Assembly (NCBI GenBank): GCA_030606285.1
Contig: JAUWGS010000013.1
Span: forward strand, 1 to 55,667
DNA: 55,667 nucleotides
From: Planctomycetales bacterium
Lineage (GTDB): Bacteria; 4484-113
Reading direction: 5' to 3'
A model generated the notes under the pieces. That model ran no database searches, was not told where the DNA came from, and saw only the letters and a list, made by a program, of their open reading frames with translations. Every line of letters begins with the position of its first letter. Position 1 is the first letter of the stretch. Position numbers and translations under genes: made by a program. Positions 1-55,667 of this stretch are shown here, one piece after another.

Positions 1-358
1 AATCGCCCAGATTGCGGTAATGCCATACGAGCCGATTGCCGCCGACGCCGCCGGCATAGCAGTTGAGATCCACGATGAGATTGCCTTCGCCGGAAGGCGC
101 CGCCGCCGCAACCTTCCCCCCGCGCGCCTTCAGCGCATCCGCAAGCGCCGCCGTGAGCCGCTCCATCAGAGCGCCCGTATCGGCTTCACCGGGCTTCCCA
201 GCCTGGGGCGCTAAGGTTTCCGTGCCCGTGCCGAACTGTGGCAGCGTTGGGGGCGTATGGCGCTTCTTCCTGCCGCACGTGGTTAGCGTCAGCGCGACCA
301 GCGCCGCAAGCACCACAAGGGCGACCCGAAGTGTTCCCGACTTCCGAAATAGCCCCAT
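1..358 (-). CDS. Putative lipoprotein, N-terminal part only (runs off the window)
   Basis: Reading the minus strand from an ATG at 358 gives 119 residues that stay open to the window edge. The start is supported by AGGAGTGG just upstream. The N-terminus is a signal peptide: MGLFRKSG, then a hydrophobic run (residues 10-26), then TLTTC, an imperfect lipobox, so export with lipidation at Cys28 is plausible. The mature part begins with a basic, Pro/Thr-rich linker and continues into an amphipathic stretch (ALMERLTAALADALKARGG) and NLIVDLNCYAGGVGG. I do not recognise the family. It is divergent from the hyuA gene at 541, so the 182 bases between them must hold both promoters. Confidence 0.6.
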   Translation of the reverse strand, partial: MGLFRKSGTLRVALVVLAALVALTLTTCGRKKRHTPPTLPQFGTGTETLAPQAGKPGEADTGALMERLTAALADALKARGGKVAAAAPSGEGNLIVDLNCYAGGVGGNRLVWHYRNLGD

Positions 359-428
359 TCTTCCACTCCTGAAAAATCAGTGTTCCCTGGACTCTCACCT
401 AAGTATACCAGCAGATTCTCCGCGCTGC

Positions 429-540
429 AGAAGCGGGGAGGGCAATTCGTGAACTTGTGCGCCGAAGGCGCATAAATGCTCCAGAGGCGCATAAACCCCT
501 ACAGAAGAGTAAGAAATCCCGATGTGCGACAATACGCGGG
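429..540 (+). promoter_or_regulatory. Upstream region of hyuA with a small palindrome and a direct repeat
   Basis: TGCGCC-gaa-GGCGCA forms a perfect 6-bp hairpin at about 458-472. The decamer GGCGCATAAA occurs twice, at 467-476 and 486-495, 19 bases apart. GACAAT at 528-533 lies 7 bases before the hyuA ATG and could be a -10 element; no convincing -35 is seen and there is no Shine-Dalgarno. The repeat could be a regulator site, but this is inference from position and symmetry only. Confidence 0.35.
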
Positions 541-2607
541 ATGGATAAGCGCGCGCTACGCATCGGTGTGGACACGGGCGGGACGTTTACCGATCTGGTG
601 CTCAACCCCGGTGAGGGAATGCCGCTTATTGCCCACAAGCTGCTCTCGACGCCCGACGATCCCGCGCGCGCGGTGCTGCAGGGATTAAACGCTATCCTGC
701 AAAAGATAGGCGAAGCCGGCGGCGATGATTTCACCGTGGTGCACGGCTCGACCGTGGCGACCAATGCGCTGCTCGAAGGCAAGGGCGCGCGCGCCGCGTT
801 CGTCACGACGAAGGGATTCGAGGACACGCTGCTAATCGGGCGGCAGAACCGGCTTGAGCTTTACGCGCTGGAGCCCGTGAGGCCTGAACCGCCGATTGCG
901 CGTGAAGCCGCGCTGGGCGTGGATGAACGGGTGCTGCACGACGGCAGCGTGCTGAAGCCGCTACAGCAGGACGACATTGAGGGCATCACCCGGCGCGTCC
1001 GTGAGCTGGGCGTGGATTCGGTTGCGATAAGCTTTTTGCACAGCTACGCCAACGGCGAGCACGAGCGGATGCTGGCACGGGCTTTGAAAGATGCGCTGCC
1101 GGAATTGCATCTCACCGTCTCGCACGAGCTGTTGCCGGAATTTAGGGAATACGAGCGCGCCGCCACGTGCGTCATAAACGCGGTTGTCGCGCCGCCGATG
1201 GTGGGCTACCTGAAGCGGCTGGACAGCGGAATCGGCGGCGGGCGGCTGCGAATTATGGCGTCAGCGGGCGGGAGTCTGCCCGTGGACGTTGTGAACCGCG
1301 CACCCGTCAGCACCATCCTCTCGGGGCCGGCGGGGGGGGTGGTTGGAGCGCTGGCGGTGTCGCAGGCGGCGGGCGCAGACCGCATCATCACGTTCGATAT
1401 GGGCGGCACGAGCACCGACGTATCGCTCTGCGACGGTGACATATCGCGCACCACCGAAAGCGAAATCGGCGGGCTGCCATTGCGCCTGCCGATGATTGAC
1501 ATACACACAGTCGGCGCGGGCGGCGGGTCGGTGGCGTGGCTCGACGAAGGCGGAGCGCTGCGCGTGGGGCCGCAGTCAATGGGGGCCGACCCCGGCCCGG
1601 CCTGCTACGGCCGCCAGAACGAGCCTTTCAGCGCCACGGTAACCGACGCCCACCTCGTGCTGGGGCACCTTTCGGCGAAACATGCGCTGGGCAATGACCT
1701 GACGCTGGATGCGGACGCAGCGCGCTCCGCGGTGCAGCGCACAGCCGATGCAACCGGTCTCACGCTGGAGGAGACGGCCCTGGGCATTCTCCGCGTAGCC
1801 GAGGCCACGATGGCGCGGGCCATCCGGCGCATTTCCGTCGAGCGGGGTTATGACCCCAGAGATTTTTCGCTGGTTTCTTTCGGTGGCGCGGGCGGACTGC
1901 ACGCCGCGCGCCTGGCCGAACACCTGGGTATAGCGACGGTTCTGGTGCCGCGCGAACCGGGCCTGCTGTCCGCCGTCGGGATGTTGCGTGCCGCGCCGCT
2001 GCACACGTTCTCCCAGGGCGTGATGCTGCGCGTGCCGCCGGAAGAAGCCAGGAAAGGAGCGCTGCTAAGGCATTACGCGATACGGCAGACACTGGATGAA
2101 CTACAGGCAAAGGCGGATGACGCGTTGCGAAGTGAAGGCATCCCGGAAGACGAGCGCGTGTACTCGCGCAGCCTCGACGTGCGCTACGCCGGGCAGTCCT
2201 ACGAACTCACCATTCCCTTAGATGATGGCGATCCGGCCAAGGCGTTCGCGATGCGGCATCAGCGGCTGTACGGATACACCGCGCCGGAGAAGCCGCTGGA
2301 GATAGTGACCGTGCGGTTGCAGGCCGGCGGAACCGAGCAGCCGCTGTCGCTTCCGCGCCTGCCCGAACGGCGCGGCGCGATACCGGTTGAGCTCGTGGAA
2401 ACGGCATCCATCTGGGCGGACGGCAAAGAGACGATGTGCGCCCGCCTTCACCGCGACGAGCTGCTCTTCGGCGACAGCCTGGACGGGCCGGTAATCATTG
2501 ACGAGTACTCGGCGACCACGCTCGTTCCGCACGGCTGGTGCTTCGAGGTGAACGCGCTGGGGCAGCTCCTGCTCCGCAAGCCGCAGGATTCGGAGGTCTA
2601 CCCGTGA
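541..2607 (+). CDS. hyuA: Hydantoinase/oxoprolinase subunit A (HyuA family)
   Basis: This 688-residue protein belongs to the ATP-dependent hydantoinase / 5-oxoprolinase / acetone carboxylase beta family. These enzymes work with HyuB to open cyclic amides, using ATP. The ASKHA-type phosphate-binding signature DTGGTFTD is at residues 11-18, HGSTVATNALLEG at about 68-80, and the second nucleotide-binding part (SGPAGGVVGA, then FDMGGTSTD) at about 265-300. The reading frame is open back to 457, but the family begins just before the DTGGTFTD motif, so ATG 541 is chosen. It has no Shine-Dalgarno, only GACAAT 7 bases upstream, suggesting a leaderless transcript. The stop overlaps the hyuB start by four bases (GTGA). 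The exact substrate (N-methylhydantoin, oxoproline or other) cannot be told from sequence. Confidence 0.9.
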   Translation: MDKRALRIGVDTGGTFTDLVLNPGEGMPLIAHKLLSTPDDPARAVLQGLNAILQKIGEAGGDDFTVVHGSTVATNALLEGKGARAAFVTTKGFEDTLLIGRQNRLELYALEPVRPEPPIAREAALGVDERVLHDGSVLKPLQQDDIEGITRRVRELGVDSVAISFLHSYANGEHERMLARALKDALPELHLTVSHELLPEFREYERAATCVINAVVAPPMVGYLKRLDSGIGGGRLRIMASAGGSLPVDVVNRAPVSTILSGPAGGVVGALAVSQAAGADRIITFDMGGTSTDVSLCDGDISRTTESEIGGLPLRLPMIDIHTVGAGGGSVAWLDEGGALRVGPQSMGADPGPACYGRQNEPFSATVTDAHLVLGHLSAKHALGNDLTLDADAARSAVQRTADATGLTLEETALGILRVAEATMARAIRRISVERGYDPRDFSLVSFGGAGGLHAARLAEHLGIATVLVPREPGLLSAVGMLRAAPLHTFSQGVMLRVPPEEARKGALLRHYAIRQTLDELQAKADDALRSEGIPEDERVYSRSLDVRYAGQSYELTIPLDDGDPAKAFAMRHQRLYGYTAPEKPLEIVTVRLQAGGTEQPLSLPRLPERRGAIPVELVETASIWADGKETMCARLHRDELLFGDSLDGPVIIDEYSATTLVPHGWCFEVNALGQLLLRKPQDSEVYP

Positions 2608-4196
2608 CGAAGCAAGTGCACCCGCCGTGCGACGCCGTCGAGCTGGAGATATTCAAGCACCTGTTCGCTGCGGTCGCCGAAGAAATGGGCGCGAGGCTGA
2701 TGCGCTCGGCGTACTCTCCCAACATCAAAGAGCGCCGCGATTTCTCCTGCGCGCTCTTCGACGCCGACGGAAAGATGCTGGCGCAGGCGGAACACATACC
2801 GGTGCATCTCGGCTCGGCGCCGGCGTCCGTGCAGGCGGTGCTCGAAGCGTTTACGCCTGCGTCAATGCAGCCAAATGACCGCTTCATCCTCAACGACCCT
2901 TTTGCGGGCGGAACGCATCTTCCCGACATAACCGTGCTAGCGCCGTGCGTGCTGCCGGGCGAGGCGGCGCCGCGATTCTTCGTCGCCAACCGGGCGCACC
3001 ACGCGGACATTGGCGGCAGCACTCCCGGCTCGATGCCCATCAGCACCTCGATTGACGAAGAAGGACTGCGCATCCCGCCAACGAAGCTCAACAAAGACAC
3101 TGTTAACTGGGTATGCGCGCATTCGCGCACGCCCGAGGAGCGCCGGGGCGATTTGCAGGCGCAGCTCGCCGCGCTGCAGGTGGGAGTGCTTCGGCTTCAC
3201 GAGCTGTGCCGACGTTACGGCGCGGAACTGGTGAGCCGGCGCGGGAATGAGCTGACGGACTACACCGAACAGATAATCCGCAAGACTGTGTCGGCGATAC
3301 CGGATGGCGCGTACAGCTTCGAAGACTTGCTGGACGACGACGGGCACGGCACGACGGACATCGCGATTCGCTGCAAGCTCACGATATCAGGCGACTCAGC
3401 GGTCGTTGACTTCACAGCGTCCGACGATCAGGTGCGCGGGCCGGTGAACGCGGTCAGCGCGATAACGTCGTCGGCGGTGAACTACGTGTTCCGCTGTCTT
3501 GCGCCAGCGGACATTCCCAGCAACGCGGGCATCATGCGCCCGGTTACAGTCATCACCCGGCCCGGAAGCGTGCTGGATGCGCTGCCACCGGCGGCGGTTG
3601 CGGGCGGCAACGTGGAAACGAGCCAGCGTATTGTGGACGTGCTGCTGGGAGCGCTAGCGCAGGCGTTGCCGGACAGGATTCCAGCGGCTTCCAGCGGCAC
3701 GATGAACAACTTAAGCATTGGCGGCATCGACCCGCGCCACGATGCGGCTTATGCTTACTACGAAACCATCGGCGGAGGAGCGGGAGCAGGGCCCGCGCAT
3801 GACGGGGCTTCAGGCTTGCACACGCATATGACGAACACGCGCAACACTCCGGTCGAAGCCCTAGAGCACGCCTACCCCATTCGCATCGAAGCCTATTCCA
3901 TCAGGCAGGGCTCAGGCGGTGTGGGGAAGCAGCGCGGCGGTGATGGCATAATACGCCGGTTCGCTTTCAGCGAGAAGGCTGAAGTGACGCTGCTGGCTGA
4001 CCGGCGGCGCCATTCTCCCTACGGGCTTCAGGGCGGCGAGCCGGGCATATCGGGTGCTGACATACTCATCAGTTCTGATGGAACGGTGAAACCTCTGCCC
4101 GCCAAGTGCACCATCCGCGTCGAGCCGGGCCAGAAGCTGGAGATCGCCACTCCCGGCGGCGGCGGCTGGGGTGATGCGGAATCCGAGCCTAGTTGA
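2604..4196 (+). CDS. hyuB: Hydantoinase/oxoprolinase subunit B (HyuB family)
   Basis: This 530-residue protein is the usual partner of HyuA; the two together form the ATP-dependent amidohydrolase. Family features seen include the N-terminal block AVAEEMGARLMRSAYSPNIKERRDFSCALFD, the LNDPFAGGTHLPDIT motif (about residues 94-108), NRAHHADIGGSTPGSMP, and the glycine-rich C-terminal end TPGGGGWGD. The GTG at 2604 is chosen because it sits in a GTGA overlap with the hyuA stop, has GGAGG upstream, and places the family's first conserved block near residue 25; the longer in-frame ATG at 2538 would overlap hyuA by 70 bases. Translational coupling with hyuA is likely. The length is normal for the family. 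Confidence 0.9.
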   Translation: MTKQVHPPCDAVELEIFKHLFAAVAEEMGARLMRSAYSPNIKERRDFSCALFDADGKMLAQAEHIPVHLGSAPASVQAVLEAFTPASMQPNDRFILNDPFAGGTHLPDITVLAPCVLPGEAAPRFFVANRAHHADIGGSTPGSMPISTSIDEEGLRIPPTKLNKDTVNWVCAHSRTPEERRGDLQAQLAALQVGVLRLHELCRRYGAELVSRRGNELTDYTEQIIRKTVSAIPDGAYSFEDLLDDDGHGTTDIAIRCKLTISGDSAVVDFTASDDQVRGPVNAVSAITSSAVNYVFRCLAPADIPSNAGIMRPVTVITRPGSVLDALPPAAVAGGNVETSQRIVDVLLGALAQALPDRIPAASSGTMNNLSIGGIDPRHDAAYAYYETIGGGAGAGPAHDGASGLHTHMTNTRNTPVEALEHAYPIRIEAYSIRQGSGGVGKQRGGDGIIRRFAFSEKAEVTLLADRRRHSPYGLQGGEPGISGADILISSDGTVKPLPAKCTIRVEPGQKLEIATPGGGGWGDAESEPS

Positions 4197-4268
4197 GCGC
4201 CCGGCGAACTCTTGGGGTAGGTGCCGTCGATCTGGAGAAGAGGATGTTCACGCGGCTTGCTCCGGGGC

Positions 4269-4298
4269 TTGTTTGCTACTGAGAACGTTAAGTATAAT
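4269..4298 (+). promoter_or_regulatory. Promoter of the GIY-YIG gene (TTGTTT-18-TATAAT)
   Basis: TTGTTT at 4269-4274 and a perfect TATAAT at 4293-4298 are separated by 18 bases, in a locally AT-rich stretch unlike its surroundings. Transcription from it would start near 4305, upstream of the proposed GTG start at 4356. Confidence 0.55.
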
Positions 4299-4355
4299 TA
4301 ATATAGCGAGCTTGCAGTGTGCGAGCTTGACTATCGAGTAAAGGACGTGATTTTC

Positions 4356-4670
4356 GTGGCAAACGGTAGGGATCATACGATGACAGGGAAGTCCGGGTTG
4401 CGGTACGGCGGTACGCTGAATCGCCTTAGTGCGAATTTCAACGATGTAGCATGTGTGTACGTTATTCTCACTAGTGAGCACAAAACGGTGTATGTGGGTG
4501 AGACGGGAGAATTGGCGACGCGGCTCCAGAATCATCACAAGAGAAGCTGTTGGAGTGAGAAGGGGGCGTCGTACGTGTTTGTACATCTTCAGCCACTGTC
4601 AACCGAGGCCAACAGGCAGCAAGTCGAGGCTGACATTCTCGCTAACTACCATTTCCCCTGCAACGACTAG
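4356..4670 (+). CDS. Small GIY-YIG-type nuclease-domain protein
   Basis: The 104-residue product is almost entirely one GIY-YIG-like domain. ACVYVILTS stands for the GIY strand, VYVGETG for YIG, the following Arg (ELATRLQNHH) for the catalytic Arg, and QQVEADILANY supplies the late conserved Glu. Such domains cut DNA in homing endonucleases, UvrC and some mobile-element or housekeeping proteins; the partner or target of this one is unknown. GTG 4356 is chosen because AAGGA lies 10 bases upstream. Other in-frame starts are GTG 4317 and ATG 4380. It stands alone with its own promoter. Confidence 0.6.
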   Translation: MANGRDHTMTGKSGLRYGGTLNRLSANFNDVACVYVILTSEHKTVYVGETGELATRLQNHHKRSCWSEKGASYVFVHLQPLSTEANRQQVEADILANYHFPCND

Positions 4671-4740
4671 GGCGTTCACGTCCTGGCCTCCGAAAACAGC
4701 GGCCTTCCTTCGCGCAGGTTTCGCTACCGCGCCATCTCGG

Positions 4741-4769
4741 TAGACTGTGGGCGGTGGAGACTGTAGAAT
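4741..4769 (+). promoter_or_regulatory. Promoter for the 4776 gene (TAGACT-17-TAGAAT), likely leaderless
   Basis: TAGACT (4741-4746) and TAGAAT (4764-4769) are 17 bases apart. The -10 ends only six bases before the ATG at 4776 and there is no Shine-Dalgarno, so the mRNA probably begins at or next to the start codon. Confidence 0.5.
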
Positions 4770-4775
4770 CTTGGC

Positions 4776-5351
4776 ATGTTTGGCTTTTGTCTTGAGCAAC
4801 TCGTCTTTCTGTTGGCCGCGTTGAATGTTCTTCTTGTATTCATGATGGTTGTCGCCATGTTCCAGGGCAATCTGATCTCGCGGCGCACGTTCGAAAGCGC
4901 GGAGAAGTGGACAAGGGCATCGTTGATGGCAGTTTTCCTCCAAGAGCGCGGTGAAGCTCGGAAGCTGGCTCGGCGTGCGTCGCTCGGCGTGAATCTGCTG
5001 TGGATGGGATTTGGCGATCCCCGCGAGGTATTCAAGGTGTGGCAGGAGTTCGCGTGCGACGACCACGTAAGGCACGTAGCGGGTGAGAGATTCGAGGGCT
5101 TGTATAAGACGGCGTGGCCTTTCTTCAGTGAGGCTCTCCAGCAACGGTACACGGGTGTGGCGACAGAAGAGCATGGGCGGCTAAAGAAGCGTGGTATCGA
5201 GCTGAGAAACGGGATAAGAGACGTGATCGTGAATAGTCTCACGTTTGAGGAAGGGCAGTTTGAGGATTGGCTGGAGAATCGCCCTTCGGGGCGAGAGGCG
5301 GATATCGCCGAGGCTGAGAAGAAGTTCGAGGATTCATTGCCGACCGGATAG
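4776..5351 (+). CDS. Membrane-anchored protein of unknown function
   Basis: The 191-residue product has one strongly hydrophobic N-terminal segment (about residues 6-30, LEQLVFLLAALNVLLVFMMVVAM), then a soluble, mostly helical charged domain (about 40-191) rich in Arg and Glu. A single-pass inner-membrane protein with a cytoplasmic helical domain is the likeliest layout; cleavage as a signal peptide is less likely because no clear cleavage site follows. I recognise no family. The reading frame is also open on the opposite strand (4724-5356), but the strong -10 six bases before this ATG and the clean transmembrane segment favour the plus strand. Confidence 0.5.
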   Translation: MFGFCLEQLVFLLAALNVLLVFMMVVAMFQGNLISRRTFESAEKWTRASLMAVFLQERGEARKLARRASLGVNLLWMGFGDPREVFKVWQEFACDDHVRHVAGERFEGLYKTAWPFFSEALQQRYTGVATEEHGRLKKRGIELRNGIRDVIVNSLTFEEGQFEDWLENRPSGREADIAEAEKKFEDSLPTG

Positions 5352-5409
5352 TTCATTGCTCGGACTCCCCAAACAGCGGTGTTCCTTCACGGTCGATTCG
5401 CTGGCGGGC

Positions 5410-5868
5410 CTACGGCGCGGAGAAGAGGGCGCGCCCCTGTGCATCATAAAGGCGAAGACCCGGTGTGCCGTCAGCGAGCATGGCGAGCACGGCGCGTGGT
5501 TTGCCCTGAGCGTCATAGAGGTCAAGAGCCGGTGTGCCGTCAGCAACCAGGCCGAGCCCGGCGCGCGGCTTGCCCTGAGCGTCATAGAGACTAAGACCCG
5601 TGCCGTCAGGGGACACGTCTAGCGCGGCGCGTTGCTTGCCCTGAACGTCATAGAGACGAAGACCCACTGAGCCGTCAGGGAGCACGGCGAGAAAGGCGCG
5701 TGTTGTGCTCTGGTCGTCATAAAGGCGAAGACCCGCTGAGCCGTCAGGGAGCATAGCGAGCGCGGCGCGCATATTATCCTTATCATCCACGAGCACGAAT
5801 TTCTTCGCACGGACTTCATCGAGAATACCGCCTTGCGGATCAGCCGACTGAGAGGATTTGATAGTCAT
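5410..5868 (-). CDS. LFSAP-type 23-residue repeat protein A (cytoplasmic form)
   Basis: The 152-residue protein starts at ATG 5868 with AGGAGG seven bases upstream. It has no signal peptide: after about 17 polar residues comes the cap DEVRAKKFVLVDD, then five copies of a 23-residue unit of the form DAQGKPRAVLAMLADGTPGLRLY (one copy is 22 residues), and the closing DAQGRALFSAP. Each unit alternates two short hydrophobic strands with two turn motifs (PDGS/ADGT and DxQG), so a stack of beta-hairpins is the likely fold. The same cap, repeat and LFSAP end recur in the proteins at 5958-6551 and 10912-11541. It lies just downstream of the 6551 gene on the same strand. Function is unknown. Confidence 0.7.
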   Translation of the reverse strand: MTIKSSQSADPQGGILDEVRAKKFVLVDDKDNMRAALAMLPDGSAGLRLYDDQSTTRAFLAVLPDGSVGLRLYDVQGKQRAALDVSPDGTGLSLYDAQGKPRAGLGLVADGTPALDLYDAQGKPRAVLAMLADGTPGLRLYDAQGRALFSAP

Positions 5869-5957
5869 GATGCCTCCTTCTAATGACTGTATGCATGCGG
5901 TGAGATGCCGCTTTCACACTCTCACCAGCGTCGAGACGTCGTATGTAAACTGACCTG

Positions 5958-6551
5958 CTACGGCGCGGAGAAGAGGGAACGCCCTTCCGCGTCCATGAGG
6001 CCAAGAACCGGTGTGCCGTCAGGGAGCACGCCGAGCGCGGCGCGTGGCTCGCCCTGAGCGTCCATGAGGCTAAGACCCGGCGTGCCGTCAGCGAGCACGG
6101 CGAGCCCGGCGCGTGGCTCGCCCTGAGCGTCAGAGAGGCCAAGACCCGGCGAGCCGTCAGCGAGCACGGCGAGCACGGCGCATGGTTTGCCCTGAGCGTC
6201 AGAGAGGTCAAGACGCGGTGAGCCGTCAGGGGACACTCCGAGTATGACGCGTACATTCCCCTGAGCGTCATGGAGGCCAAGAGCCGGTGAGCCGTCAGGG
6301 AGCACCGTGAGCATTGCGCGTATCTCGCCCTGAGCGTCAGTGAAGCAAAGATCCGGTGAGCCGTCAGGGTCCACGCCAAACTCGCCGCGTGTGTTGCCGT
6401 CATTGTCTACTAGGCGAAACTCTTTTGCGCTAACCGTCTCAAGGACATCAGGCTGCCCTTCTGCTGGCGGGGAACTCTTGATACACGCGCCGAGCCAGAG
6501 GATTGAAAGCACTAGAAAGACCGCCCAGATTCTCCAGAAAAGCCCCATCAT
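5958..6551 (-). CDS. LFSAP-type 23-residue repeat lipoprotein B
   Basis: The 197-residue protein has a signal peptide with a good lipobox (ILWLGAC, Cys23), a short Pro/Glu linker, the cap ETVSAKEFRLVDN, six 23-residue units such as DAQGEIRAMLTVLPDGSPALGLH, and the ending DAEGRSLFSAP. It should be an envelope lipoprotein made of beta-hairpin repeats. The start ATG 6551 has GGAGG seven bases upstream; a second ATG follows immediately and could also serve. A strong promoter lies at 6588-6616. It is a paralogue of the neighbours A (5410-5868) and C (10912-11541), with 69-bp tandem DNA repeats that make several reading frames appear open. Confidence 0.75.
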   Translation of the reverse strand: MMGLFWRIWAVFLVLSILWLGACIKSSPPAEGQPDVLETVSAKEFRLVDNDGNTRGEFGVDPDGSPDLCFTDAQGEIRAMLTVLPDGSPALGLHDAQGNVRVILGVSPDGSPRLDLSDAQGKPCAVLAVLADGSPGLGLSDAQGEPRAGLAVLADGTPGLSLMDAQGEPRAALGVLPDGTPVLGLMDAEGRSLFSAP

Positions 6552-6587
6552 CGTCTTACCTCCATTCCATAGGTATAAGCTGTGCGG

Positions 6588-6616
6588 AGTATATGAGACG
6601 TCTGCCGAAAGGTCAA
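6588..6616 (-). promoter_or_regulatory. Promoter of the LFSAP lipoprotein B gene (TTGACC-17-TATACT)
   Basis: On the minus strand TTGACC (6616-6611) and TATACT (6593-6588) are exactly 17 bases apart, close to the sigma-70 consensus. The start codon follows after about 36 bases, with a normal Shine-Dalgarno, so this is a leadered transcript. Confidence 0.7.
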
Positions 6617-6737
6617 TCCACTGGAAGTAGTTCTCACGAGTTCGCCGACGTTCGTCGATGGCACTACCACGGTCTGAACAAGCCTGCCCCTAATTCCCGA
6701 AACCCCCATGGAGGCGTGGGGGGTATGTGGTGGGGTA

Positions 6738-6812
6738 TGGTTGCGGGGACAGGATTCGAACCTGTGACCTCCAGGTTATGAGCCTGGCGAGCTACCACCG
6801 CTCCACCCCGCA
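6738..6812 (-). tRNA. Initiator-type tRNA-Met (CAT), with encoded CCA
   Basis: The 75-base cloverleaf reads TGCGGGG acceptor, GAGC/GCTC D stem, anticodon arm CCAGG-CTCATAA-CCTGG, and TTCGAAT T loop, followed by A73 and an encoded CCA. The GAGC/GCTC D stem with A11:T24 is typical of initiators rather than elongator Met tRNAs. It is unusual in having T1:A72 paired instead of a mismatch, A29:T41 as the first of the usual three G:C pairs of the anticodon stem, and G where A14 is nearly universal, with a short D loop. TATACT five bases upstream of the mature 5' end (6823-6818), with TTGATT 16 bases before it, gives a likely promoter. Confidence 0.85.
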
Positions 6813-7230
6813 ACACCAGTATAACACGATGAGTAACCGAATCAAGAGCCGTCCCACCTGTGGAATGCGCGCAGCCTTCCGCCGGGGAAGCCGTGTCGTC
6901 CTTAATGGGTAGGACAGGCTTCAGCCCGTCTCTTAGGCGTAACGAAAGTACTCGGGGGAGGGCGATTCGTGAATCGCCCCTACAAGAAGGAATACGGCGG
7001 GGCACACTTCGGCTTCGCTCAGCGTCTACGACAGGTCCCCGCCCTACAGGGAAGACGCCCAAACGAGTAGGCTGGGCGCGCGAATCTTGAAGCGATACGT
7101 CAGTCGCAGGACACCCAGTCCTGAACAGGCGGGGCGCGGAGACCCCGCCCTACAAATATATGGCACGCCATTGCCTGGCCTATGGAGCAGCCAGATGCCT
7201 CTATCCCGTTACATCAGCTAGAATGTTGAC
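6813..7230. repeat. Gene-free stretch holding a cluster of palindromic repeat modules
   Basis: No credible gene is seen here. At least three modules have inverted arms and often end in CCCTAC: GGGCGATTC-gt-GAATCGCCC (6960-6979), GGCGGGG...CCCCGCC (6996-7043), and GGCGGGG-8 nt-CCCCGCC (7128-7149). A related piece with CAGGCTTCAGCCCGTC lies near 6912. Similar elements occur at 10824-10843 and in degenerate form near 13030-13095 and 430-450. The bshA -10 (TAGAAT, 7219-7224) is at the right end. Confidence 0.6.
7219..7230 (+). promoter_or_regulatory. -10 element directly before bshA, likely leaderless
   Basis: TAGAAT (7219-7224) is followed after six bases by the GTG start at 7231. No Shine-Dalgarno can be seen and the -35 is not convincing. 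Confidence 0.45.
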
Positions 7231-8388
7231 GTGCGCGATTCGGTAATCGTCGTTTCGTTGCCGACCTTCGGGGGGAGCGGAATAGTTGCGACCGAGCTGG
7301 GCGTCGCCATGGCGCGCCGGGGCTGGGAGGTGCACTTCATTTCCGCCTCGCCGCCGGTGAGACTCGCGCTTTACACAAGCGACCCCGATATTTGCGGGCG
7401 CGTCAGCTTCCACCAGGTCGCGACCCAGGTCTACGCAATGTTCCACCACCAGCCGTACACGCTTGCGCTGGCGTCTAAGATCGCGCAGGTCGCAAAGCGC
7501 TACGAGGTGCCCATCATCCATGCGCACTACGCCATCCCGCATACTATTGCCGCGCATCTAGCGCGCGAAATGCTGGGAGGGCAAACGTCAGTGGTCACGA
7601 CGCTTCACGGCACCGATATCACCATTGTGGGGCTTGATCCTTCGTACCGCGACATAGTCACTTACGCGCTGAATGCCAGCGACGCGGTGACGGCGGTCTC
7701 GCAGTTTCTCCTGGAAGCCACGCGCCGGGAATTCCCGTACGATGGTGAAATAGGCGTTATCCCGAACTTCGTTGCGCCCGAGGTGTTCCATACCGACCAG
7801 CCGGAGGCGGCGGTAATCCGCGAGCGCTACGCTCCCGAGGGAAAAGCGCTGCTGATTCACGTCAGCAACTACCGGACGGTCAAGCGCGCGCCCGTAGCGT
7901 GCGAGATTTTCGCAGCCGTGCGCGGCGAAGCTCCGGCGCATCTGATGATGATCGGCGAAGGGCCCGACCGGGCGAGAACGGAAGAATGCGCCGAGCGTCT
8001 GGGAGTTTCTAAAGACGTAACGTTCATTGACAGCACGCTTGAGCTTCCACCGTATCTTGCAGCCGCTGACCTTATGCTGATGCCGAGCCAATCCGAGAGT
8101 TTCGGCCTTGCGGCGCTCGAAGCCATGGCGTGCGGCACGCCGGTCGTTGCCAGCGCCATCGGCGGATTGCCCGAGGTCATTGACGATGGAGTGGACGGTT
8201 CTCTGCTGCCGCCGGATGACACCAAAGCAATGGCGGAAGCTGTGCTGGCGCTGCTCAACGACCGTTCGCGCCTGGAGCGGATGTCGCAGGCCGCCGCCGA
8301 AAAGCCGCACGCACGCTTCCCGCGCGATGAACAGGTAGACAAGTACCTGGAGGTTTACAGCCGGGCGCGACAACGGCGCTCTCATTGA
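7231..8388 (+). CDS. bshA: BshA-like GT4 glycosyltransferase (GlcNAc-malate synthase)
   Basis: The 385-residue protein matches BshA, which joins N-acetylglucosamine from UDP-GlcNAc to L-malate in the first step of bacillithiol synthesis. The N-terminal GT-B half shows PTFGGSGIVATELG (GGSG at residues 14-17), typical of BshA, followed by HFISASPP and HAHYAIPHTIAAHLAR. The C-terminal half has the GT4 signature SQSESFGLAALEAMACGTPVVAS with the EX7E pair near residues 290-300, and GLPEVIDDG. Length agrees with the family (about 375-385). No bshB or bshC is in the window. The start is GTG with a -10 six bases upstream. It could be a related malate- or sugar-modifying GT4 enzyme, but the BshA fit is good. 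Confidence 0.8.
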   Translation: MRDSVIVVSLPTFGGSGIVATELGVAMARRGWEVHFISASPPVRLALYTSDPDICGRVSFHQVATQVYAMFHHQPYTLALASKIAQVAKRYEVPIIHAHYAIPHTIAAHLAREMLGGQTSVVTTLHGTDITIVGLDPSYRDIVTYALNASDAVTAVSQFLLEATRREFPYDGEIGVIPNFVAPEVFHTDQPEAAVIRERYAPEGKALLIHVSNYRTVKRAPVACEIFAAVRGEAPAHLMMIGEGPDRARTEECAERLGVSKDVTFIDSTLELPPYLAAADLMLMPSQSESFGLAALEAMACGTPVVASAIGGLPEVIDDGVDGSLLPPDDTKAMAEAVLALLNDRSRLERMSQAAAEKPHARFPRDEQVDKYLEVYSRARQRRSH

Positions 8389-8413
8389 GAGGATGCTCCT
8401 CGCGCTAAGCCCC

Positions 8414-9400
8414 CTACTCCATCTTCGCCAGCTTCTCGCCGGCTTCCATCCGGTGGCCGGCAAGATAATCGCAAACTTCCATCGCCCGCCGACCTTCGGG
8501 CTGCACTTCGTGAACTACTACTGTGCCGCCGTCTCCCGCGACAATCTCGAAGCTGCGCTTGCTCACGCTAATAACGGTTCCAGGCGCTGCATCCGACGCC
8601 TTCCGGGTGCCCAATGACGCGCGCAGTATCTTCAGGCGCGAACCATCGGCATCCTGGCAGACCGCGCCCGGCTCCGGCGCCATCGCGCGGATAAGATTCA
8701 CCAGGCGCGCTGCTTCCCAGGAAAAGTCGATGTGCGTATCGGCGGGCTCGAGCATTCCGGTGCAGCTTACGTCATCGTCGCTCTGTGGTTCGTAGCGCAC
8801 CGTTCCATCGCTGATCCGGCGCAGCGCATCATTCGCGCATTCAGCAGCAAGAACCGCGAGCTTTTCGCGTAGCGTGCCGAAGTTATCCTCTGGGTCAATC
8901 GCCTGCTCCCGGCACAGCATCACCGGCCCGCAGTCGGCCTCCCGCACCATTTTCATCACGCAAACCGCCGTCTTCTCCCATCCCTCCATCAGCGCCTGCC
9001 GGATGGGCGAGGGCCCGCGCAGCCGGGGCAAGGGGCTGGGATGCAGGCACAGCGGGTGCTCGGTCAGCTTCAGGTAGCTTGACGGCAGGATCATCCCGAA
9101 GCTCGCGAGTATGTATGCGTCAGGCTCGATTGCGCGAATGCGCGCCTTCAGCTCCTCATTGTAGGCAAGCTTCTCCGGTTCCGCGAGTTCAACCGCCGGA
9201 TGCTCCTCGCGGACGTATTTGGCGATTGGAGTGGGCTCCAGCAGCTTTTTGCGACCCTTTGGCGCAGGCGCACGGGTGACGACCAGCGGCAATTCGCAGC
9301 GGTCGCCGGAAAGAAGAGACGTTAGAGTGGGAAGCCCAAACTCCGTTGAGCTCCAGAATACGACGCGAAGCGGCCTGGCGGCTTTAGTCTCCTGTGACAT
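8414..9400 (-). CDS. fmt: Methionyl-tRNA formyltransferase, with altered catalytic motif
   Basis: The 328-residue protein aligns with Fmt, which formylates Met on initiator tRNA using 10-formyl-THF. The N-terminal hydrolase fold (LRVVFWSSTEFGLPTL), the loop HPSPLPRLRGPSPI (about 120-133), Asp156 in ADCG and the C-terminal OB-type domain are all present. The catalytic Asn-x-His of the family (Asn106/His108 in E. coli) reads Cys118-Leu-His120 here, so the Asn seems to be replaced. ATG 9400 is chosen: it overlaps the DUF1232 stop by 17 bases and starts 10 residues before the first conserved strand; the open frame extends further upstream to 9469. GGAGG abuts the ATG, which is closer than usual. 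It is last in the ispH-DUF1232-fmt operon. Confidence 0.85.
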   Translation of the reverse strand: MSQETKAARPLRVVFWSSTEFGLPTLTSLLSGDRCELPLVVTRAPAPKGRKKLLEPTPIAKYVREEHPAVELAEPEKLAYNEELKARIRAIEPDAYILASFGMILPSSYLKLTEHPLCLHPSPLPRLRGPSPIRQALMEGWEKTAVCVMKMVREADCGPVMLCREQAIDPEDNFGTLREKLAVLAAECANDALRRISDGTVRYEPQSDDDVSCTGMLEPADTHIDFSWEAARLVNLIRAMAPEPGAVCQDADGSRLKILRASLGTRKASDAAPGTVISVSKRSFEIVAGDGGTVVVHEVQPEGRRAMEVCDYLAGHRMEAGEKLAKME

Positions 9401-9872
9401 CCTCCGTATCTTCGCGCTGGGATCCCAGGGACTCTGCGGCATCCTTGTACTTCTCCGCCATAGCCCCATAGCGCTCGCTCACCTTTTCGTAGACATCGCC
9501 GAAAGTCTCCCGGAACGCCTCCACCCCTTTCTTGACGTTGAAAAACACTTGCTCCTTCGGGTCGCCCCCGAGTATGCGCGAGAGCAGATCAGGCCCGAGC
9601 TGGCGCAGGAACATCTGCATTATCAGCAGGGCGAATATCGCATCGTCCACGAATCCGATACCGGTGATGAAGTCGGGCACGATGTCCAGCGGCGAGAAGA
9701 AGTAGATAATGCCTGCGAGCGCGTAAAGCTTCATCCAGCCCGAGACCTTCGGGTGGGTCATTCCCACAGCGAACGCCCGGATGAGCCGGGGCAGGCCCTT
9801 CAAGTATGGCTCGACGCTCGTCAGGTCGTATTCGCCGAGGTCGTTGCCCAGAATCTTGAGATTTATCTTCAC
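9384..9872 (-). CDS. DUF1232 (YkvA-like) membrane protein
   Basis: The 162-residue protein carries the DUF1232 signature YFFSPLDIVPDFITGIGFVDDAIF (about residues 57-80), with flanking hydrophobic helices that suggest membrane association, and a charged helical C-terminal tail. The function of the family is unknown. The start is a GTG at 9872. The AAGGAG of its ribosome-binding site overlaps the end of ispH, and its 3' end overlaps fmt, so it is the middle gene of a three-gene operon. Confidence 0.75.
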   Translation of the reverse strand: MKINLKILGNDLGEYDLTSVEPYLKGLPRLIRAFAVGMTHPKVSGWMKLYALAGIIYFFSPLDIVPDFITGIGFVDDAIFALLIMQMFLRQLGPDLLSRILGGDPKEQVFFNVKKGVEAFRETFGDVYEKVSERYGAMAEKYKDAAESLGSQREDTEDVTGD

Positions 9873-9882
9873 GAACGGTCTT

Positions 9883-10764
9883 TTACTCCTTCAAACCGGC
9901 GAGTTCGCGCACCTTCGCCGCGATCCCTTCTATCGTCCAGTCGGGGGTCGAGGCCCCGGCGGTAATGCCGACTTCCAGCGTTTCCCAGCGCTTGCCGCCT
10001 TCGGGCGGGAACCAGGAGGGGTCAATCTCGCCGACGCAACTGAGGAAGTGCGACCGTGGGTTCTCCTCCTGGCACACCTCCAGCAAGCGGCGTGAATTGC
10101 TGGAATGCGCATCCCCGACGACCAGGATTATATCACAGCGCTTCGCCACATCCCGGCTCGCAGACTGGTTCTCATCGGTGTGCGGACAGATGGTGTCGAG
10201 CGCTTCCACGCTGCCTTCGCCGTACTTATCGACCAGCGCGGCGCGCACTCGCTCATAGCGGTGGCGCTCGATGGTCGTCTGCTCCACAACACCGACGCTT
10301 GCGTAATCCGGCAGCTTTTGCGCTTCTTCAGGCTCCGTGACCACGTGCGGATTTTTTAGATACGATACGAGCCCCTGCACTTCGGGATGATCCTTCTTGC
10401 CCACGACAATGACTGCCGGATGGCGCTGCTGAAGGCCCACCGCTTTCTCGCGTACCGATTTGACGACGCCGCAGGTGAGGTCAACTATCTGGTTGTTTGC
10501 CGCAACGAGGAGGTCAATTACCTCCTTCGCCTCGCCGTGGGTGCGAATGATGACGCGGGCGTCGCTCAGCGCTTCGGGGCTCTTCGCTTGCAGTATTCCC
10601 GCTTCGGAGATGCGCGCCACAACCTGCTCGTTGTGCACCAGGTCTCCCAGCATATAGGTTTCGCCGGCTTTGTCCCCCAGCTGCTGTGCGAGCGCCATCG
10701 TGGCGTCAAACGCCCGCCGCACCCCTCGGCAAAATCCCATCCGCTCGGCGAAGATGATTTGCAC
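9883..10764 (-). CDS. ispH: 4-hydroxy-3-methylbut-2-enyl diphosphate reductase (IspH)
   Basis: The 293-residue protein is IspH, the [4Fe-4S] enzyme that makes IPP and DMAPP in the last step of the MEP isoprenoid pathway. The three cluster cysteines are Cys12 (MGFCRGV), Cys98 (DLTCGVV) and Cys193 (DTICPHT). Substrate-binding His residues are seen at HNEQ (His44), RTHG (His76) and KDHPE (His126). Length is typical of the compact bacterial form. The start is GTG 10764; no Shine-Dalgarno is seen, but TAAACT lies eight bases upstream, so the operon ispH-DUF1232-fmt may have a leaderless first gene. Confidence 0.95.
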   Translation of the reverse strand: MQIIFAERMGFCRGVRRAFDATMALAQQLGDKAGETYMLGDLVHNEQVVARISEAGILQAKSPEALSDARVIIRTHGEAKEVIDLLVAANNQIVDLTCGVVKSVREKAVGLQQRHPAVIVVGKKDHPEVQGLVSYLKNPHVVTEPEEAQKLPDYASVGVVEQTTIERHRYERVRAALVDKYGEGSVEALDTICPHTDENQSASRDVAKRCDIILVVGDAHSSNSRRLLEVCQEENPRSHFLSCVGEIDPSWFPPEGGKRWETLEVGITAGASTPDWTIEGIAAKVRELAGLKE

Positions 10765-10823
10765 CGGCGATTAGTTTAGCATTTGGGGGTGTGGTTCGCA
10801 GCGCTTGGCACTGTCTTCTGTAG

Positions 10824-10843
10824 GGGCACGGCATGCCGTGCCC
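10824..10843. repeat. 20-bp perfect palindrome of the dispersed repeat family
   Basis: GGGCACGGCA is followed directly by its reverse complement TGCCGTGCCC. The element is preceded by GTAG, like the CCCTAC-ended modules at 6960-7150. It lies between the divergent ispH and LFSAP-C genes. Confidence 0.7.
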
Positions 10844-10853
10844 GCGCCCCGCC

Positions 10854-10882
10854 TTTACTATGCGGGTAAGTAGGGCTACACT
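10854..10882 (+). promoter_or_regulatory. Promoter of the LFSAP-C gene (TTTACT-17-TACACT)
   Basis: TTTACT (10854-10859) and TACACT (10877-10882) are 17 bases apart; the ATG follows after 29 bases with AAGGGGGG as Shine-Dalgarno. Confidence 0.6.
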
Positions 10883-10911
10883 TAGACAAGACCACCTAAG
10901 GGGGGTAAAAG

Positions 10912-11541
10912 ATGGAGTCACAAGATATTCGTGCTTTGCAATCAAGGCTTGACCGGCTGGAAGCAAGGAACCGCTTGCTGGCCTGCGCGCTGCTGGTGCT
11001 GCTGGGCCTATGCGCCCTGCTGCTCGTTCTCTCGGCGTGCGCGCCCTCTTCGGTGCAGGAAGTTGTAAGGGCAAAAGCCTTTGAGGTCGTGGACGCCAGC
11101 GGGGAGATAAGAGCGGGGCTTGGCGTACTCTCTGACGGCTCGACGGGGCTAGCGCTCTATGATGCGAGCGGGGAGATAAGAGCGATGCTTGCCACAGACC
11201 CTGACGGCTCGCCGGTGCTGGGGCTCTTGGACGCCAGCGGGGAGCCAAGAGTGACGCTTGCCACACTCCCTGACGGCTCGTCGGGGCTGACGCTCTCTGA
11301 CGCCAGCGGGGAGATAAGAGCGACGCTTAGCATACTCGCTGACGGCTCGCCGGTGCTAACACTCTCTGACGCCCGCGGGGAGATAAGAGCGGGGCTTGGC
11401 ACAGTCGGTGACGGCACGCCGTTGCTATCGCTCCATGATGCGAGCGGGGCGCCAAGAGCGTGGCTTGGCACGCTCCCTGATGGCACGGCGCGGCTAGAGC
11501 TCTTTGACGCCAGCGGGAACGTGTTGTTCTCCGCGCCGTAA
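10912..11541 (+). CDS. LFSAP-type 23-residue repeat protein C, membrane-anchored
   Basis: The 209-residue protein starts with a short charged heptad-like helix (SRLDRLEARN), a hydrophobic segment (about residues 22-41) ending in LVLSAC, which could be a lipobox or just the end of a membrane anchor. Then come the cap EVVRAKAFEVVDASG, six 23-residue units such as DASGEIRAMLATDPDGSPVLGLL, and the closing DASGNVLFSAP. Cap, repeat phase and end match proteins A and B near 5.4-6.5 kb, but the turn is DASGE instead of DAQGE, so C has diverged from the A/B pair. The start has AAGGGGGG upstream. It converges with the AlbA_2 gene. Function is unknown. Confidence 0.75.
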   Translation: MESQDIRALQSRLDRLEARNRLLACALLVLLGLCALLLVLSACAPSSVQEVVRAKAFEVVDASGEIRAGLGVLSDGSTGLALYDASGEIRAMLATDPDGSPVLGLLDASGEPRVTLATLPDGSSGLTLSDASGEIRATLSILADGSPVLTLSDARGEIRAGLGTVGDGTPLLSLHDASGAPRAWLGTLPDGTARLELFDASGNVLFSAP

Positions 11542-11565
11542 GGCTGATTAGGCGCGGGCTAGGGG

Positions 11566-12963
11566 TCAGTCTATGGCCTTCTCGTACGCCAGCTGGTAGA
11601 AGCCCGGCGGTGGCCTATAGAGGTTGAATACGCTGTCCCAAAGCTCACCGACAAGTTGAGGGAGGACATCGGGCACATTCACCTCTGGCAGGTCAGCCGA
11701 AATCTCAGCGGTTCCGGTCCAAGTATGGCTCATGCTCTGGTTATGTAGGACAGAATAGCCGAAAGCGCGTTGGTGAGTGAGTATTCTCCTGTCCTCAAGG
11801 TCGTCGAAGCGTAGGGAAAACTGCAAGCGGTCTACCGTCCTACCCAAGACCGCTAGTTCTCTGGAGTATCGCAGTGCATGGATGACAAACTCAGCTAGGT
11901 CGCGAGTGTGTAGCGAAGCAAGGAAAACGCGAGGCTCGGTGCCCCATTCCGGTAGTCTATTCTGACGGTGCATTACTGCGGTGTCAGCGTCTTCGAAGTA
12001 AGACCGGGACGCATGGAAGCGTCCCAAGGTGTCGGCTGCCCAGAAATCGACATACAGGCCTATGCGGGCAGGATAGAATGCCCTGTATAGCTTGGCGCCG
12101 TCGCGGTTCAGCGTTGTGAGGCCACTCTCGTCCGGGTAAGCAGTATCGCCAATAGGCAGGGCCGCTTCCCGCACAACGGAGTTGTCAAGAACTTGGCGGA
12201 GATTCCGCACGCTAAGTTCTGTGGAGAGCGGTGGTACTGGGGCCACGGTGAACGCCCAACGCCCAAGACTCGGAGCAGGAAGTTTATCCAAGCTCTTCTG
12301 CCTCAGCTCCTCATATAGATTGTCTGCCAACGTCAGGAAATCCTGTAAGTCGTCAGCGCCCGCTACAACAGCGTGTATAGGTACTCCGGCGATGATGTTT
12401 CTTATGGCAGAGAGCAACTCGTCCCCCGTAGATGCGAGGCATTTTGTGATAACTGGCCGCCATTCATCGGGGGTGAACGGCTCTTCTGTTTTCGGACCAG
12501 GCTTCCTGATGTATATGCGCCCCTTGTCGCATACGTCAGGTACGTGCCTTATGCAAACGACTGGCGTGCTCCAGATCGACGGAACATAGACAGCCGGGAA
12601 TCGTTGGTGGTCTCCAGGTAGTTTGAGCAACATTACGTTTGGCACTGGATTCATGAAATGGGCAAGGGCGTCGCTCAATCTCGTCTGTTCCCATGTGTCC
12701 AGGTCCTGTGTGCTGATAGTCTGCTCGCTGTAACCTAGGCCGCTATCGTTCTTGCGAAAACCACAGATGATGTAGCCTCCTCCCGAATTGGCGAGGGCCA
12801 TTGCGGCCTTGGCAGTCGCCGAAAACCCCTCCTCTTTCTTCCCCATCCGGCAGAAAGACTTGATCTCCACGTCCAAACTCTCGGGCTCCCACCTAGGTTC
12901 ACCTAGCCTACCGGCTATGAACTCCAACCGGCTCAAGTGTCTATCCAACGATTCTTCAGCCAT
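11566..12963 (-). CDS. AlbA_2 (Schlafen-type) domain protein, unknown C-terminal part
   Basis: The 465-residue protein begins with an AlbA_2-like domain: VEIKSFCRMGKKEEGFSATAKAAMALANSGGGYIICGF (about residues 32-69), followed by RIYIRKPGP at about 165. AlbA_2 domains bind nucleotide or nucleic acid and occur in transcription regulators and in defence-related proteins. The remaining 280 residues (helical linker, then a strand-rich domain with DFWAADTLGRFHASRSYFED) match nothing I know. ATG 12963 is preferred because MAEESLDRHLSRLEF fits a natural start; ATG 12984 is seven codons upstream and neither has a good Shine-Dalgarno. The gene stands alone and converges with LFSAP-C. Confidence 0.6.
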   Translation of the reverse strand: MAEESLDRHLSRLEFIAGRLGEPRWEPESLDVEIKSFCRMGKKEEGFSATAKAAMALANSGGGYIICGFRKNDSGLGYSEQTISTQDLDTWEQTRLSDALAHFMNPVPNVMLLKLPGDHQRFPAVYVPSIWSTPVVCIRHVPDVCDKGRIYIRKPGPKTEEPFTPDEWRPVITKCLASTGDELLSAIRNIIAGVPIHAVVAGADDLQDFLTLADNLYEELRQKSLDKLPAPSLGRWAFTVAPVPPLSTELSVRNLRQVLDNSVVREAALPIGDTAYPDESGLTTLNRDGAKLYRAFYPARIGLYVDFWAADTLGRFHASRSYFEDADTAVMHRQNRLPEWGTEPRVFLASLHTRDLAEFVIHALRYSRELAVLGRTVDRLQFSLRFDDLEDRRILTHQRAFGYSVLHNQSMSHTWTGTAEISADLPEVNVPDVLPQLVGELWDSVFNLYRPPPGFYQLAYEKAID

Positions 12964-13024
12964 GACAACAGCATACCACGACATAGCGAATTGGGACGGA
13001 GCAGGGCTTGACCTTGGAATTCAA

Positions 13025-13100
13025 AGAGCCGGGCTGGTGAGCCGTTCGGCTGAACTCAGGCTGAAGCCCGGCCTACCCACCTGGGGAGCGATTCGTCAGG
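13025..13100. repeat. Degenerate copies of the dispersed palindromic repeat
   Basis: GCCGGGCTGGTGAGCCG is followed by GGCTGAAGCCCGGCCTACC (inverted GCCGGGC...GCCCGGC arms) and then GGGGAGCGATTCG, a half copy of the GGGCGATTC module seen at 6960. They fill much of the gap between the AlbA_2 gene and the GTPase gene. Confidence 0.4.
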
Positions 13101-13180
13101 ATTGGCTTAATTACGGGTAGGCGGTGCTCACTAGCGCCGCTCCCAACCCCCACCCTATCGCCCGAAGATGCGATAATAGG

Positions 13181-14086
13181 ATGGTGGTTCAACAGGCGAG
13201 CACACGGAGCGTGTTTCCGCGCGAGATTGCGGCGTATCTGGACGTGGCAATATACGTGCTGGAGGCGCGCGCGCCGCTGGCGACGTTCCACGTCGAGCGG
13301 GAGCTGAAAGGAACGCGCATCTTCGCGCTCAACAAAGCCGACCTGGCGGATACCGGCGAGACCAAGCGCTGGGTACGCTTTTTTGCTGAGCACGGCCTTG
13401 ACGCGATCCCGTTGAGCACCAAGGACGAGAGCGGCTACGAGCGGCTCGGAGAGCTGCTCGTGGACGCTTGGGAGCGCAAGCACGCCGAGCGCGCCAAAAA
13501 GGGCATACGCGACACGACGCTGCGCGTGGTATCCCTCGGCGTGCCCAACACCGGCAAGTCCACGGTGATCAACCGCCTCACCGGCCGTGGCCGCGCGCGC
13601 ACCGGCAACCGACCCGGTATCACACGCGGCTACCAGTGGGTGCGCATCGCTGAAGGCGTGGATCTGCTGGATACGCCGGGCGTGCTGCGCGAATTCTCAC
13701 GGTTCAGAGCCGGACGCCCGCACCTGCTGGCGCTGGGGCTTATCCCCGAGGACGAAAACCCCCTCGAAGCCGCGCTAGACGCCGTGTTTTCCCACCTGGG
13801 CAGCCATGGCTGGACGAAGCTACAGAAATTCTACAAGGTTGACGACCGCGTGCAGCGGCTTGGCGCCTGGGATGCCGTGCGGTTCATCGGCCACCGCTTG
13901 AAAGGCGGCAAGATGACCGACGCGCTTCAGCCGGACGTAGGCTACAGGATACTGGCGGCGTTCAGGCAGGGACGCTTCGGGCGCGTGAGCCTGGAAAGAG
14001 TGCAGGATCAGGGCCCGGAGCTGGCGGATCTGCTGGCGCGGCTTGAGAAGCCCGACACACCTAATCCTAAGGGAAAAGCGCGATGA
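13181..14086 (+). CDS. rbgA: Circularly permuted GTPase, RbgA/YlqF family
   Basis: The 301-residue protein has GTPase motifs in permuted order: G4 NKAD at residues 51-54, G1 GVPNTGKS at 120-127 and G3 DTPG at 164-167. That is the YlqF/RbgA layout, a factor for late 50S ribosome assembly. The C-terminal helical domain (about 215-290) fits the RNA-binding tail of the family. ATG 13181 is chosen; GATAAT lies three bases before it, or six bases before the next in-frame GTG (13184), so the true start of a leaderless mRNA might be the GTG. The gene overlaps the next by four bases (ATGA) and heads an operon with an RluD-like enzyme and tgt. Confidence 0.85.
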   Translation: MVVQQASTRSVFPREIAAYLDVAIYVLEARAPLATFHVERELKGTRIFALNKADLADTGETKRWVRFFAEHGLDAIPLSTKDESGYERLGELLVDAWERKHAERAKKGIRDTTLRVVSLGVPNTGKSTVINRLTGRGRARTGNRPGITRGYQWVRIAEGVDLLDTPGVLREFSRFRAGRPHLLALGLIPEDENPLEAALDAVFSHLGSHGWTKLQKFYKVDDRVQRLGAWDAVRFIGHRLKGGKMTDALQPDVGYRILAAFRQGRFGRVSLERVQDQGPELADLLARLEKPDTPNPKGKAR

Positions 14087-15189
14087 GCCTGGAAGTCACG
14101 CTTGGCGAGGAGCACAAGGGGATGCGCCTGGACGCTGCGCTCACCGGCATTCTGACGGAGAACCATGACGAGTTCGAGGGCGCATCGAGGACGCAGATAC
14201 AGAAGCTGATTGCCGCGGGCGGGGTAAAGATAAACGGCGAGATCCCGCGCAAGAACCACAGCGTCACCGGCGGCGAGATTGCCGTTATTGATCTGGGCGT
14301 GTGGAAGGAGCTGACACGCGACCGCGCAGAACTCGCATTTGCGCCTGGGGAAATACCGTTTTCGCTGCCCGTTCTCTACGAGGACGATCATATGCTCGCG
14401 GTGGCGAAGCCCGCCGGCGCAGTCGTGCATCCCGTGCCGGGAATGGACGAGCCGACAATGGTGGATTACCTCAAAGCGCACCAGTTCCGGCTCGCCGATA
14501 CCGGCGAAGCCCTCAAGCCCGGCATCGTCCACCGGCTAGACAAGGGATCAAGCGGCGCGCTACTGGTGGCAAAGGATACGGCGACACACGCGCGGCTGCA
14601 GGCGATGTTCGAACGGCGCGAAGTGGCCAAGTACTACCTTGCGGTGACGCTGGGCGGTGAGCTTCCTGAGCGCGGGCGGTGGGAGTACAAGCTCGCGCGT
14701 AATCCCCGGCGCCGTGAGCTGTTTATAACCGCACCCGAGGGGCGCTACTCGCTGACGTATTATCGGGTGCTGGCGCGGAACAAATTGTGCACGCTGCTTC
14801 TGCTGCGCATCATTACAGGACGGACGCACCAGATACGGGTGCATCTCAAGGAGCAGCGGCACGCGATTGTCGGCGACGACGAATACGGGCGCGGGCCGAA
14901 CAACGAGCTGAAACGCTTTCTTGAAGGTGGCACAGACCGAAGCCTGCGGCGCGCCTGGAGCGAAGCGCTGGTAGGTGACGAGTCGCGTATGGCGCTGAAG
15001 GATACGGTTGCTGCATGTCCGGGGATGTTCTTACACGCATATGGGCTGTATCTGGAGCATCCCGTGACGGGCAGCGAGCTTGCGGTGAAGGCGGAGCCCA
15101 ACGACTACTTCACGGAGCTGCTGGCGGTGTTCGGCTGGGCGGTTCCGGACGAGCCGCGGGAGCTGCTGGACGTGGAGGAAGCGCCGTGA
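14083..15189 (+). CDS. RluD-like pseudouridine synthase with S4 domain
   Basis: The 368-residue protein makes pseudouridine in RNA, probably 23S rRNA. An S4-like RNA-binding domain is at about residues 10-70 (RLDAALTG..SRTQIQKLIAAGGVKING). The catalytic domain contains HRLDKGSSG with the catalytic Asp153, then GRTHQIRVHL (about 246-255) and the late HAYGLYLEHP. The usual HRLDxxTSG reads SSG here, a mild change. The exact target position (as in RluD, RluC or another member) cannot be told. It starts in the ATGA overlap with the GTPase gene and its stop overlaps the tgt start (GTGA), so the three genes are probably translationally coupled. Confidence 0.85.
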   Translation: MSLEVTLGEEHKGMRLDAALTGILTENHDEFEGASRTQIQKLIAAGGVKINGEIPRKNHSVTGGEIAVIDLGVWKELTRDRAELAFAPGEIPFSLPVLYEDDHMLAVAKPAGAVVHPVPGMDEPTMVDYLKAHQFRLADTGEALKPGIVHRLDKGSSGALLVAKDTATHARLQAMFERREVAKYYLAVTLGGELPERGRWEYKLARNPRRRELFITAPEGRYSLTYYRVLARNKLCTLLLLRIITGRTHQIRVHLKEQRHAIVGDDEYGRGPNNELKRFLEGGTDRSLRRAWSEALVGDESRMALKDTVAACPGMFLHAYGLYLEHPVTGSELAVKAEPNDYFTELLAVFGWAVPDEPRELLDVEEAP

Positions 15190-16310
15190 GCCGTTTCTTC
15201 ACAGTAGAGGCCATCGACGGTGACGCCCGCGCCGGTGTAATGAGCTTCAGCGGAATAACGGTTGAGACGCCGTACTTCCAGCCCATTGCTACGCGCGGCA
15301 TCGTCAAAGACGGACGCTTTGAGGACGCCGAGCGCATCGGCTATCCGCTGCTGCTGATGAATACGTACCACCTGCTGTGCCGGCCGGGAATAGAGGTCAT
15401 CAGCGAGATCGGAGGCTTGAAGCAGTTCACCGGCTGGAACGGCGGCATCCTCACGGATTCGGGGGGATTCCAGATATTCAGCCTGTCGCCGCTACGCGAG
15501 GTGACCTGGGAAGGAGTGCGCTTCCGCGATTACGAAAGCGGCAAGCCGTTTTCCCTCACACCCGAAGACGCGGTGGACGTGCAGCTTGACTTCAAGAGCG
15601 ACCTGGCGATGGCGCTGGACGTGTGCAGCCGTCTTCCTGCCGAGCGCAAGCGGCTGGAGCGCGACCTGGCGACGACCCACCAGTGGGCGCAGCGCGCGTA
15701 CGAGCACTGGAAATCGCGCGGTGGCGGGCGCACGCGGACGCGGCTGTTCGGTATCGTGCAGGGCGGGACCGAACTCGATTTGCGCGCTAAAAGTATCGAG
15801 ACCATCGCGGGGCTTGGATTTCCCGGCATCGCCGTGGGCGGCCTTTCTGTAGGCGAGACACGCACCGAGTTCACCCGCACTGCTGAGTTTTGCGCCCAGA
15901 ACCTACCGACCAGCCGTCCCCGCTATCTGATGGGCGTGGGCACGCCTTACGACATCGTGCAAGCGGTGGGCATGGGCTATGACATGTTTGACTGCGTCCT
16001 GCCGACCCGGATGGCGCGGCGCGGTGTGGCGTACACCTGGGAAGGAGTGCTGAACCTGAAGCTCAAGAAGTTCAGCCTTGACACCTCGCCGCCTTCGCCA
16101 AGCTGCCGTTGCGGGGTCTGTAAGCGGTACAGCCGGGCGTTTCTGCGCCACTTGATGGTATCAGACGAGCTTTCCGGAGCCATCCTGCTCACATATCACA
16201 ACCTGCACTTCTACTACGACCTTATGCGCCGTCTCAGGCGGGCGATAGTGGAGGGCAAGCTCGCTAACTTAGCTAATCGTTGCTATAAGACTCTGGGAAA
16301 AAAGCTGTAA
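15186..16310 (+). CDS. tgt: Queuine tRNA-ribosyltransferase (TGT)
   Basis: The 374-residue protein exchanges guanine for a queuosine precursor at tRNA position 34. The substrate motif TDSGGFQ has Asp91; the catalytic nucleophile Asp269 lies in FDCVLPTR; GIVQGG is at about 180; and the zinc motif CRCGVC with a downstream His is near the C-terminus. Length matches bacterial TGT. The GTG at 15186 is chosen because it lies in a GTGA overlap with the previous stop, has GGAGG upstream, and gives the normal N-terminus SRFFTVEAIDG; the longer open frame from 15015 is not needed. No other queuosine genes are in the window. Confidence 0.95.
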   Translation: MSRFFTVEAIDGDARAGVMSFSGITVETPYFQPIATRGIVKDGRFEDAERIGYPLLLMNTYHLLCRPGIEVISEIGGLKQFTGWNGGILTDSGGFQIFSLSPLREVTWEGVRFRDYESGKPFSLTPEDAVDVQLDFKSDLAMALDVCSRLPAERKRLERDLATTHQWAQRAYEHWKSRGGGRTRTRLFGIVQGGTELDLRAKSIETIAGLGFPGIAVGGLSVGETRTEFTRTAEFCAQNLPTSRPRYLMGVGTPYDIVQAVGMGYDMFDCVLPTRMARRGVAYTWEGVLNLKLKKFSLDTSPPSPSCRCGVCKRYSRAFLRHLMVSDELSGAILLTYHNLHFYYDLMRRLRRAIVEGKLANLANRCYKTLGKKL

Positions 16311-16352
16311 CGAGGCTCGCACGGCCAGTGCAACAACCGCTCCTCCCATCTG

Positions 16353-16384
16353 ACCATTCGCGATCTGCTAGAATCGCGAATGGT
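16353..16384. promoter_or_regulatory. Perfect 12-bp inverted repeat around a TAGAAT hexamer
   Basis: ACCATTCGCGAT (16353-16364) and ATCGCGAATGGT (16373-16384) are perfect inverted copies with an eight-base spacer. TAGAAT (16369-16374) overlaps the spacer and the right arm. There is no T-run after either arm, so a classic terminator is less likely than an operator or a structured 5' element for the gene at 16430. It lies 43 bases after tgt. Confidence 0.55.
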
Positions 16385-16429
16385 ATGATAAAAAACCTAG
16401 AAAAAAGGAGTTTTTAAAGAAGGTGAAAC

Positions 16430-16657
16430 ATGGATGAAAAACAACGACAAGCTGCAATTGCTACTTTTAGAAGACAAGCCGCTGCTTTATGGTTTGCTGG
16501 AATACTCGGACTTGCAGCAAGTTGTGTTGCTTTTATATATGCGGGATTTGGAACAGGAATGGTTGGAGTAGCCATATCTGTATTCGCTTTTTTTGGGGCT
16601 AGTTACAACCTTGATTTAGCTGATAAGCTAGATAAAAATGACTCAGATACCTTGTAA
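16430..16657 (+). CDS. Small two-helix membrane protein
   Basis: The 75-residue product has a short charged N-terminus, two hydrophobic segments (about residues 18-36 and 41-58) and a polar acidic C-terminus, so it should be a small inner-membrane hairpin protein. The ATG has AAGGTG eight bases upstream and a second purine-rich AAAAAAGGAG further up. The gene and its leader are clearly richer in A and T than everything around them, with AAA/TTT/TTA-type codons, which suggests different ancestry. No family is recognised. Confidence 0.55.
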   Translation: MDEKQRQAAIATFRRQAAALWFAGILGLAASCVAFIYAGFGTGMVGVAISVFAFFGASYNLDLADKLDKNDSDTL

Positions 16658-16682
16658 AAAATGTTTTGGAACATAGGCACGC

Positions 16683-16937
16683 ATGTACGAGAAGCTTGTA
16701 ACAATCGCGAGGTTCCACTTCGTAGGTGAGGCGCAGATTGCGAAATTGACTCTCGTATCGAAGGGGATTGACTGCATTCTTGCAGATGAGTTTATGAGCA
16801 CCTATGTGCCCATTGCGATGGGAGGCATCAGGCTCCAGGTCAGGGAGTCCGATGTCGAGAGGGCGGAAGAGATACTCCAGGAATTGGAGGCGAACTCAAG
16901 CATCGAGGAGAATGAGAGTGGTGATTGCGAGGAGTAA
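16683..16937 (+). CDS. DUF2007-type small protein
   Basis: The 84-residue protein fits the DUF2007 fold: LVTIARFHFVGEAQIAKLTLVSKGIDCILAD, then GGIRLQVRESDVERAEEIL, with an acidic tail. DUF2007 proteins are small cytoplasmic domains sometimes called putative signal transducers; no defined function is known. The ATG at 16683 has no strong Shine-Dalgarno. It follows the small membrane protein after 25 bases and could share its transcript. Confidence 0.65.
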   Translation: MYEKLVTIARFHFVGEAQIAKLTLVSKGIDCILADEFMSTYVPIAMGGIRLQVRESDVERAEEILQELEANSSIEENESGDCEE

Positions 16938-17064
16938 GTCGCCAGGGAAGCTCCAGGCGATCGCATCAAGTTGCCTTGCGCCTTTTATTCGCCAGTGTCT
17001 GCCTGCTATCAGGCGGAAGCTCTGAGCGGTCTGGCAGTCAGGAAAGCGGTTTTCGGAGTTTTAC

Positions 17065-17093
17065 TTGACTGATGTGCATATCTAGGTTAAACT
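17065..17093 (+). promoter_or_regulatory. Sigma-70-type promoter of the S1-domain gene (TTGACT-17-TAAACT)
   Basis: TTGACT at 17065-17070 and TAAACT at 17088-17093 have an ideal 17-base spacer. Transcription would start near 17100, leaving a leader of about 54 bases with a strong AAAGGAGGT. Confidence 0.7.
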
Positions 17094-17153
17094 CTTAAGT
17101 CACGCGCGCTGCTTTGTGCGCGACGCAACAGCATCAAAAGGAGGTGTGCCTCA

Positions 17154-17648
17154 GTGGATTTGACCACTGGTGACGTGGTCCAGGGGCGCATCGCTGAAGT
17201 ACGTGACTTCGGCGCATTCGTTTGGTTGGGAAACGGTCAGAAGGGGCTGATTCACATCAGTGAAATCAGCGACGAGTTCGTTAAGGACATTCGCGAGAAG
17301 GTTAAGCCGAATCAGAAGGTGAAAATCAAGATTCTCTCGGTCAAGGAAGACGGCCGCATCGAGCTTTCGCTCAAGCAGGCCTTTACCCTCGACTACACCA
17401 GACCTCCCCGGGAGGAGGAGCGAGAGGAACTGGCAATGCCGGCACCGGAGATGTTCGCCGGCGAGCCGCCCGAGCTCAACTTCAACCTCGAGGAAGAACT
17501 CAGGAAAACTAATTACGATTTCGACCAGATGCTCAAGGTGTTCAAGCGCATGAGTGAAGAAAACCTCGTGGACTTGAAACGGAGCGTCGAGGCTAAGCGC
17601 GCCGGCAGTAAGCGGAAGCGCAAGAAGCGTCCTCGAAATCGGAGTTAG
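17154..17648 (+). CDS. S1 RNA-binding domain protein with basic tail
   Basis: The 164-residue protein has one S1 domain at residues 1-75 (GDVVQGRIAEVRDFGAFVWL, GLIHISEIS, VKIKIL), then an acidic middle, and a very basic C-terminus (AGSKRKRKKRPRNRS). It resembles the YabR/GSP13 group of single-S1 proteins that bind RNA or ribosomes. The start is GTG 17154; AAAGGAGGT lies eight to nine bases upstream and no ATG is available. tRNA-Leu follows 18 bases after the stop, so the two may be co-transcribed and then processed. Confidence 0.8.
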   Translation: MDLTTGDVVQGRIAEVRDFGAFVWLGNGQKGLIHISEISDEFVKDIREKVKPNQKVKIKILSVKEDGRIELSLKQAFTLDYTRPPREEEREELAMPAPEMFAGEPPELNFNLEEELRKTNYDFDQMLKVFKRMSEENLVDLKRSVEAKRAGSKRKRKKRPRNRS

Positions 17649-17666
17649 CACCTGATCTCTACCAGG

Positions 17667-17750
17667 GCCGAGGTGGCGGAATTGGCAGACGCAGGGGACT
17701 TAAAATCCCCCGGGAATAATCCCTTGCCGGTTCGAATCCGGCCCTCGGCA
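17667..17750 (+). tRNA. tRNA-Leu (TAA)
   Basis: The 84-base class II tRNA has acceptor GCCGAGG/CCTCGGC, anticodon arm GGGGA-CTTAAAA-TCCCC giving anticodon TAA (decodes UUA/UUG), a long variable arm, T loop TTCGAAT and A73. CCA is not encoded. It lies between the S1 gene and the ileS leader. Confidence 0.95.
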
Positions 17751-17761
17751 GAGAGGGTATA

Positions 17762-17833
17762 ATGGTGGCGGTAATGCGGGTAATGAACGAACTGCACGTT
17801 ATCGCGGTTATTATCCTGCCAAGGGCAGGGTGA
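17762..17833 (+). CDS. Ile/Val-rich leader peptide of the ileS attenuator
   Basis: An in-frame mini-gene ends in MNELHVIAVIILPRAG and TGA (17831-17833). Its Ile codons are ATC 17801-17803, ATT 17810-17812 and ATC 17813-17815; Val and Leu codons fill the same run. In-frame starts are ATG 17762 (with GAGAGG five bases upstream), ATG 17774 and ATG 17783. A TATAAT at 17758-17763 could itself be the promoter, in which case the first ATG would lie upstream of the transcript and 17774 or 17783 would be used. The tandem Ile codons sit right before the first strand of alternative hairpins (17815-17829 against 17821-17863), as expected of a stalling peptide for ileS. Confidence 0.7.
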   Translation: MVAVMRVMNELHVIAVIILPRAG

Positions 17834-17863
17834 CTTTGCACGCGCTGCGAGTACCCGGCCCTT
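17815..17863 (+). promoter_or_regulatory. Mutually exclusive hairpins: ileS attenuator control region
   Basis: Hairpin 1:2 is CCTGCC (17815-17820) with GGCAGG (17824-17829). The competing antiterminator 2:3 pairs AAGGGC (17821-17826) with GCCCTT (17858-17863) and GGGT (17828-17831) with ACCC (17853-17856), with one A-G mismatch between, plus AC/GT beyond a bulged G. Forming 2:3 consumes the left arm of the terminator at 17858-17884. A ribosome paused on the paired Ile codons would cover strand 1 and allow 2:3. One that reaches the TGA would cover strand 2 and let the terminator form. Confidence 0.7.
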
Positions 17864-17884
17864 CTCGTTAGAGAGGGGCTTTTT
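17858..17884 (+). terminator. Intrinsic terminator (attenuator) before ileS
   Basis: GCCCTTCTC (17858-17866), loop GTTA, GAGAGGGGC (17871-17879) pair over nine base pairs with one T-G wobble and are followed by TTTTT (17880-17884). It lies 49 bases upstream of the ileS start, on the same strand. Confidence 0.85.
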
Positions 17885-17933
17885 GCTTTTACAGGAAGAA
17901 CGATGGCTGACCGGCTTAAAAGGGGATTACACG

Positions 17934-21146
<3,213 letters not shown>

Positions 21147-21150
21147 CCTT

Positions 21151-22131
21151 ATGAGAGAACTGGCACACAAGTTGCTGGCGTGCCTAGTACTGGCCGCGCT
21201 CGTGGGATGTACCGGCTCCGCGTCAAGCGCTCAAGGGAATGACACTCAGGTAGCACCCGAGAACGGCCACCTGCAAGTCCTGTCCCTCGACTTCTCAGGC
21301 ACGCGGGCATTTGATCTCCTGAAGCGACAGGTGGCCCTGGGCCCGCGCGTGCCGGACAGCAACCAGCACGCTCAGTGCCGCGAGCTCATCGCGGACGAAC
21401 TGGCGCCTTACTGCACCGGCATCAGCGAGCAGATCTTCAAGCGCACGGTCAACGGGCGCGAGTACACGTTCCGCAACGTCATCGCCTATATACATCCGAA
21501 TGCGCAGAAGCTCATCGTGCTTGCGGCGCACTACGATACGCGGCCGTTCGCGGACCGCGACAAACCGGAAAACTACTCGACGCCTATACCAGGGGCGAAC
21601 GACGGCGCATCAGGTGTGGCCGTGCTGCTGGAACTGGCGCGGGTGCTCCACGGCCGCCTGCCGGATGACGTTGGAATCCTGTTCCTCTTCACCGACGGTG
21701 AGGACACAGGCCTCACGGCAAGCCAGATGTTCTGCGGAGCGGAGTACTTCGCCTCTCACATGAGCTATGAACTCAAGCGGAGAATCGAGTTCGGCATCCT
21801 GCTGGATATGATCGGCGATACCAGTTTGAACATCAAGCCGGAGAAGCACTCCGAGACCGTCGCTTCAGGCATCTATGACGCGCTGCTTGAATTACAGGGG
21901 ATGCTGGAACTGAGCGGATTCACGGACGCCGGGCAGTACAACGTGCTGGATGACCACATCGCCTTCATTGAGCAAGGCGTTAGGATGTATGACATCATAG
22001 ACTTCGAGTACGCTTACTGGCACACGGTGGAGGACACTGTTGACCACTGCAGTCCGGACAGCCTGCAGACAGTCGGGCTGTGCGTCGCGAATCTAGTTTT
22101 GAACTACGCATCCGGCAGATTCAGCCTGTAG
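21151..22131 (+). CDS. M28-family zinc peptidase / glutaminyl cyclase-like lipoprotein
   Basis: The 326-residue protein has a signal peptide with lipobox LVGC (Cys20), so it should be anchored in the envelope. The catalytic part shows zinc-site motifs of the M28 / glutaminyl-peptide cyclotransferase family: AAHYDTRP (about 126-133), GANDGASGVAVLLELAR (about 149-165), DGEDTG (about 187-192), LLDMIGD, DDHIAFIEQG and a late His in YWHTVEDTVDHC. It may cyclise N-terminal Gln or remove amino acids; the sequence does not decide this. AAAGGAG precedes the ATG, and the gene starts four bases after ileS, so it is probably co-transcribed with it. Confidence 0.85.
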   Translation: MRELAHKLLACLVLAALVGCTGSASSAQGNDTQVAPENGHLQVLSLDFSGTRAFDLLKRQVALGPRVPDSNQHAQCRELIADELAPYCTGISEQIFKRTVNGREYTFRNVIAYIHPNAQKLIVLAAHYDTRPFADRDKPENYSTPIPGANDGASGVAVLLELARVLHGRLPDDVGILFLFTDGEDTGLTASQMFCGAEYFASHMSYELKRRIEFGILLDMIGDTSLNIKPEKHSETVASGIYDALLELQGMLELSGFTDAGQYNVLDDHIAFIEQGVRMYDIIDFEYAYWHTVEDTVDHCSPDSLQTVGLCVANLVLNYASGRFSL

Positions 22132-22185
22132 ACGCCCCATCGCGAGCACGCAGTAACTCAGTTACTAGGCTAAGCTTCTCATGCT

Positions 22186-23379
22186 TTAGCCTTCATGGAC
22201 GATGCGCCCGTTGCACATCACCAGGTTCGCAGTTTTCTGCCTTACGAGCCATCTCATCAGATCCTCGAAGCTCTCCCCCTCGCAGCCCTCCCAGACTGCC
22301 ACATCCGCGCGGTAGCCCTTCTCCAGCTTGCCCAGCTCGCCCTCAAGCTTCAGAGGCCTGAGGGAATTCTCCGTCATCATTGCGAGTATCTCCTCGGCGG
22401 GAAACTGCGGGAACTCGACCCAGGCGAGCTTGGCTTCTTCAAGGATATTGAGATCGACATTGCTACCGTAAGAGTCGGTGCCGAGGCAGCTGTGTATGCC
22501 AGCGTCGCGCATCTTGGCCAACGGGTGGTCAGGATGCATAAAGAACGCATGACTTCTCGGGCAATAGACGTGAGTGACGCCCCGCGCAGCAAGAATCTCG
22601 ATATCCTCAGTCGTGATGTAGTTAAGGTGAACGCAGAAGACATCCGGGGCCAGAAGTTCAAGGCTATCGAAGTACTGGACGGGGGTCATTCCCGTGCCGT
22701 GCCAGTCGTCATCCCACGCTCCTGCACGGCGCAGAAGTTGCTCGATGTCACTATTGCTGCTCCGGATAAACTCAATCTCCTGCTGCATCTCCGACAGGTG
22801 CATTGAGATAGGGACACCCTTCTCACGCGCGATGGCCAGAGCGGCCTGCGCCACCTCAGCGCTCGTTGTGTAAGACGAGTGCACCGCGTAGCTGCAGATG
22901 GTGGCATCACGCAGGCGCTTCATGTTGGGATGGTGATTGTTGAATTCAAAGAGCTCGCGGAAACCGTAGTATCGTAGTCCTGCCTGCCTGATAGCCTCGA
23001 AATCCATCTGCATCGTGTAATGGTCGCAGAGCGTGGTAGTACCGGACGACAGAACTGCCTTAACGCTGCGTTCCGGGAAATAGCCTGGCAGCACCATCAT
23101 ATCGTGCTTCAGGTTGCGCACTTCCTGCAGCCACTCCACGAAGTTGCCACGGTACTGCACCTTGTTCTCGCAGAACTCGAGTTCAAGGTGGCAGTGAGCG
23201 TTGACTAGGGCCGGAGTAACCAGGCAGCCATGCCGTTCCAGCACGCTCTTGCTCGGAAACTGCCTGATGATGTCGTCGCGCTTCCCTACTGCGGCAATGT
23301 GCTCGCCATCAATGCAGATGGCACCGTCTGGGACAACTTCTCCCGGACGGGTAATGACATACTGTCCTGTGATGATCAT
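22186..23379 (-). CDS. Metal-dependent amidohydrolase (Atz/Trz, aminofutalosine deaminase-like)
   Basis: The 397-residue protein is a TIM-barrel deaminase/amidohydrolase. Metal and catalytic motifs are all there: TPALVNAHCHLE (HxH, about 55-66), MHLSE (about 193), VHLNY (about 250) and GTDSYGSN (Asp at about 303). The C-terminal composite beta domain ends in VMCNGRIVHEG. The best guess is the family holding aminodeoxyfutalosine deaminase (menaquinone futalosine pathway) and methylthioadenosine/guanine deaminases; no other futalosine gene is in the window to settle it. ATG 23379 has only GGGG about 12 bases upstream. It converges with the M28 gene. Confidence 0.75.
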   Translation of the reverse strand: MIITGQYVITRPGEVVPDGAICIDGEHIAAVGKRDDIIRQFPSKSVLERHGCLVTPALVNAHCHLELEFCENKVQYRGNFVEWLQEVRNLKHDMMVLPGYFPERSVKAVLSSGTTTLCDHYTMQMDFEAIRQAGLRYYGFRELFEFNNHHPNMKRLRDATICSYAVHSSYTTSAEVAQAALAIAREKGVPISMHLSEMQQEIEFIRSSNSDIEQLLRRAGAWDDDWHGTGMTPVQYFDSLELLAPDVFCVHLNYITTEDIEILAARGVTHVYCPRSHAFFMHPDHPLAKMRDAGIHSCLGTDSYGSNVDLNILEEAKLAWVEFPQFPAEEILAMMTENSLRPLKLEGELGKLEKGYRADVAVWEGCEGESFEDLMRWLVRQKTANLVMCNGRIVHEG

Positions 23380-23501
23380 TCGTGCAAGTTGCCCCGTCTA
23401 GGATATTCTACCACGCCGGAAGTTCCCCCCCCCTCGTCACCCGATCGAGCCTCATTCCTAAGGCCGGGGCTCTGGAGTCGCCGGTACGCGCGTGCGGCCC
23501 G

Positions 23502-25082
23502 CTAGAAGAAGCGTAGATACTCAATCCTCCAGCCGTCGAATTCGGGTTCGGTGCGGCACACGCCGCCGGAACACACAAAGCCCTCGCGCCGTTTCCCGTA
23601 GGCCAGCGCCAGCTTCTGAACTCCGTTCTCCTGCAGCTTCACCTCCACGAGATTCCAGCGCTGCGGTTTCGCAGCCGTTCCCCGCTCCGACCGCTCCTGG
23701 GTGAGCACAATGGTCAGCCATCCATCATACGCGAAGTCCAGTGAAACCTCCTGCTCGTCGTGAGTTCCCAAGCCCTCGTCAAGGCTCTTCACACCCACCA
23801 TGAGCTGGGTCGAAAAATCATCGTTCCACTGGTAGTTGCACTCGCCGTGGTAGATTCGCTCGTGCAGCAGAACATCCCGGTGGTACGACCGCTGGAACAG
23901 CCAGCTGAATGTCTTGCCTGGCGGCGAATGGTACGTAGCTATGAACTCAGTGGTCGGCCAGCCCTTGTTACGGGCGTTTGCTTGGGCATAAGACGCCTCG
24001 ATGACTGAACCGTCGCGGAACGGCAGCCACGTCATCGTGAAGCCATATCCTTTCTCATCGATGAGATCGACCTTGGCGTGCTCCTTGCCATAGCGCGCCG
24101 GCGGAGGAGTCGTGAAATCGCTGTTGATGCGCCAGTAGTCCTTGTACTCGTAGGTCAGTCCGAAACCTGGCAGGCTCAGAACCGCGTTGCCGTATATCCC
24201 GCGACCGTCGTCCGCGGTTGGCCGGTCAAGCCTCATATACTCGACATAGGCGCTGAATTTCTCCCACTTCAGCGCGGTTTCAGCTGACATCGCCTGATAG
24301 CCGGCGCGCCCGATCGTCGTGCCGCCTATGGGCTGCTTGTAGACAAAAGCGCTGCCGCCAACCGTGAGCCAGTCGGCGGGATTCGTTTCAACGTGGGTTC
24401 CCCAGACCTTGGTGGCACCGGGATCGGTGACTTTCTTGTGCTGGCCGACGAATGCCAGGGCGCTGAAGCGCTCACCCGGATAGGAGACCCGAATTCCCTC
24501 AATTTCATTGTCGTAATCGAGGTCGCGCTGTTCGATACCGCTCAGCACCAGTCCTTTGCCCAGCATCTGCGAAAATGTGCCGAACGTGAATTCAAACGGC
24601 CCTGCGGGTTTATTCAGCTCGTACTTCTCCAGCCTGACGTCGCGCGTCCTATCAGTGAACGGGTGGTAGTTGCTGATGCGGAACCTGCCGGTGTAGTCCT
24701 GTAAACTGAATGAGACGGCCAGTTCGCCCTCGTTTTTATCCGTGCCGGAAGTGCTGTCCTTGCTGTGCCAGTAAGTGGCGGTACCGTAGTAGTCGAATCC
24801 GCCGCTATCCCAGCCTCCGGCGTCGTCCCAATCGTCTTTCTCCACTGCTTCCTCGGTGGCATCATCTTCACTCTCAGATTGGGCCTGATCTTCCTCGCCC
24901 GCAGCGTCCTCGTCCTCCTCAACCTCACCGGCGTTGTCCGGAGACGTATCAAACGGTGTATCATCCGCTCCGGCGGCCATAGGTGCTTCTTCATCAGCCC
25001 ACACCGGCGAAGCTGGCGCTTGAGTGATGGCCGCAAGCATAAGCAGTAGGACAACTATCAATGAAAGTGCGCGAATGGACAT
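23502..25082 (-). CDS. Predicted outer-membrane beta-barrel, DUF6029-like
   Basis: The 526-residue protein has a signal peptide (about residues 1-29, ending VWA), a very acidic low-complexity region (about 30-85), then alternating strands to a C-terminal aromatic residue (EYLRFF), as outer-membrane barrels have. The stretch FGTFSQMLGKGLVLSG..DNEIEGIRVSY resembles the DUF6029 family. Its role is unknown. It directly follows a secreted TlpA-like thiol protein (33 bases away), which has an acidic C-terminal tail as well, suggesting the two act together in the periplasm. This gene is strong evidence for an outer membrane in the host. Confidence 0.65.
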   Translation of the reverse strand: MSIRALSLIVVLLLMLAAITQAPASPVWADEEAPMAAGADDTPFDTSPDNAGEVEEDEDAAGEEDQAQSESEDDATEEAVEKDDWDDAGGWDSGGFDYYGTATYWHSKDSTSGTDKNEGELAVSFSLQDYTGRFRISNYHPFTDRTRDVRLEKYELNKPAGPFEFTFGTFSQMLGKGLVLSGIEQRDLDYDNEIEGIRVSYPGERFSALAFVGQHKKVTDPGATKVWGTHVETNPADWLTVGGSAFVYKQPIGGTTIGRAGYQAMSAETALKWEKFSAYVEYMRLDRPTADDGRGIYGNAVLSLPGFGLTYEYKDYWRINSDFTTPPPARYGKEHAKVDLIDEKGYGFTMTWLPFRDGSVIEASYAQANARNKGWPTTEFIATYHSPPGKTFSWLFQRSYHRDVLLHERIYHGECNYQWNDDFSTQLMVGVKSLDEGLGTHDEQEVSLDFAYDGWLTIVLTQERSERGTAAKPQRWNLVEVKLQENGVQKLALAYGKRREGFVCSGGVCRTEPEFDGWRIEYLRFF

Positions 25083-25115
25083 GCGAAACTCCGATATGCA
25101 GGATGCTCCGAGAGC

Positions 25116-25742
25116 TTACGAGCTATCGTCGGGAGCCGTCTCTTCCGGTGCGGCATCCGAATCCTCATCGGACGCAGCCTCTTCCACTACCTCCGCCGAG
25201 TCCTCGTCGTGTTCGGCGTAGAGCTTCTCCACCTCTTTCTCGGTCAGGCCGAGCCCTTTGATGACAGCTTCCTCCAGATCCTTCTCCTGACCCGGTTTGT
25301 AGCCGGCGTGCTGGAAGAGAATCTCCCCCTTATTGCTCACCACGAACGACACCGGCGAGTACTTCACGTGGTAAGCCTGAGAAACCTTCTGGTCCGTGTC
25401 GTACAGCACGGGGAAGGTCCACGACTCGGCGGCGACCATCGGCTTGACCTTGCACACCGTCAACGTCGTGTCGCGGGCGATCACCACCACCTCAAGCCCC
25501 GCGGGTTGGTAAACTTCGTAATAAATCTGGAGGTGAGGCATCATCTTTCTGCACGGCTTGCAGCTCGAGTCCCAAAAGTCGATGAGGATCACCTTGCAGT
25601 CTTTAGCGATCACCTTCAGCTCGTAGGTCTTCCCGTCCACACCTTCCAGTTTGAAGTTCGGGACGCGCTCCGCGGCAATCGCCGGAATGAGGACAGCAAC
25701 GATGAAAACGGCAGAAACAACAAGCACGATGAATCGGTTCAT
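25116..25742 (-). CDS. Secreted TlpA/ResA-like thioredoxin with acidic tail
   Basis: The 208-residue protein has a signal peptide or anchor (residues 1-24, ending AIAA), a thioredoxin fold of the TlpA/AhpC type and the redox motif Cys61-Lys-Pro-Cys64 (WDSSCKPCRK). cis-Pro is in KYSPVSFVV. The last 35 residues are almost wholly Glu, Asp, Ala and Ser. It should reduce or exchange disulfides in the periplasm. It is first in a two-gene operon with the beta-barrel gene. Confidence 0.85.
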   Translation of the reverse strand: MNRFIVLVVSAVFIVAVLIPAIAAERVPNFKLEGVDGKTYELKVIAKDCKVILIDFWDSSCKPCRKMMPHLQIYYEVYQPAGLEVVVIARDTTLTVCKVKPMVAAESWTFPVLYDTDQKVSQAYHVKYSPVSFVVSNKGEILFQHAGYKPGQEKDLEEAVIKGLGLTEKEVEKLYAEHDEDSAEVVEEAASDEDSDAAPEETAPDDSS

Positions 25743-25809
25743 AGCCGCTGTATTTTACCAAATGATACCGGAGCTGAAACAGGACACTTTGCTAAAGCCC
25801 CGTGACAAC

Positions 25810-27135
25810 CTATCCACCTTGGGCCAGCTCCGCACCTGTAAGCAGCCTGTCGGCGTCCGCGACGAGTCCCGGATATGAGATATCCGCACTGCTAAATCCC
25901 TTGATCTCGGACTGCCCCCCCGCGAGCATCGCACAAGCGAGCGCAAGCATGGCGATGCGGTGGTCGCCGGCGCACTCCACCGCAGCCGGATGCAGCCGCT
26001 GGGGGCCTGATACCCTCATTACATCGTCGATCAGCTCAACCTGGGCGCCAAAGGCTACGAGTGTTTCCGCCGTGGTTCGCAGGCGGTCGGATTCCTTGAC
26101 TTTCAGTTCGGCTGCACCCTCAATGACGCTTTCTCCTTCAGCTTGCGTTGCGGCCAGCGCGAGCAGCGGGATCTCGTCAATAAGCGAGGGTATCTCGCCG
26201 GAATCGACACGGAATCTTCTGAGCCGCGAGGGATGCACTGCAATAATGCCGAACGGCTCCAACCCGTGAGCGCCTTCCTGCTGCACTACGATGCGCGCCC
26301 CCGCCGAATCCAGCACGCGCAACGCTCCGAGCCGCGTTGGGTTCAAGCCGACATCGCGGATAGATAATCCTTCACCGGAGAGCAGCAGTCCCAGCACAAT
26401 CCAGATGAATGCAGCCGAGATGTCCCCGGGCACGACGACTTCCGCGCATTTCGGTTTCTCCCCACCCCGCACCTTGAGAACGCGCCGCCCGTCGCCTTCG
26501 TCAATCTCCAGCGACACACTGAATGCCGGCAGCATCCTCTCGGTATGGTCGCGGGAAGCCGTGCGCTCGATGATTTCGACAGTGCCCTCTGCACCCAGCC
26601 CTGCAAGCAGCAGCGCGCTCTTTACCTGAGCCGACGGAACCGGCAGCTCGTAACGAAAGCCCTTGAGCCGCTTGCCGCGCACGCGAACCGGCGCTCGTCC
26701 TTCATTCTCCAGATATTCGATGTCCGCGCCCATCTCTCGCAACGGATCTACAATCCGCCCCAGCGGGCGGGAGTGAAGCGACGTGTCACCTGTGAGAACC
26801 ACTTCCACGCCCGAACGAGCTGCCAGCGCGCCCGTGAGCAAACGAAGCGCCGTGCCGCTGTTCCCCAGATCGAGCGCGCCCGACGGCGAGTGAAGCTCGC
26901 CACCGATGATAGTCCAATCGTGCTCCCGTTCGTAGACCCCCGCGCCGAGAAGCTGCATCGCTAGCAGCGCCGAGCGCGTGTCAAGCGCATTCAGCGGATT
27001 CCTGACGACCGTGCTGCCGTCAGCCAGCGCTCCAAGTATCAGCGCGCGGATGGTGATTGACTTGTCCGAAGGCGGTGTGAGTTCACCTCCGATTTCCACG
27101 GGCTGTGCGCAGAATATTCTCAGCACGTCGTTCAT
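25810..27135 (-). CDS. aroA: 3-phosphoshikimate 1-carboxyvinyltransferase (EPSP synthase)
   Basis: The 441-residue protein makes EPSP from shikimate-3-phosphate and PEP in the aromatic amino acid pathway. Motifs include PSDKSITIRALILGALADG (Lys, Ser, Arg of the active site, about 22-40), LGNSGTALRLL (about 89-99), SLHSRPLGRI, PSAQVKSALLLAGL, DEIPLLALAATQAEG with the catalytic Asp, KESDRL and AGDHRIAMLAL. LGNSGTA and SRPLGR differ from the E. coli-type LGNAGTA and SRPM. The ATG 27135 has no Shine-Dalgarno; TAGAGT (27148-27143) is seven bases upstream, so it may be leaderless. It is downstream of the response regulator on the same strand. Confidence 0.95.
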   Translation of the reverse strand: MNDVLRIFCAQPVEIGGELTPPSDKSITIRALILGALADGSTVVRNPLNALDTRSALLAMQLLGAGVYEREHDWTIIGGELHSPSGALDLGNSGTALRLLTGALAARSGVEVVLTGDTSLHSRPLGRIVDPLREMGADIEYLENEGRAPVRVRGKRLKGFRYELPVPSAQVKSALLLAGLGAEGTVEIIERTASRDHTERMLPAFSVSLEIDEGDGRRVLKVRGGEKPKCAEVVVPGDISAAFIWIVLGLLLSGEGLSIRDVGLNPTRLGALRVLDSAGARIVVQQEGAHGLEPFGIIAVHPSRLRRFRVDSGEIPSLIDEIPLLALAATQAEGESVIEGAAELKVKESDRLRTTAETLVAFGAQVELIDDVMRVSGPQRLHPAAVECAGDHRIAMLALACAMLAGGQSEIKGFSSADISYPGLVADADRLLTGAELAQGG

Positions 27136-27176
27136 TGAATTAACTCTAGCACCCGTTGACGGTTTGCCATCCCCGG

Positions 27177-27887
27177 CTAGAACTCGAACTTGTAGCCGGC
27201 GTGGCGGACCGTGACCAGGTGCCGGGGGCGGCTTGGATTCTCCTCAACGCTTTGCCGCAGAGTGCGCATCGTAACATCCACCGCCTTCTCGCCGGACGGG
27301 GAATCTTCTCCCCATACCACGTCCATTATCTGGCGACGCGTGCAGATGATGCCCGGACGCTCCATCAGGTACACGAGCAGGTCGAACTCCTTGGGGCGAA
27401 GGATAACCTCCTTGCCGCCCTTGTTCACCGACCGGGTGTCGCGGTCAACGCTGATATCGCCGAAGTTGACTATCTTGCGGCGCTTCGGGCCGTCGTCCAC
27501 CAGCGACATCCGTAACCGCTCGGCCTGCCGCAGATGCGCCTTAACGCGCGCCATAAGCTCTGAAAGCTCAAAGGGCTTTGTGATGTAGTCGCTTGCCCCC
27601 AGGTCGAGCCCAACAAGCTTGTCACTGAGCTGTCCCCGTGCGGAGAGGATGATTACCGGCGTGGGTATCTCCAGCTCGAAGCGCATCAGCTTCAGCAGCT
27701 CCGTCCCGTCTATCTCGGGCAGCAGGAGGTCGAGGATGATAAGGTCGTACTCCTCGGCCTGCAGAAGCACGAATGCCTGTTTGCCGGTCGCAGCGATGGT
27801 GGTGTCGAAGAACTCCTGTTTCAGGTTATACGTCAGCAGGTCCTGCAGGGCAGGATCGTCTTCCACAATTAACACGCGAGCCTTCAC
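27177..27887 (-). CDS. Response regulator, OmpR/PhoB family (orphan)
   Basis: The 236-residue protein has a receiver domain (about 3-120) with acidic pocket Asp10-Asp11, phospho-acceptor Asp53 (LIILDLLLPE), the switch position occupied by Ser in ILSARG, and Lys of ITKPFE. A winged-helix DNA-binding domain follows (about 140-236: RPKEFDLLVYLMERPGIICTR, EKAVDVTMRTLRQSVE, TVRHAGYKF). GTG 27887 is chosen because it starts two codons before the first strand; an open frame extends to 27929. No histidine kinase gene is next to it, so its sensor lies elsewhere or is missing. Confidence 0.9.
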   Translation of the reverse strand: MKARVLIVEDDPALQDLLTYNLKQEFFDTTIAATGKQAFVLLQAEEYDLIILDLLLPEIDGTELLKLMRFELEIPTPVIILSARGQLSDKLVGLDLGASDYITKPFELSELMARVKAHLRQAERLRMSLVDDGPKRRKIVNFGDISVDRDTRSVNKGGKEVILRPKEFDLLVYLMERPGIICTRRQIMDVVWGEDSPSGEKAVDVTMRTLRQSVEENPSRPRHLVTVRHAGYKFEF

Positions 27888-28200
27888 TCCGTTCCCCCCG
27901 GGGCCGCATTCGCCAACTTGAACACCCACATACGCAAACCACCAGCAGAGTGATTATCTGTTTTTCGTATGCGCTCTGCCAACCGCTCGTGGCCAAATAA
28001 CTTTAGCACAATTCCGCGCAAGCGAGTCGCCGTCACGCACAGCTTTTTTAGTGATTGCGGACTCGACGCCACCCCACCACTTAGCGGGCAAACGCGCAAT
28101 CCCGCGGGCCGATGTCGTATACTAGTGGACACGGAGCTGACATAAGCGCGGAGCCGCCGGACAGAGCGCGGCACGCCGTAGCATCCACACGGGGGGTTGC
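27888..28200. promoter_or_regulatory. Divergent control region between response regulator and symporter
   Basis: For the minus-strand regulator, TTGGCA (27982-27977) and GATAAT (27958-27953) are 18 bases apart. For the symporter, TATACT (28118-28123) is a likely -10, with GGGGGG before the ATG at 28201. The 130 bases between 27983 and 28117 hold no gene and no obvious repeat that I can see. Confidence 0.55.
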
Positions 28201-29520
28201 ATGCTATTTACAGCGGTTTTTCTGTTCGCAGTACTGGGAGTCATTCTCCTCATCGACATTCTGCTTGCGCGCCGAAGGCTTAACCTCGCCGTTCGGATAC
28301 TCGTCGCATTCGCTATCGGCATTGGCTTCGGACTCCTCTACCGCGAAGTGCCAGCGCTGACGATCGAAGGCTTACAGGCCATTTACGGGCCGTTCCGCGA
28401 GCTCTTTTTGCGGCTGCTGCGGATGATAATCATTCCGCTGATTGTCTCCAGCATGGTCGCGGCGGTCGCCAGCCTCGGGACCTTCCGCAAGCTTGGCTCG
28501 CTCTCATGGAAGACCGCCGTCTACTACTTCACCACAACCGGCCTCTCGGTGCTCACGGGAATTATCCTGGTCAATCTCATTCGCCCTGGCGTGGGCGTCA
28601 CGATAACCGCGAAGGAAATACCCGAACGGCTAGCGGGCAAGGAACAGGGAATCCTCGATGTCCTCATCAACATGGTGCCGCGCAATCCGGTTGAGGCAAT
28701 GGCGAATATGGACGTGCTCGCGGTGATTTTCTTCTCGCTGCTGTTTGGCATCGGGATACTCGCAGTGGGCAAGGAAGGCATCGGGTTGCGCCACTTCTTC
28801 GAAGAGGCGTTCCAAGTAATGATGAAGATAACGTTCTGGATCATCCAGCTCGCGCCCATCGGCATCTTCACGCTGATAACGCTGCTCATCGCCACGCAGG
28901 GGATGGATGCCATCAAGGCGCTGCCACTGTATATGGGCACCGTGCTTCTGGGGCTTGCCATCCACGCGGCGATCACGCTTCCGATATTTTTATATTCCGC
29001 CAGCCGCGAGAAGCCTCACATCTACGCCAGCAAAATGTTTTCGCCGCTGACAATGGCCTTCTCCACCGCGTCCAGCGCGGCCACGCTGCCGCTTACGATG
29101 GCGACCGTGTGGCGCAGGACGCGCGTGCCGAAACGGGTTTCGAACTTCGTTCTGCAAATAGGCGCGACGATAAACATGGACGGCACGGCGCTTTACGAAG
29201 CCGTTGCCGCCATTTTCATCGCTCAAGCCTATGGCATCCAGCTAAGCCTCGGCGACCAGGTCATCATATTCGTGACTGCGACGCTTGCAGCGGTCGGCGC
29301 CGCCGCCGTTCCCGAGGCCGGATTGGTGACAATGGCCATCGTGCTTTCGGCCGTAGGCATCCCGCTGGAAGGCATCGCGATAATCTTAGGCGTGGATGCG
29401 ATACTCGACCGCTTCCGCACCTCGGTGAACGTCTGGGGCGACACCGTGGGCTGCTCCGTCGTCCACGCCTGGGAAGGCGGCGAGGACGAGCTGGCGGAGG
29501 CAGCGGCTGATCCAGACTAG
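28201..29520 (+). CDS. Dicarboxylate/amino acid:cation symporter (DAACS family)
   Basis: The 439-residue membrane protein has the layout of glutamate/aspartate/C4-dicarboxylate transporters: about six N-terminal helices, then the transport core. Core motifs are AFSTASSAATLPL (serine-rich re-entrant loop, about 287-299), GATINMDGTALYEAVAAIFIAQ (NMDGT, about 325) and DRFRTSVNVWGDTVG (about 402-416). The exact substrate is uncertain; the Arg in DRFRT favours acidic substrates. It stands divergent from the response regulator, which might control it. The C-terminal 20 residues (WEGGEDELAEAAADPD) recur in the gene fragment at 31561-31635. Confidence 0.9.
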   Translation: MLFTAVFLFAVLGVILLIDILLARRRLNLAVRILVAFAIGIGFGLLYREVPALTIEGLQAIYGPFRELFLRLLRMIIIPLIVSSMVAAVASLGTFRKLGSLSWKTAVYYFTTTGLSVLTGIILVNLIRPGVGVTITAKEIPERLAGKEQGILDVLINMVPRNPVEAMANMDVLAVIFFSLLFGIGILAVGKEGIGLRHFFEEAFQVMMKITFWIIQLAPIGIFTLITLLIATQGMDAIKALPLYMGTVLLGLAIHAAITLPIFLYSASREKPHIYASKMFSPLTMAFSTASSAATLPLTMATVWRRTRVPKRVSNFVLQIGATINMDGTALYEAVAAIFIAQAYGIQLSLGDQVIIFVTATLAAVGAAAVPEAGLVTMAIVLSAVGIPLEGIAIILGVDAILDRFRTSVNVWGDTVGCSVVHAWEGGEDELAEAAADPD

Positions 29521-29547
29521 CGCAAGCTCAGCGGCTGCATGCGGAGC

Positions 29548-31362
29548 TTATCCGCCGCGTCCAGCGTATCCGGTGTCGCTGTTGCTCAGCAGGCTGGTGC
29601 GCGAACTATCGGCGGCCCGCACCCAGTAGGTGTGGGTGTAGAAGTCGTGCAGCGTGGTGTCAAACCACTCGTCGACTCTGCCAGTCGCTCCAACCTTGTT
29701 GTCCAGCTCGTCGCGGAAGATGAGGTAGCTGGTCGCGCCGCTGCTGTGAGTCCAGGTAACGCGGACTCGGTACTCGTCCTCCCCGTCGGACGCCTCGACG
29801 TTGGAGGGCGAGGGAAGCAGGATGTGCGGGCCCAGAAACCGCAGCGCCACCTCCGGAGAGTATTCGTCTTCCAGTGTCCAGCAGGCTACGTGCGCGTACG
29901 GGTTGAGGAAGGTCTCGTAGCCAATCCACACGTGCCCGCTGTCCCCCCAGGACCGGCCCCAGCTGTTGCGGACTTTGAACGCCTGCAGGGCGTCGTCGTA
30001 GCCCACCACGCACATCGCGTGTCTGCCCTTCCCCGGGCCGGTGTAGTTCCATACTTCGCTGGCCATATAGTAGAAGAAATTCTCGTCCATCTTCACCTGC
30101 ATCACGACCGGCCGCCGCTGTCTGGCAAGGATGAACTTCAACGGTTGAAGCCCTTCCTCGGTAAGGCATGAGATGTAGTCCCAGTCTTCGATGGTTAGGA
30201 GTTCGGCGTCGGCCAGGGCGTCCTTTGACCAGTTATTGCTGTAGTGCAGGTTATACGGGACGTTGAATTCCGTTGCCACTCCGTGGTCCTTGAGGTCTTT
30301 GACCACATCGCCCGTAAAACGGCAATACGACGGCTCCGGTGGCCATCCCTGCAGCTCGCCAGAGACGATATACAGATGCTTGGGGCTGACCCGGTTTTGT
30401 GGGTTGTGCAGGTTCCAGCCGTAAGCTGAGTAAATGCGGTTCAGCTCGTAGTTGTACGCGCCGTCGCCGACCGCGAAAGCGGTGCACGACGGCCAGTATC
30501 GCTGGTCATTCACCGGTGCGCAGCTAGAACTCAAGTCCACCGATTCCGGTAGCACGGCTTCGTCCACTTCCAGCTCCACGCCGAACATAGGCTCCGGGCT
30601 GATTAAGTAGTCCGCACCGGTGGCTCTCATCTCGCTTTCGCCTACCGACAGGCGTGCGAGCGTCGCTTCCTCGGCTCCAACCAGCAACACAGCGCAGAAG
30701 CAGGCGCCGGTTTCCGCGTGAGTATAACGGTCGTAGTCGGGGATGGTCAGCACGAAATCATCCGGCCCCTCATACCATTCCCACGTGTTCTTCTCGAAGT
30801 TGGCGAACGCGGCGTACAGCTTGCTGAAGTCCTCGGGCGGCTCCGCCCATGAGAACTTCATCGTGGAATCGCCGGAATATCCAGTGAGCGTAAAACGGTA
30901 CACGGCGTAGGCCGGCTCATCCGCATCCGACCGGAACACGGCCGCTTTTCCCGCAGGCATCACCCGCTCGCTGGGAAGCGAGGAATCGTACTCAGCGCCG
31001 TCCAGGACGAGGCCCGGCACGGTGTGCTGAACCTGGGGCTGAACCACCTCATACTCATCACCGGTGTAGCCGAGGTCTTTCTCAATCTGCAGGGCGGTCT
31101 TGAGTAGCGGGAACTCCGGCAGCAGTTGAACCGATACCGCGAGTGCAGCCTTCTCGCTGACGTCGAGCGGCTCCTGGGGCCGCATCTTCACCGGGAACAG
31201 GTATGGCGCCGCATCATCCAGCCAGGGAGCTGCTATCTCGTCCGGCTGTGCGCCACCGACACTTGAAGGATGGTAATCCCCGCCTCCACCGCATCCGGCG
31301 AACGGCAACAGAGCGACAATCGCCAGGGCTAGCAGCGCGTTTCGTGTTTCACAGACCATCAT
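29548..31362 (-). CDS. Papain-family (C1A) cysteine protease lipoprotein
   Basis: The 604-residue protein has a signal peptide with lipobox FAGC followed by Gly residues, a long N-terminal domain (about 30-270) of unknown type, a papain-like domain (about 275-500) and a C-terminal fibronectin-III-like domain (about 515-600). The catalytic Cys293 lies in PVNDQRYWPSCTAFAVGDG, His (about 447) in GRHAMCVVGYDD and Asn (about 466) in VRNSWGRSWGDSGHVWI. The Cys context lacks the usual GSCWAF but keeps the oxyanion Gln. It should be an envelope protease facing outward. The start could be either of two adjacent ATGs; no strong Shine-Dalgarno is seen. Confidence 0.85.
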   Translation of the reverse strand: MMVCETRNALLALAIVALLPFAGCGGGGDYHPSSVGGAQPDEIAAPWLDDAAPYLFPVKMRPQEPLDVSEKAALAVSVQLLPEFPLLKTALQIEKDLGYTGDEYEVVQPQVQHTVPGLVLDGAEYDSSLPSERVMPAGKAAVFRSDADEPAYAVYRFTLTGYSGDSTMKFSWAEPPEDFSKLYAAFANFEKNTWEWYEGPDDFVLTIPDYDRYTHAETGACFCAVLLVGAEEATLARLSVGESEMRATGADYLISPEPMFGVELEVDEAVLPESVDLSSSCAPVNDQRYWPSCTAFAVGDGAYNYELNRIYSAYGWNLHNPQNRVSPKHLYIVSGELQGWPPEPSYCRFTGDVVKDLKDHGVATEFNVPYNLHYSNNWSKDALADAELLTIEDWDYISCLTEEGLQPLKFILARQRRPVVMQVKMDENFFYYMASEVWNYTGPGKGRHAMCVVGYDDALQAFKVRNSWGRSWGDSGHVWIGYETFLNPYAHVACWTLEDEYSPEVALRFLGPHILLPSPSNVEASDGEDEYRVRVTWTHSSGATSYLIFRDELDNKVGATGRVDEWFDTTLHDFYTHTYWVRAADSSRTSLLSNSDTGYAGRGG

Positions 31363-31701
31363 CCCGTGTTCCCGCTTCCTGTCTGCTCATACAAGTATAC
31401 CGCAGTTGCTGCGGCAATTCATCAGTGCGAGTGAAATAAGGAAGCGATGTTGGCGCGGGACAGGAGGACGCGACCGGTCAACCTTGGCCACGTCCCTCCC
31501 GCAAACTGCGATGTGCAGCTGTGGGTTGTCCTGCTAATAGTCCCGGAACTAGTAGAGTTTACCGTCGCCGCCATCTTCATCGCTCAGGCATGCGGCGAGG
31601 ATGAGCTGGCGGAGGCAGCGGAGGAACCCGCCTAGTCTGGCGCAGTTTCCGCCTGCATCACGCAATGATACAATCGGGACAGAGATATTAGGAGGTGGAT
31701 T
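31363..31701. other. Gap between protease and VOC genes: remnant plus promoter
   Basis: Apart from the symporter remnant (31561-31635), it holds GATACAAT (TACAAT at 31669-31674), a likely -10 of the VOC gene, and AGGAGGTG before its ATG. The part 31380-31550 shows nothing I can identify. Confidence 0.4.
31561..31635 (+). pseudogene. Fragment of a second DAACS symporter gene with internal deletion
   Basis: The bases encode TVAAIFIAQACGEDELAEAA and a few more residues to a TAG. VAAIFIAQA matches residues about 335-343 of the symporter at 28201 and GEDELAEAA matches its extreme C-terminus, with many identical bases in both parts. The parts are joined at a shared GGC, as if about 245 bases between them had been deleted. 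The upstream frame (open from 31447) shows no other symporter sequence. It is best read as the decayed 3' end of a former duplicate. Confidence 0.65.
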
Positions 31702-32070
31702 ATGGCGCGCGGAGCGATCCGGTGGATTGATATTCCGTCAACTGACGTCAAGGCTTCGGCGAAGTTCTACGAGCAGGCCTTCGGCTGGAAGATAACCCGC
31801 AGCGACAAATGGCCGAGCTACCCGATGTTTATGGACAGCGACGACAAGGTCGGCGGCGGGTTCACGACTGATAACGAGCCGTCGGAGGAGCCGGGCATCG
31901 TAGTATTCATCTCAGTGGACTCCATCGAAGACGCGCTCAAGGACGTTGAAGCCGCTGGGGGAGTGATGGTGCATAAGAAATCGCTAATCCACGAAGCCGT
32001 AGGCTGGTGGGCGAGGTTTCGCGACCCAAGCGGGAACGTCGTAGCGCTCTGGGAGCGCCCGAAGCAGTAG
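31702..32070 (+). CDS. VOC (glyoxalase/bleomycin-resistance fold) protein
   Basis: The 122-residue protein is a single VOC domain of two beta-alpha-beta-beta-beta modules: IRWIDIPSTDVKASAKFYEQAFGWKI at the start, and IEDALKDVEAAGG..ARFRDPSGNVVALWE at the end. The Glu in ALWE is a typical metal ligand; the usual first His is replaced by other residues in RWIDIPS, so metal binding is uncertain. Small VOC proteins of this type are often annotated as lyase- or dioxygenase-like without known substrate. A strong AGGAGGTG precedes the ATG. Confidence 0.8.
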   Translation: MARGAIRWIDIPSTDVKASAKFYEQAFGWKITRSDKWPSYPMFMDSDDKVGGGFTTDNEPSEEPGIVVFISVDSIEDALKDVEAAGGVMVHKKSLIHEAVGWWARFRDPSGNVVALWERPKQ

Positions 32071-32141
32071 TGTTTTGTTCAGCACGAACGAGACACTAAG
32101 GCGCAATTAAGCTATGAGCACTGCCTAACGCGTTGAGCACC

Positions 32142-34247
32142 CTACGCCGCTGGTGAACTGACCACAATAAGCCGCCTTTCCTCAAACGCAAGTTCGTCCG
32201 CCAGGACTTCGGCGAAGCTATCGCTGTCGGGCAGCGTCGAGAGGTCGTGGATTCGCGTTGCGCCCACCACAACCAGTTGCGGCGGAACTTCACCGGCATC
32301 CCTGAACTCTCGCTTCTCGCGGTGCAGCGCTGCGAGAGTCGGCAGGAGCGCTGCGGTTTCGCCCACAATCTCGCAGCCCGCGTTCGCGCGGATGAGCCGC
32401 GCCTTCCCCCGGCGGTCGAGCACGACGAGATACCGCCTGCTCCGTCCCCAGCGGCCGGGCTTTTCGGTTTCAAATACGGCAAAACCCGCGCTGGCGAACA
32501 CTTCACGGGCACTTGATGCACCTGTGAGTTCCTGAGCACGTTGAGACAGTGCATCTCCATCGAGTTCCTCCGACCGTTCCTCGAACGCGCGCCGGGCAGT
32601 CGCAGTAAGCCGGAGGATGCCGACGGTTGCGTCATAGTTGTACTCGTAATGCGCGTTCGCAGGTTCGACACCGGCGCGCAGCAAATCCTCCACGGCAAGC
32701 TCGCGCGCCTTCCGCACATCCTCGGCACCGCCTGTCTCGCTGGTCAGCCGCACCTGAACGGTGCTCGCTGCGAGTGCCGCGCCGACAGCGCTGATGTACG
32801 GGTAGTGCTCCACGGTCTGGCACGGCAACTTCAGGCGTTCGCTGATGAAAGGAAGCGCGCTGTGGACGCCCCCGCCGCCGCCAACTAGCCTTATCAGGCC
32901 GCGCTCCACCTTGTACGCCCGCGAATACTCGGCTAGCACCGGGGAGAGCAGTCGCTCCACCCACTGCCCCACAAGCTCGTGCAGTTTTTCCACGCCCATC
33001 CCGTGGGTACGCTTGATTTCGCCGAAGACTGCACCGAGCTTCGCCGCAGGAGCATACGCGGGATCGTCTTCGGGGATCATCCCCAGTGCGTTCGCCAGGT
33101 CGGTGAGCGTGAAGCCGTAGCGTGCAGCGCCTGCGTCCCACATGAAATGGCGGACGCCGCTGCGTTCCTCTACGTGATACTCCAACCGACCCAAATCTAG
33201 ATGGCTGTCAGGCGCGAACGAGAGGTAGCCCAGACCCGCAAGGTGCGCCGAGCGCGGCCCGACAACGAGATTGCCGCCGGGCCCCAGGCCCAGGAGCGAA
33301 CCGCCGCCAAGCGCAACTGTGCGCAAATCCAGCGTCTCCGTCTGCAAGCGGTGGCCGCCCACCTTCGCCGGCCGAAAGCGGATGCGCCCGTCGTGGATGA
33401 ACGAGATGTCCGTCGAGGTGCCACCGACTTCGAAGAATATACCAAGCGTTATGCCCGCGAAATGCAGGGCCGCAGCAGCGCCCGCCGCAGGCCCGGAGAG
33501 CATGCACGAAAGCGGCCGCTCGAACACAATCTCCGCCGGCAGGACTCCGCCATCGCTCTTGAGCACCATCAGCGGCTGTGTCAGGCCCCGCTGCTTCAGC
33601 GCATTGCGGGTATGCTCCAGCGTCGCCAGCATTGTCGGCAGCATCGCGCAGTTGAGCACGCCGGTCTTCACGCGGGCTTTGACGCCCAGAAGACGCGAGA
33701 TGTCGGTCGCTTTCAACAGAAGCGGGACTGCATCGGGACTCCGCCCGGCAAGCTCGCCCGCCCATGCGCCGTGCACTTTGGCTTCCGTCTCGCCCTCCGA
33801 CTGAACGAGGGTCTCGGCGATCAGGCGCGGTAGTGCTTCGCCTGTAGGTACTGCAGGAATGCCGTTTTCTTCATGCAGCTCTACCGTCACTGGCACGCGC
33901 GAGTGCGCGGAAAGCTCCAGGTGTTTGAACCCGAACTGCCGTTTGAGCGCGAAACGCTCTCCGGGCCGGTGGAACAGGTGCACTTCCACCGGCGACAGGT
34001 CGCCTTCCAGCAGAGCGTTGGTGGCCTGCGTGGTCGAGTGGTTTATCGCCAGCAGGTTGTGAGGATCAATCCCGCTCAGCAGCTCCTCGATGCATGCAAG
34101 CACTCCCGCCGCCACGCCAAACTCGTGACGGTGCGTTGTAGCGACTCTGACCGCACGCTCGACATAATTTTCCGGCGTCAGCAGGACGCCGCGCGTGAAC
34201 GTGCCGCCGACGTCTATCCCCGCCCGAAGCCTTTCGCTTCCGTCCAC
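32142..34247 (-). CDS. HyuA-like hydantoinase/oxoprolinase family protein, solitary
   Basis: The 701-residue protein shares the HyuA architecture: DVGGTFTRGV (about 12-21), NHSTTQATNALLEG (about 69-82), LSGPAAGAAAAL, FFEVGGTSTDISF (about 270-282), and LVGGGGGVHSALPF (about 460). It differs clearly from the hyuA at 541 and has no hyuB beside it. The middle and C-terminal regions (with FETEKPGRWGRSRRYLVVLDRRGKARLI) are unlike classic HyuA, so it may have another substrate or act alone. The start is GTG 34247; CACAAT eight bases upstream may be its -10, with no Shine-Dalgarno. It is divergent from the ATP synthase operon. Confidence 0.75.
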   Translation of the reverse strand: MDGSERLRAGIDVGGTFTRGVLLTPENYVERAVRVATTHRHEFGVAAGVLACIEELLSGIDPHNLLAINHSTTQATNALLEGDLSPVEVHLFHRPGERFALKRQFGFKHLELSAHSRVPVTVELHEENGIPAVPTGEALPRLIAETLVQSEGETEAKVHGAWAGELAGRSPDAVPLLLKATDISRLLGVKARVKTGVLNCAMLPTMLATLEHTRNALKQRGLTQPLMVLKSDGGVLPAEIVFERPLSCMLSGPAAGAAAALHFAGITLGIFFEVGGTSTDISFIHDGRIRFRPAKVGGHRLQTETLDLRTVALGGGSLLGLGPGGNLVVGPRSAHLAGLGYLSFAPDSHLDLGRLEYHVEERSGVRHFMWDAGAARYGFTLTDLANALGMIPEDDPAYAPAAKLGAVFGEIKRTHGMGVEKLHELVGQWVERLLSPVLAEYSRAYKVERGLIRLVGGGGGVHSALPFISERLKLPCQTVEHYPYISAVGAALAASTVQVRLTSETGGAEDVRKARELAVEDLLRAGVEPANAHYEYNYDATVGILRLTATARRAFEERSEELDGDALSQRAQELTGASSAREVFASAGFAVFETEKPGRWGRSRRYLVVLDRRGKARLIRANAGCEIVGETAALLPTLAALHREKREFRDAGEVPPQLVVVGATRIHDLSTLPDSDSFAEVLADELAFEERRLIVVSSPAA

Positions 34248-34333
34248 CGCAATCTATTGTGCCAGAAGTGATGGATTGTTACCAGAGGCTGGCTGAGAGT
34301 GCGGGAAAACGCCCAATCTCAGGCCCGCTTTGA

Positions 34334-34346
34334 TACAATTCCAGCC
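34334..34346 (+). promoter_or_regulatory. -10 element of the ATP synthase operon, likely leaderless
   Basis: TACAAT (34334-34339) precedes the GTG at 34347 by seven bases. No Shine-Dalgarno lies in between, and the -35 is not clear. Confidence 0.45.
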
Positions 34347-34757
34347 GTGGGAGCGAGGGCGAACGTTACTGACAGGTTCACCGTGCGGCGCATCATCATT
34401 TCCACCTTGTGGTTCAGCGCTGTGGTGACGCTGGCGATCTGGGCTTATCTGGACAACTGGTGGGCGTTTTCGTACGCCATTGGCAGCGTCTGGATGGTGA
34501 TTAGCTTCCTCGCGCTGGCCGCTCTGCTAAGGATAATCACCACCGTGATGAAGCCCAATATGCTGTTCATCTTTACCCTTATCTGTGCTAAAATCGCGGT
34601 CGTTTGCATCGCCCTGTACTGGCTTTTCCAGATAAGGGAGCTACGGCCACTGGGGCTCGTCGCCGGGATTACGACGCTCCTGGTGGTCATTTTGCTAAAG
34701 GCGATATGGCAGTCCCTGTTTGAACGGCCTGATTCCAGGGAAACCCGTGATGAATAA
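34347..34757 (+). CDS. AtpI-like membrane protein heading the ATP synthase operon
   Basis: The 136-residue protein has four hydrophobic segments (about 16-35, 40-60, 70-91 and 100-117) and a charged C-terminal tail, the layout of ATP synthase subunit I / AtpI-like proteins that help assemble the c-ring or carry Mg. The sequence itself is only weakly conserved, so the call rests largely on its place directly before atpB. GTG 34347 is preferred because of the -10 seven bases upstream; an ATG at 34299 in the same frame would lie upstream of that promoter. The stop overlaps the atpB start by eight bases. Confidence 0.65.
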   Translation: MGARANVTDRFTVRRIIISTLWFSAVVTLAIWAYLDNWWAFSYAIGSVWMVISFLALAALLRIITTVMKPNMLFIFTLICAKIAVVCIALYWLFQIRELRPLGLVAGITTLLVVILLKAIWQSLFERPDSRETRDE

Positions 34758-35715
34758 AGCCGCTAGGTTCTGGTTATTGGCGGTTGTCCTGCTGGCGCTT
34801 GTCTGCGTTGCAGCCGCAGCGCCACAACATGACACGGAACAGGCTAGTAAGACGCAGATACAGGCTGCCAGCGAAGCCCCCGATACCACCGCCGAAGCCC
34901 ATGACGAACACGGAGTTCCCACTGAAGGTGCCCACGAGGAGCATTACGAGCTGCCCAACTTCATGATGTACATCCACGCGTTTAACCGCGAAGCCATCGA
35001 CGGGTGGCTCGCCGGAATTAATGCGAATCTCCCGCCGTTGCTCCACATCAAGTGGCTGAACATCGAGAATCTCACCTACTGCTTGATCGTGATTGCGCTC
35101 CTCAGCGCCATGTCGATAAGTGGAACCCGCCGCCGCGCGCTCAGGCCAACTAGCCGGCTATACATCTTCCTGGAAACAATGACTGTCAGCCTGCACGACT
35201 TCTTTGCCCAGGTACTGGGCTCGGAGACACGGAAATACATCGCGTTCGTGGGAACCCTGTTCGTCTATATCCTCTGCTTGAACCTGTTCGGGCTGATTCC
35301 CTTGATGAAATCCCCCACCAGCGTCTGGGGGATCAACTTCGCGATGGCACTCTGCGTGTTCCTGTACGTGCAGTACACGGCTGTTGTGCGCAACGGCTTC
35401 CTGGGCTACATAAAGCACCTGGTGGGAGAGCCGTGGTGGCTGTTCCCCCTGATGGTGCCCCTGCACATCATTGAGGAACTCATCAAGCCGATTTCGCTGT
35501 CTTTGCGACTGTTTGGCAACATACTGGGCGAGGATACGCTGCTGGCGGTGTTCGCGGGCCTGATTGTGCTCATTCCCGGCGTGCTGAACCTGCCACTCCA
35601 GTTTCCGTTTATGTTCCTGGCCATGCTCTTCAGCACCATCCAGGCCCTGATTTTCTCGACGCTTGCGGCGGTATACATAGCGCTTATGCTCCCGCACGAG
35701 GAGCACGCAACATAA
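34750..35715 (+). CDS. atpB: ATP synthase F0 subunit a
   Basis: The 321-residue protein is the stator channel subunit of F0. The essential Arg is in SLSLRLFGNILGED (about residue 252), and the last helices match the family (FMFLAMLFSTIQALIFSTLAAVYIALML). It begins with a signal-like hydrophobic segment (about 6-24) followed by a His/Glu/Asp-rich stretch before the first core helix, longer than in E. coli. ATG 34750 overlaps the end of the previous gene; an in-frame ATG at 34720 is less likely. Confidence 0.95.
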   Translation: MNKAARFWLLAVVLLALVCVAAAAPQHDTEQASKTQIQAASEAPDTTAEAHDEHGVPTEGAHEEHYELPNFMMYIHAFNREAIDGWLAGINANLPPLLHIKWLNIENLTYCLIVIALLSAMSISGTRRRALRPTSRLYIFLETMTVSLHDFFAQVLGSETRKYIAFVGTLFVYILCLNLFGLIPLMKSPTSVWGINFAMALCVFLYVQYTAVVRNGFLGYIKHLVGEPWWLFPLMVPLHIIEELIKPISLSLRLFGNILGEDTLLAVFAGLIVLIPGVLNLPLQFPFMFLAMLFSTIQALIFSTLAAVYIALMLPHEEHAT

Positions 35716-35749
35716 GACTGTTCGGACGACGAATATTTAGGAGGCAACT

Positions 35750-35983
35750 ATGGAGTATCAGGCGGCATTAGGACTTGCCCTTCCACTGGGCCTGGGAGCC
35801 GCTGCGCTTGGGTGCGGCATCGGCATCGGCATGGCCGTGAACGGCGCGATGCACGCAATGGGGCGGCAGCCCGAGGTTCTGGGCAAGATTCAGACAGCAA
35901 TGATCATCGGTGCGGCGTTCATCGAGGCACTGACGATTTACGCGTTGGTCATCGCATTCGTGTTGGCCGGGAAAATCCAGTAG
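35750..35983 (+). CDS. atpE: ATP synthase F0 subunit c
   Basis: The 77-residue hairpin protein forms the rotor ring. Helix 1 is glycine-rich ([18 protein letters not shown]), the polar loop is GRQPE, and helix 2 carries the ion-binding Glu59 ([16 protein letters not shown]). Glu followed by Ala rather than Ser/Thr, together with no Gln in helix 1, suggests coupling to protons rather than sodium. AGGAGG precedes the ATG. Confidence 0.97.
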
Positions 35984-36008
35984 GGTCTGTTGATTCAGAG
36001 GTAAAGCG

Positions 36009-36497
36009 GTGGAAGGAGTATTTGCAGTCTTGAAACTGCCCGACCTGCTCGGGCACCTGCTTGCGTTCCTGGCCCTGTTCTGGATCCTGAAGAAGTTCCT
36101 CTGGGGGCCCATCCTGGACATCATTGACAAAAGGCGCGAGAGCATCGATTTCGCCTACTCGGAAGTGGAAAGCAAGCAGTCCGAAGTTGACGAGCTCCAC
36201 AGGGAACTCGTCGAGCGGCTCGATCGTATCGAAGAGGAACGCCGTCAGGTGATGGAGGATGCGGCTAAAGACGGCCGGGCGCTAGCAGATGACATCCGCG
36301 CCAACGCCGAGAACCAGCGTGAACGCATCCTTTCCAAGGCGCAATCCGACATCCACATGGAACGCGAGAAGCTCAAAGTCGAGATGAACAACTATGCTTC
36401 GGATCTCGCCATCGATGTCGCGGAGAAGCTGATGCGCAAGCAGCTGGACCGCGAGGAACAGCGCCGGCTCATCAAGTCGCTCACGTCCGAAATGTAA
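36009..36497 (+). CDS. atpF: ATP synthase F0 subunit b
   Basis: The 162-residue protein has one N-terminal membrane helix (about 12-30) and a long charged coiled coil (about 40-150) that reaches F1 as the peripheral stalk. KFLWGPILDIIDKRRESI is the typical junction. The start is GTG 36009, with AGAGGT six bases upstream; no ATG is placed suitably. One b gene only, so a b2 homodimer is expected. Confidence 0.93.
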   Translation: MEGVFAVLKLPDLLGHLLAFLALFWILKKFLWGPILDIIDKRRESIDFAYSEVESKQSEVDELHRELVERLDRIEEERRQVMEDAAKDGRALADDIRANAENQRERILSKAQSDIHMEREKLKVEMNNYASDLAIDVAEKLMRKQLDREEQRRLIKSLTSEM

Positions 36498-36506
36498 GGG
36501 TTGTCT

Positions 36507-37058
36507 ATGCAGGAAACGCGTATTGCCAAACGGTACGCAACCGCGCTGTTCAGGCTCGCGGAGCAGCGGGGCGTCGTGGAAGAAGTGGACGAGCAGCTCC
36601 ACCAGCTCGACGTGCTGTTCCGCGACCGGCGATTCACGCGCCTGCTGCTTCACCCTCAGATACCTCGCAAGCAGAAGGAACAGGTACTCCTGCGTGTCAG
36701 CAGCTTTGGCGTTCACCAACTGGTAGCGAGCTTGCTCAAGCTTATGCTGCGGAAACAGCGCATAGGTCATTTTCCTGCCGTGGCGGCCTACTACGACTTG
36801 CTGACCGACCGCTCGCGCGGCGTGGAGGAAATAACCGTGATATCAGCGGTGGAGCTGGAAGATGAGGATTATCAGGAGATCCTCGCCCGAGCCAGCGCGT
36901 ACTCGTCCTATCCGGACCTGAGGCTCATCAAGAAGATCCGCCCCGAAATCATCGGCGGGGCGATTATCGAACTCGGGCGCGACAAGGTCGTGGACATGTC
37001 GGTGCGCACAGCGCTGACAGTACTGCGCCGCCGGCTGGTGAAGCACCGCTATTACTAA
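36507..37058 (+). CDS. atpH: ATP synthase F1 subunit delta
   Basis: The 183-residue protein links the b stalk to the top of F1. It has the family start AKRYATALFRLAEQRG and the C-terminal hinge PEIIGGAIIELGRDKVVDMSVRTAL. ATG 36507 is nine bases after the atpF stop, with AAGGG upstream; a TTG two codons earlier is possible. Confidence 0.93.
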   Translation: MQETRIAKRYATALFRLAEQRGVVEEVDEQLHQLDVLFRDRRFTRLLLHPQIPRKQKEQVLLRVSSFGVHQLVASLLKLMLRKQRIGHFPAVAAYYDLLTDRSRGVEEITVISAVELEDEDYQEILARASAYSSYPDLRLIKKIRPEIIGGAIIELGRDKVVDMSVRTALTVLRRRLVKHRYY

Positions 37059-37076
37059 GGGACAAGGGGACAGCTT

Positions 37077-38678
37077 ATGGACCAGATTCGTCCTGAAGAG
37101 ATAACTGACATCCTGGAAAAGGAAATCGCCTCCTATGAGCAGGAGCTCAAGATGGAGGACCGGGGCGTTGTGCTCCAGGTCGGCGACGGCATCGCACGCG
37201 TCTTCGGCCTGGAGAACTGCATATATAACGAGATGCTCGAATTCCCCAACGACGTGATGGGGATGGCGCTCAACCTGGAGGAAGAAAGCGTCGGCGTCGT
37301 GTTGCTCGGAGAGACAGCCCTGGTGAAGGAAGGCGACCCGGTTAAGCGCACCGGCCGCGTGCTGGAAGTGCCCGTGGGCGAAGCCATCGTTGGAAGGGTC
37401 ATCAGCCCGCTGGGCGAGCCGCTGGATGAGAAGGGGCCGGTGGTCACCAAGGAAACCCGCCCCATCGAGAGGAAGGCTGACGGCGTCGTGTTTCGCCAGC
37501 CGGTGAAAGAGCCCATTCAGACCGGCATCAAGGCTATCGACTCGATGATACCCATCGGCCGCGGACAGCGCGAACTTATCATCGGCGACCGCAGCACGGG
37601 CAAGACCGCCATTCTGGTGGACACTATCATCAACCAGAAAGAGACGCACGAGACCGACTCGCCGGTCTTCTGCATCTACGTCGCCATCGGCCAGAAAGAG
37701 TCGACCGTCGCTCGCATCTACGATGTGCTGAAGCGGCACGGCGCGATGGAGTACACGACGATTATCGTGGCTGCAGCGAGCGATCCTACGCCGCTGCAAT
37801 ACATCGCACCCTACGCAGGCTGCGCGATGGCGGAACACTTCCTCTACCAGGGCAAGCACACGCTGATCTGTTACGACGACCTGTCCAAGCACGCGGCGGC
37901 GTACCGCACGCTTTCGCTGCTGCTGCGCCGTCCGCCGGGTCGCGAAGCATTCCCCGGCGACGTGTTTTACCTGCACTCCCGACTGCTGGAGCGGGCAATC
38001 AAGCTCTCCGACGAGAAGGGCGGCGGGAGCATCACAGCCCTGCCGATAATCGAGACCCAGGCGGGCGATGTCTCCGCGTACATCCCCACCAACGTTATCT
38101 CCATCACTGACGGGCAGATATACCTTGAACCCGACCTGTTCTACCAGGGCATCCGGCCCGCAATCAACGTGGGTATTTCCGTTTCCCGCGTGGGCGGCAA
38201 CGCGCAGACCAAGGCGATGAAGAAGGTTGCCGGAATGCTCCGCCTCGACCTGGCGCAGTACCGCGAGCTGGCGGCGTTTGCCTCCTTTGGCAGCGAACTG
38301 GACAAGGCAACACAGGCGCAGCTTACGCGCGGCGAGCGAATGGTGGAGCTGCTCAAACAGGGCTTGTACAAGCCGATACGTGTCGAGGAACAGGTCCTCG
38401 CCATCTTCACGGGCACCAGAGGCTTTCTGGACGCCCTGCCTGTGGACAAAGTGGAAGCTTTTGAGGAGAAGCTGATTGCCTACGCTAAGGAGAAGTACCC
38501 CGACCTGTTGAGCGAAGTGCGCAAGAAGGGCACCATTGACGAAGACCTGGAGGCGCGCCTAAACAAGGCGGTCGAGGAGTTCTCCAAGCACTTCGCAGCC
38601 CTGCCTGAAGAGGAGCGCGAGCTTGCTGCAGCCGCAGGGGGAACCGCAAAGGCGACAAAGGAGGGAGAGGACAAGTAA
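37077..38678 (+). CDS. atpA: ATP synthase F1 subunit alpha
   Basis: The 533-residue protein has the Walker A motif GDRSTGKT (about 171-178), the [11 protein letters not shown] loop and the [14 protein letters not shown] segment of alpha subunits. A charged, Ala-rich C-terminal extension (after about residue 505) is longer than usual. AAGGGGAC precedes the ATG. The stop TAA overlaps the ATG of the next gene (TAATG). Confidence 0.97.
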
Positions 38679-39136
38679 TGGACTACTCGCGAGTCAGTAT
38701 CGACGATCTAGTCGGACGCCAGGTGATGGTGCATATGCACGCTCAAGCGTTCACTGACCTCAACATACAGGGATTCCAGGCCCCGAGATTTAGGGCTGTT
38801 ATCCTAGGTATGGACAATCTCGGCCTGTGGATCGAGCACCCCGAGTACAAGATAATGCCCGTTTACGGCGACAAAGGGGAGTACATACCACCGGGAGAGC
38901 GGAAGGAAGTCGTGCACCGCGCAGCCATACTGCTGATGTGGGCCACAATCAAAACGATTGTTTTCTTCCCTGACCAGGAGGCAATCTTGCCAACCGAAGA
39001 CGTGCCGGTGATCGGCTTCAGCCGAGTGCGTGAGCGCGAACGCGAAATTGAGGAGGAGCGCGCCAACGAGTCTGCGGCATCCGTGAAGAAACCCAAGAAG
39101 CCGGCCAAGCGCACCAGAAAATCCAAGAAGAAATAA
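38678..39136 (+). CDS. Unrecognised protein inside the ATP synthase operon, basic tail
   Basis: The 152-residue protein lies between atpA and atpG, where most bacteria have no gene. It starts in the TAATG overlap with atpA, so it should be made together with alpha. Residues about 10-100 look like a small beta-rich domain (RFRAVILGMDNLGLWIEH, KEVVHRAAILLMWATIKTIVFFPD); a charged helix follows (REREREIEEERANES), then a strongly basic end (KKPKKPAKRTRKSKKK). No signal peptide or membrane helix is evident. The strand pattern is reminiscent of Sm/SH3-like barrels, and the tail suggests nucleic-acid or anionic-lipid contact, but this is inference. Confidence 0.75.
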   Translation: MDYSRVSIDDLVGRQVMVHMHAQAFTDLNIQGFQAPRFRAVILGMDNLGLWIEHPEYKIMPVYGDKGEYIPPGERKEVVHRAAILLMWATIKTIVFFPDQEAILPTEDVPVIGFSRVREREREIEEERANESAASVKKPKKPAKRTRKSKKK

Positions 39137-39138
39137 CC

Positions 39139-41494
<2,356 letters not shown>

Positions 41495-41497
41495 TTT

Positions 41498-41944
41498 GTG
41501 GCTGATGGAACACAGGACAAACGGTCGTTCCCCGTCGTGGTTATCTCACCGGACGGGGAGCTGTTCCGTGAGGAAGCGACCAGCATCGTCGCACCGGCGA
41601 TGGACGGCTATCTCGGCGTGATGAAGGGCCACGCGCCGCTGATTGCGGTTCTGGACATCGGCGAGCTGCTGATCCGAACGCCCGACGACCACATCCTGTC
41701 GCTCGCGGTCGCCGGCGGCTTCATGGAAGTGCGTCGCAACGAGACGTTGATACTCTGCGACCATGCGGAATTCAGAGAGGACATTGACATCGCGCGGGCT
41801 TCCGAGGCTGAGGAGAGGGCACGGGACAGGCTTTCCAAGCGCATCAGCGGCGTGAAAGTGGAGCGCGGGGAAGTCGCCCTGCGCAAGGCCCAGAACCGGC
41901 TTCGCATCGCCCGGCGCAAAGAACGGGAGAAACTGATTGAATAA
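41498..41944 (+). CDS. atpC: ATP synthase F1 subunit epsilon
   Basis: The 148-residue protein has an N-terminal beta sandwich (VVVISPDGELFREEATSIVAPAMDGYLGVMKGHAPLI) and a C-terminal helical hairpin (about 95-145) that can inhibit ATP hydrolysis. The start is GTG 41498, with GGAG seven bases upstream and three bases after the atpD stop. The 3' end overlaps the murA start by eight bases. Confidence 0.93.
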   Translation: MADGTQDKRSFPVVVISPDGELFREEATSIVAPAMDGYLGVMKGHAPLIAVLDIGELLIRTPDDHILSLAVAGGFMEVRRNETLILCDHAEFREDIDIARASEAEERARDRLSKRISGVKVERGEVALRKAQNRLRIARRKEREKLIE

Positions 41945-43256
41945 CGGCAGCACTCCAAACAGCGACAACCGCGCCCTGCTCGTAGTAGGTGGGAAGCCGC
42001 TCGGCGGCGAAGTACGCATCTCCGGCGCGAAGAACTCAGCGCTTCCTCTCATCTGCGCAAGCATCCTTGCAGACAGCCCGGTGATACTGACAAACGTGCC
42101 GCTGCTTCAGGACGTGCACCTGATCTGCGAGGTGCTGACCGCTCTGGGCGCGCGGTGCGAGTTCGACGGTCACAAGCTGACCATTGACCCCACATCCATC
42201 GCCCGGCAGGACGCGCCGTACGAACTGGTGCGCAAGATGCGGGCAAGCTTCCTCGTCACCGGCCCGCTGCTGGCGAAATACGGACGCGCGGAAGTGCCGC
42301 TGCCGGGCGGCTGCAACATTGGCCCCAGGCCGGTGGACGAGCACCTTCGCGCCTTCGCCGAACTGGGCGCGGAGATCGAGTTCAAGAAGGGCGTTGTCTA
42401 CGCGCGCGCCGACGCCCTCAAGGGCGCCGAAGTCTACTTCAACATATCAAGCGTTGGCGCTACCGAGAATTTGCTGATGGCTGCGGCAATGGCCGAGGGA
42501 ACGACGACCCTTGACCATTGCGCTGAAGAGCCGGAAGTGTCCGACCTGGTTGACTTCCTCGTCTCGCTCGGCGCAGACATCCGCTGGGAAGGCCCCCGCC
42601 GCATCGTCGTGCACGGCACGCGGGACCTGCGCCAATCGAAACCCTACGCAATCATTCCCGACCGGATAGAAGCCGGCACTTACGCGCTGGCTGCGGTCGG
42701 CACGGGCGGAGCCGTGCAGATTAAGCACTGCCGTCCCAAGCACATCACAGCTCTCATAGAGAAACTGCGCGAGATGGGCGTGCCGATTGAGGTTGGTGAC
42801 GACTATCTCAGCGTCGAGGCGACCGAGAAGCTCGAGGCGACGAAAGTGCGCACCCAGCCCTACCCCGGCTTCCCCACTGACCTGCAGCCGCAGATGACAA
42901 CGGTGCTCACGCGCGCAGGCGGCCTTTCCGTGGTCACAGAAACCATCTTCGAGCAGCGCTTCTCGTACGTGCCGGAGCTGGTACGAATGGGCGCGGGGCT
43001 GCTGCAGCAGGAAAATGCCGTAGTTGTTGACGGCACGAAGAGCAGGCTAACGGGCGCGCCGGTGGAGGGCTACGACCTGCGGGGATTCGCCGCGCTCACC
43101 ATCGCCGCGCTTATGGCGCAGGGCGAGTCGCTGATTGCGGGTTACAACCATCTCGTGAGAGGTTACGAGGATTTCACAGAGAAGCTGACCGGCCTCGGCG
43201 CCGAGGTGAAGCTAACCGACCGAAGCTACAAGCTGAAGAATAATAACCACAAGTAG
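41937..43256 (+). CDS. murA: UDP-N-acetylglucosamine 1-carboxyvinyltransferase
   Basis: The 439-residue protein catalyses the first committed step of peptidoglycan synthesis, adding enolpyruvate to UDP-GlcNAc. Lys32 (GAKNSALPL) and the catalytic Cys126 in PGGCNIGPRPVDEH are present; Cys instead of Asp means fosfomycin sensitivity is expected. The start is a TTG at 41937, overlapping atpC, with GGGAG eight bases upstream; a later in-frame start would cut into the first strand. It is the last gene of the ATP synthase operon, an uncommon link of energy and wall synthesis. Confidence 0.93.
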   Translation: MNNGSTPNSDNRALLVVGGKPLGGEVRISGAKNSALPLICASILADSPVILTNVPLLQDVHLICEVLTALGARCEFDGHKLTIDPTSIARQDAPYELVRKMRASFLVTGPLLAKYGRAEVPLPGGCNIGPRPVDEHLRAFAELGAEIEFKKGVVYARADALKGAEVYFNISSVGATENLLMAAAMAEGTTTLDHCAEEPEVSDLVDFLVSLGADIRWEGPRRIVVHGTRDLRQSKPYAIIPDRIEAGTYALAAVGTGGAVQIKHCRPKHITALIEKLREMGVPIEVGDDYLSVEATEKLEATKVRTQPYPGFPTDLQPQMTTVLTRAGGLSVVTETIFEQRFSYVPELVRMGAGLLQQENAVVVDGTKSRLTGAPVEGYDLRGFAALTIAALMAQGESLIAGYNHLVRGYEDFTEKLTGLGAEVKLTDRSYKLKNNNHK

Positions 43257-43266
43257 CCGGTGTCGG

Positions 43267-43339
43267 GGGAGGCGCGTCTTTGCTGCCCGCAGGCTGCACT
43301 CCCAGTGCGTCAGTGTTCCGCGCCCACCAGGCGCCTCCC
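43267..43339. terminator. Long inverted repeat between convergent murA and prs
   Basis: GGGAGGCGC (43267-43275) pairs with GCGCCTCCC (43331-43339), 55 bases apart. The loop itself is partly structured. There is no T-run, so its role as a bidirectional terminator is only inferred from its place between convergent genes. Confidence 0.35.
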
Positions 43340-43341
43340 TC

Positions 43342-44304
43342 CTACTTAAACAGCGAGCTGATGCTCTCGTCGGTGAAGCAGCGCCCGATGGCGTCCGCGA
43401 AGGTTGGCGCGGCGCTGACCACTTCTATTTTCTTGTGCCGGTGCGATTCTTCCAGCGGGATGGTATCGGTAATGATGAGCCGTTCAAGCGGGCTTTTGCT
43501 GATGCGCTCTATCGCCTTGCCGGAAAGCACGCCGTGGGTAGCGTAGACGCTGATGCTCTTTGCGCCGCGCTCCAGCAGTATTTCCGCACCGACCGTGACA
43601 CTGCCCGCAGTATCCACCATGTCGTCGTAGAGAATGCAGTGCCGGCCGTCAATGTCGCCAATAGCCTCAATAATCTCGGCCTGGTTGGGTCTCGGGCGCC
43701 GCTTGGCGATGATGGCCAGCGGAAAACCCAGCCTTGTGGCGACTTCACTCGCGCGCGCCACGCCTCCCACATCCGGGCTCACAATGACGCTGTCCTCGGG
43801 CGAGAACCCGTGCGACCGAATTGCGTGGCACAGTATCTTCAGCGCCGAAAGGTGGTCAACCGGGATGTTGAAGAAGCCCTGCGCTGCGCCGCTGTGCAGG
43901 TCCATGCTGATGACCCGGTCGGCGCCCGCGGTCTCAATAAGGTTTGCCACCAGGCGCGCACTGATGGGCTCGCGCGGCTGGTCCTTCTTGTCCTGGCGCG
44001 CATAACCGTAATAAGGGATGACCGCCACGATGCGGTGCGCGCTGGCCCGCCGCACGGCGTCAATGATGACCAGCAGCTCCACGAGATTCTCGTTCACCGG
44101 ATGGCAGGTCGGCTGTATGACGAAGACATCGTGGCCGCGGACGCTCTCGTCGATCTTCACCCGCACCTCGCCGTCGGAAAACCGCGCAACCATCGTCTCG
44201 CTAAGCGCAAGCGTGAGGTGCTTGGCGATATCCTCCGCTAACGAGCGATGCGCTGTGCCCGAAATCAGTGTCAGCTTTTTACGGTACAGGTGCTCGACGC
44301 TCAT
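43342..44304 (-). CDS. prs: Ribose-phosphate pyrophosphokinase (PRPP synthetase)
   Basis: The 320-residue protein makes PRPP from ribose-5-phosphate and ATP. Motifs seen are FSDGEVRVKIDESVRGHDVFVIQ, PYYGYARQDKK, MDLHSGAAQGFFNIP (family DLHAxQIQGFF) and the PRPP loop DDMVDTAGS. Its start overlaps the glmU stop by four bases (ATGA). It is the last gene of thrS-glmU-prs. Confidence 0.96.
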   Translation of the reverse strand: MSVEHLYRKKLTLISGTAHRSLAEDIAKHLTLALSETMVARFSDGEVRVKIDESVRGHDVFVIQPTCHPVNENLVELLVIIDAVRRASAHRIVAVIPYYGYARQDKKDQPREPISARLVANLIETAGADRVISMDLHSGAAQGFFNIPVDHLSALKILCHAIRSHGFSPEDSVIVSPDVGGVARASEVATRLGFPLAIIAKRRPRPNQAEIIEAIGDIDGRHCILYDDMVDTAGSVTVGAEILLERGAKSISVYATHGVLSGKAIERISKSPLERLIITDTIPLEESHRHKKIEVVSAAPTFADAIGRCFTDESISSLFK

Positions 44305-45740
44305 TTCCCCTCCCCCTGTGTTTCCCCAATTTCATCGCCGGATTCCGGCTTGGTGGATTTCTTCTCGCGGAGCTTCGCCGCGTAGCTTTCTTTGTTTTCC
44401 TGCCGGCTGCGGCCGACACCAAGCGCGTCAGCGGGCACGTCCTTAGTCAGCGTGCTGCCCGCTGCGGTATATGCGCCATCGCCTATCTCTATCGGCGCGA
44501 CGAGCGTGTTGTTGCTGCCGATGAAGACCCCGTCGCCGATGGTCGTGCGATGCTTGGTGAAGCCATCGTAGTTGCAGGTAATAGTACCGGCGCCGATGTT
44601 CGTTTTCTTGCCAATTTTGGCATCACCGATGTAAGACAGGTGCGATACCTTGCTGCCCGCGCCGATGGTGGATTTCTTCAGCTCCACGAAACTCCCAATC
44701 TTCGCAGTCTCCTCCACATTGCTGCCCGGGCGCAGGTTCGCGTACGGCCCGATTGTGACCCCTTCTTCAGCTTTCACTTCCACAAGGCGCGAACAGAACA
44801 CCTTGCATCCGTCACCCAGGCGGCTCTTCTCAATGTATGCCATCGGGCCGATTTCGCAGTCCTCGCCGATGACCGTTTCGCCGCGCAGCACCGTGCCCGG
44901 GAGAATCGTCGTGTCCTGGCCGATACGCACGTTGAACTCAATGTACGACGTGTTCCCGCGCACAAACGTGACGCCGCTGCGCGCGTGCTTCACCAGCAGC
45001 CGCTGTTGAATAGTGTCCTCGGCATCGTTTAGCTGGGCTCGGTCGTTAATGCCCATCAGGTCCTGCGCCGGCTCGTAGTAGACCGCGCGCGTGCGCAGGA
45101 AGTTGACGATGTCCGTGAGGTAATACTCGCCCTTGCGGTTGTCGGTGCCGAACTCCTCGCGCGCACGGTCGAGCACCGTGTCCACCCAGCGCCGGTTGAT
45201 TGCGTAGATGCCGGAATTAACCTCTTTTATCTTCAGCTCAACCGCGTCGGCGTCCACATCCTCGACTATACCGGTCACAAATCCGTCTTCGGTCTTGACG
45301 CGGCCGTATCCCCGAATCTCCGGTGGCGTGAATGTCAGCAAAGCCGCATCCCCGCTGGATGCGGCGGACAGGACATCGCGCAGCGCGCTCTCCGTAACCA
45401 GCGGAACGTCGCCCGGCAGCACCAGGACATTGTCCACATCGCTGCTCACAGCCGGCATCGCGGTCGCAAGCGCATCGCCCGTGCCCAGTTGAGGCTCCTG
45501 CACTACCATCTCGTAGATCGATCCGTAATGCTCGGTGATCTCGGCCTGCACATCCTCGTTCACCACGATAATAATCTGCTCCGGCGTCATGCCATGCAGC
45601 GTCTGGAGGATGTGTTCCAGCATCGGGACGCCGGCGATGGGGAACAGCACTTTGCTGCGCACGTGCTTGCTTCTGAACCGTGTGCCGCGCCCCGCAGCCA
45701 GCACCACCGCAGCGAAAGTCCCATACGGAGCTTCGGCCAT
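44301..45740 (-). CDS. glmU: Bifunctional GlmU (GlcNAc-1-P uridyltransferase / GlcN-1-P acetyltransferase)
   Basis: The 479-residue protein makes UDP-GlcNAc. The N-terminal pyrophosphorylase (about 1-230) has LAAGRGTRFRSK and QEPQLGTGDAL; the C-terminal left-handed beta helix (about 255-455) has hexapeptide repeats and the acetyltransferase residues in SYIGDAKIGKKTNIGAGTITCNYDG. A charged tail of about 25 residues ends it. GGAG precedes the ATG; the gap to thrS is three bases. It supplies the substrate of MurA, encoded nearby on the other strand. Confidence 0.96.
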   Translation of the reverse strand: MAEAPYGTFAAVVLAAGRGTRFRSKHVRSKVLFPIAGVPMLEHILQTLHGMTPEQIIIVVNEDVQAEITEHYGSIYEMVVQEPQLGTGDALATAMPAVSSDVDNVLVLPGDVPLVTESALRDVLSAASSGDAALLTFTPPEIRGYGRVKTEDGFVTGIVEDVDADAVELKIKEVNSGIYAINRRWVDTVLDRAREEFGTDNRKGEYYLTDIVNFLRTRAVYYEPAQDLMGINDRAQLNDAEDTIQQRLLVKHARSGVTFVRGNTSYIEFNVRIGQDTTILPGTVLRGETVIGEDCEIGPMAYIEKSRLGDGCKVFCSRLVEVKAEEGVTIGPYANLRPGSNVEETAKIGSFVELKKSTIGAGSKVSHLSYIGDAKIGKKTNIGAGTITCNYDGFTKHRTTIGDGVFIGSNNTLVAPIEIGDGAYTAAGSTLTKDVPADALGVGRSRQENKESYAAKLREKKSTKPESGDEIGETQGEGK

Positions 45741-45743
45741 CTC

Positions 45744-47543
45744 CTACTCCTTCCTCCGCGCCACTTTGTCCGCGATTTCGTCCTTCAGCCGGGACACGAG
45801 ATCCGCCGGCAGCATCGGTCCGAGGTCGCCGTCGAAGTAACCGCGCACGGAGACCGTACCGGTCTGCACTTCCTTCTTCCCGACAATTAGCGCGTACGGC
45901 ACCTTCTGCATTGTGGCCTCGCGGATCTTGAAGCCCAGCTTTTCGCTGCGCCCGTCCAGTTCGACCCGCAGTCCCGCCGCCGTCAGCTCGCGCTTCACGC
46001 TGTTTGCGAACTCAATCTGGTTATCCGTGATGGTCAGGATGCGCACCTGCTCCGGCGCGCACCAGAGCGGGAACGCTCCGTTAAAATCCTCCACCAGCAG
46101 GCCGACAAAGCGCTCGAAGCTGCCGAGGATGGCCCGATGGATCATCACCGGCATCTTGGCGGACCCGTCACTGCCGATGTACTCCAGGCCGAAGCGTTTC
46201 GGCAAATTGAAGTCGAGCTGTATCGTGCTGCCCTGCCATTCGCGGCCAAGGCTGTCGCGGATGTTGAAGTCAACCTTCGGGCCGTAGAACACGGCGTCCT
46301 TTTCCTGTATGTAGTACGGTATGCCGCGCTCGTCCAGCACCTTCTTCAGGCCCGCCTCGGCCATGTCCCAGATCTCCGGGCTGCCCATGAACTCGTCGGG
46401 CCGCGTCTTCAGCCCCACGGTGTAATCGAACCCAAACGTGTCCCACGTGTCGAAGCAGAAATCCAGGCACAGTTTTACCTCGTCCTCGTACTGCTCCGGA
46501 GTGCAGAAGTGATGCGCGTCGTCCTGGGTGATGTAGCGCACGCGCAGCATCCCGTGCAGAACGCCGCTGCGCTCGTTGCGGTAGACCGTGCCGAACTCGA
46601 AAAGCCTCAGCGGCAGGTCGCGGTAGCTGCGAGTCTTGTTCTGGTAGATGAGCATATGTCCGGGGCAGTTCATCGGCTTGATGCCATACATGATGCCCGG
46701 AAGCGGCCCGTCCTGGCTGCCTCCTTCCATATCCTTGACTAAAAACATATCGTCCAAGTAATGCTCCAGATGGCCGCTTACCTTCCACAGGTCGGGCTTC
46801 AGGATGTGCGGAGTGGTCACCGGCTGGTAGCCACGCTTGAGATGCTCGTCGTACATCCACTCCTGGATCTCGTGGAGCATGCGCGAGCCGCGCGGGCTGT
46901 AGAACGGCAGCCCGGGTCCGGCCTCATCGTAGAAGTGGAACAGATCCAGTTCGGGGCCCAACTTTCGGTGGTCGCGCTTCTCGGCCTCATCCACCCGCCT
47001 GATGTATGTCTCCAGCTCCTCCGCGCTCTCCCAGGCGGTTCCGTAGATGCGCTGCAGCATCTGGCGCTTCTCGTCACCGCGCCAGTACGCGCCGGCTATT
47101 TTCACCAGCTTGAAATGCTTGATCTCGCCGGCATTATCAATATGCGGGCCGGCGCAGAGGTCGATGAAATCACCGCTTTCGTAAAACGTCACCTTTTCGT
47201 CGGGCGGAATGCCCTCCAGAAGCTCCAACTTGTATGTGTCGTCGTGCTCGCGCAGGAAAGCCTCGGCGTCCTCGTGCGACTTCTCGATACGCTCGAATGG
47301 TGCGTTCTTCTGCGCGATTTCGCGCATCCGCTGCTCAATCTTTGGCAGGTCCTCCGGCGTGAAGCGGTGCTCGGTGTCGAAATCGTAGTAAAAACCGTCC
47401 TCGATGGGCGGCCCGATGGCCAGTTTCGTACCGGGAAACAGCTCGATAACAGCCTGCGCCATCAGGTGCGACGCGCTGTGGCGCAGCGCGTGCAGCCGCG
47501 ATTTCTCCTCGTGGTCAACGTCTCGTTTTGCGATAACCGGCAT
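45744..47543 (-). CDS. thrS: Threonyl-tRNA synthetase lacking the TGS domain
   Basis: The 599-residue class II enzyme charges tRNA-Thr. It enters the editing domain almost at once (LHALRHSASHLMAQAVIELFPG, about residues 18-39), so the usual N-terminal TGS domain of about 60 residues is absent. The catalytic core shows zinc ligands (MNCPGHM Cys, and the two later His residues) and class II motifs (FEFGTVYRNERSGVLHGMLRVR; GSFERFVGLLVE). The C-terminal anticodon domain is complete. ATG 47543 is chosen; a TTG 11 codons upstream (47576) adds only a Gly/Pro-rich piece and does not restore TGS. It leads glmU and prs and diverges from pgk. Confidence 0.93.
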   Translation of the reverse strand: MPVIAKRDVDHEEKSRLHALRHSASHLMAQAVIELFPGTKLAIGPPIEDGFYYDFDTEHRFTPEDLPKIEQRMREIAQKNAPFERIEKSHEDAEAFLREHDDTYKLELLEGIPPDEKVTFYESGDFIDLCAGPHIDNAGEIKHFKLVKIAGAYWRGDEKRQMLQRIYGTAWESAEELETYIRRVDEAEKRDHRKLGPELDLFHFYDEAGPGLPFYSPRGSRMLHEIQEWMYDEHLKRGYQPVTTPHILKPDLWKVSGHLEHYLDDMFLVKDMEGGSQDGPLPGIMYGIKPMNCPGHMLIYQNKTRSYRDLPLRLFEFGTVYRNERSGVLHGMLRVRYITQDDAHHFCTPEQYEDEVKLCLDFCFDTWDTFGFDYTVGLKTRPDEFMGSPEIWDMAEAGLKKVLDERGIPYYIQEKDAVFYGPKVDFNIRDSLGREWQGSTIQLDFNLPKRFGLEYIGSDGSAKMPVMIHRAILGSFERFVGLLVEDFNGAFPLWCAPEQVRILTITDNQIEFANSVKRELTAAGLRVELDGRSEKLGFKIREATMQKVPYALIVGKKEVQTGTVSVRGYFDGDLGPMLPADLVSRLKDEIADKVARRKE

Positions 47544-47650
47544 CCTGAACACCCCACCCGACTGCGGCGGCAACAACCCGCCTGGTCGGGCGCTGCTATC
47601 TTACCACAAGGTTGCATCACCCAATCATCGCTCCCAGGGGAGTTCACAGG

Positions 47651-47690
47651 TATAATTGTCGCCGAAACGCTTTCCTGGAGGCGCTGACGC
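47651..47690 (+). promoter_or_regulatory. pgk -10 (TATAAT) and ribosome-binding site
   Basis: A perfect TATAAT lies at 47651-47656; GGAGGCG at 47677-47683 is a normal Shine-Dalgarno for the ATG at 47691. No clear -35 is seen. Confidence 0.5.
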
Positions 47691-48890
47691 ATGCAGCTAA
47701 GGGAATACACACAAGACGACGTTCGGGGCAAACGGGTCCTTGTACGCGCAGACCTGAATGTGCCACTAAAAGACGGCGAAGTCGCCGACGACACGCGGAT
47801 TGCCGCGAGCCTGCCCAACATCATCAAGCTCCACGAGTTCGGCGCCCTCATCTCCGTCATCTCGCATCTGGGACGTCCCAAAGGCGAGCCGAAGCCGGAG
47901 CTGAGAATGGAGCCGATGGCGAAAGCTCTGGAACGCCTGCTGAAAGCTCAAAACTGCGGCTTAAGCGCCGTCAGACATGTGCCGGACTGCATCGGTGCAG
48001 CGGTTCAGCAAGCGGTCGCCGCGCAGTCGCCGGACACCGTTCTGCTGCTCGAAAACTCGCGCTTTCATCCCGGCGAGACGAAAAACGACCCCGAATTCGC
48101 GCGGCAGCTCGCGCAGCCGTTCGAAGTCTTCGTCAACGATGCGTTCGGCACCGCGCACCGCGCCCATGCCAGCACCGTCGGCGTGGTGGAGCACCTGTCC
48201 GCATTTGCCGGAACGCTGATGATGCGGGAAGTCGAAGCGCTCTCGCGCATCACGGAAAACCCCGCAAGGCCCTTCGTCGTCGTGCTCGGCGGCAAGAAGG
48301 TCTCGGACAAGCTGCCGCTGCTGCAAAACCTGTGCGGGCGCGCCGACAGAGTGCTCATCGGCGGCGCAATGGTGTTCACGCTCGCACGGGCTCTGGGCCT
48401 GAGCGCCGGCAAGTCGCTGGTTGAGGAAAGGCACATCGACGCCTGCCGCGACATCATCGCGGACTACAACGAGAGCGCAACGAAACTGGTGCTGCCCGAA
48501 GACGTTACCGTCACTGACGACATAGAATCGCCGGAGAAGATCGCCAACCGGCGTCTCGCAGAGATCGAAGACGGGGAAATGGGCGTGGACATCGGCGAGA
48601 TGACGCGGGACGCTTTCGCATTACAGCTATCCGAAGCGGCGACCATCTTCTGGAACGGGCCGATGGGCGTGTTCGAACATAAGCCGTTCGACGCGGGGAC
48701 GATTGCGGTGGCAAAGGCTATCGCCGACAATACTGAAGCCTATTCAGTGGTCGGCGGCGGCGAAAGCGTCGAGGCGGTGAACAAGCTAGGCTTCGCGGAC
48801 AGCATCAGCCACATCAGCACCGGCGGCGGCGCGTCGCTGGAATTCGTGGCAGGAATGGAGCTTCCGGGTCTAAAAGTGCTGGCGGAGTAG
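47691..48890 (+). CDS. pgk: Phosphoglycerate kinase
   Basis: The 399-residue glycolytic kinase has the family start RVLVRADLNVPLKDGEV (about 15-31), SHLGRPKG, LLENSRFHPGETKNDPEFARQLA, and the nucleotide-binding end VVGGGESVEAVNKLG..HISTGGGASLEFVAG. Length is normal. No gap or tpi gene is adjacent, unlike in many bacteria. Confidence 0.97.
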   Translation: MQLREYTQDDVRGKRVLVRADLNVPLKDGEVADDTRIAASLPNIIKLHEFGALISVISHLGRPKGEPKPELRMEPMAKALERLLKAQNCGLSAVRHVPDCIGAAVQQAVAAQSPDTVLLLENSRFHPGETKNDPEFARQLAQPFEVFVNDAFGTAHRAHASTVGVVEHLSAFAGTLMMREVEALSRITENPARPFVVVLGGKKVSDKLPLLQNLCGRADRVLIGGAMVFTLARALGLSAGKSLVEERHIDACRDIIADYNESATKLVLPEDVTVTDDIESPEKIANRRLAEIEDGEMGVDIGEMTRDAFALQLSEAATIFWNGPMGVFEHKPFDAGTIAVAKAIADNTEAYSVVGGGESVEAVNKLGFADSISHISTGGGASLEFVAGMELPGLKVLAE

Positions 48891-48917
48891 TGCTGCAGGA
48901 CAGGAACGTCTACTCCG

Positions 48918-49889
48918 CTACCGCTTTACGACGATACTGCCGGTGAAGAAGCCAAAAATACTGAGATCGTCGTCCGCTCCTTTAGTGTACAGCTTCCCAC
49001 GATGGAGCATCCAGAAGCCGTCGGCCAGATGAAACTCCATCTCGAGAGCCTTCCAGCCTCCTGTGAACACCGTCACCACTGCCGGATAATCCCAGGTGTT
49101 ACCCAATCGGTCCGTGTAATCGTATTGCACTTCTTTTACCATTTGTGCATCGTCGAAGTCGTAGTGCTCGTTGCCCTCTTCATCTTTCGTAATCGCCGGT
49201 TCAGTGATGAACTCCTTCACCAGCCTGGAGTCATCTTCGGCGAACCAAAGCTCACATCCGTTCACGAAGTTCTCTTTAAGGCGGTATTCATCCAGCACAA
49301 GTATGTGCCTAAGCGGCATCCAGCCGTTCGGCCGTGATACACGAAAGGGGCTCGCCCATTTGATATAGTCGGGAATCGGGGAGCTTGCGAAGAAACGGTT
49401 CTCCGGCATCGGCGTGGGTGCCAGGATCATCTTGAAGTAACCATCTTCATTCAAGTACGTGCACTGCGACACGTCGCTCTGGAACAGCACGTACTCGCTG
49501 GGCACCTTGAAGTACACACCCCGGTCATACGGCCCTTCAACCGCGCGCACGGATCGGTTGGTGGCAAATACATAGGTGTACGCGATGGACGAATAATCCC
49601 GCCGGTCTTCGCAGAGAAGCCAGAAGGCGTTGCGGTCACGTGCACGGATGAGCTTATGCACGATTTTGTCGGGAAGCCGCCTGTCCGCATACCTCGGGTC
49701 AGGGTCAGTACCTGCGGCGCCGAACAGGCCCGCAACCCGCGCGGGCTGGTCAATCCCGGGAAAGACGACGAAGCGCCCAAGTTTGGCCGGGTCGAACGGC
49801 GAATCTTGCGCGACCTCCTCGGCAAACACCTGTCCGGCTATAAGCAGCACAAGCGCTCCCAGGCATGCGAAGAGCATCAGCTTTTTCAT
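48918..49889 (-). CDS. Secreted protein of unknown function
   Basis: The 323-residue protein has a signal peptide (MKKLMLFACLGALVLLIAGQVFA, cleavage expected before EEVAQ). The mature part is rich in aromatic residues and strands (NAFWLLCEDRRDYSSIAYTY, KALEMEFHLADGFWMLHRGKLY), a mixed pattern that could suit a periplasmic lipid- or ligand-binding fold, but no family is recognised. ATG 49889 is chosen because GAGAGGAGG lies seven bases upstream; the longer open frame to 49964 would hide the signal peptide. It follows the phosphoribosyltransferase gene by 44 bases. Confidence 0.7.
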   Translation of the reverse strand: MKKLMLFACLGALVLLIAGQVFAEEVAQDSPFDPAKLGRFVVFPGIDQPARVAGLFGAAGTDPDPRYADRRLPDKIVHKLIRARDRNAFWLLCEDRRDYSSIAYTYVFATNRSVRAVEGPYDRGVYFKVPSEYVLFQSDVSQCTYLNEDGYFKMILAPTPMPENRFFASSPIPDYIKWASPFRVSRPNGWMPLRHILVLDEYRLKENFVNGCELWFAEDDSRLVKEFITEPAITKDEEGNEHYDFDDAQMVKEVQYDYTDRLGNTWDYPAVVTVFTGGWKALEMEFHLADGFWMLHRGKLYTKGADDDLSIFGFFTGSIVVKR

Positions 49890-49933
49890 ATCGAACCTCC
49901 TCTCTACCTGAATATGAATCCAGGACGCGCGGC

Positions 49934-50416
49934 TCAGGCGCCGTTCTGCAACCCGTAATCCCACGGGAACACAAGGTCGGTTTCCACCGACACTTTGTAG
50001 AAATCCGGCTCGTAGCCGTCGCCTTTGCGGTCGGCGTAACAGGCGGTTTTGATCTCCACCGGCTCAAACTTCTCCAGCGCGCGCCGCGCGATATTCATCG
50101 TCGCGCCGGTGCGGCTGATGTCGTCCACCAGCAGCACGCGCTTGCCCGCAGCGTAACTGTAGGGCTTGATGACCAGCACCGGCTCCTCGCTGACCACTTC
50201 CATCATCATCCGGCGCGTGATCTTGATGGGAAAGAAGTCTACTTCAAGCGCGCTGGCGATGACCGCGCCGACGATTACGCCTCCGCGCGCAATGCCGACG
50301 ACGAGGTCGGGCTGATACTGCTCGCCGATTGCGTCCGCGAATTCGCGCGCGCCCTGCCCGAACTCAGTCCAGTCCAGGACGATTCGCTCCTTGCCCGTTG
50401 ACGAGCCCGCTTCCAT
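49934..50416 (-). CDS. Phosphoribosyltransferase (purine-type)
   Basis: The 160-residue protein has the type I PRTase fold with the PRPP loop VLLVDDISRTGATM (about 95-108) and the early VVGIARGGVIVGAVIA. It resembles the small xanthine/hypoxanthine-type or COG2236 group; the exact base is uncertain. It lies 34 bases after dnaG and may be in the same operon. Confidence 0.8.
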   Translation of the reverse strand: MEAGSSTGKERIVLDWTEFGQGAREFADAIGEQYQPDLVVGIARGGVIVGAVIASALEVDFFPIKITRRMMMEVVSEEPVLVIKPYSYAAGKRVLLVDDISRTGATMNIARRALEKFEPVEIKTACYADRKGDGYEPDFYKVSVETDLVFPWDYGLQNGA

Positions 50417-50450
50417 CCCGGCTTCAAGTTATCCCATCCGCGCGCAGATG

Positions 50451-52277
50451 TCAAAACACCTGGCTGCCTTTGCCTTCGGTATCCTTAGTAGTAGCTGTTT
50501 TGAGTTCTCCCGCCAGCTTTGCGCGCTGCGCCAGGAGGTCACGCATCTTCTCGCCCAGCTCACGGCTCAGCTCATCATCGCCCTCACTCTGCGCTTTCGC
50601 TAGCTCCTTTTGTGCAGCGCGAATCTCCTCGCTCAAGTCCTCCAGCTTAAACGCTCGTATCTTCGTCACGTATGCCTCGATGCCGTACTCACCTTCCGGT
50701 ACGTCGCGCTGCTTCAGCTCCGCGCACAGCGCCGCGAGCTCTTTGGGGAAGTCAGGAAGCGTGTAATCCTCTGCGTTCTTCACCACGCGCGTGAACAATT
50801 CGCGGAACTTGCCTTCTGGGAAATCCTCCTCGGAAAGCTCGGTTGCAGCATCTGCGCGCAACTTCTCATCTGCCAGAATCGCTGCAAAGAACCGCGATAG
50901 AAAATCTTCTCGCGGCGTCGTCAGGCGCGCCTCGCTAGCCTTATCAGCTCCCTTCCTACGACGAACGCGCGCACCGGCGTGCAGCAAATCGCGTACCTGG
51001 CGTTCCTCCATCCTCAGCACCCCTGCCATGTCCCTGCAGAACGACTCCTGCACCATCGCATCGCGGATGCGCGAGAAAATCGGCGCGACTTCCTCAAACA
51101 GCCGCTTGACCTCCATCGGCTCGGGCTCGGCGCTCTTTATGCGCAAGGCGGTTATCAGGCGCGGGTACGGCACCGCTTGCATACACGGCTCCCCATCGAA
51201 GTATGGCACCTTTTCCTTCAACTTGAGGATAGCTTCCCTGCCTCCCACGCGCGCCACGTCGTCCGGATCCTGCCCTTCCTCGCACCGTAGTACGCGTGGG
51301 TAATAGCCTGCCGCCATGAACTCCTCGCTGGAACGCAGCGCCGCGGTGATGCCCGCCGCGTCGCCGTCGAACGCCAGGAAGAAGTTATCGGTATTCCGCG
51401 CCAGCGTCTTGATGTGCTCGCCCGTCAGCGAAGTCCCGCACGTTGCGACCACGTTTATCACACCCGCCTGGTGCAGCGAAATTACGTCCATGTAGCCCTC
51501 GACGATGAACGCCGCTTTCTCATCGGTGATGGCCCGGCGCGCGAAGTTGAAGCCGTAGAGCATCCGGCTCTTGTTATAGAGCGGCGTGTTGGTCGTGTTC
51601 AGGTACTTCGGCTCACCGTCGCCCAGCGCGCGTCCGGCGAAGCTCACGACATCCCCCCGGTGGTCGAACAGCGGGAAAATTATGCGGCTGCGCAGCATGT
51701 CAATCATCTCGCCGCGCCGCCCCTCAAGCGTCAGGTTCAAGTCAATCAGGTCGCGCGTACGGGCGTTGTGCTCCTGCAGGAAATGCGTCAGGCCACCGGG
51801 CTCCAGCGGCGTCACACCGATGCCGAAGCGCTTGATTGTGCCCTCGCTAAGCCCGCGCTCCTGGAGGTACTTCAGCGCCTGCTGGCCATGCGTAGTGCTC
51901 ACAAGTGTCTTGCGGTAAAAGCCGTCGGCGGCGCGGACGATTTTCAGCAGGAACTGGCGGCGGGTGATGCGCTGGCGCTCCTTCTCCGGGCGGTATTGCC
52001 TAAGATCCACGCCGTAGCGCTTGGCGAGCATCTCGACGACTTCGGCCATCTCCAGATGCTCGATCTTGGCGAGAAACTGGAAGACGTTGCCGCCCTCCTT
52101 GCAGCCGAAGCAGTGCCACAAGCCCGTCTCGACGTCCACCGATAGCGACGGGTCTTTCTCCTTGTGGAACGGGCAGACGGCGAAGAAGCGGCTGCCCTTT
52201 TTCTTCAGGCGCAGATATTCGCTGAACACGGCGTGGAAGTCCATCCGCGCAGCCAGTTCTTCAAAGACGCTCGCCAC
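50451..52277 (-). CDS. dnaG: DNA primase
   Basis: The 608-residue protein makes RNA primers at the replication fork. The zinc-binding domain has Cys35, His38, Cys56 and Cys59 (CPFHKEKDPS..HCFGCKEGG). The TOPRIM core shows VEGYMDVISLHQAG and DGDAAGITAA (about 245-310). The C-terminal helical domain is expected to bind DnaB. The start is a GTG; TATACT (52291-52286) lies eight bases upstream without Shine-Dalgarno, again a leaderless arrangement. Confidence 0.96.
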   Translation of the reverse strand: MASVFEELAARMDFHAVFSEYLRLKKKGSRFFAVCPFHKEKDPSLSVDVETGLWHCFGCKEGGNVFQFLAKIEHLEMAEVVEMLAKRYGVDLRQYRPEKERQRITRRQFLLKIVRAADGFYRKTLVSTTHGQQALKYLQERGLSEGTIKRFGIGVTPLEPGGLTHFLQEHNARTRDLIDLNLTLEGRRGEMIDMLRSRIIFPLFDHRGDVVSFAGRALGDGEPKYLNTTNTPLYNKSRMLYGFNFARRAITDEKAAFIVEGYMDVISLHQAGVINVVATCGTSLTGEHIKTLARNTDNFFLAFDGDAAGITAALRSSEEFMAAGYYPRVLRCEEGQDPDDVARVGGREAILKLKEKVPYFDGEPCMQAVPYPRLITALRIKSAEPEPMEVKRLFEEVAPIFSRIRDAMVQESFCRDMAGVLRMEERQVRDLLHAGARVRRRKGADKASEARLTTPREDFLSRFFAAILADEKLRADAATELSEEDFPEGKFRELFTRVVKNAEDYTLPDFPKELAALCAELKQRDVPEGEYGIEAYVTKIRAFKLEDLSEEIRAAQKELAKAQSEGDDELSRELGEKMRDLLAQRAKLAGELKTATTKDTEGKGSQVF

Positions 52278-52285
52278 CCCGCTCT

Positions 52286-52291
52286 AGTATA
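52286..52291 (-). promoter_or_regulatory. -10 element (TATACT) directly before dnaG
   Basis: A near-consensus hexamer ends eight bases before the GTG start of dnaG. No ribosome-binding site lies between them. Confidence 0.5.
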
Positions 52292-52367
52292 GCGCGGATG
52301 GAATGGATTGTGGGCTGTCACGATAGAGAGCTTTTTGCAGCAGTCAACCGGTACGCCACACTATATG

Positions 52368-55300
52368 CTACGGCACATACCGCGCGAACTTCACATCGTA
52401 GCTATGTTCGCCAATTGCGGTGTCGCTATAGGCGATGCACGGGGCGCCATCAGCGTCAAACGCAAGGGATGTCCTCCAATCTGTCGCAGTGTCCACTATC
52501 TCGAAATCCCAGGACGAACCGTTCCACCATGCGAGCTTGAGGAACGCGGCGTCTGCCGCCGGCTCAATGTAGGAAATCACCGGATTCCCTTCGCTGTCAA
52601 GCGCCATGCAGATTCCCTTAACCTCGTACGGGTAGCTCGGGTCAACGGTCTCGTATTCCCACGAACCGGTGTTCCAGCGGGCCAGTGTAAGACCACCGCT
52701 GTAGAGTAAGTACGCGATGATGGGAGTACCGTCGGCGGCGAAGACGAGTGAGTTGGGATAGAAGTGGCACTGGACCCCGTTGTCGACAATGTCTGTGTCC
52801 CAGGATGCGCCGTCCCACTGAGTGTAATAGAGCTTTATACCGTTTGGATCTGCCCAGCTGATGCACGGGTGCCCTTGTGTGTCATAGGCCAGCGAAGTAT
52901 GAAAAGAGAGAGCCGAATCTGACCCGATTTGTTCGGTTTGCCATGCAACCCCATTCCAGCGCGCAAAGCACAGAGGAGCAAACCACGGGTCTTCCTCACC
53001 GGAGCCCGAATAGCTAATGGTGGCGTTCCCAGTTTGATCATAAACCAGCGAACTGAAGTATCCTGAAGGCCACCCCTCAACGATGACCGAGATATCCCAG
53101 GAAGAGCCTTCAAATGCGGCATACCTCAGATTCCCCCCTTCAGGCGATGAACTCTCGCCAAGGTAACTGATGGCGGGATAGCCCTCCGGGCTGAATGCTA
53201 AGCTGCTTTGGTAGCCAGTGGTCGTCCCCATGTCCACCGTCTCTATTATCCAGCCAGAGTCGGCCTTAGCGGCGAATCTGAGTTCGTTCTCCGGGCTCGA
53301 TATGGGCCCCAGTTCGAGTTGGGGACTGTAATGGTAGCTAATCGCCGGATTGCCCTGATGATCAAGTGCCATTGACACCTGGGGCCCCCCCGGGATGGCT
53401 CCGTCAACTACTTCGATTACCCAGAGCGAAACAAAGTAAGCGAAGATGAGCGAATGCTCCCCCAGCGCGTTAGTAACCGTAAGCGTACCTTCGTACACCC
53501 CGATTTCACCAGCTTCAACAACTGGACAAGGCTCTGAGGATGTGTTGGGAATAGCACCACCGCCGAAGTCCCATTTATACGCGAGCGGCTCCGTGCCGAC
53601 AACAGCCGCAGTAAACTCTATTTCCGCGCCGGGCCGCATGCGAGACGGGGATACTAAGGCAATGTAGGGCGGGATTTGCCCCTCACCGATTGTATACAGA
53701 TGACCGTCATAGCTACCCACGTACAGAGCACCGTCATCGCCGATTGCCGGACTGGAGTCTACTCTGCCTGCATAGCAGCGCCACTTGATGTGGCCATCCT
53801 GGTTGATCGCGTAAAGGTAAGAGTCGCGGCTCCCAAAATAAATGGTGCCCTCAGCGTCTATCGTCGGACTGGACTTAATCTCAGCGCCGGTCCAAAAGTG
53901 CCATTTCGGGGCGCCCTGAGCATCCATCGCGTACAGATAGCCATCGTCACATCCAACATAGATTGTTCCATCCACACCTATCGCCGGGCTGGAGTACACA
54001 TCACCCCCGATCTCAAAGCGCCACTTGAGCGTCCCGTCGGAATTAACTGCGCAGACGTATCCATTAGAGATATATTCAGAGCTGCTACCATCACTGCCAA
54101 CGTACACCGTGCCGTCTTCTCCGATTGCCGGGCTAGACTGGATGTCATGCCAAAGGTATCTCGCCCATTTGAATTCGCCTTCCGGCGTAATGGCGTACAG
54201 CGAGCGATTGTCGCATCCCACGTAAATAGTGCCGTCAGCGCCAATAGCAGGGCTGGATAGCACATCATTGCTCATCTCATAGCGCCACTTTAGAGTTCCA
54301 TCAGGATTGATGGCGTGGAGAAAGCCATCATAACTTCCTACATAGATAGCTCCATCGGCTCCTATGGCGGGACTGGAACGAATCGGGCCCCCCGCTTGAT
54401 ACCGCCATCTGAGACTGCCATCTGGACTAATGGCATACAGGTGATTGTCATAGCTTCCCGCATAAACCGTTCCATCTGAACCTATTGCTGGACTGGAAAG
54501 CACCGCGTCTTCTGTTTCGTAGCGCCACTTCAAGCTGCCGTCGCGGTTGACCGCATATAGATAACCGTCTGAACATCCTACATAGATCGTACCATCAGCA
54601 GCTATTGCGGGACTGGATAGAACTCCGTAAGGTGCCGAAGGACTGGTCGGACAGCCCCACTGAATGCTCCCAGAACCAGGCCCGATATAGGGGCTTCTCC
54701 GGTTATGCGTTGGCTCACGTCCAAACATATACCAGTCACCGCGGGCATCTTCAATCGTCAATGTGAAACCGCTGCTATCAAAACCTGCGCTGTTAGTCAC
54801 TATAAGCTCGCACTGGTAGTTACCCTCCTCGCCCACCGTCACCGTTGGCCAGGGCTCATTTGACTGGTTCGGTATCGCGCCACCGCCGAAATCCCACTGC
54901 CACTCGAATGGCCCGGTGCCGAAGACCTGGACGAAGAACTGCACCTGGGTATGCGCCACAGCCGTAGTTGGCCATACCCGTTCGATAGACGGCGGAATCG
55001 GCACGGAAGTGACCTCCAGGACAAATCCATAACTGTCCTGCCCCACGTCATTGGCTACCACGAGAGTGCACTCGTAGCTGCCTTCATCGCCCACCATTGC
55101 CGTTGGCCAGGGCTCATTGCTTGTATTCGGCACCGCGCCGCCGCCAAAATCCCACTGCCACTCAAACGGCCCGGTGCCGAAGACCTGGACGAAGAACTGC
55201 GTCTGGCTGTACGCTTCCACCGAAGTCGGCCATACCCGCTCGATGAACGGGGGATACACTGCCGGCGTCACCAGCACCGAGAAGAAGTACACGTGCCGTC

Positions 55301-55667
55301 CGTGCGCGTTGTTTACCTGCACCCAGCACACGTGCCGCCCCAGCTCCAGTAAAACCACCAGCGGCTCGGCGTCCGTCGAACTCGATGGAATCCCCGCGTC
55401 GCCGAAGCCCCAGTGATACTCAAACGGCTCCTCGCCCTCCACGGTGGCTGTAAACCGCACCGCTGTGCCCGGCTCAATAATACGCGGCGATACCGCCGTC
55501 ACCCTCGGCGCAGCGCTCGGCGAATAAAACCGTACCGGCAAACTCTCGATGCCCCGCGCGCCTTCCGCATCCACCGGCACCACCCGGTACCACAGCGCAT
55601 CACCCGTCGGCAGCGGGAACACCAGCTCCTTCCAGCCCGCGTCACCGCCCGTCGCACTGGCAAATTC
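52368..55667 (-). CDS. Large secreted protein with PKD-like domains and two propellers (partial)
   Basis: The frame is open beyond the window edge, so the N-terminus is missing; 1099 residues are visible. In order: the end of a fibronectin-III-like domain (ALWYRVVPVDAEG); three PKD/Ig-like domains (WGFGDAG, then two near-identical copies with FEWQWDFGGGA); a PQQ-type beta-propeller of eight repeats, each with SSPAIGxDGTIYVGSxDGxLYAIN (about 330-650); a fourth PKD-like domain (YKWDFGGGAIPNTSSEP); and seven C-terminal repeats of about 45-55 residues with SLAFDxxGxPxISY and WNGSSW, which suggests a second, seven-bladed propeller. It should be an extracellular or surface binding protein. Nothing catalytic is seen. 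Confidence 0.8.
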   Translation of the reverse strand, partial: EFASATGGDAGWKELVFPLPTGDALWYRVVPVDAEGARGIESLPVRFYSPSAAPRVTAVSPRIIEPGTAVRFTATVEGEEPFEYHWGFGDAGIPSSSTDAEPLVVLLELGRHVCWVQVNNAHGRHVYFFSVLVTPAVYPPFIERVWPTSVEAYSQTQFFVQVFGTGPFEWQWDFGGGAVPNTSNEPWPTAMVGDEGSYECTLVVANDVGQDSYGFVLEVTSVPIPPSIERVWPTTAVAHTQVQFFVQVFGTGPFEWQWDFGGGAIPNQSNEPWPTVTVGEEGNYQCELIVTNSAGFDSSGFTLTIEDARGDWYMFGREPTHNRRSPYIGPGSGSIQWGCPTSPSAPYGVLSSPAIAADGTIYVGCSDGYLYAVNRDGSLKWRYETEDAVLSSPAIGSDGTVYAGSYDNHLYAISPDGSLRWRYQAGGPIRSSPAIGADGAIYVGSYDGFLHAINPDGTLKWRYEMSNDVLSSPAIGADGTIYVGCDNRSLYAITPEGEFKWARYLWHDIQSSPAIGEDGTVYVGSDGSSSEYISNGYVCAVNSDGTLKWRFEIGGDVYSSPAIGVDGTIYVGCDDGYLYAMDAQGAPKWHFWTGAEIKSSPTIDAEGTIYFGSRDSYLYAINQDGHIKWRCYAGRVDSSPAIGDDGALYVGSYDGHLYTIGEGQIPPYIALVSPSRMRPGAEIEFTAAVVGTEPLAYKWDFGGGAIPNTSSEPCPVVEAGEIGVYEGTLTVTNALGEHSLIFAYFVSLWVIEVVDGAIPGGPQVSMALDHQGNPAISYHYSPQLELGPISSPENELRFAAKADSGWIIETVDMGTTTGYQSSLAFSPEGYPAISYLGESSSPEGGNLRYAAFEGSSWDISVIVEGWPSGYFSSLVYDQTGNATISYSGSGEEDPWFAPLCFARWNGVAWQTEQIGSDSALSFHTSLAYDTQGHPCISWADPNGIKLYYTQWDGASWDTDIVDNGVQCHFYPNSLVFAADGTPIIAYLLYSGGLTLARWNTGSWEYETVDPSYPYEVKGICMALDSEGNPVISYIEPAADAAFLKLAWWNGSSWDFEIVDTATDWRTSLAFDADGAPCIAYSDTAIGEHSYDVKFARYVP
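54840..55250 (-). repeat. Recent tandem duplication of a PKD-like domain
   Basis: The stretches at about 54860-54985 and 55110-55235 are nearly identical in DNA (for example GGCCCGGTGCCGAAGACCTG in both), and encode the two PKD-like domains with FFVQVFGTGPFEWQWDFGGG. The similarity at silent sites points to a recent duplication or gene conversion. Confidence 0.75.

What the first reader, a model, noticed from the sequence alone, without database searches (positions are those of the whole stretch)
5410..11541. A family of 23-residue beta-hairpin repeat proteins ending in LFSAP
Three proteins (5410-5868, 5958-6551, 10912-11541) share a cap (xxVxAKxFxLVD), five or six units of exactly 23 residues with two turns (PDGS/ADGT and DAxGE), and an identical LFSAP end. 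The strict 23-residue period and the two-strand/two-turn unit recall the single-layer sheet of OspA, also built from 23-residue hairpins, so an extended flat sheet or solenoid is conceivable (inference). I recall similar repeats in uncharacterised bacterial proteins but know of no function.
Basis: partly seen in the sequence, partly recalled or inferred. Interest (0 to 1): 0.7.

Follow-up and report, generated by a model that had tools for sequence, protein, structure and literature searches.

The report
Flat hairpin-repeat proteins, one hypervariable face
Bacteria carry an unnamed family of membrane-tethered proteins predicted to fold as a flat ribbon of 23-residue hairpins like the Lyme-disease protein OspA; in this genome ten copies differ mainly on one face of the ribbon, in a pattern that points to natural selection for diversity and so to a binding surface.

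Summary
In detail: three ORFs (two on the minus strand) share a cap, 5-6 hairpin units of 23 residues (one unit of 22) and an LFSAP end. The genome has ten members, nine ending LFSAP. No Pfam or NCBIfam family reaches its cutoff; relatives occur in 31 of 385 sampled genomes over 23 family labels. The OspA comparison is supported: sequence match to engineered OspA (E 2.6e-6; 7e-13 with a profile; lost when units are permuted or reversed), and AlphaFold2 models of two of the three (pLDDT 88, 82) match OspA first, then MORN and CPAP sheets. New here: alternate strand residues form a conserved hydrophobic face and a hypervariable face. On the variable face first and second codon bases change about twice as often as third bases (114/126/56, p 2.6e-8; codon-model omega 15 or more), but not on the framework. 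This recurs in an unrelated genome (28/33/9, p 8e-5; omega about 8). No reverse transcriptase was found in either. Where one conserved copy is kept, the same face is under purifying selection (0.40). Best reading: a membrane-tethered flat sheet, oligomeric through its greasy face, displaying a binding face diversified into a small repertoire here. Ligand and oligomer are inferred.

The parts
5410..5868 (-). Family member P1 (152 aa): cap, 5 hairpin units (one of 22 residues), LFSAP end; no N-terminal membrane segment; second gene of a tandem pair
   Evidence: an AAGGAGG ribosome-binding-site-like stretch precedes the ATG; tandem pair repeated on contig 30
5958..6551 (-). Family member P2 (197 aa): membrane helix with lipobox LGAC (residues 20-23), cap, 6 units, LFSAP end
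   Evidence: AlphaFold2 pLDDT 82.2, 14 strands
6588..6616 (-). Promoter-like site upstream of P2 (TTGACC, 17, TATACT)
   Evidence: pattern match only, 10 of 12
10912..11541 (+). Family member P3 (209 aa): N-terminal coiled-coil-like helix running into a membrane segment (LSAC at its end), cap, 6 units, LFSAP end
   Evidence: AlphaFold2 pLDDT 88.0, helix 2-42, 14 strands
11092..11505 (+). The six 23-residue units of P3; unit positions 8,10,12,18,20,22 conserved hydrophobic, 9,11,13,19,21,23 hypervariable

Best explanation
These are members of an unnamed, widely spread bacterial family of membrane-tethered, single-layer beta-sheet proteins. Shown by computation: the OspA-like hairpin fold (sequence match and models), the N-terminal helix or membrane segment in most members, the alternation of a conserved hydrophobic face and a variable face, concerted evolution of units, and an excess of amino-acid-changing over silent changes on the variable face in two unrelated genomes. 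Inferred: (1) the sheet lies outside the cytoplasm, because the short arginine-rich N-terminus should stay inside; (2) the hydrophobic faces of two or more copies pack together, helped by the N-terminal helix, so the variable faces point outward; (3) the outward face binds something, and in this genome duplication, unit exchange and diversifying selection turned one binder into a set of about ten with different faces; (4) where one copy is kept (family label f31) the face is fixed on one partner.
For: Fold: with controls 84, 85. Ten own-genome members. Face pattern in 34 diverse rows (135 units): positions 8 and 12, not fixed by the search pattern, are 87% and 84% hydrophobic with 0% and 4% charged; 9, 11, 13, 19, 21, 23 are 21-47% hydrophobic. 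Own genome: no charged residue among 360 conserved-face residues; 59 distinct variable six-residue sets in 60 units. Selection: changes by codon base 114/126/56 on the variable face (p 2.6e-8, 57 units of nine genes) against 45/18/47 on the conserved face and 54/45/64 in the turn; G056 28/33/9 (p 8.3e-5); codon model, omega 15 (grid edge, 2dlnL 62) and 8 (2dlnL 21), framework 0.7-1.5. Concerted evolution: framework identity within genes 0.743, between 0.633, difference 0.110 against a permutation maximum of 0.048; unit order not preserved between paralogues. Purifying selection in 29 orthologues of the G036 phylum: 0.40 variable, 0.19 conserved.
Against: No ligand, partner or phenotype is known and no conserved neighbour was found across 31 loci or within f31. 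Three of ten own members (P1, C30a, C26a) and some relatives lack the membrane segment, so location is not uniform. Tested gene by gene, the excess is significant in five of nine own genes (P2, P3, C30a, C26a, C23; not P1 p 0.41, C30b 0.36, C4a 0.14, C4b 0.07) and in none of six other genomes besides G056: Zip 0.14, G193 0.19, G128 0.24, G129 0.28, Mang 0.85, G002 0.58. Recombination between units can inflate omega. Oligomerisation was not tested; alignments behind the models are shallow (6 and 5 rows). The CPAP TCP domain exposes both faces, so a free sheet is possible in principle.
Confidence: 0.45

Rival explanations
1. A passive structural scaffold or spacer: the sheet holds the protein extended at the membrane, the exposed face has no specific ligand and varies because little constrains it, or because unlike units slip and aggregate less.
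For: OspA-type sheets are stable without a hydrophobic core and engineered ones tolerate many substitutions (recalled); variable unit number (4 to 17 units); no conserved gene context.
Against: Lack of constraint gives at most equal first/second and third base change, not a twofold excess nor omega of 8-15. Adjacent units are not more different than distant ones in the same gene (identity 0.203 against 0.169), which an anti-slippage pressure would predict. In f31 the face is conserved.
Confidence: 0.25
2. Evasion rather than recognition: the exposed face is a target (of phage, predator or host) and diversity helps it escape being bound.
For: The same diversifying signal would result; many surface antigens behave so, and OspA itself is a surface lipoprotein (recalled).
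Against: Most members look membrane tethered (27 of 34 with a strong membrane segment), perhaps to the inner membrane, which is not the usual place for a phage receptor in a two-membrane cell; several members lack export signals altogether. Ten different copies at once fit a repertoire better than escape by one antigen. No test here separates the two.
Confidence: 0.2
3. Targeted mutagenesis of the diversity-generating-retroelement type writes new bases into fixed codons.
For: At strand-A variable codons of P3 and of C30a first and second bases differ in 53-62% of comparisons and third bases in none.
Against: No reverse transcriptase (PF00078) in the own genome at E 0.01 or in G056 at E 0.001, while the same search finds it in three of 14 control genomes. 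Adenine is not enriched at the variable first and second bases (125 of 720 own, 43 of 204 in G056). The genomes are 91% and 88% complete, so a miss is possible.
Confidence: 0.03
4. A periplasmic accessory of metal efflux.
For: In three of three Ca. Manganitrophus plasmid records the gene follows a CusA/CzcA efflux transporter gene and precedes an ArsR/SmtB regulator, with annotated mer genes nearby in two.
Against: Those three loci are closely alike, probably one event; the copy in CP114558 is broken in frame. Nothing like it recurs among the neighbours scanned elsewhere (first 25 of 116 families shown). Conserved residues are not obvious metal ligands beyond turn aspartates.
Confidence: 0.05

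Closest known systems
OspA of Borrelia, central single-layer sheet, and its engineered repeats (PSAM)
   Same: 23-residue hairpin unit in register, predicted flat single-layer sheet, best PDB match by sequence and fold
   Different: No globular end domains; one face uniformly hydrophobic; up to 17 natural units; N-terminal helix; no OspA Pfam family among the matches
MORN repeat proteins
   Same: about 23-residue hairpins in an open sheet (length recalled); next-best fold matches (MORN1 Z 9.3-9.9)
   Different: MORN sequence motif not recognised: only one of 31 members matches a MORN model, MORN_2 at E 0.0075
TCP/G-box domain of CPAP/Sas-4
   Same: natural open single sheet (Z 9.6), likened in print to PSAMs (PMC3776556, passages seen)
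   Different: eukaryotic, both faces hydrated, binds a proline-rich motif; no sequence match found
RHS/YD repeats
   Same: hairpin strips with a YD-like signature; weak Pfam hit to P3
   Different: below the Pfam cutoff (20.9 against 22 bits); RHS forms a closed shell (recalled)
Fungal NOD-like-receptor repeats of high internal conservation (WD, ANK, TPR)
   Same: near-identical repeats, concerted evolution, a few hypervariable positions under positive selection (PMC4986451, abstract and passages seen)
   Different: different folds, attached to NTPase and effector domains; here no such domain

Membership tests
OspA (Pfam Lipoprotein_1) | match to the family's Pfam model | tested here: not met
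   no such family listed for the three proteins at E up to 10 nor for 31 members at 0.01
OspA (Pfam Lipoprotein_1) | 23-residue hairpins in a single-layer sheet | tested here: met
   predicted, not solved
[quoted passage not shown]
   models show a helix, then 14 strands to the C-terminus
MORN repeat | MORN sequence motif above Pfam cutoff | tested here: not met
   one of 31 members hits MORN_2 at E 0.0075; no other MORN model listed
MORN repeat | open sheet of hairpins | tested here: met
   Z 9.3-9.9 to MORN1 structures; such Z may mean only a common arrangement
RHS/YD repeat | Pfam RHS_repeat above cutoff | tested here: not met
   20.9 bits against 22, P3 only
Diversity-generating retroelement target | reverse transcriptase in the genome | tested here: not met
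   genomes 91% and 88% complete
Diversity-generating retroelement target | adenine-templated variable sites | tested here: not met
   adenine 125 of 720 own, 43 of 204 G056; no template repeat was looked for
High-internal-conservation diversified repeats (as in fungal NLRs) | concerted evolution with positive selection at a few positions | tested here: met
High-internal-conservation diversified repeats (as in fungal NLRs) | NOD NTPase and effector domain in the same protein | tested here: not met
   no Pfam domain in the members

The most novel reading that the evidence does not exclude
A bacterial repertoire of recognition proteins built on a flat single-layer sheet: units are copied and shuffled among about ten genes, one face is held greasy to assemble the sheet, and the other face is driven by selection to differ in nearly every unit, so that the genome carries many different flat binding surfaces, a structural class of variable receptor that my paper searches did not find described.
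Probability: 0.3. Interest if true: 0.85.

Novelty: new variant of a known kind. Interest (0 to 1): 0.62.

Why it matters
Natural proteins made of little but an OspA-like flat sheet are scarce among solved structures, and the unit has been used as an engineering scaffold; a whole natural family, with two unlike faces and 4 to 17 units, gives that field natural templates. If the variable face is a binding surface, bacteria have a recognition repertoire on a fold not known for it. A conserved single copy in a family of large-genome bacteria (f31, probably Myxococcaceae; inferred) makes the function testable by deletion.

Tried and rejected
Ordinary domain hidden in the repeats: Pfam, NCBIfam, PHROGs and PADLOC give nothing above cutoff for the three proteins (PHROGs has no cutoff, best E 0.0079), and nothing in Pfam or NCBIfam is shared by more than 2 of 31 members. 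Phage origin: no relative in viral contigs (one scan, P3 query) or phage records. Gene context: a Pfam scan of 62 of the 114 neighbour ORFs I had listed shows no recurrent family beyond 3 members; my gene calls are mechanical and some neighbours are spurious. Anti-slippage selection: not supported. The broad 12-row alignment could not drive the genome scan; the narrower one found one locus, in Ca. Zipacnadum vermilionense. The first parsimony count held misregistered and duplicate units and was replaced. The first codon-model runs failed in part or did not report omega; replaced by the grid, which used 25 units of the four most uniform own genes (of ten) and the 17 of G056. The regular expressions that pick units require hydrophobic residues at positions 10, 20 and 22, so only positions 8 and 12 (and 18) are independent evidence for the greasy face. 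The split into variable and conserved positions was made after seeing the own-genome data; G056 is the independent test. The viral fold search gave mostly MORN proteins of giant viruses.
Full report
What is there. Three ORFs of the window (5410-5868 minus, 5958-6551 minus, 10912-11541 plus) encode P1, P2 and P3. Each has a cap that is itself a half unit (F-x-[LV]-V-D), then units of the form D-A-x-G-x-x-R-A-x-L-x-V-x-P-D-G-[ST]-P-x-L-x-L-x, and ends with LFSAP. P2 and P3 have six full units of 23, P1 five, one of them 22 long. The whole genome (2.3 Mb, 36 contigs, 91% complete) holds seven more members, ten in all; nine end LFSAP and one LFMAP. Seven of ten have an N-terminal hydrophobic segment (P2, P3, C30b, C4a, C4b, C23, C26b; read from the sequences); P1, C30a and C26a do not. 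P2+P1 on contig 10 and C30b+C30a on contig 30 are tandem pairs in which the downstream gene lacks the membrane segment; P1 has a good ribosome-binding-site-like stretch of its own. Upstream DNA is shared among members of the two subgroups (for example 122 bases at 88.5% between P3 and C26a; 157 at 92% between C23 and C4a), so the copies arose by gene duplication.

How widespread. A 13-row profile (A5) matches 31 of 385 sampled genomes, the own one included, at E 1e-6, with 23 family labels. Held genomes of the window's own phylum number ten, the own one included; two match. Named relatives: Ca. Zipacnadum vermilionense and Ca. Manganitrophus plasmids. Of 34 diverse rows (31 loci gave 32 ORFs, plus these two), 27 have a strong membrane segment, 16 a coiled-coil-like RLExLE motif, 14 both; 15 end in a pattern like [FW]x(A/V/T)P, of which the LFSAP end is a case (start codons and the pattern are my choice). 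Pfam and NCBIfam have no model for it.

Fold. P3 alone matches engineered OspA chains in the PDB (3eex, E 3e-6; repeats alone 2.6e-6); the profile reaches 7.1e-13. The unit-permuted and reversed controls hit nothing of OspA at E up to 10. AlphaFold2 gives P3 a helix 2-42 and 14 strands, pLDDT 88.0, pTM 0.62, and P2 a helix 2-25 and 14 strands, pLDDT 82.2, pTM 0.63. Foldseek ranks engineered OspA first (E 2.5e-10); VIA-align gives Z 12.1 (rmsd 6.5, 151 aligned) and 12.5 (rmsd 4.4, 151 aligned), then radial-spoke proteins, MORN1 and CPAP at 9-11. The tool warns that Z below about 13 may for repeats mean only a common arrangement; the sequence match is what makes OspA specific.

Two faces. In the P3 model the strands of a unit are residues 89-95 and 101-106 with five-residue turns. 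In 60 own units the first face is 80% AVILMFW and 13% P with no charged residue in 360; the second has every kind of residue, and the 60 units show 59 distinct sets there. The alternation holds across the family. The CPAP TCP domain exposes both faces to water (PMC3776556, passages) and so does OspA (recalled); the greasy face here suggests packing against another copy.

Selection. Counting changes on a tree of units, the variable-face codons of nine own genes (57 units; the divergent C26b dropped) changed 114, 126 and 56 times at first, second and third base (p 2.6e-8 for a deficit of third-base change); with C26b, 60 units, 118, 133, 67 (p 1.0e-6). Conserved-face codons gave 45, 18, 47 and turn codons 54, 45, 64. 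In G056, an unrelated genome with 17 units of 22 residues, the same positions gave 28, 33, 9 (p 8.3e-5). Zip, G193, G128, G129, Mang and G002 gave p 0.14 to 0.85: their units look old and third bases are near saturation. A codon model over an omega grid gives at or above 15 for 25 own units (2dlnL 62 against omega 1) and about 8 for G056 (2dlnL 21); framework classes lie at 0.7 to 1.5 and do not differ from 1. Units within a gene are more alike in the framework than units of different genes, and the best match of a unit in a sister gene is mostly not the unit of the same rank: concerted evolution. In 29 orthologues of the G036 phylum (30 at hand, the divergent L113 dropped) dN/dS is 0.40 on the variable and 0.19 on the conserved positions. 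So the face matters where one copy is kept, and diversifies where copies multiply.

Mechanism. A retroelement-type mutator is disfavoured: no reverse transcriptase in the own genome (E 0.01) or G056 (E 0.001), found by the same search in three of 14 control genomes, and no adenine bias. Relaxed constraint cannot give first and second base change above third. Diversifying selection on an exposed, binding-type face is the remaining simple reading; the nearest precedent is the repeat region of fungal NOD-like receptors, where near-identical repeats evolve in concert with positive selection at a few exposed positions (PMC4986451, abstract and passages). Whether the face recognises something or escapes recognition is not settled. 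Gene context does not help: neighbours differ at almost every locus, except three alike Manganitrophus loci beside a metal efflux operon.

Not found in print. Eight searches of the open-access library listed no paper on such a family; subscription journals are mostly absent from it, and I read only listings and the passages named.

Noticed in passing
6738-6812: tRNA-Met gene on the minus strand just upstream of P2, with a promoter-like site between them.
   Followed up: partly
4317-4670: Small GIY-YIG domain protein (Pfam E 1.6e-5); weak matches to PADLOC candidate-defence models PDC-S14 and UzuA.
   Followed up: no
11566-12984: Protein with a Schlafen AlbA_2 domain (E 1.7e-6) converging on P3.
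   Followed up: no
7231-8388: BshA homologue (TIGR03999, 438.9 bits), suggesting bacillithiol synthesis.
   Followed up: no
457-4196: Hydantoinase/caprolactamase-type subunit pair; the first matches caprolactamase subunit alpha at E 1e-147 but below its cutoff.
   Followed up: no
L029, L030, L154: In three Ca. Manganitrophus plasmid records a family member sits after a CusA/CzcA efflux gene and before an ArsR/SmtB regulator; the copy in CP114558 is broken in frame.
   Followed up: partly
L019:5283-5921: Closest paralogue of P3 (C26a) keeps the coiled-coil-like start but lacks the membrane segment, so a cytoplasmic version may exist beside the tethered one.
   Followed up: no
L152:5513-6465: Two overlapping short family members in tandem after a DnaA-like ATPase gene in G397 (the ATPase label is recalled).
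   Followed up: no

Follow-up and report, generated by a model that had tools for sequence, protein, structure and literature searches.

A very probable ribosome-mediated attenuator with an isoleucine leader peptide upstream of ileS in a Planctomycetales bacterium and its relatives

Transcription attenuation by a translated leader is a classic principle. In the trp and ilv leaders of enteric bacteria the control codons stand near the end of a short open reading frame (ORF), a pause hairpin overlaps them, an antiterminator and an intrinsic terminator follow, and termination is the default when the leader is untranslated. The locus described here is like them in all of these points. It is unlike them in that its target is a tRNA synthetase gene and not biosynthesis, that it has fewer control codons than the ilv leaders, and that neither ilvB nor leuA is detectable in its phylum. 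In the pheST attenuator of gamma-proteobacteria the leader is likewise rich in the amino acid of the controlled synthetase and the terminator likewise precedes the synthetase gene, but there the pair is Phe and pheST, here Ile and ileS. Leader-peptide attenuators of synthetase genes that are known or predicted comprise pheST, Streptomyces leuS and trpS, and bacillar hisS/hisZ (PMC1262725, PMC2965389). The predicted Streptomyces leaders and the bacillar His leaders resemble the present one in that they attenuate synthetase genes or related ones in bacteria other than Proteobacteria, and differ in amino acid and phylum. In these surveys of Streptomyces and bacillar leaders ileS is either under T-box control or unmentioned (PMC1262725, PMC2965389), and T-boxes have been described for ileS (PMC2494555, PMC1262725). 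A T-box ileS leader shares with our locus the gene, the signal (uncharged tRNA-Ile) and the decision between terminator and antiterminator; however, the T-box binds the tRNA directly, whereas here a translating ribosome would read its charging, and no T-box model matches. In the literature covered we saw no leader-peptide attenuator described for ileS; most subscription journals lie outside that coverage, so novelty is unproved. Both the target gene and the lineages appear to be unreported before.

The DNA analysed here, called the window, is a stretch of 55,667 nucleotides (contig C10) from a genome of 2.3 Mb, one of a set of 10 genomes from its phylum. On the plus strand an S1-domain gene, tRNA-Leu(UAA), the leader ORF, a terminator, ileS and a probable aminopeptidase gene follow each other (Table 1), the last beginning 5 nt 3' of ileS. 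The ileS product scores 934 bits with TIGR00392 (cut-off 621), and its first 400 residues are 91% identical to the nearest named record, 'bacterium isolate GMC4.metabat2.94'. With the model of mupirocin-resistant MupA it reaches 940 bits, slightly above the 934 bits of the general ileS model and below the MupA cut-off of 1900. tRNA-Leu(UAA) precedes the leader in all members of the order, and the S1-domain gene lies 5' of tRNA-Leu in the relatives as well. A 14-codon ORF, MADRLKRGLHDVEV-stop (17903-17947), runs across the ileS start in a different reading frame and has a Shine-Dalgarno-like AGGAAG; its ATG is missing from the congener G001.

Table 1. Elements of the ileS leader region, with positions counted from the first letter of the window
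Feature	Position	Strand	Basis
S1-domain RNA-binding protein gene, upstream neighbour	17154..17648	+	NCBIfam S1-domain matches
tRNA-Leu(UAA), upstream neighbour	17667..17750	+	Rfam and ARAGORN
Putative ribosome-binding site of the leader ORF, GAGAGGG, immediately 3' of the tRNA	17751..17757	+	Position; same in congener G001
Leader peptide ORF, MVAVMRVMNELHVIAVIILPRAG-stop	17762..17833	+	Frame, Ile codons and stop kept in 5/5 order members
Hairpin A:B (protector); A 17811-17820, B 17824-17833	17811..17833	+	Folding; shuffles P=0.002
Antiterminator B:C; 17822-17840 pairs with 17846-17862	17822..17862	+	Folding; shuffle tests
Intrinsic terminator; arms 17857-17866 and 17871-17880, T tract to 17884	17857..17884	+	Folding; G001 comparison
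ileS, isoleucyl-tRNA synthetase, MupA-like type, regulated gene	17934..21146	+	TIGR00392

The leader ORF has 23 codons, from ATG 17762 to TGA 17833, and ends in HVIAVIILPRAG-stop. Its 3' half reads GTT ATC GCG GTT ATT ATC CTG CCA AGG GCA GGG TGA and holds the only three Ile codons of the leader, ATC at 17801-17803, ATT at 17810-17812 and ATC at 17813-17815. These are the control codons, and they match the regulated gene. Three Ile within the last 11 codons of the ORF occur in 0.8% of dinucleotide shuffles. The homologous leader most likely starts at ATG 17762, with GAGAGGG in front, because the only ATG in the congener is at that place; the placement of start codon and promoter is uncertain. 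A TATAAT at 17758 was considered as the leader's own promoter and rejected: it reads TGTAAT in the congener and overlaps the leader start. Conservation at the level of codons suggests that the leader is translated.

An earlier note on this DNA had described the mini-ORF, the adjacent ATT ATC at 17810-17815, a hairpin CCTGCC/GGCAGG and an intrinsic terminator with the left arm GCCCTT, and all of these are present in the sequence (the terminator at 17857-17880 plus T tract). The hairpin, A:B, has 10 bp and stretches from the Ile codons as far as the TGA, with its core at 17815-17820 and 17824-17829. The competing pairing that the same note gave as AAGGGC(A)GGGT with ACCC(G)GCCCTT is real as well, but its extent was understated: the antiterminator spans 17822-17862 and joins AGGGC(A)GGGTG(A)CTT(T)GCA to TGC GAG TACCC(G)GCCCT at -20.7 kcal/mol. 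In shuffle tests on the window, A:B reaches P=0.002 and the antiterminator P=0.03, and the whole leader fold has a z of -3.1, with 2 of 200 shuffles equally good. None of these window-only statistics is overwhelming by itself, and it is conservation in relatives that carries the case.

How a ribosome would shift the balance was computed on the assumption that its edge lies 15 nt from where the P-site codon begins. When the codon seven before the stop (codon -7) occupies the A site, the uncovered RNA, taken as far as the last base of arm C, forms a single long antiterminator of -20.7 kcal/mol. When the stop codon is there instead, just -3.3 kcal/mol is left, and the terminator (-17.9 kcal/mol alone) forms. 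The geometry thus proved to be of the trp/ilv type, as had been claimed: when Ile codon -7 or -6 occupies the A site, the ribosome leaves B free so that the antiterminator forms, and one that has read to the TGA covers B, the strand 2 of the original description, so that in the computed folds just the terminator forms. According to the computed energies, no alternative fold is as stable as the terminator in any ribosome state once arm D has been synthesised, and therefore the switch must be kinetic.

We consider it very probable that the leader is a ribosome-mediated transcription attenuator of the trp/ilv/pheST type which senses charged tRNA-Ile and controls ileS. The transcript would probably enter through the S1-domain gene and tRNA-Leu(UAA) and carry the leader ORF. 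When Ile-tRNA is sufficient, the ribosome would reach the TGA and cover B, and the terminator would form before ileS. When it is scarce, a stall at the ATT/ATC codons would keep arm A covered, B would pair with C, and transcription would enter ileS. In an untranslated leader, hairpin A:B would hold B and the terminator would form. Where transcription starts, that it terminates and how it responds to isoleucine are predicted here from the sequence.

All five ileS loci of the order have a leader ORF, an antiterminator and a terminator, in sequences that differ. At each of them a short ORF with Ile codons lies 5' of the gene, with the intrinsic terminator between the two. The leaders end in VIAVIILPRAG-stop in the window, VIAIILPRAG-stop in G001, YAIIIFCPPGG-stop in G004, VAIIRPVGG-stop in G005 and HTIAIMCPAGA-stop in G003; codon -7 is Ile in 5/5, and Ile is the residue common to them while Val varies. 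The earlier note had named, as a refutation, relatives that keep the hairpins and lose the frame or its Ile codons; the opposite was found, both being kept at 5/5 loci. A hairpin of CCC/GGG type spans approximately codons -5 to -1. The antiterminators vary in sequence, for example GGGGGGCT with AGCCCCCC in G004 and CTGATGT with ACATCAG in G005. In all five genomes the antiterminator uses the left arm of the terminator, which by folding is free for it only when the ribosome stalls at the control codons: with the ribosome at codon -7, the folding energies of the RNA to arm C are -20.7 to -27.6 kcal/mol, and with the ribosome at the stop just -0.8 to -6.1, the terminator alone having -17 to -23.

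The antiterminator is better than in dinucleotide shuffles in 5/5 genomes (P 0.004-0.03; Fisher 9.5e-7). For the Ile-bearing ORF the five P values are 0.008, 0.002, 0.04, 0.10 and 0.13 (Fisher 6.6e-5); three genomes give significance, and the test is weak in G005 and G003 (P 0.10 and 0.13), which have only two Ile codons near the stop. Both combined values overstate independence because the five genomes are related. The protector or pause hairpin that overlaps the control codons exceeds shuffles in G001 (P=0.03), as it does in the window; G004, G005 and G003 have a hairpin at the A:B position, yet it is no better than in shuffles. Between window and G001 the Ile-rich half of the ORF differs by three substitutions, all of them synonymous (CCA/CCC, AGG/CGG, GCA/GCG) and all preserving hairpin A:B, and additionally by one in-frame deletion of 3 nt. 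The terminator stem has 0 changes, its loop 3/4 and the 5' half of the leader 15/33, and the conserved segments are constrained relative to the other segments with P = 3e-7. In L010 (G003) the distance from attenuator to ileS is ~268 nt and includes low-complexity sequence of the GGGACCAGGGATTAGGGACT type; in the other order members it is 49-79 nt.

Could the hairpin be a mere terminator of tRNA-Leu, the Ile ORF and the alternative pairing being coincidental and the ileS promoter lying further downstream? The tRNA requires a 3' end, and in G007 and G009, which belong to a sister family of the same class, a plain terminator follows 14-15 nt after tRNA-Leu with no leader ORF. In the order, however, the terminators lie 103-140 nt from the tRNA, the conserved Ile ORF and the competing pairing stand in between, and the Ile-rich part of the ORF varies just synonymously or in frame. 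We regard this reading as very improbable. No ileS match was found in G002, G006 and G008, the contig of G006 ending ~40 nt past its tRNA-Leu. We also think it very improbable that the leader is translated and acts by another route, either by re-initiation or translational coupling to ileS or by responding to a signal other than Ile-tRNA charging. One proposal has leader peptides increase downstream expression through re-initiation (PMC4833913), but the window ORF stops 100 nt short of ileS, a stable terminator and its T tract intervene, the antiterminator pairs with the terminator arm and not with the ileS start site, and the shared residue is Ile and not Val.

In Firmicutes, Chloroflexi and some Actinobacteria ileS is commonly controlled by T-boxes (PMC2494555, PMC1262725). 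In our comparison set they stand 5' of other ileS genes in Chloroflexi, Thermus-like bacteria and others; both bear out the view that outside Proteobacteria ileS is usually T-box-controlled. A T-box or another known leader RNA that binds tRNA or a metabolite is nevertheless hardly conceivable here. The window leader has no Rfam match at the gathering threshold, the tRNA excepted; at E up to 10 there are low-scoring matches far below gathering scores and none of them is a T-box; and the 106 nt from tRNA to terminator hold no T-box sequence. The T-box family (RF00230) and the Rfam amino-acid leader families were thus ruled out at the sensitivity of Rfam, the identical covariance search having recognised T-boxes at L116 and L128.

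Ile-rich leaders with terminators were found 5' of ileS in at least four further lineages in a survey of ~80 ileS upstream regions from other groups. The leader count is a lower bound: the automatic scan for ORF plus terminator was incomplete and missed the G047 leader (L013), a later ORF scan missed the G328 leader (L164), and both were found by eye. In the phylum of G047, 20 loci were aligned whose leaders end in IIIAIRRAVVG-stop or near it; Ile is invariant at codons -11, -10 and -7, and the changes are synonymous or consist of an in-frame extra ATT. The leader end GTGGTGGGC pairs there with the terminator GCCCATCAC in a 9-bp antiterminator. In G122, of the same phylum, the leader is ISIIILIDGGQKA-stop, and ATGGTGGGC is complementary, by eye, to the terminator arm GCCCACCAT. 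This type of ileS occurs in 3 of 41 genomes of the G030 family (L061-L063), all with an Ile-rich leader (MNFTNTIIIISSIIK-stop, MMTIISIIIISIICLKK... and MTLRAAIIIIISIICFQ-stop), which suggests that ileS was transferred along with its leader; no evident antiterminator was seen in these three. Further leaders are MKQAVGIIGIIIMRPPVASALD-stop and VRNIIINIAIMRSPVASPFA-stop in the G206 class and MHDAIIIRIISP-stop and MPQRATIIIRISGP-stop in the G244 family. An IleS tree made by a quick method is too poorly resolved to separate several origins from one older origin with losses. As a tentative proposal, which as a whole we hold to be possible and somewhat doubtful, leader-peptide attenuation of ileS might be a widespread and unrecognised alternative to the T-box with several origins among bacteria with MupA-like ileS, and in this order might have grown from a tRNA-Leu(UAA) terminator, so that one hairpin would end the tRNA-Leu transcript and gate ileS in an auxotroph for branched-chain amino acids.

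Acetolactate synthase ilvB (TIGR00118) and leuA (TIGR00973) were detected in 0 of the 10 phylum genomes (G000-G009) at the thresholds used, and the same models matched 14/14 and 13/14 control genomes. Because both are undetected, the phylum probably imports branched-chain amino acids and its members are probable auxotrophs. A general habit of leader attenuation in the phylum was considered and rejected: no Phe leader was seen upstream of pheS and no clear Val or Leu leader upstream of valS and leuS, and ilvB and leuA are undetected. In G005 (L101; G005:C76:25400-26900, minus strand) a short ORF, MCHWSRYWILVSPA-stop, with two Trp and few Leu/Val codons and ending in a GCCCCGCATAGCGGGGCTGTTTTCTT terminator, sits 5' of a class I tRNA synthetase gene.

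The elements of the ileS leader are small. They would add isoleucyl-tRNA synthetase to the genes attenuated by leader peptides, and would extend such attenuators to lineages beyond Proteobacteria, Actinobacteria and Firmicutes. With a T-box elsewhere and a leader peptide here, ileS would be a case of different sensors for one problem. The absence of ilvB and leuA may provide a physiological reason: an organism that imports its isoleucine would have just the synthetase, and no biosynthetic operon, to attenuate.
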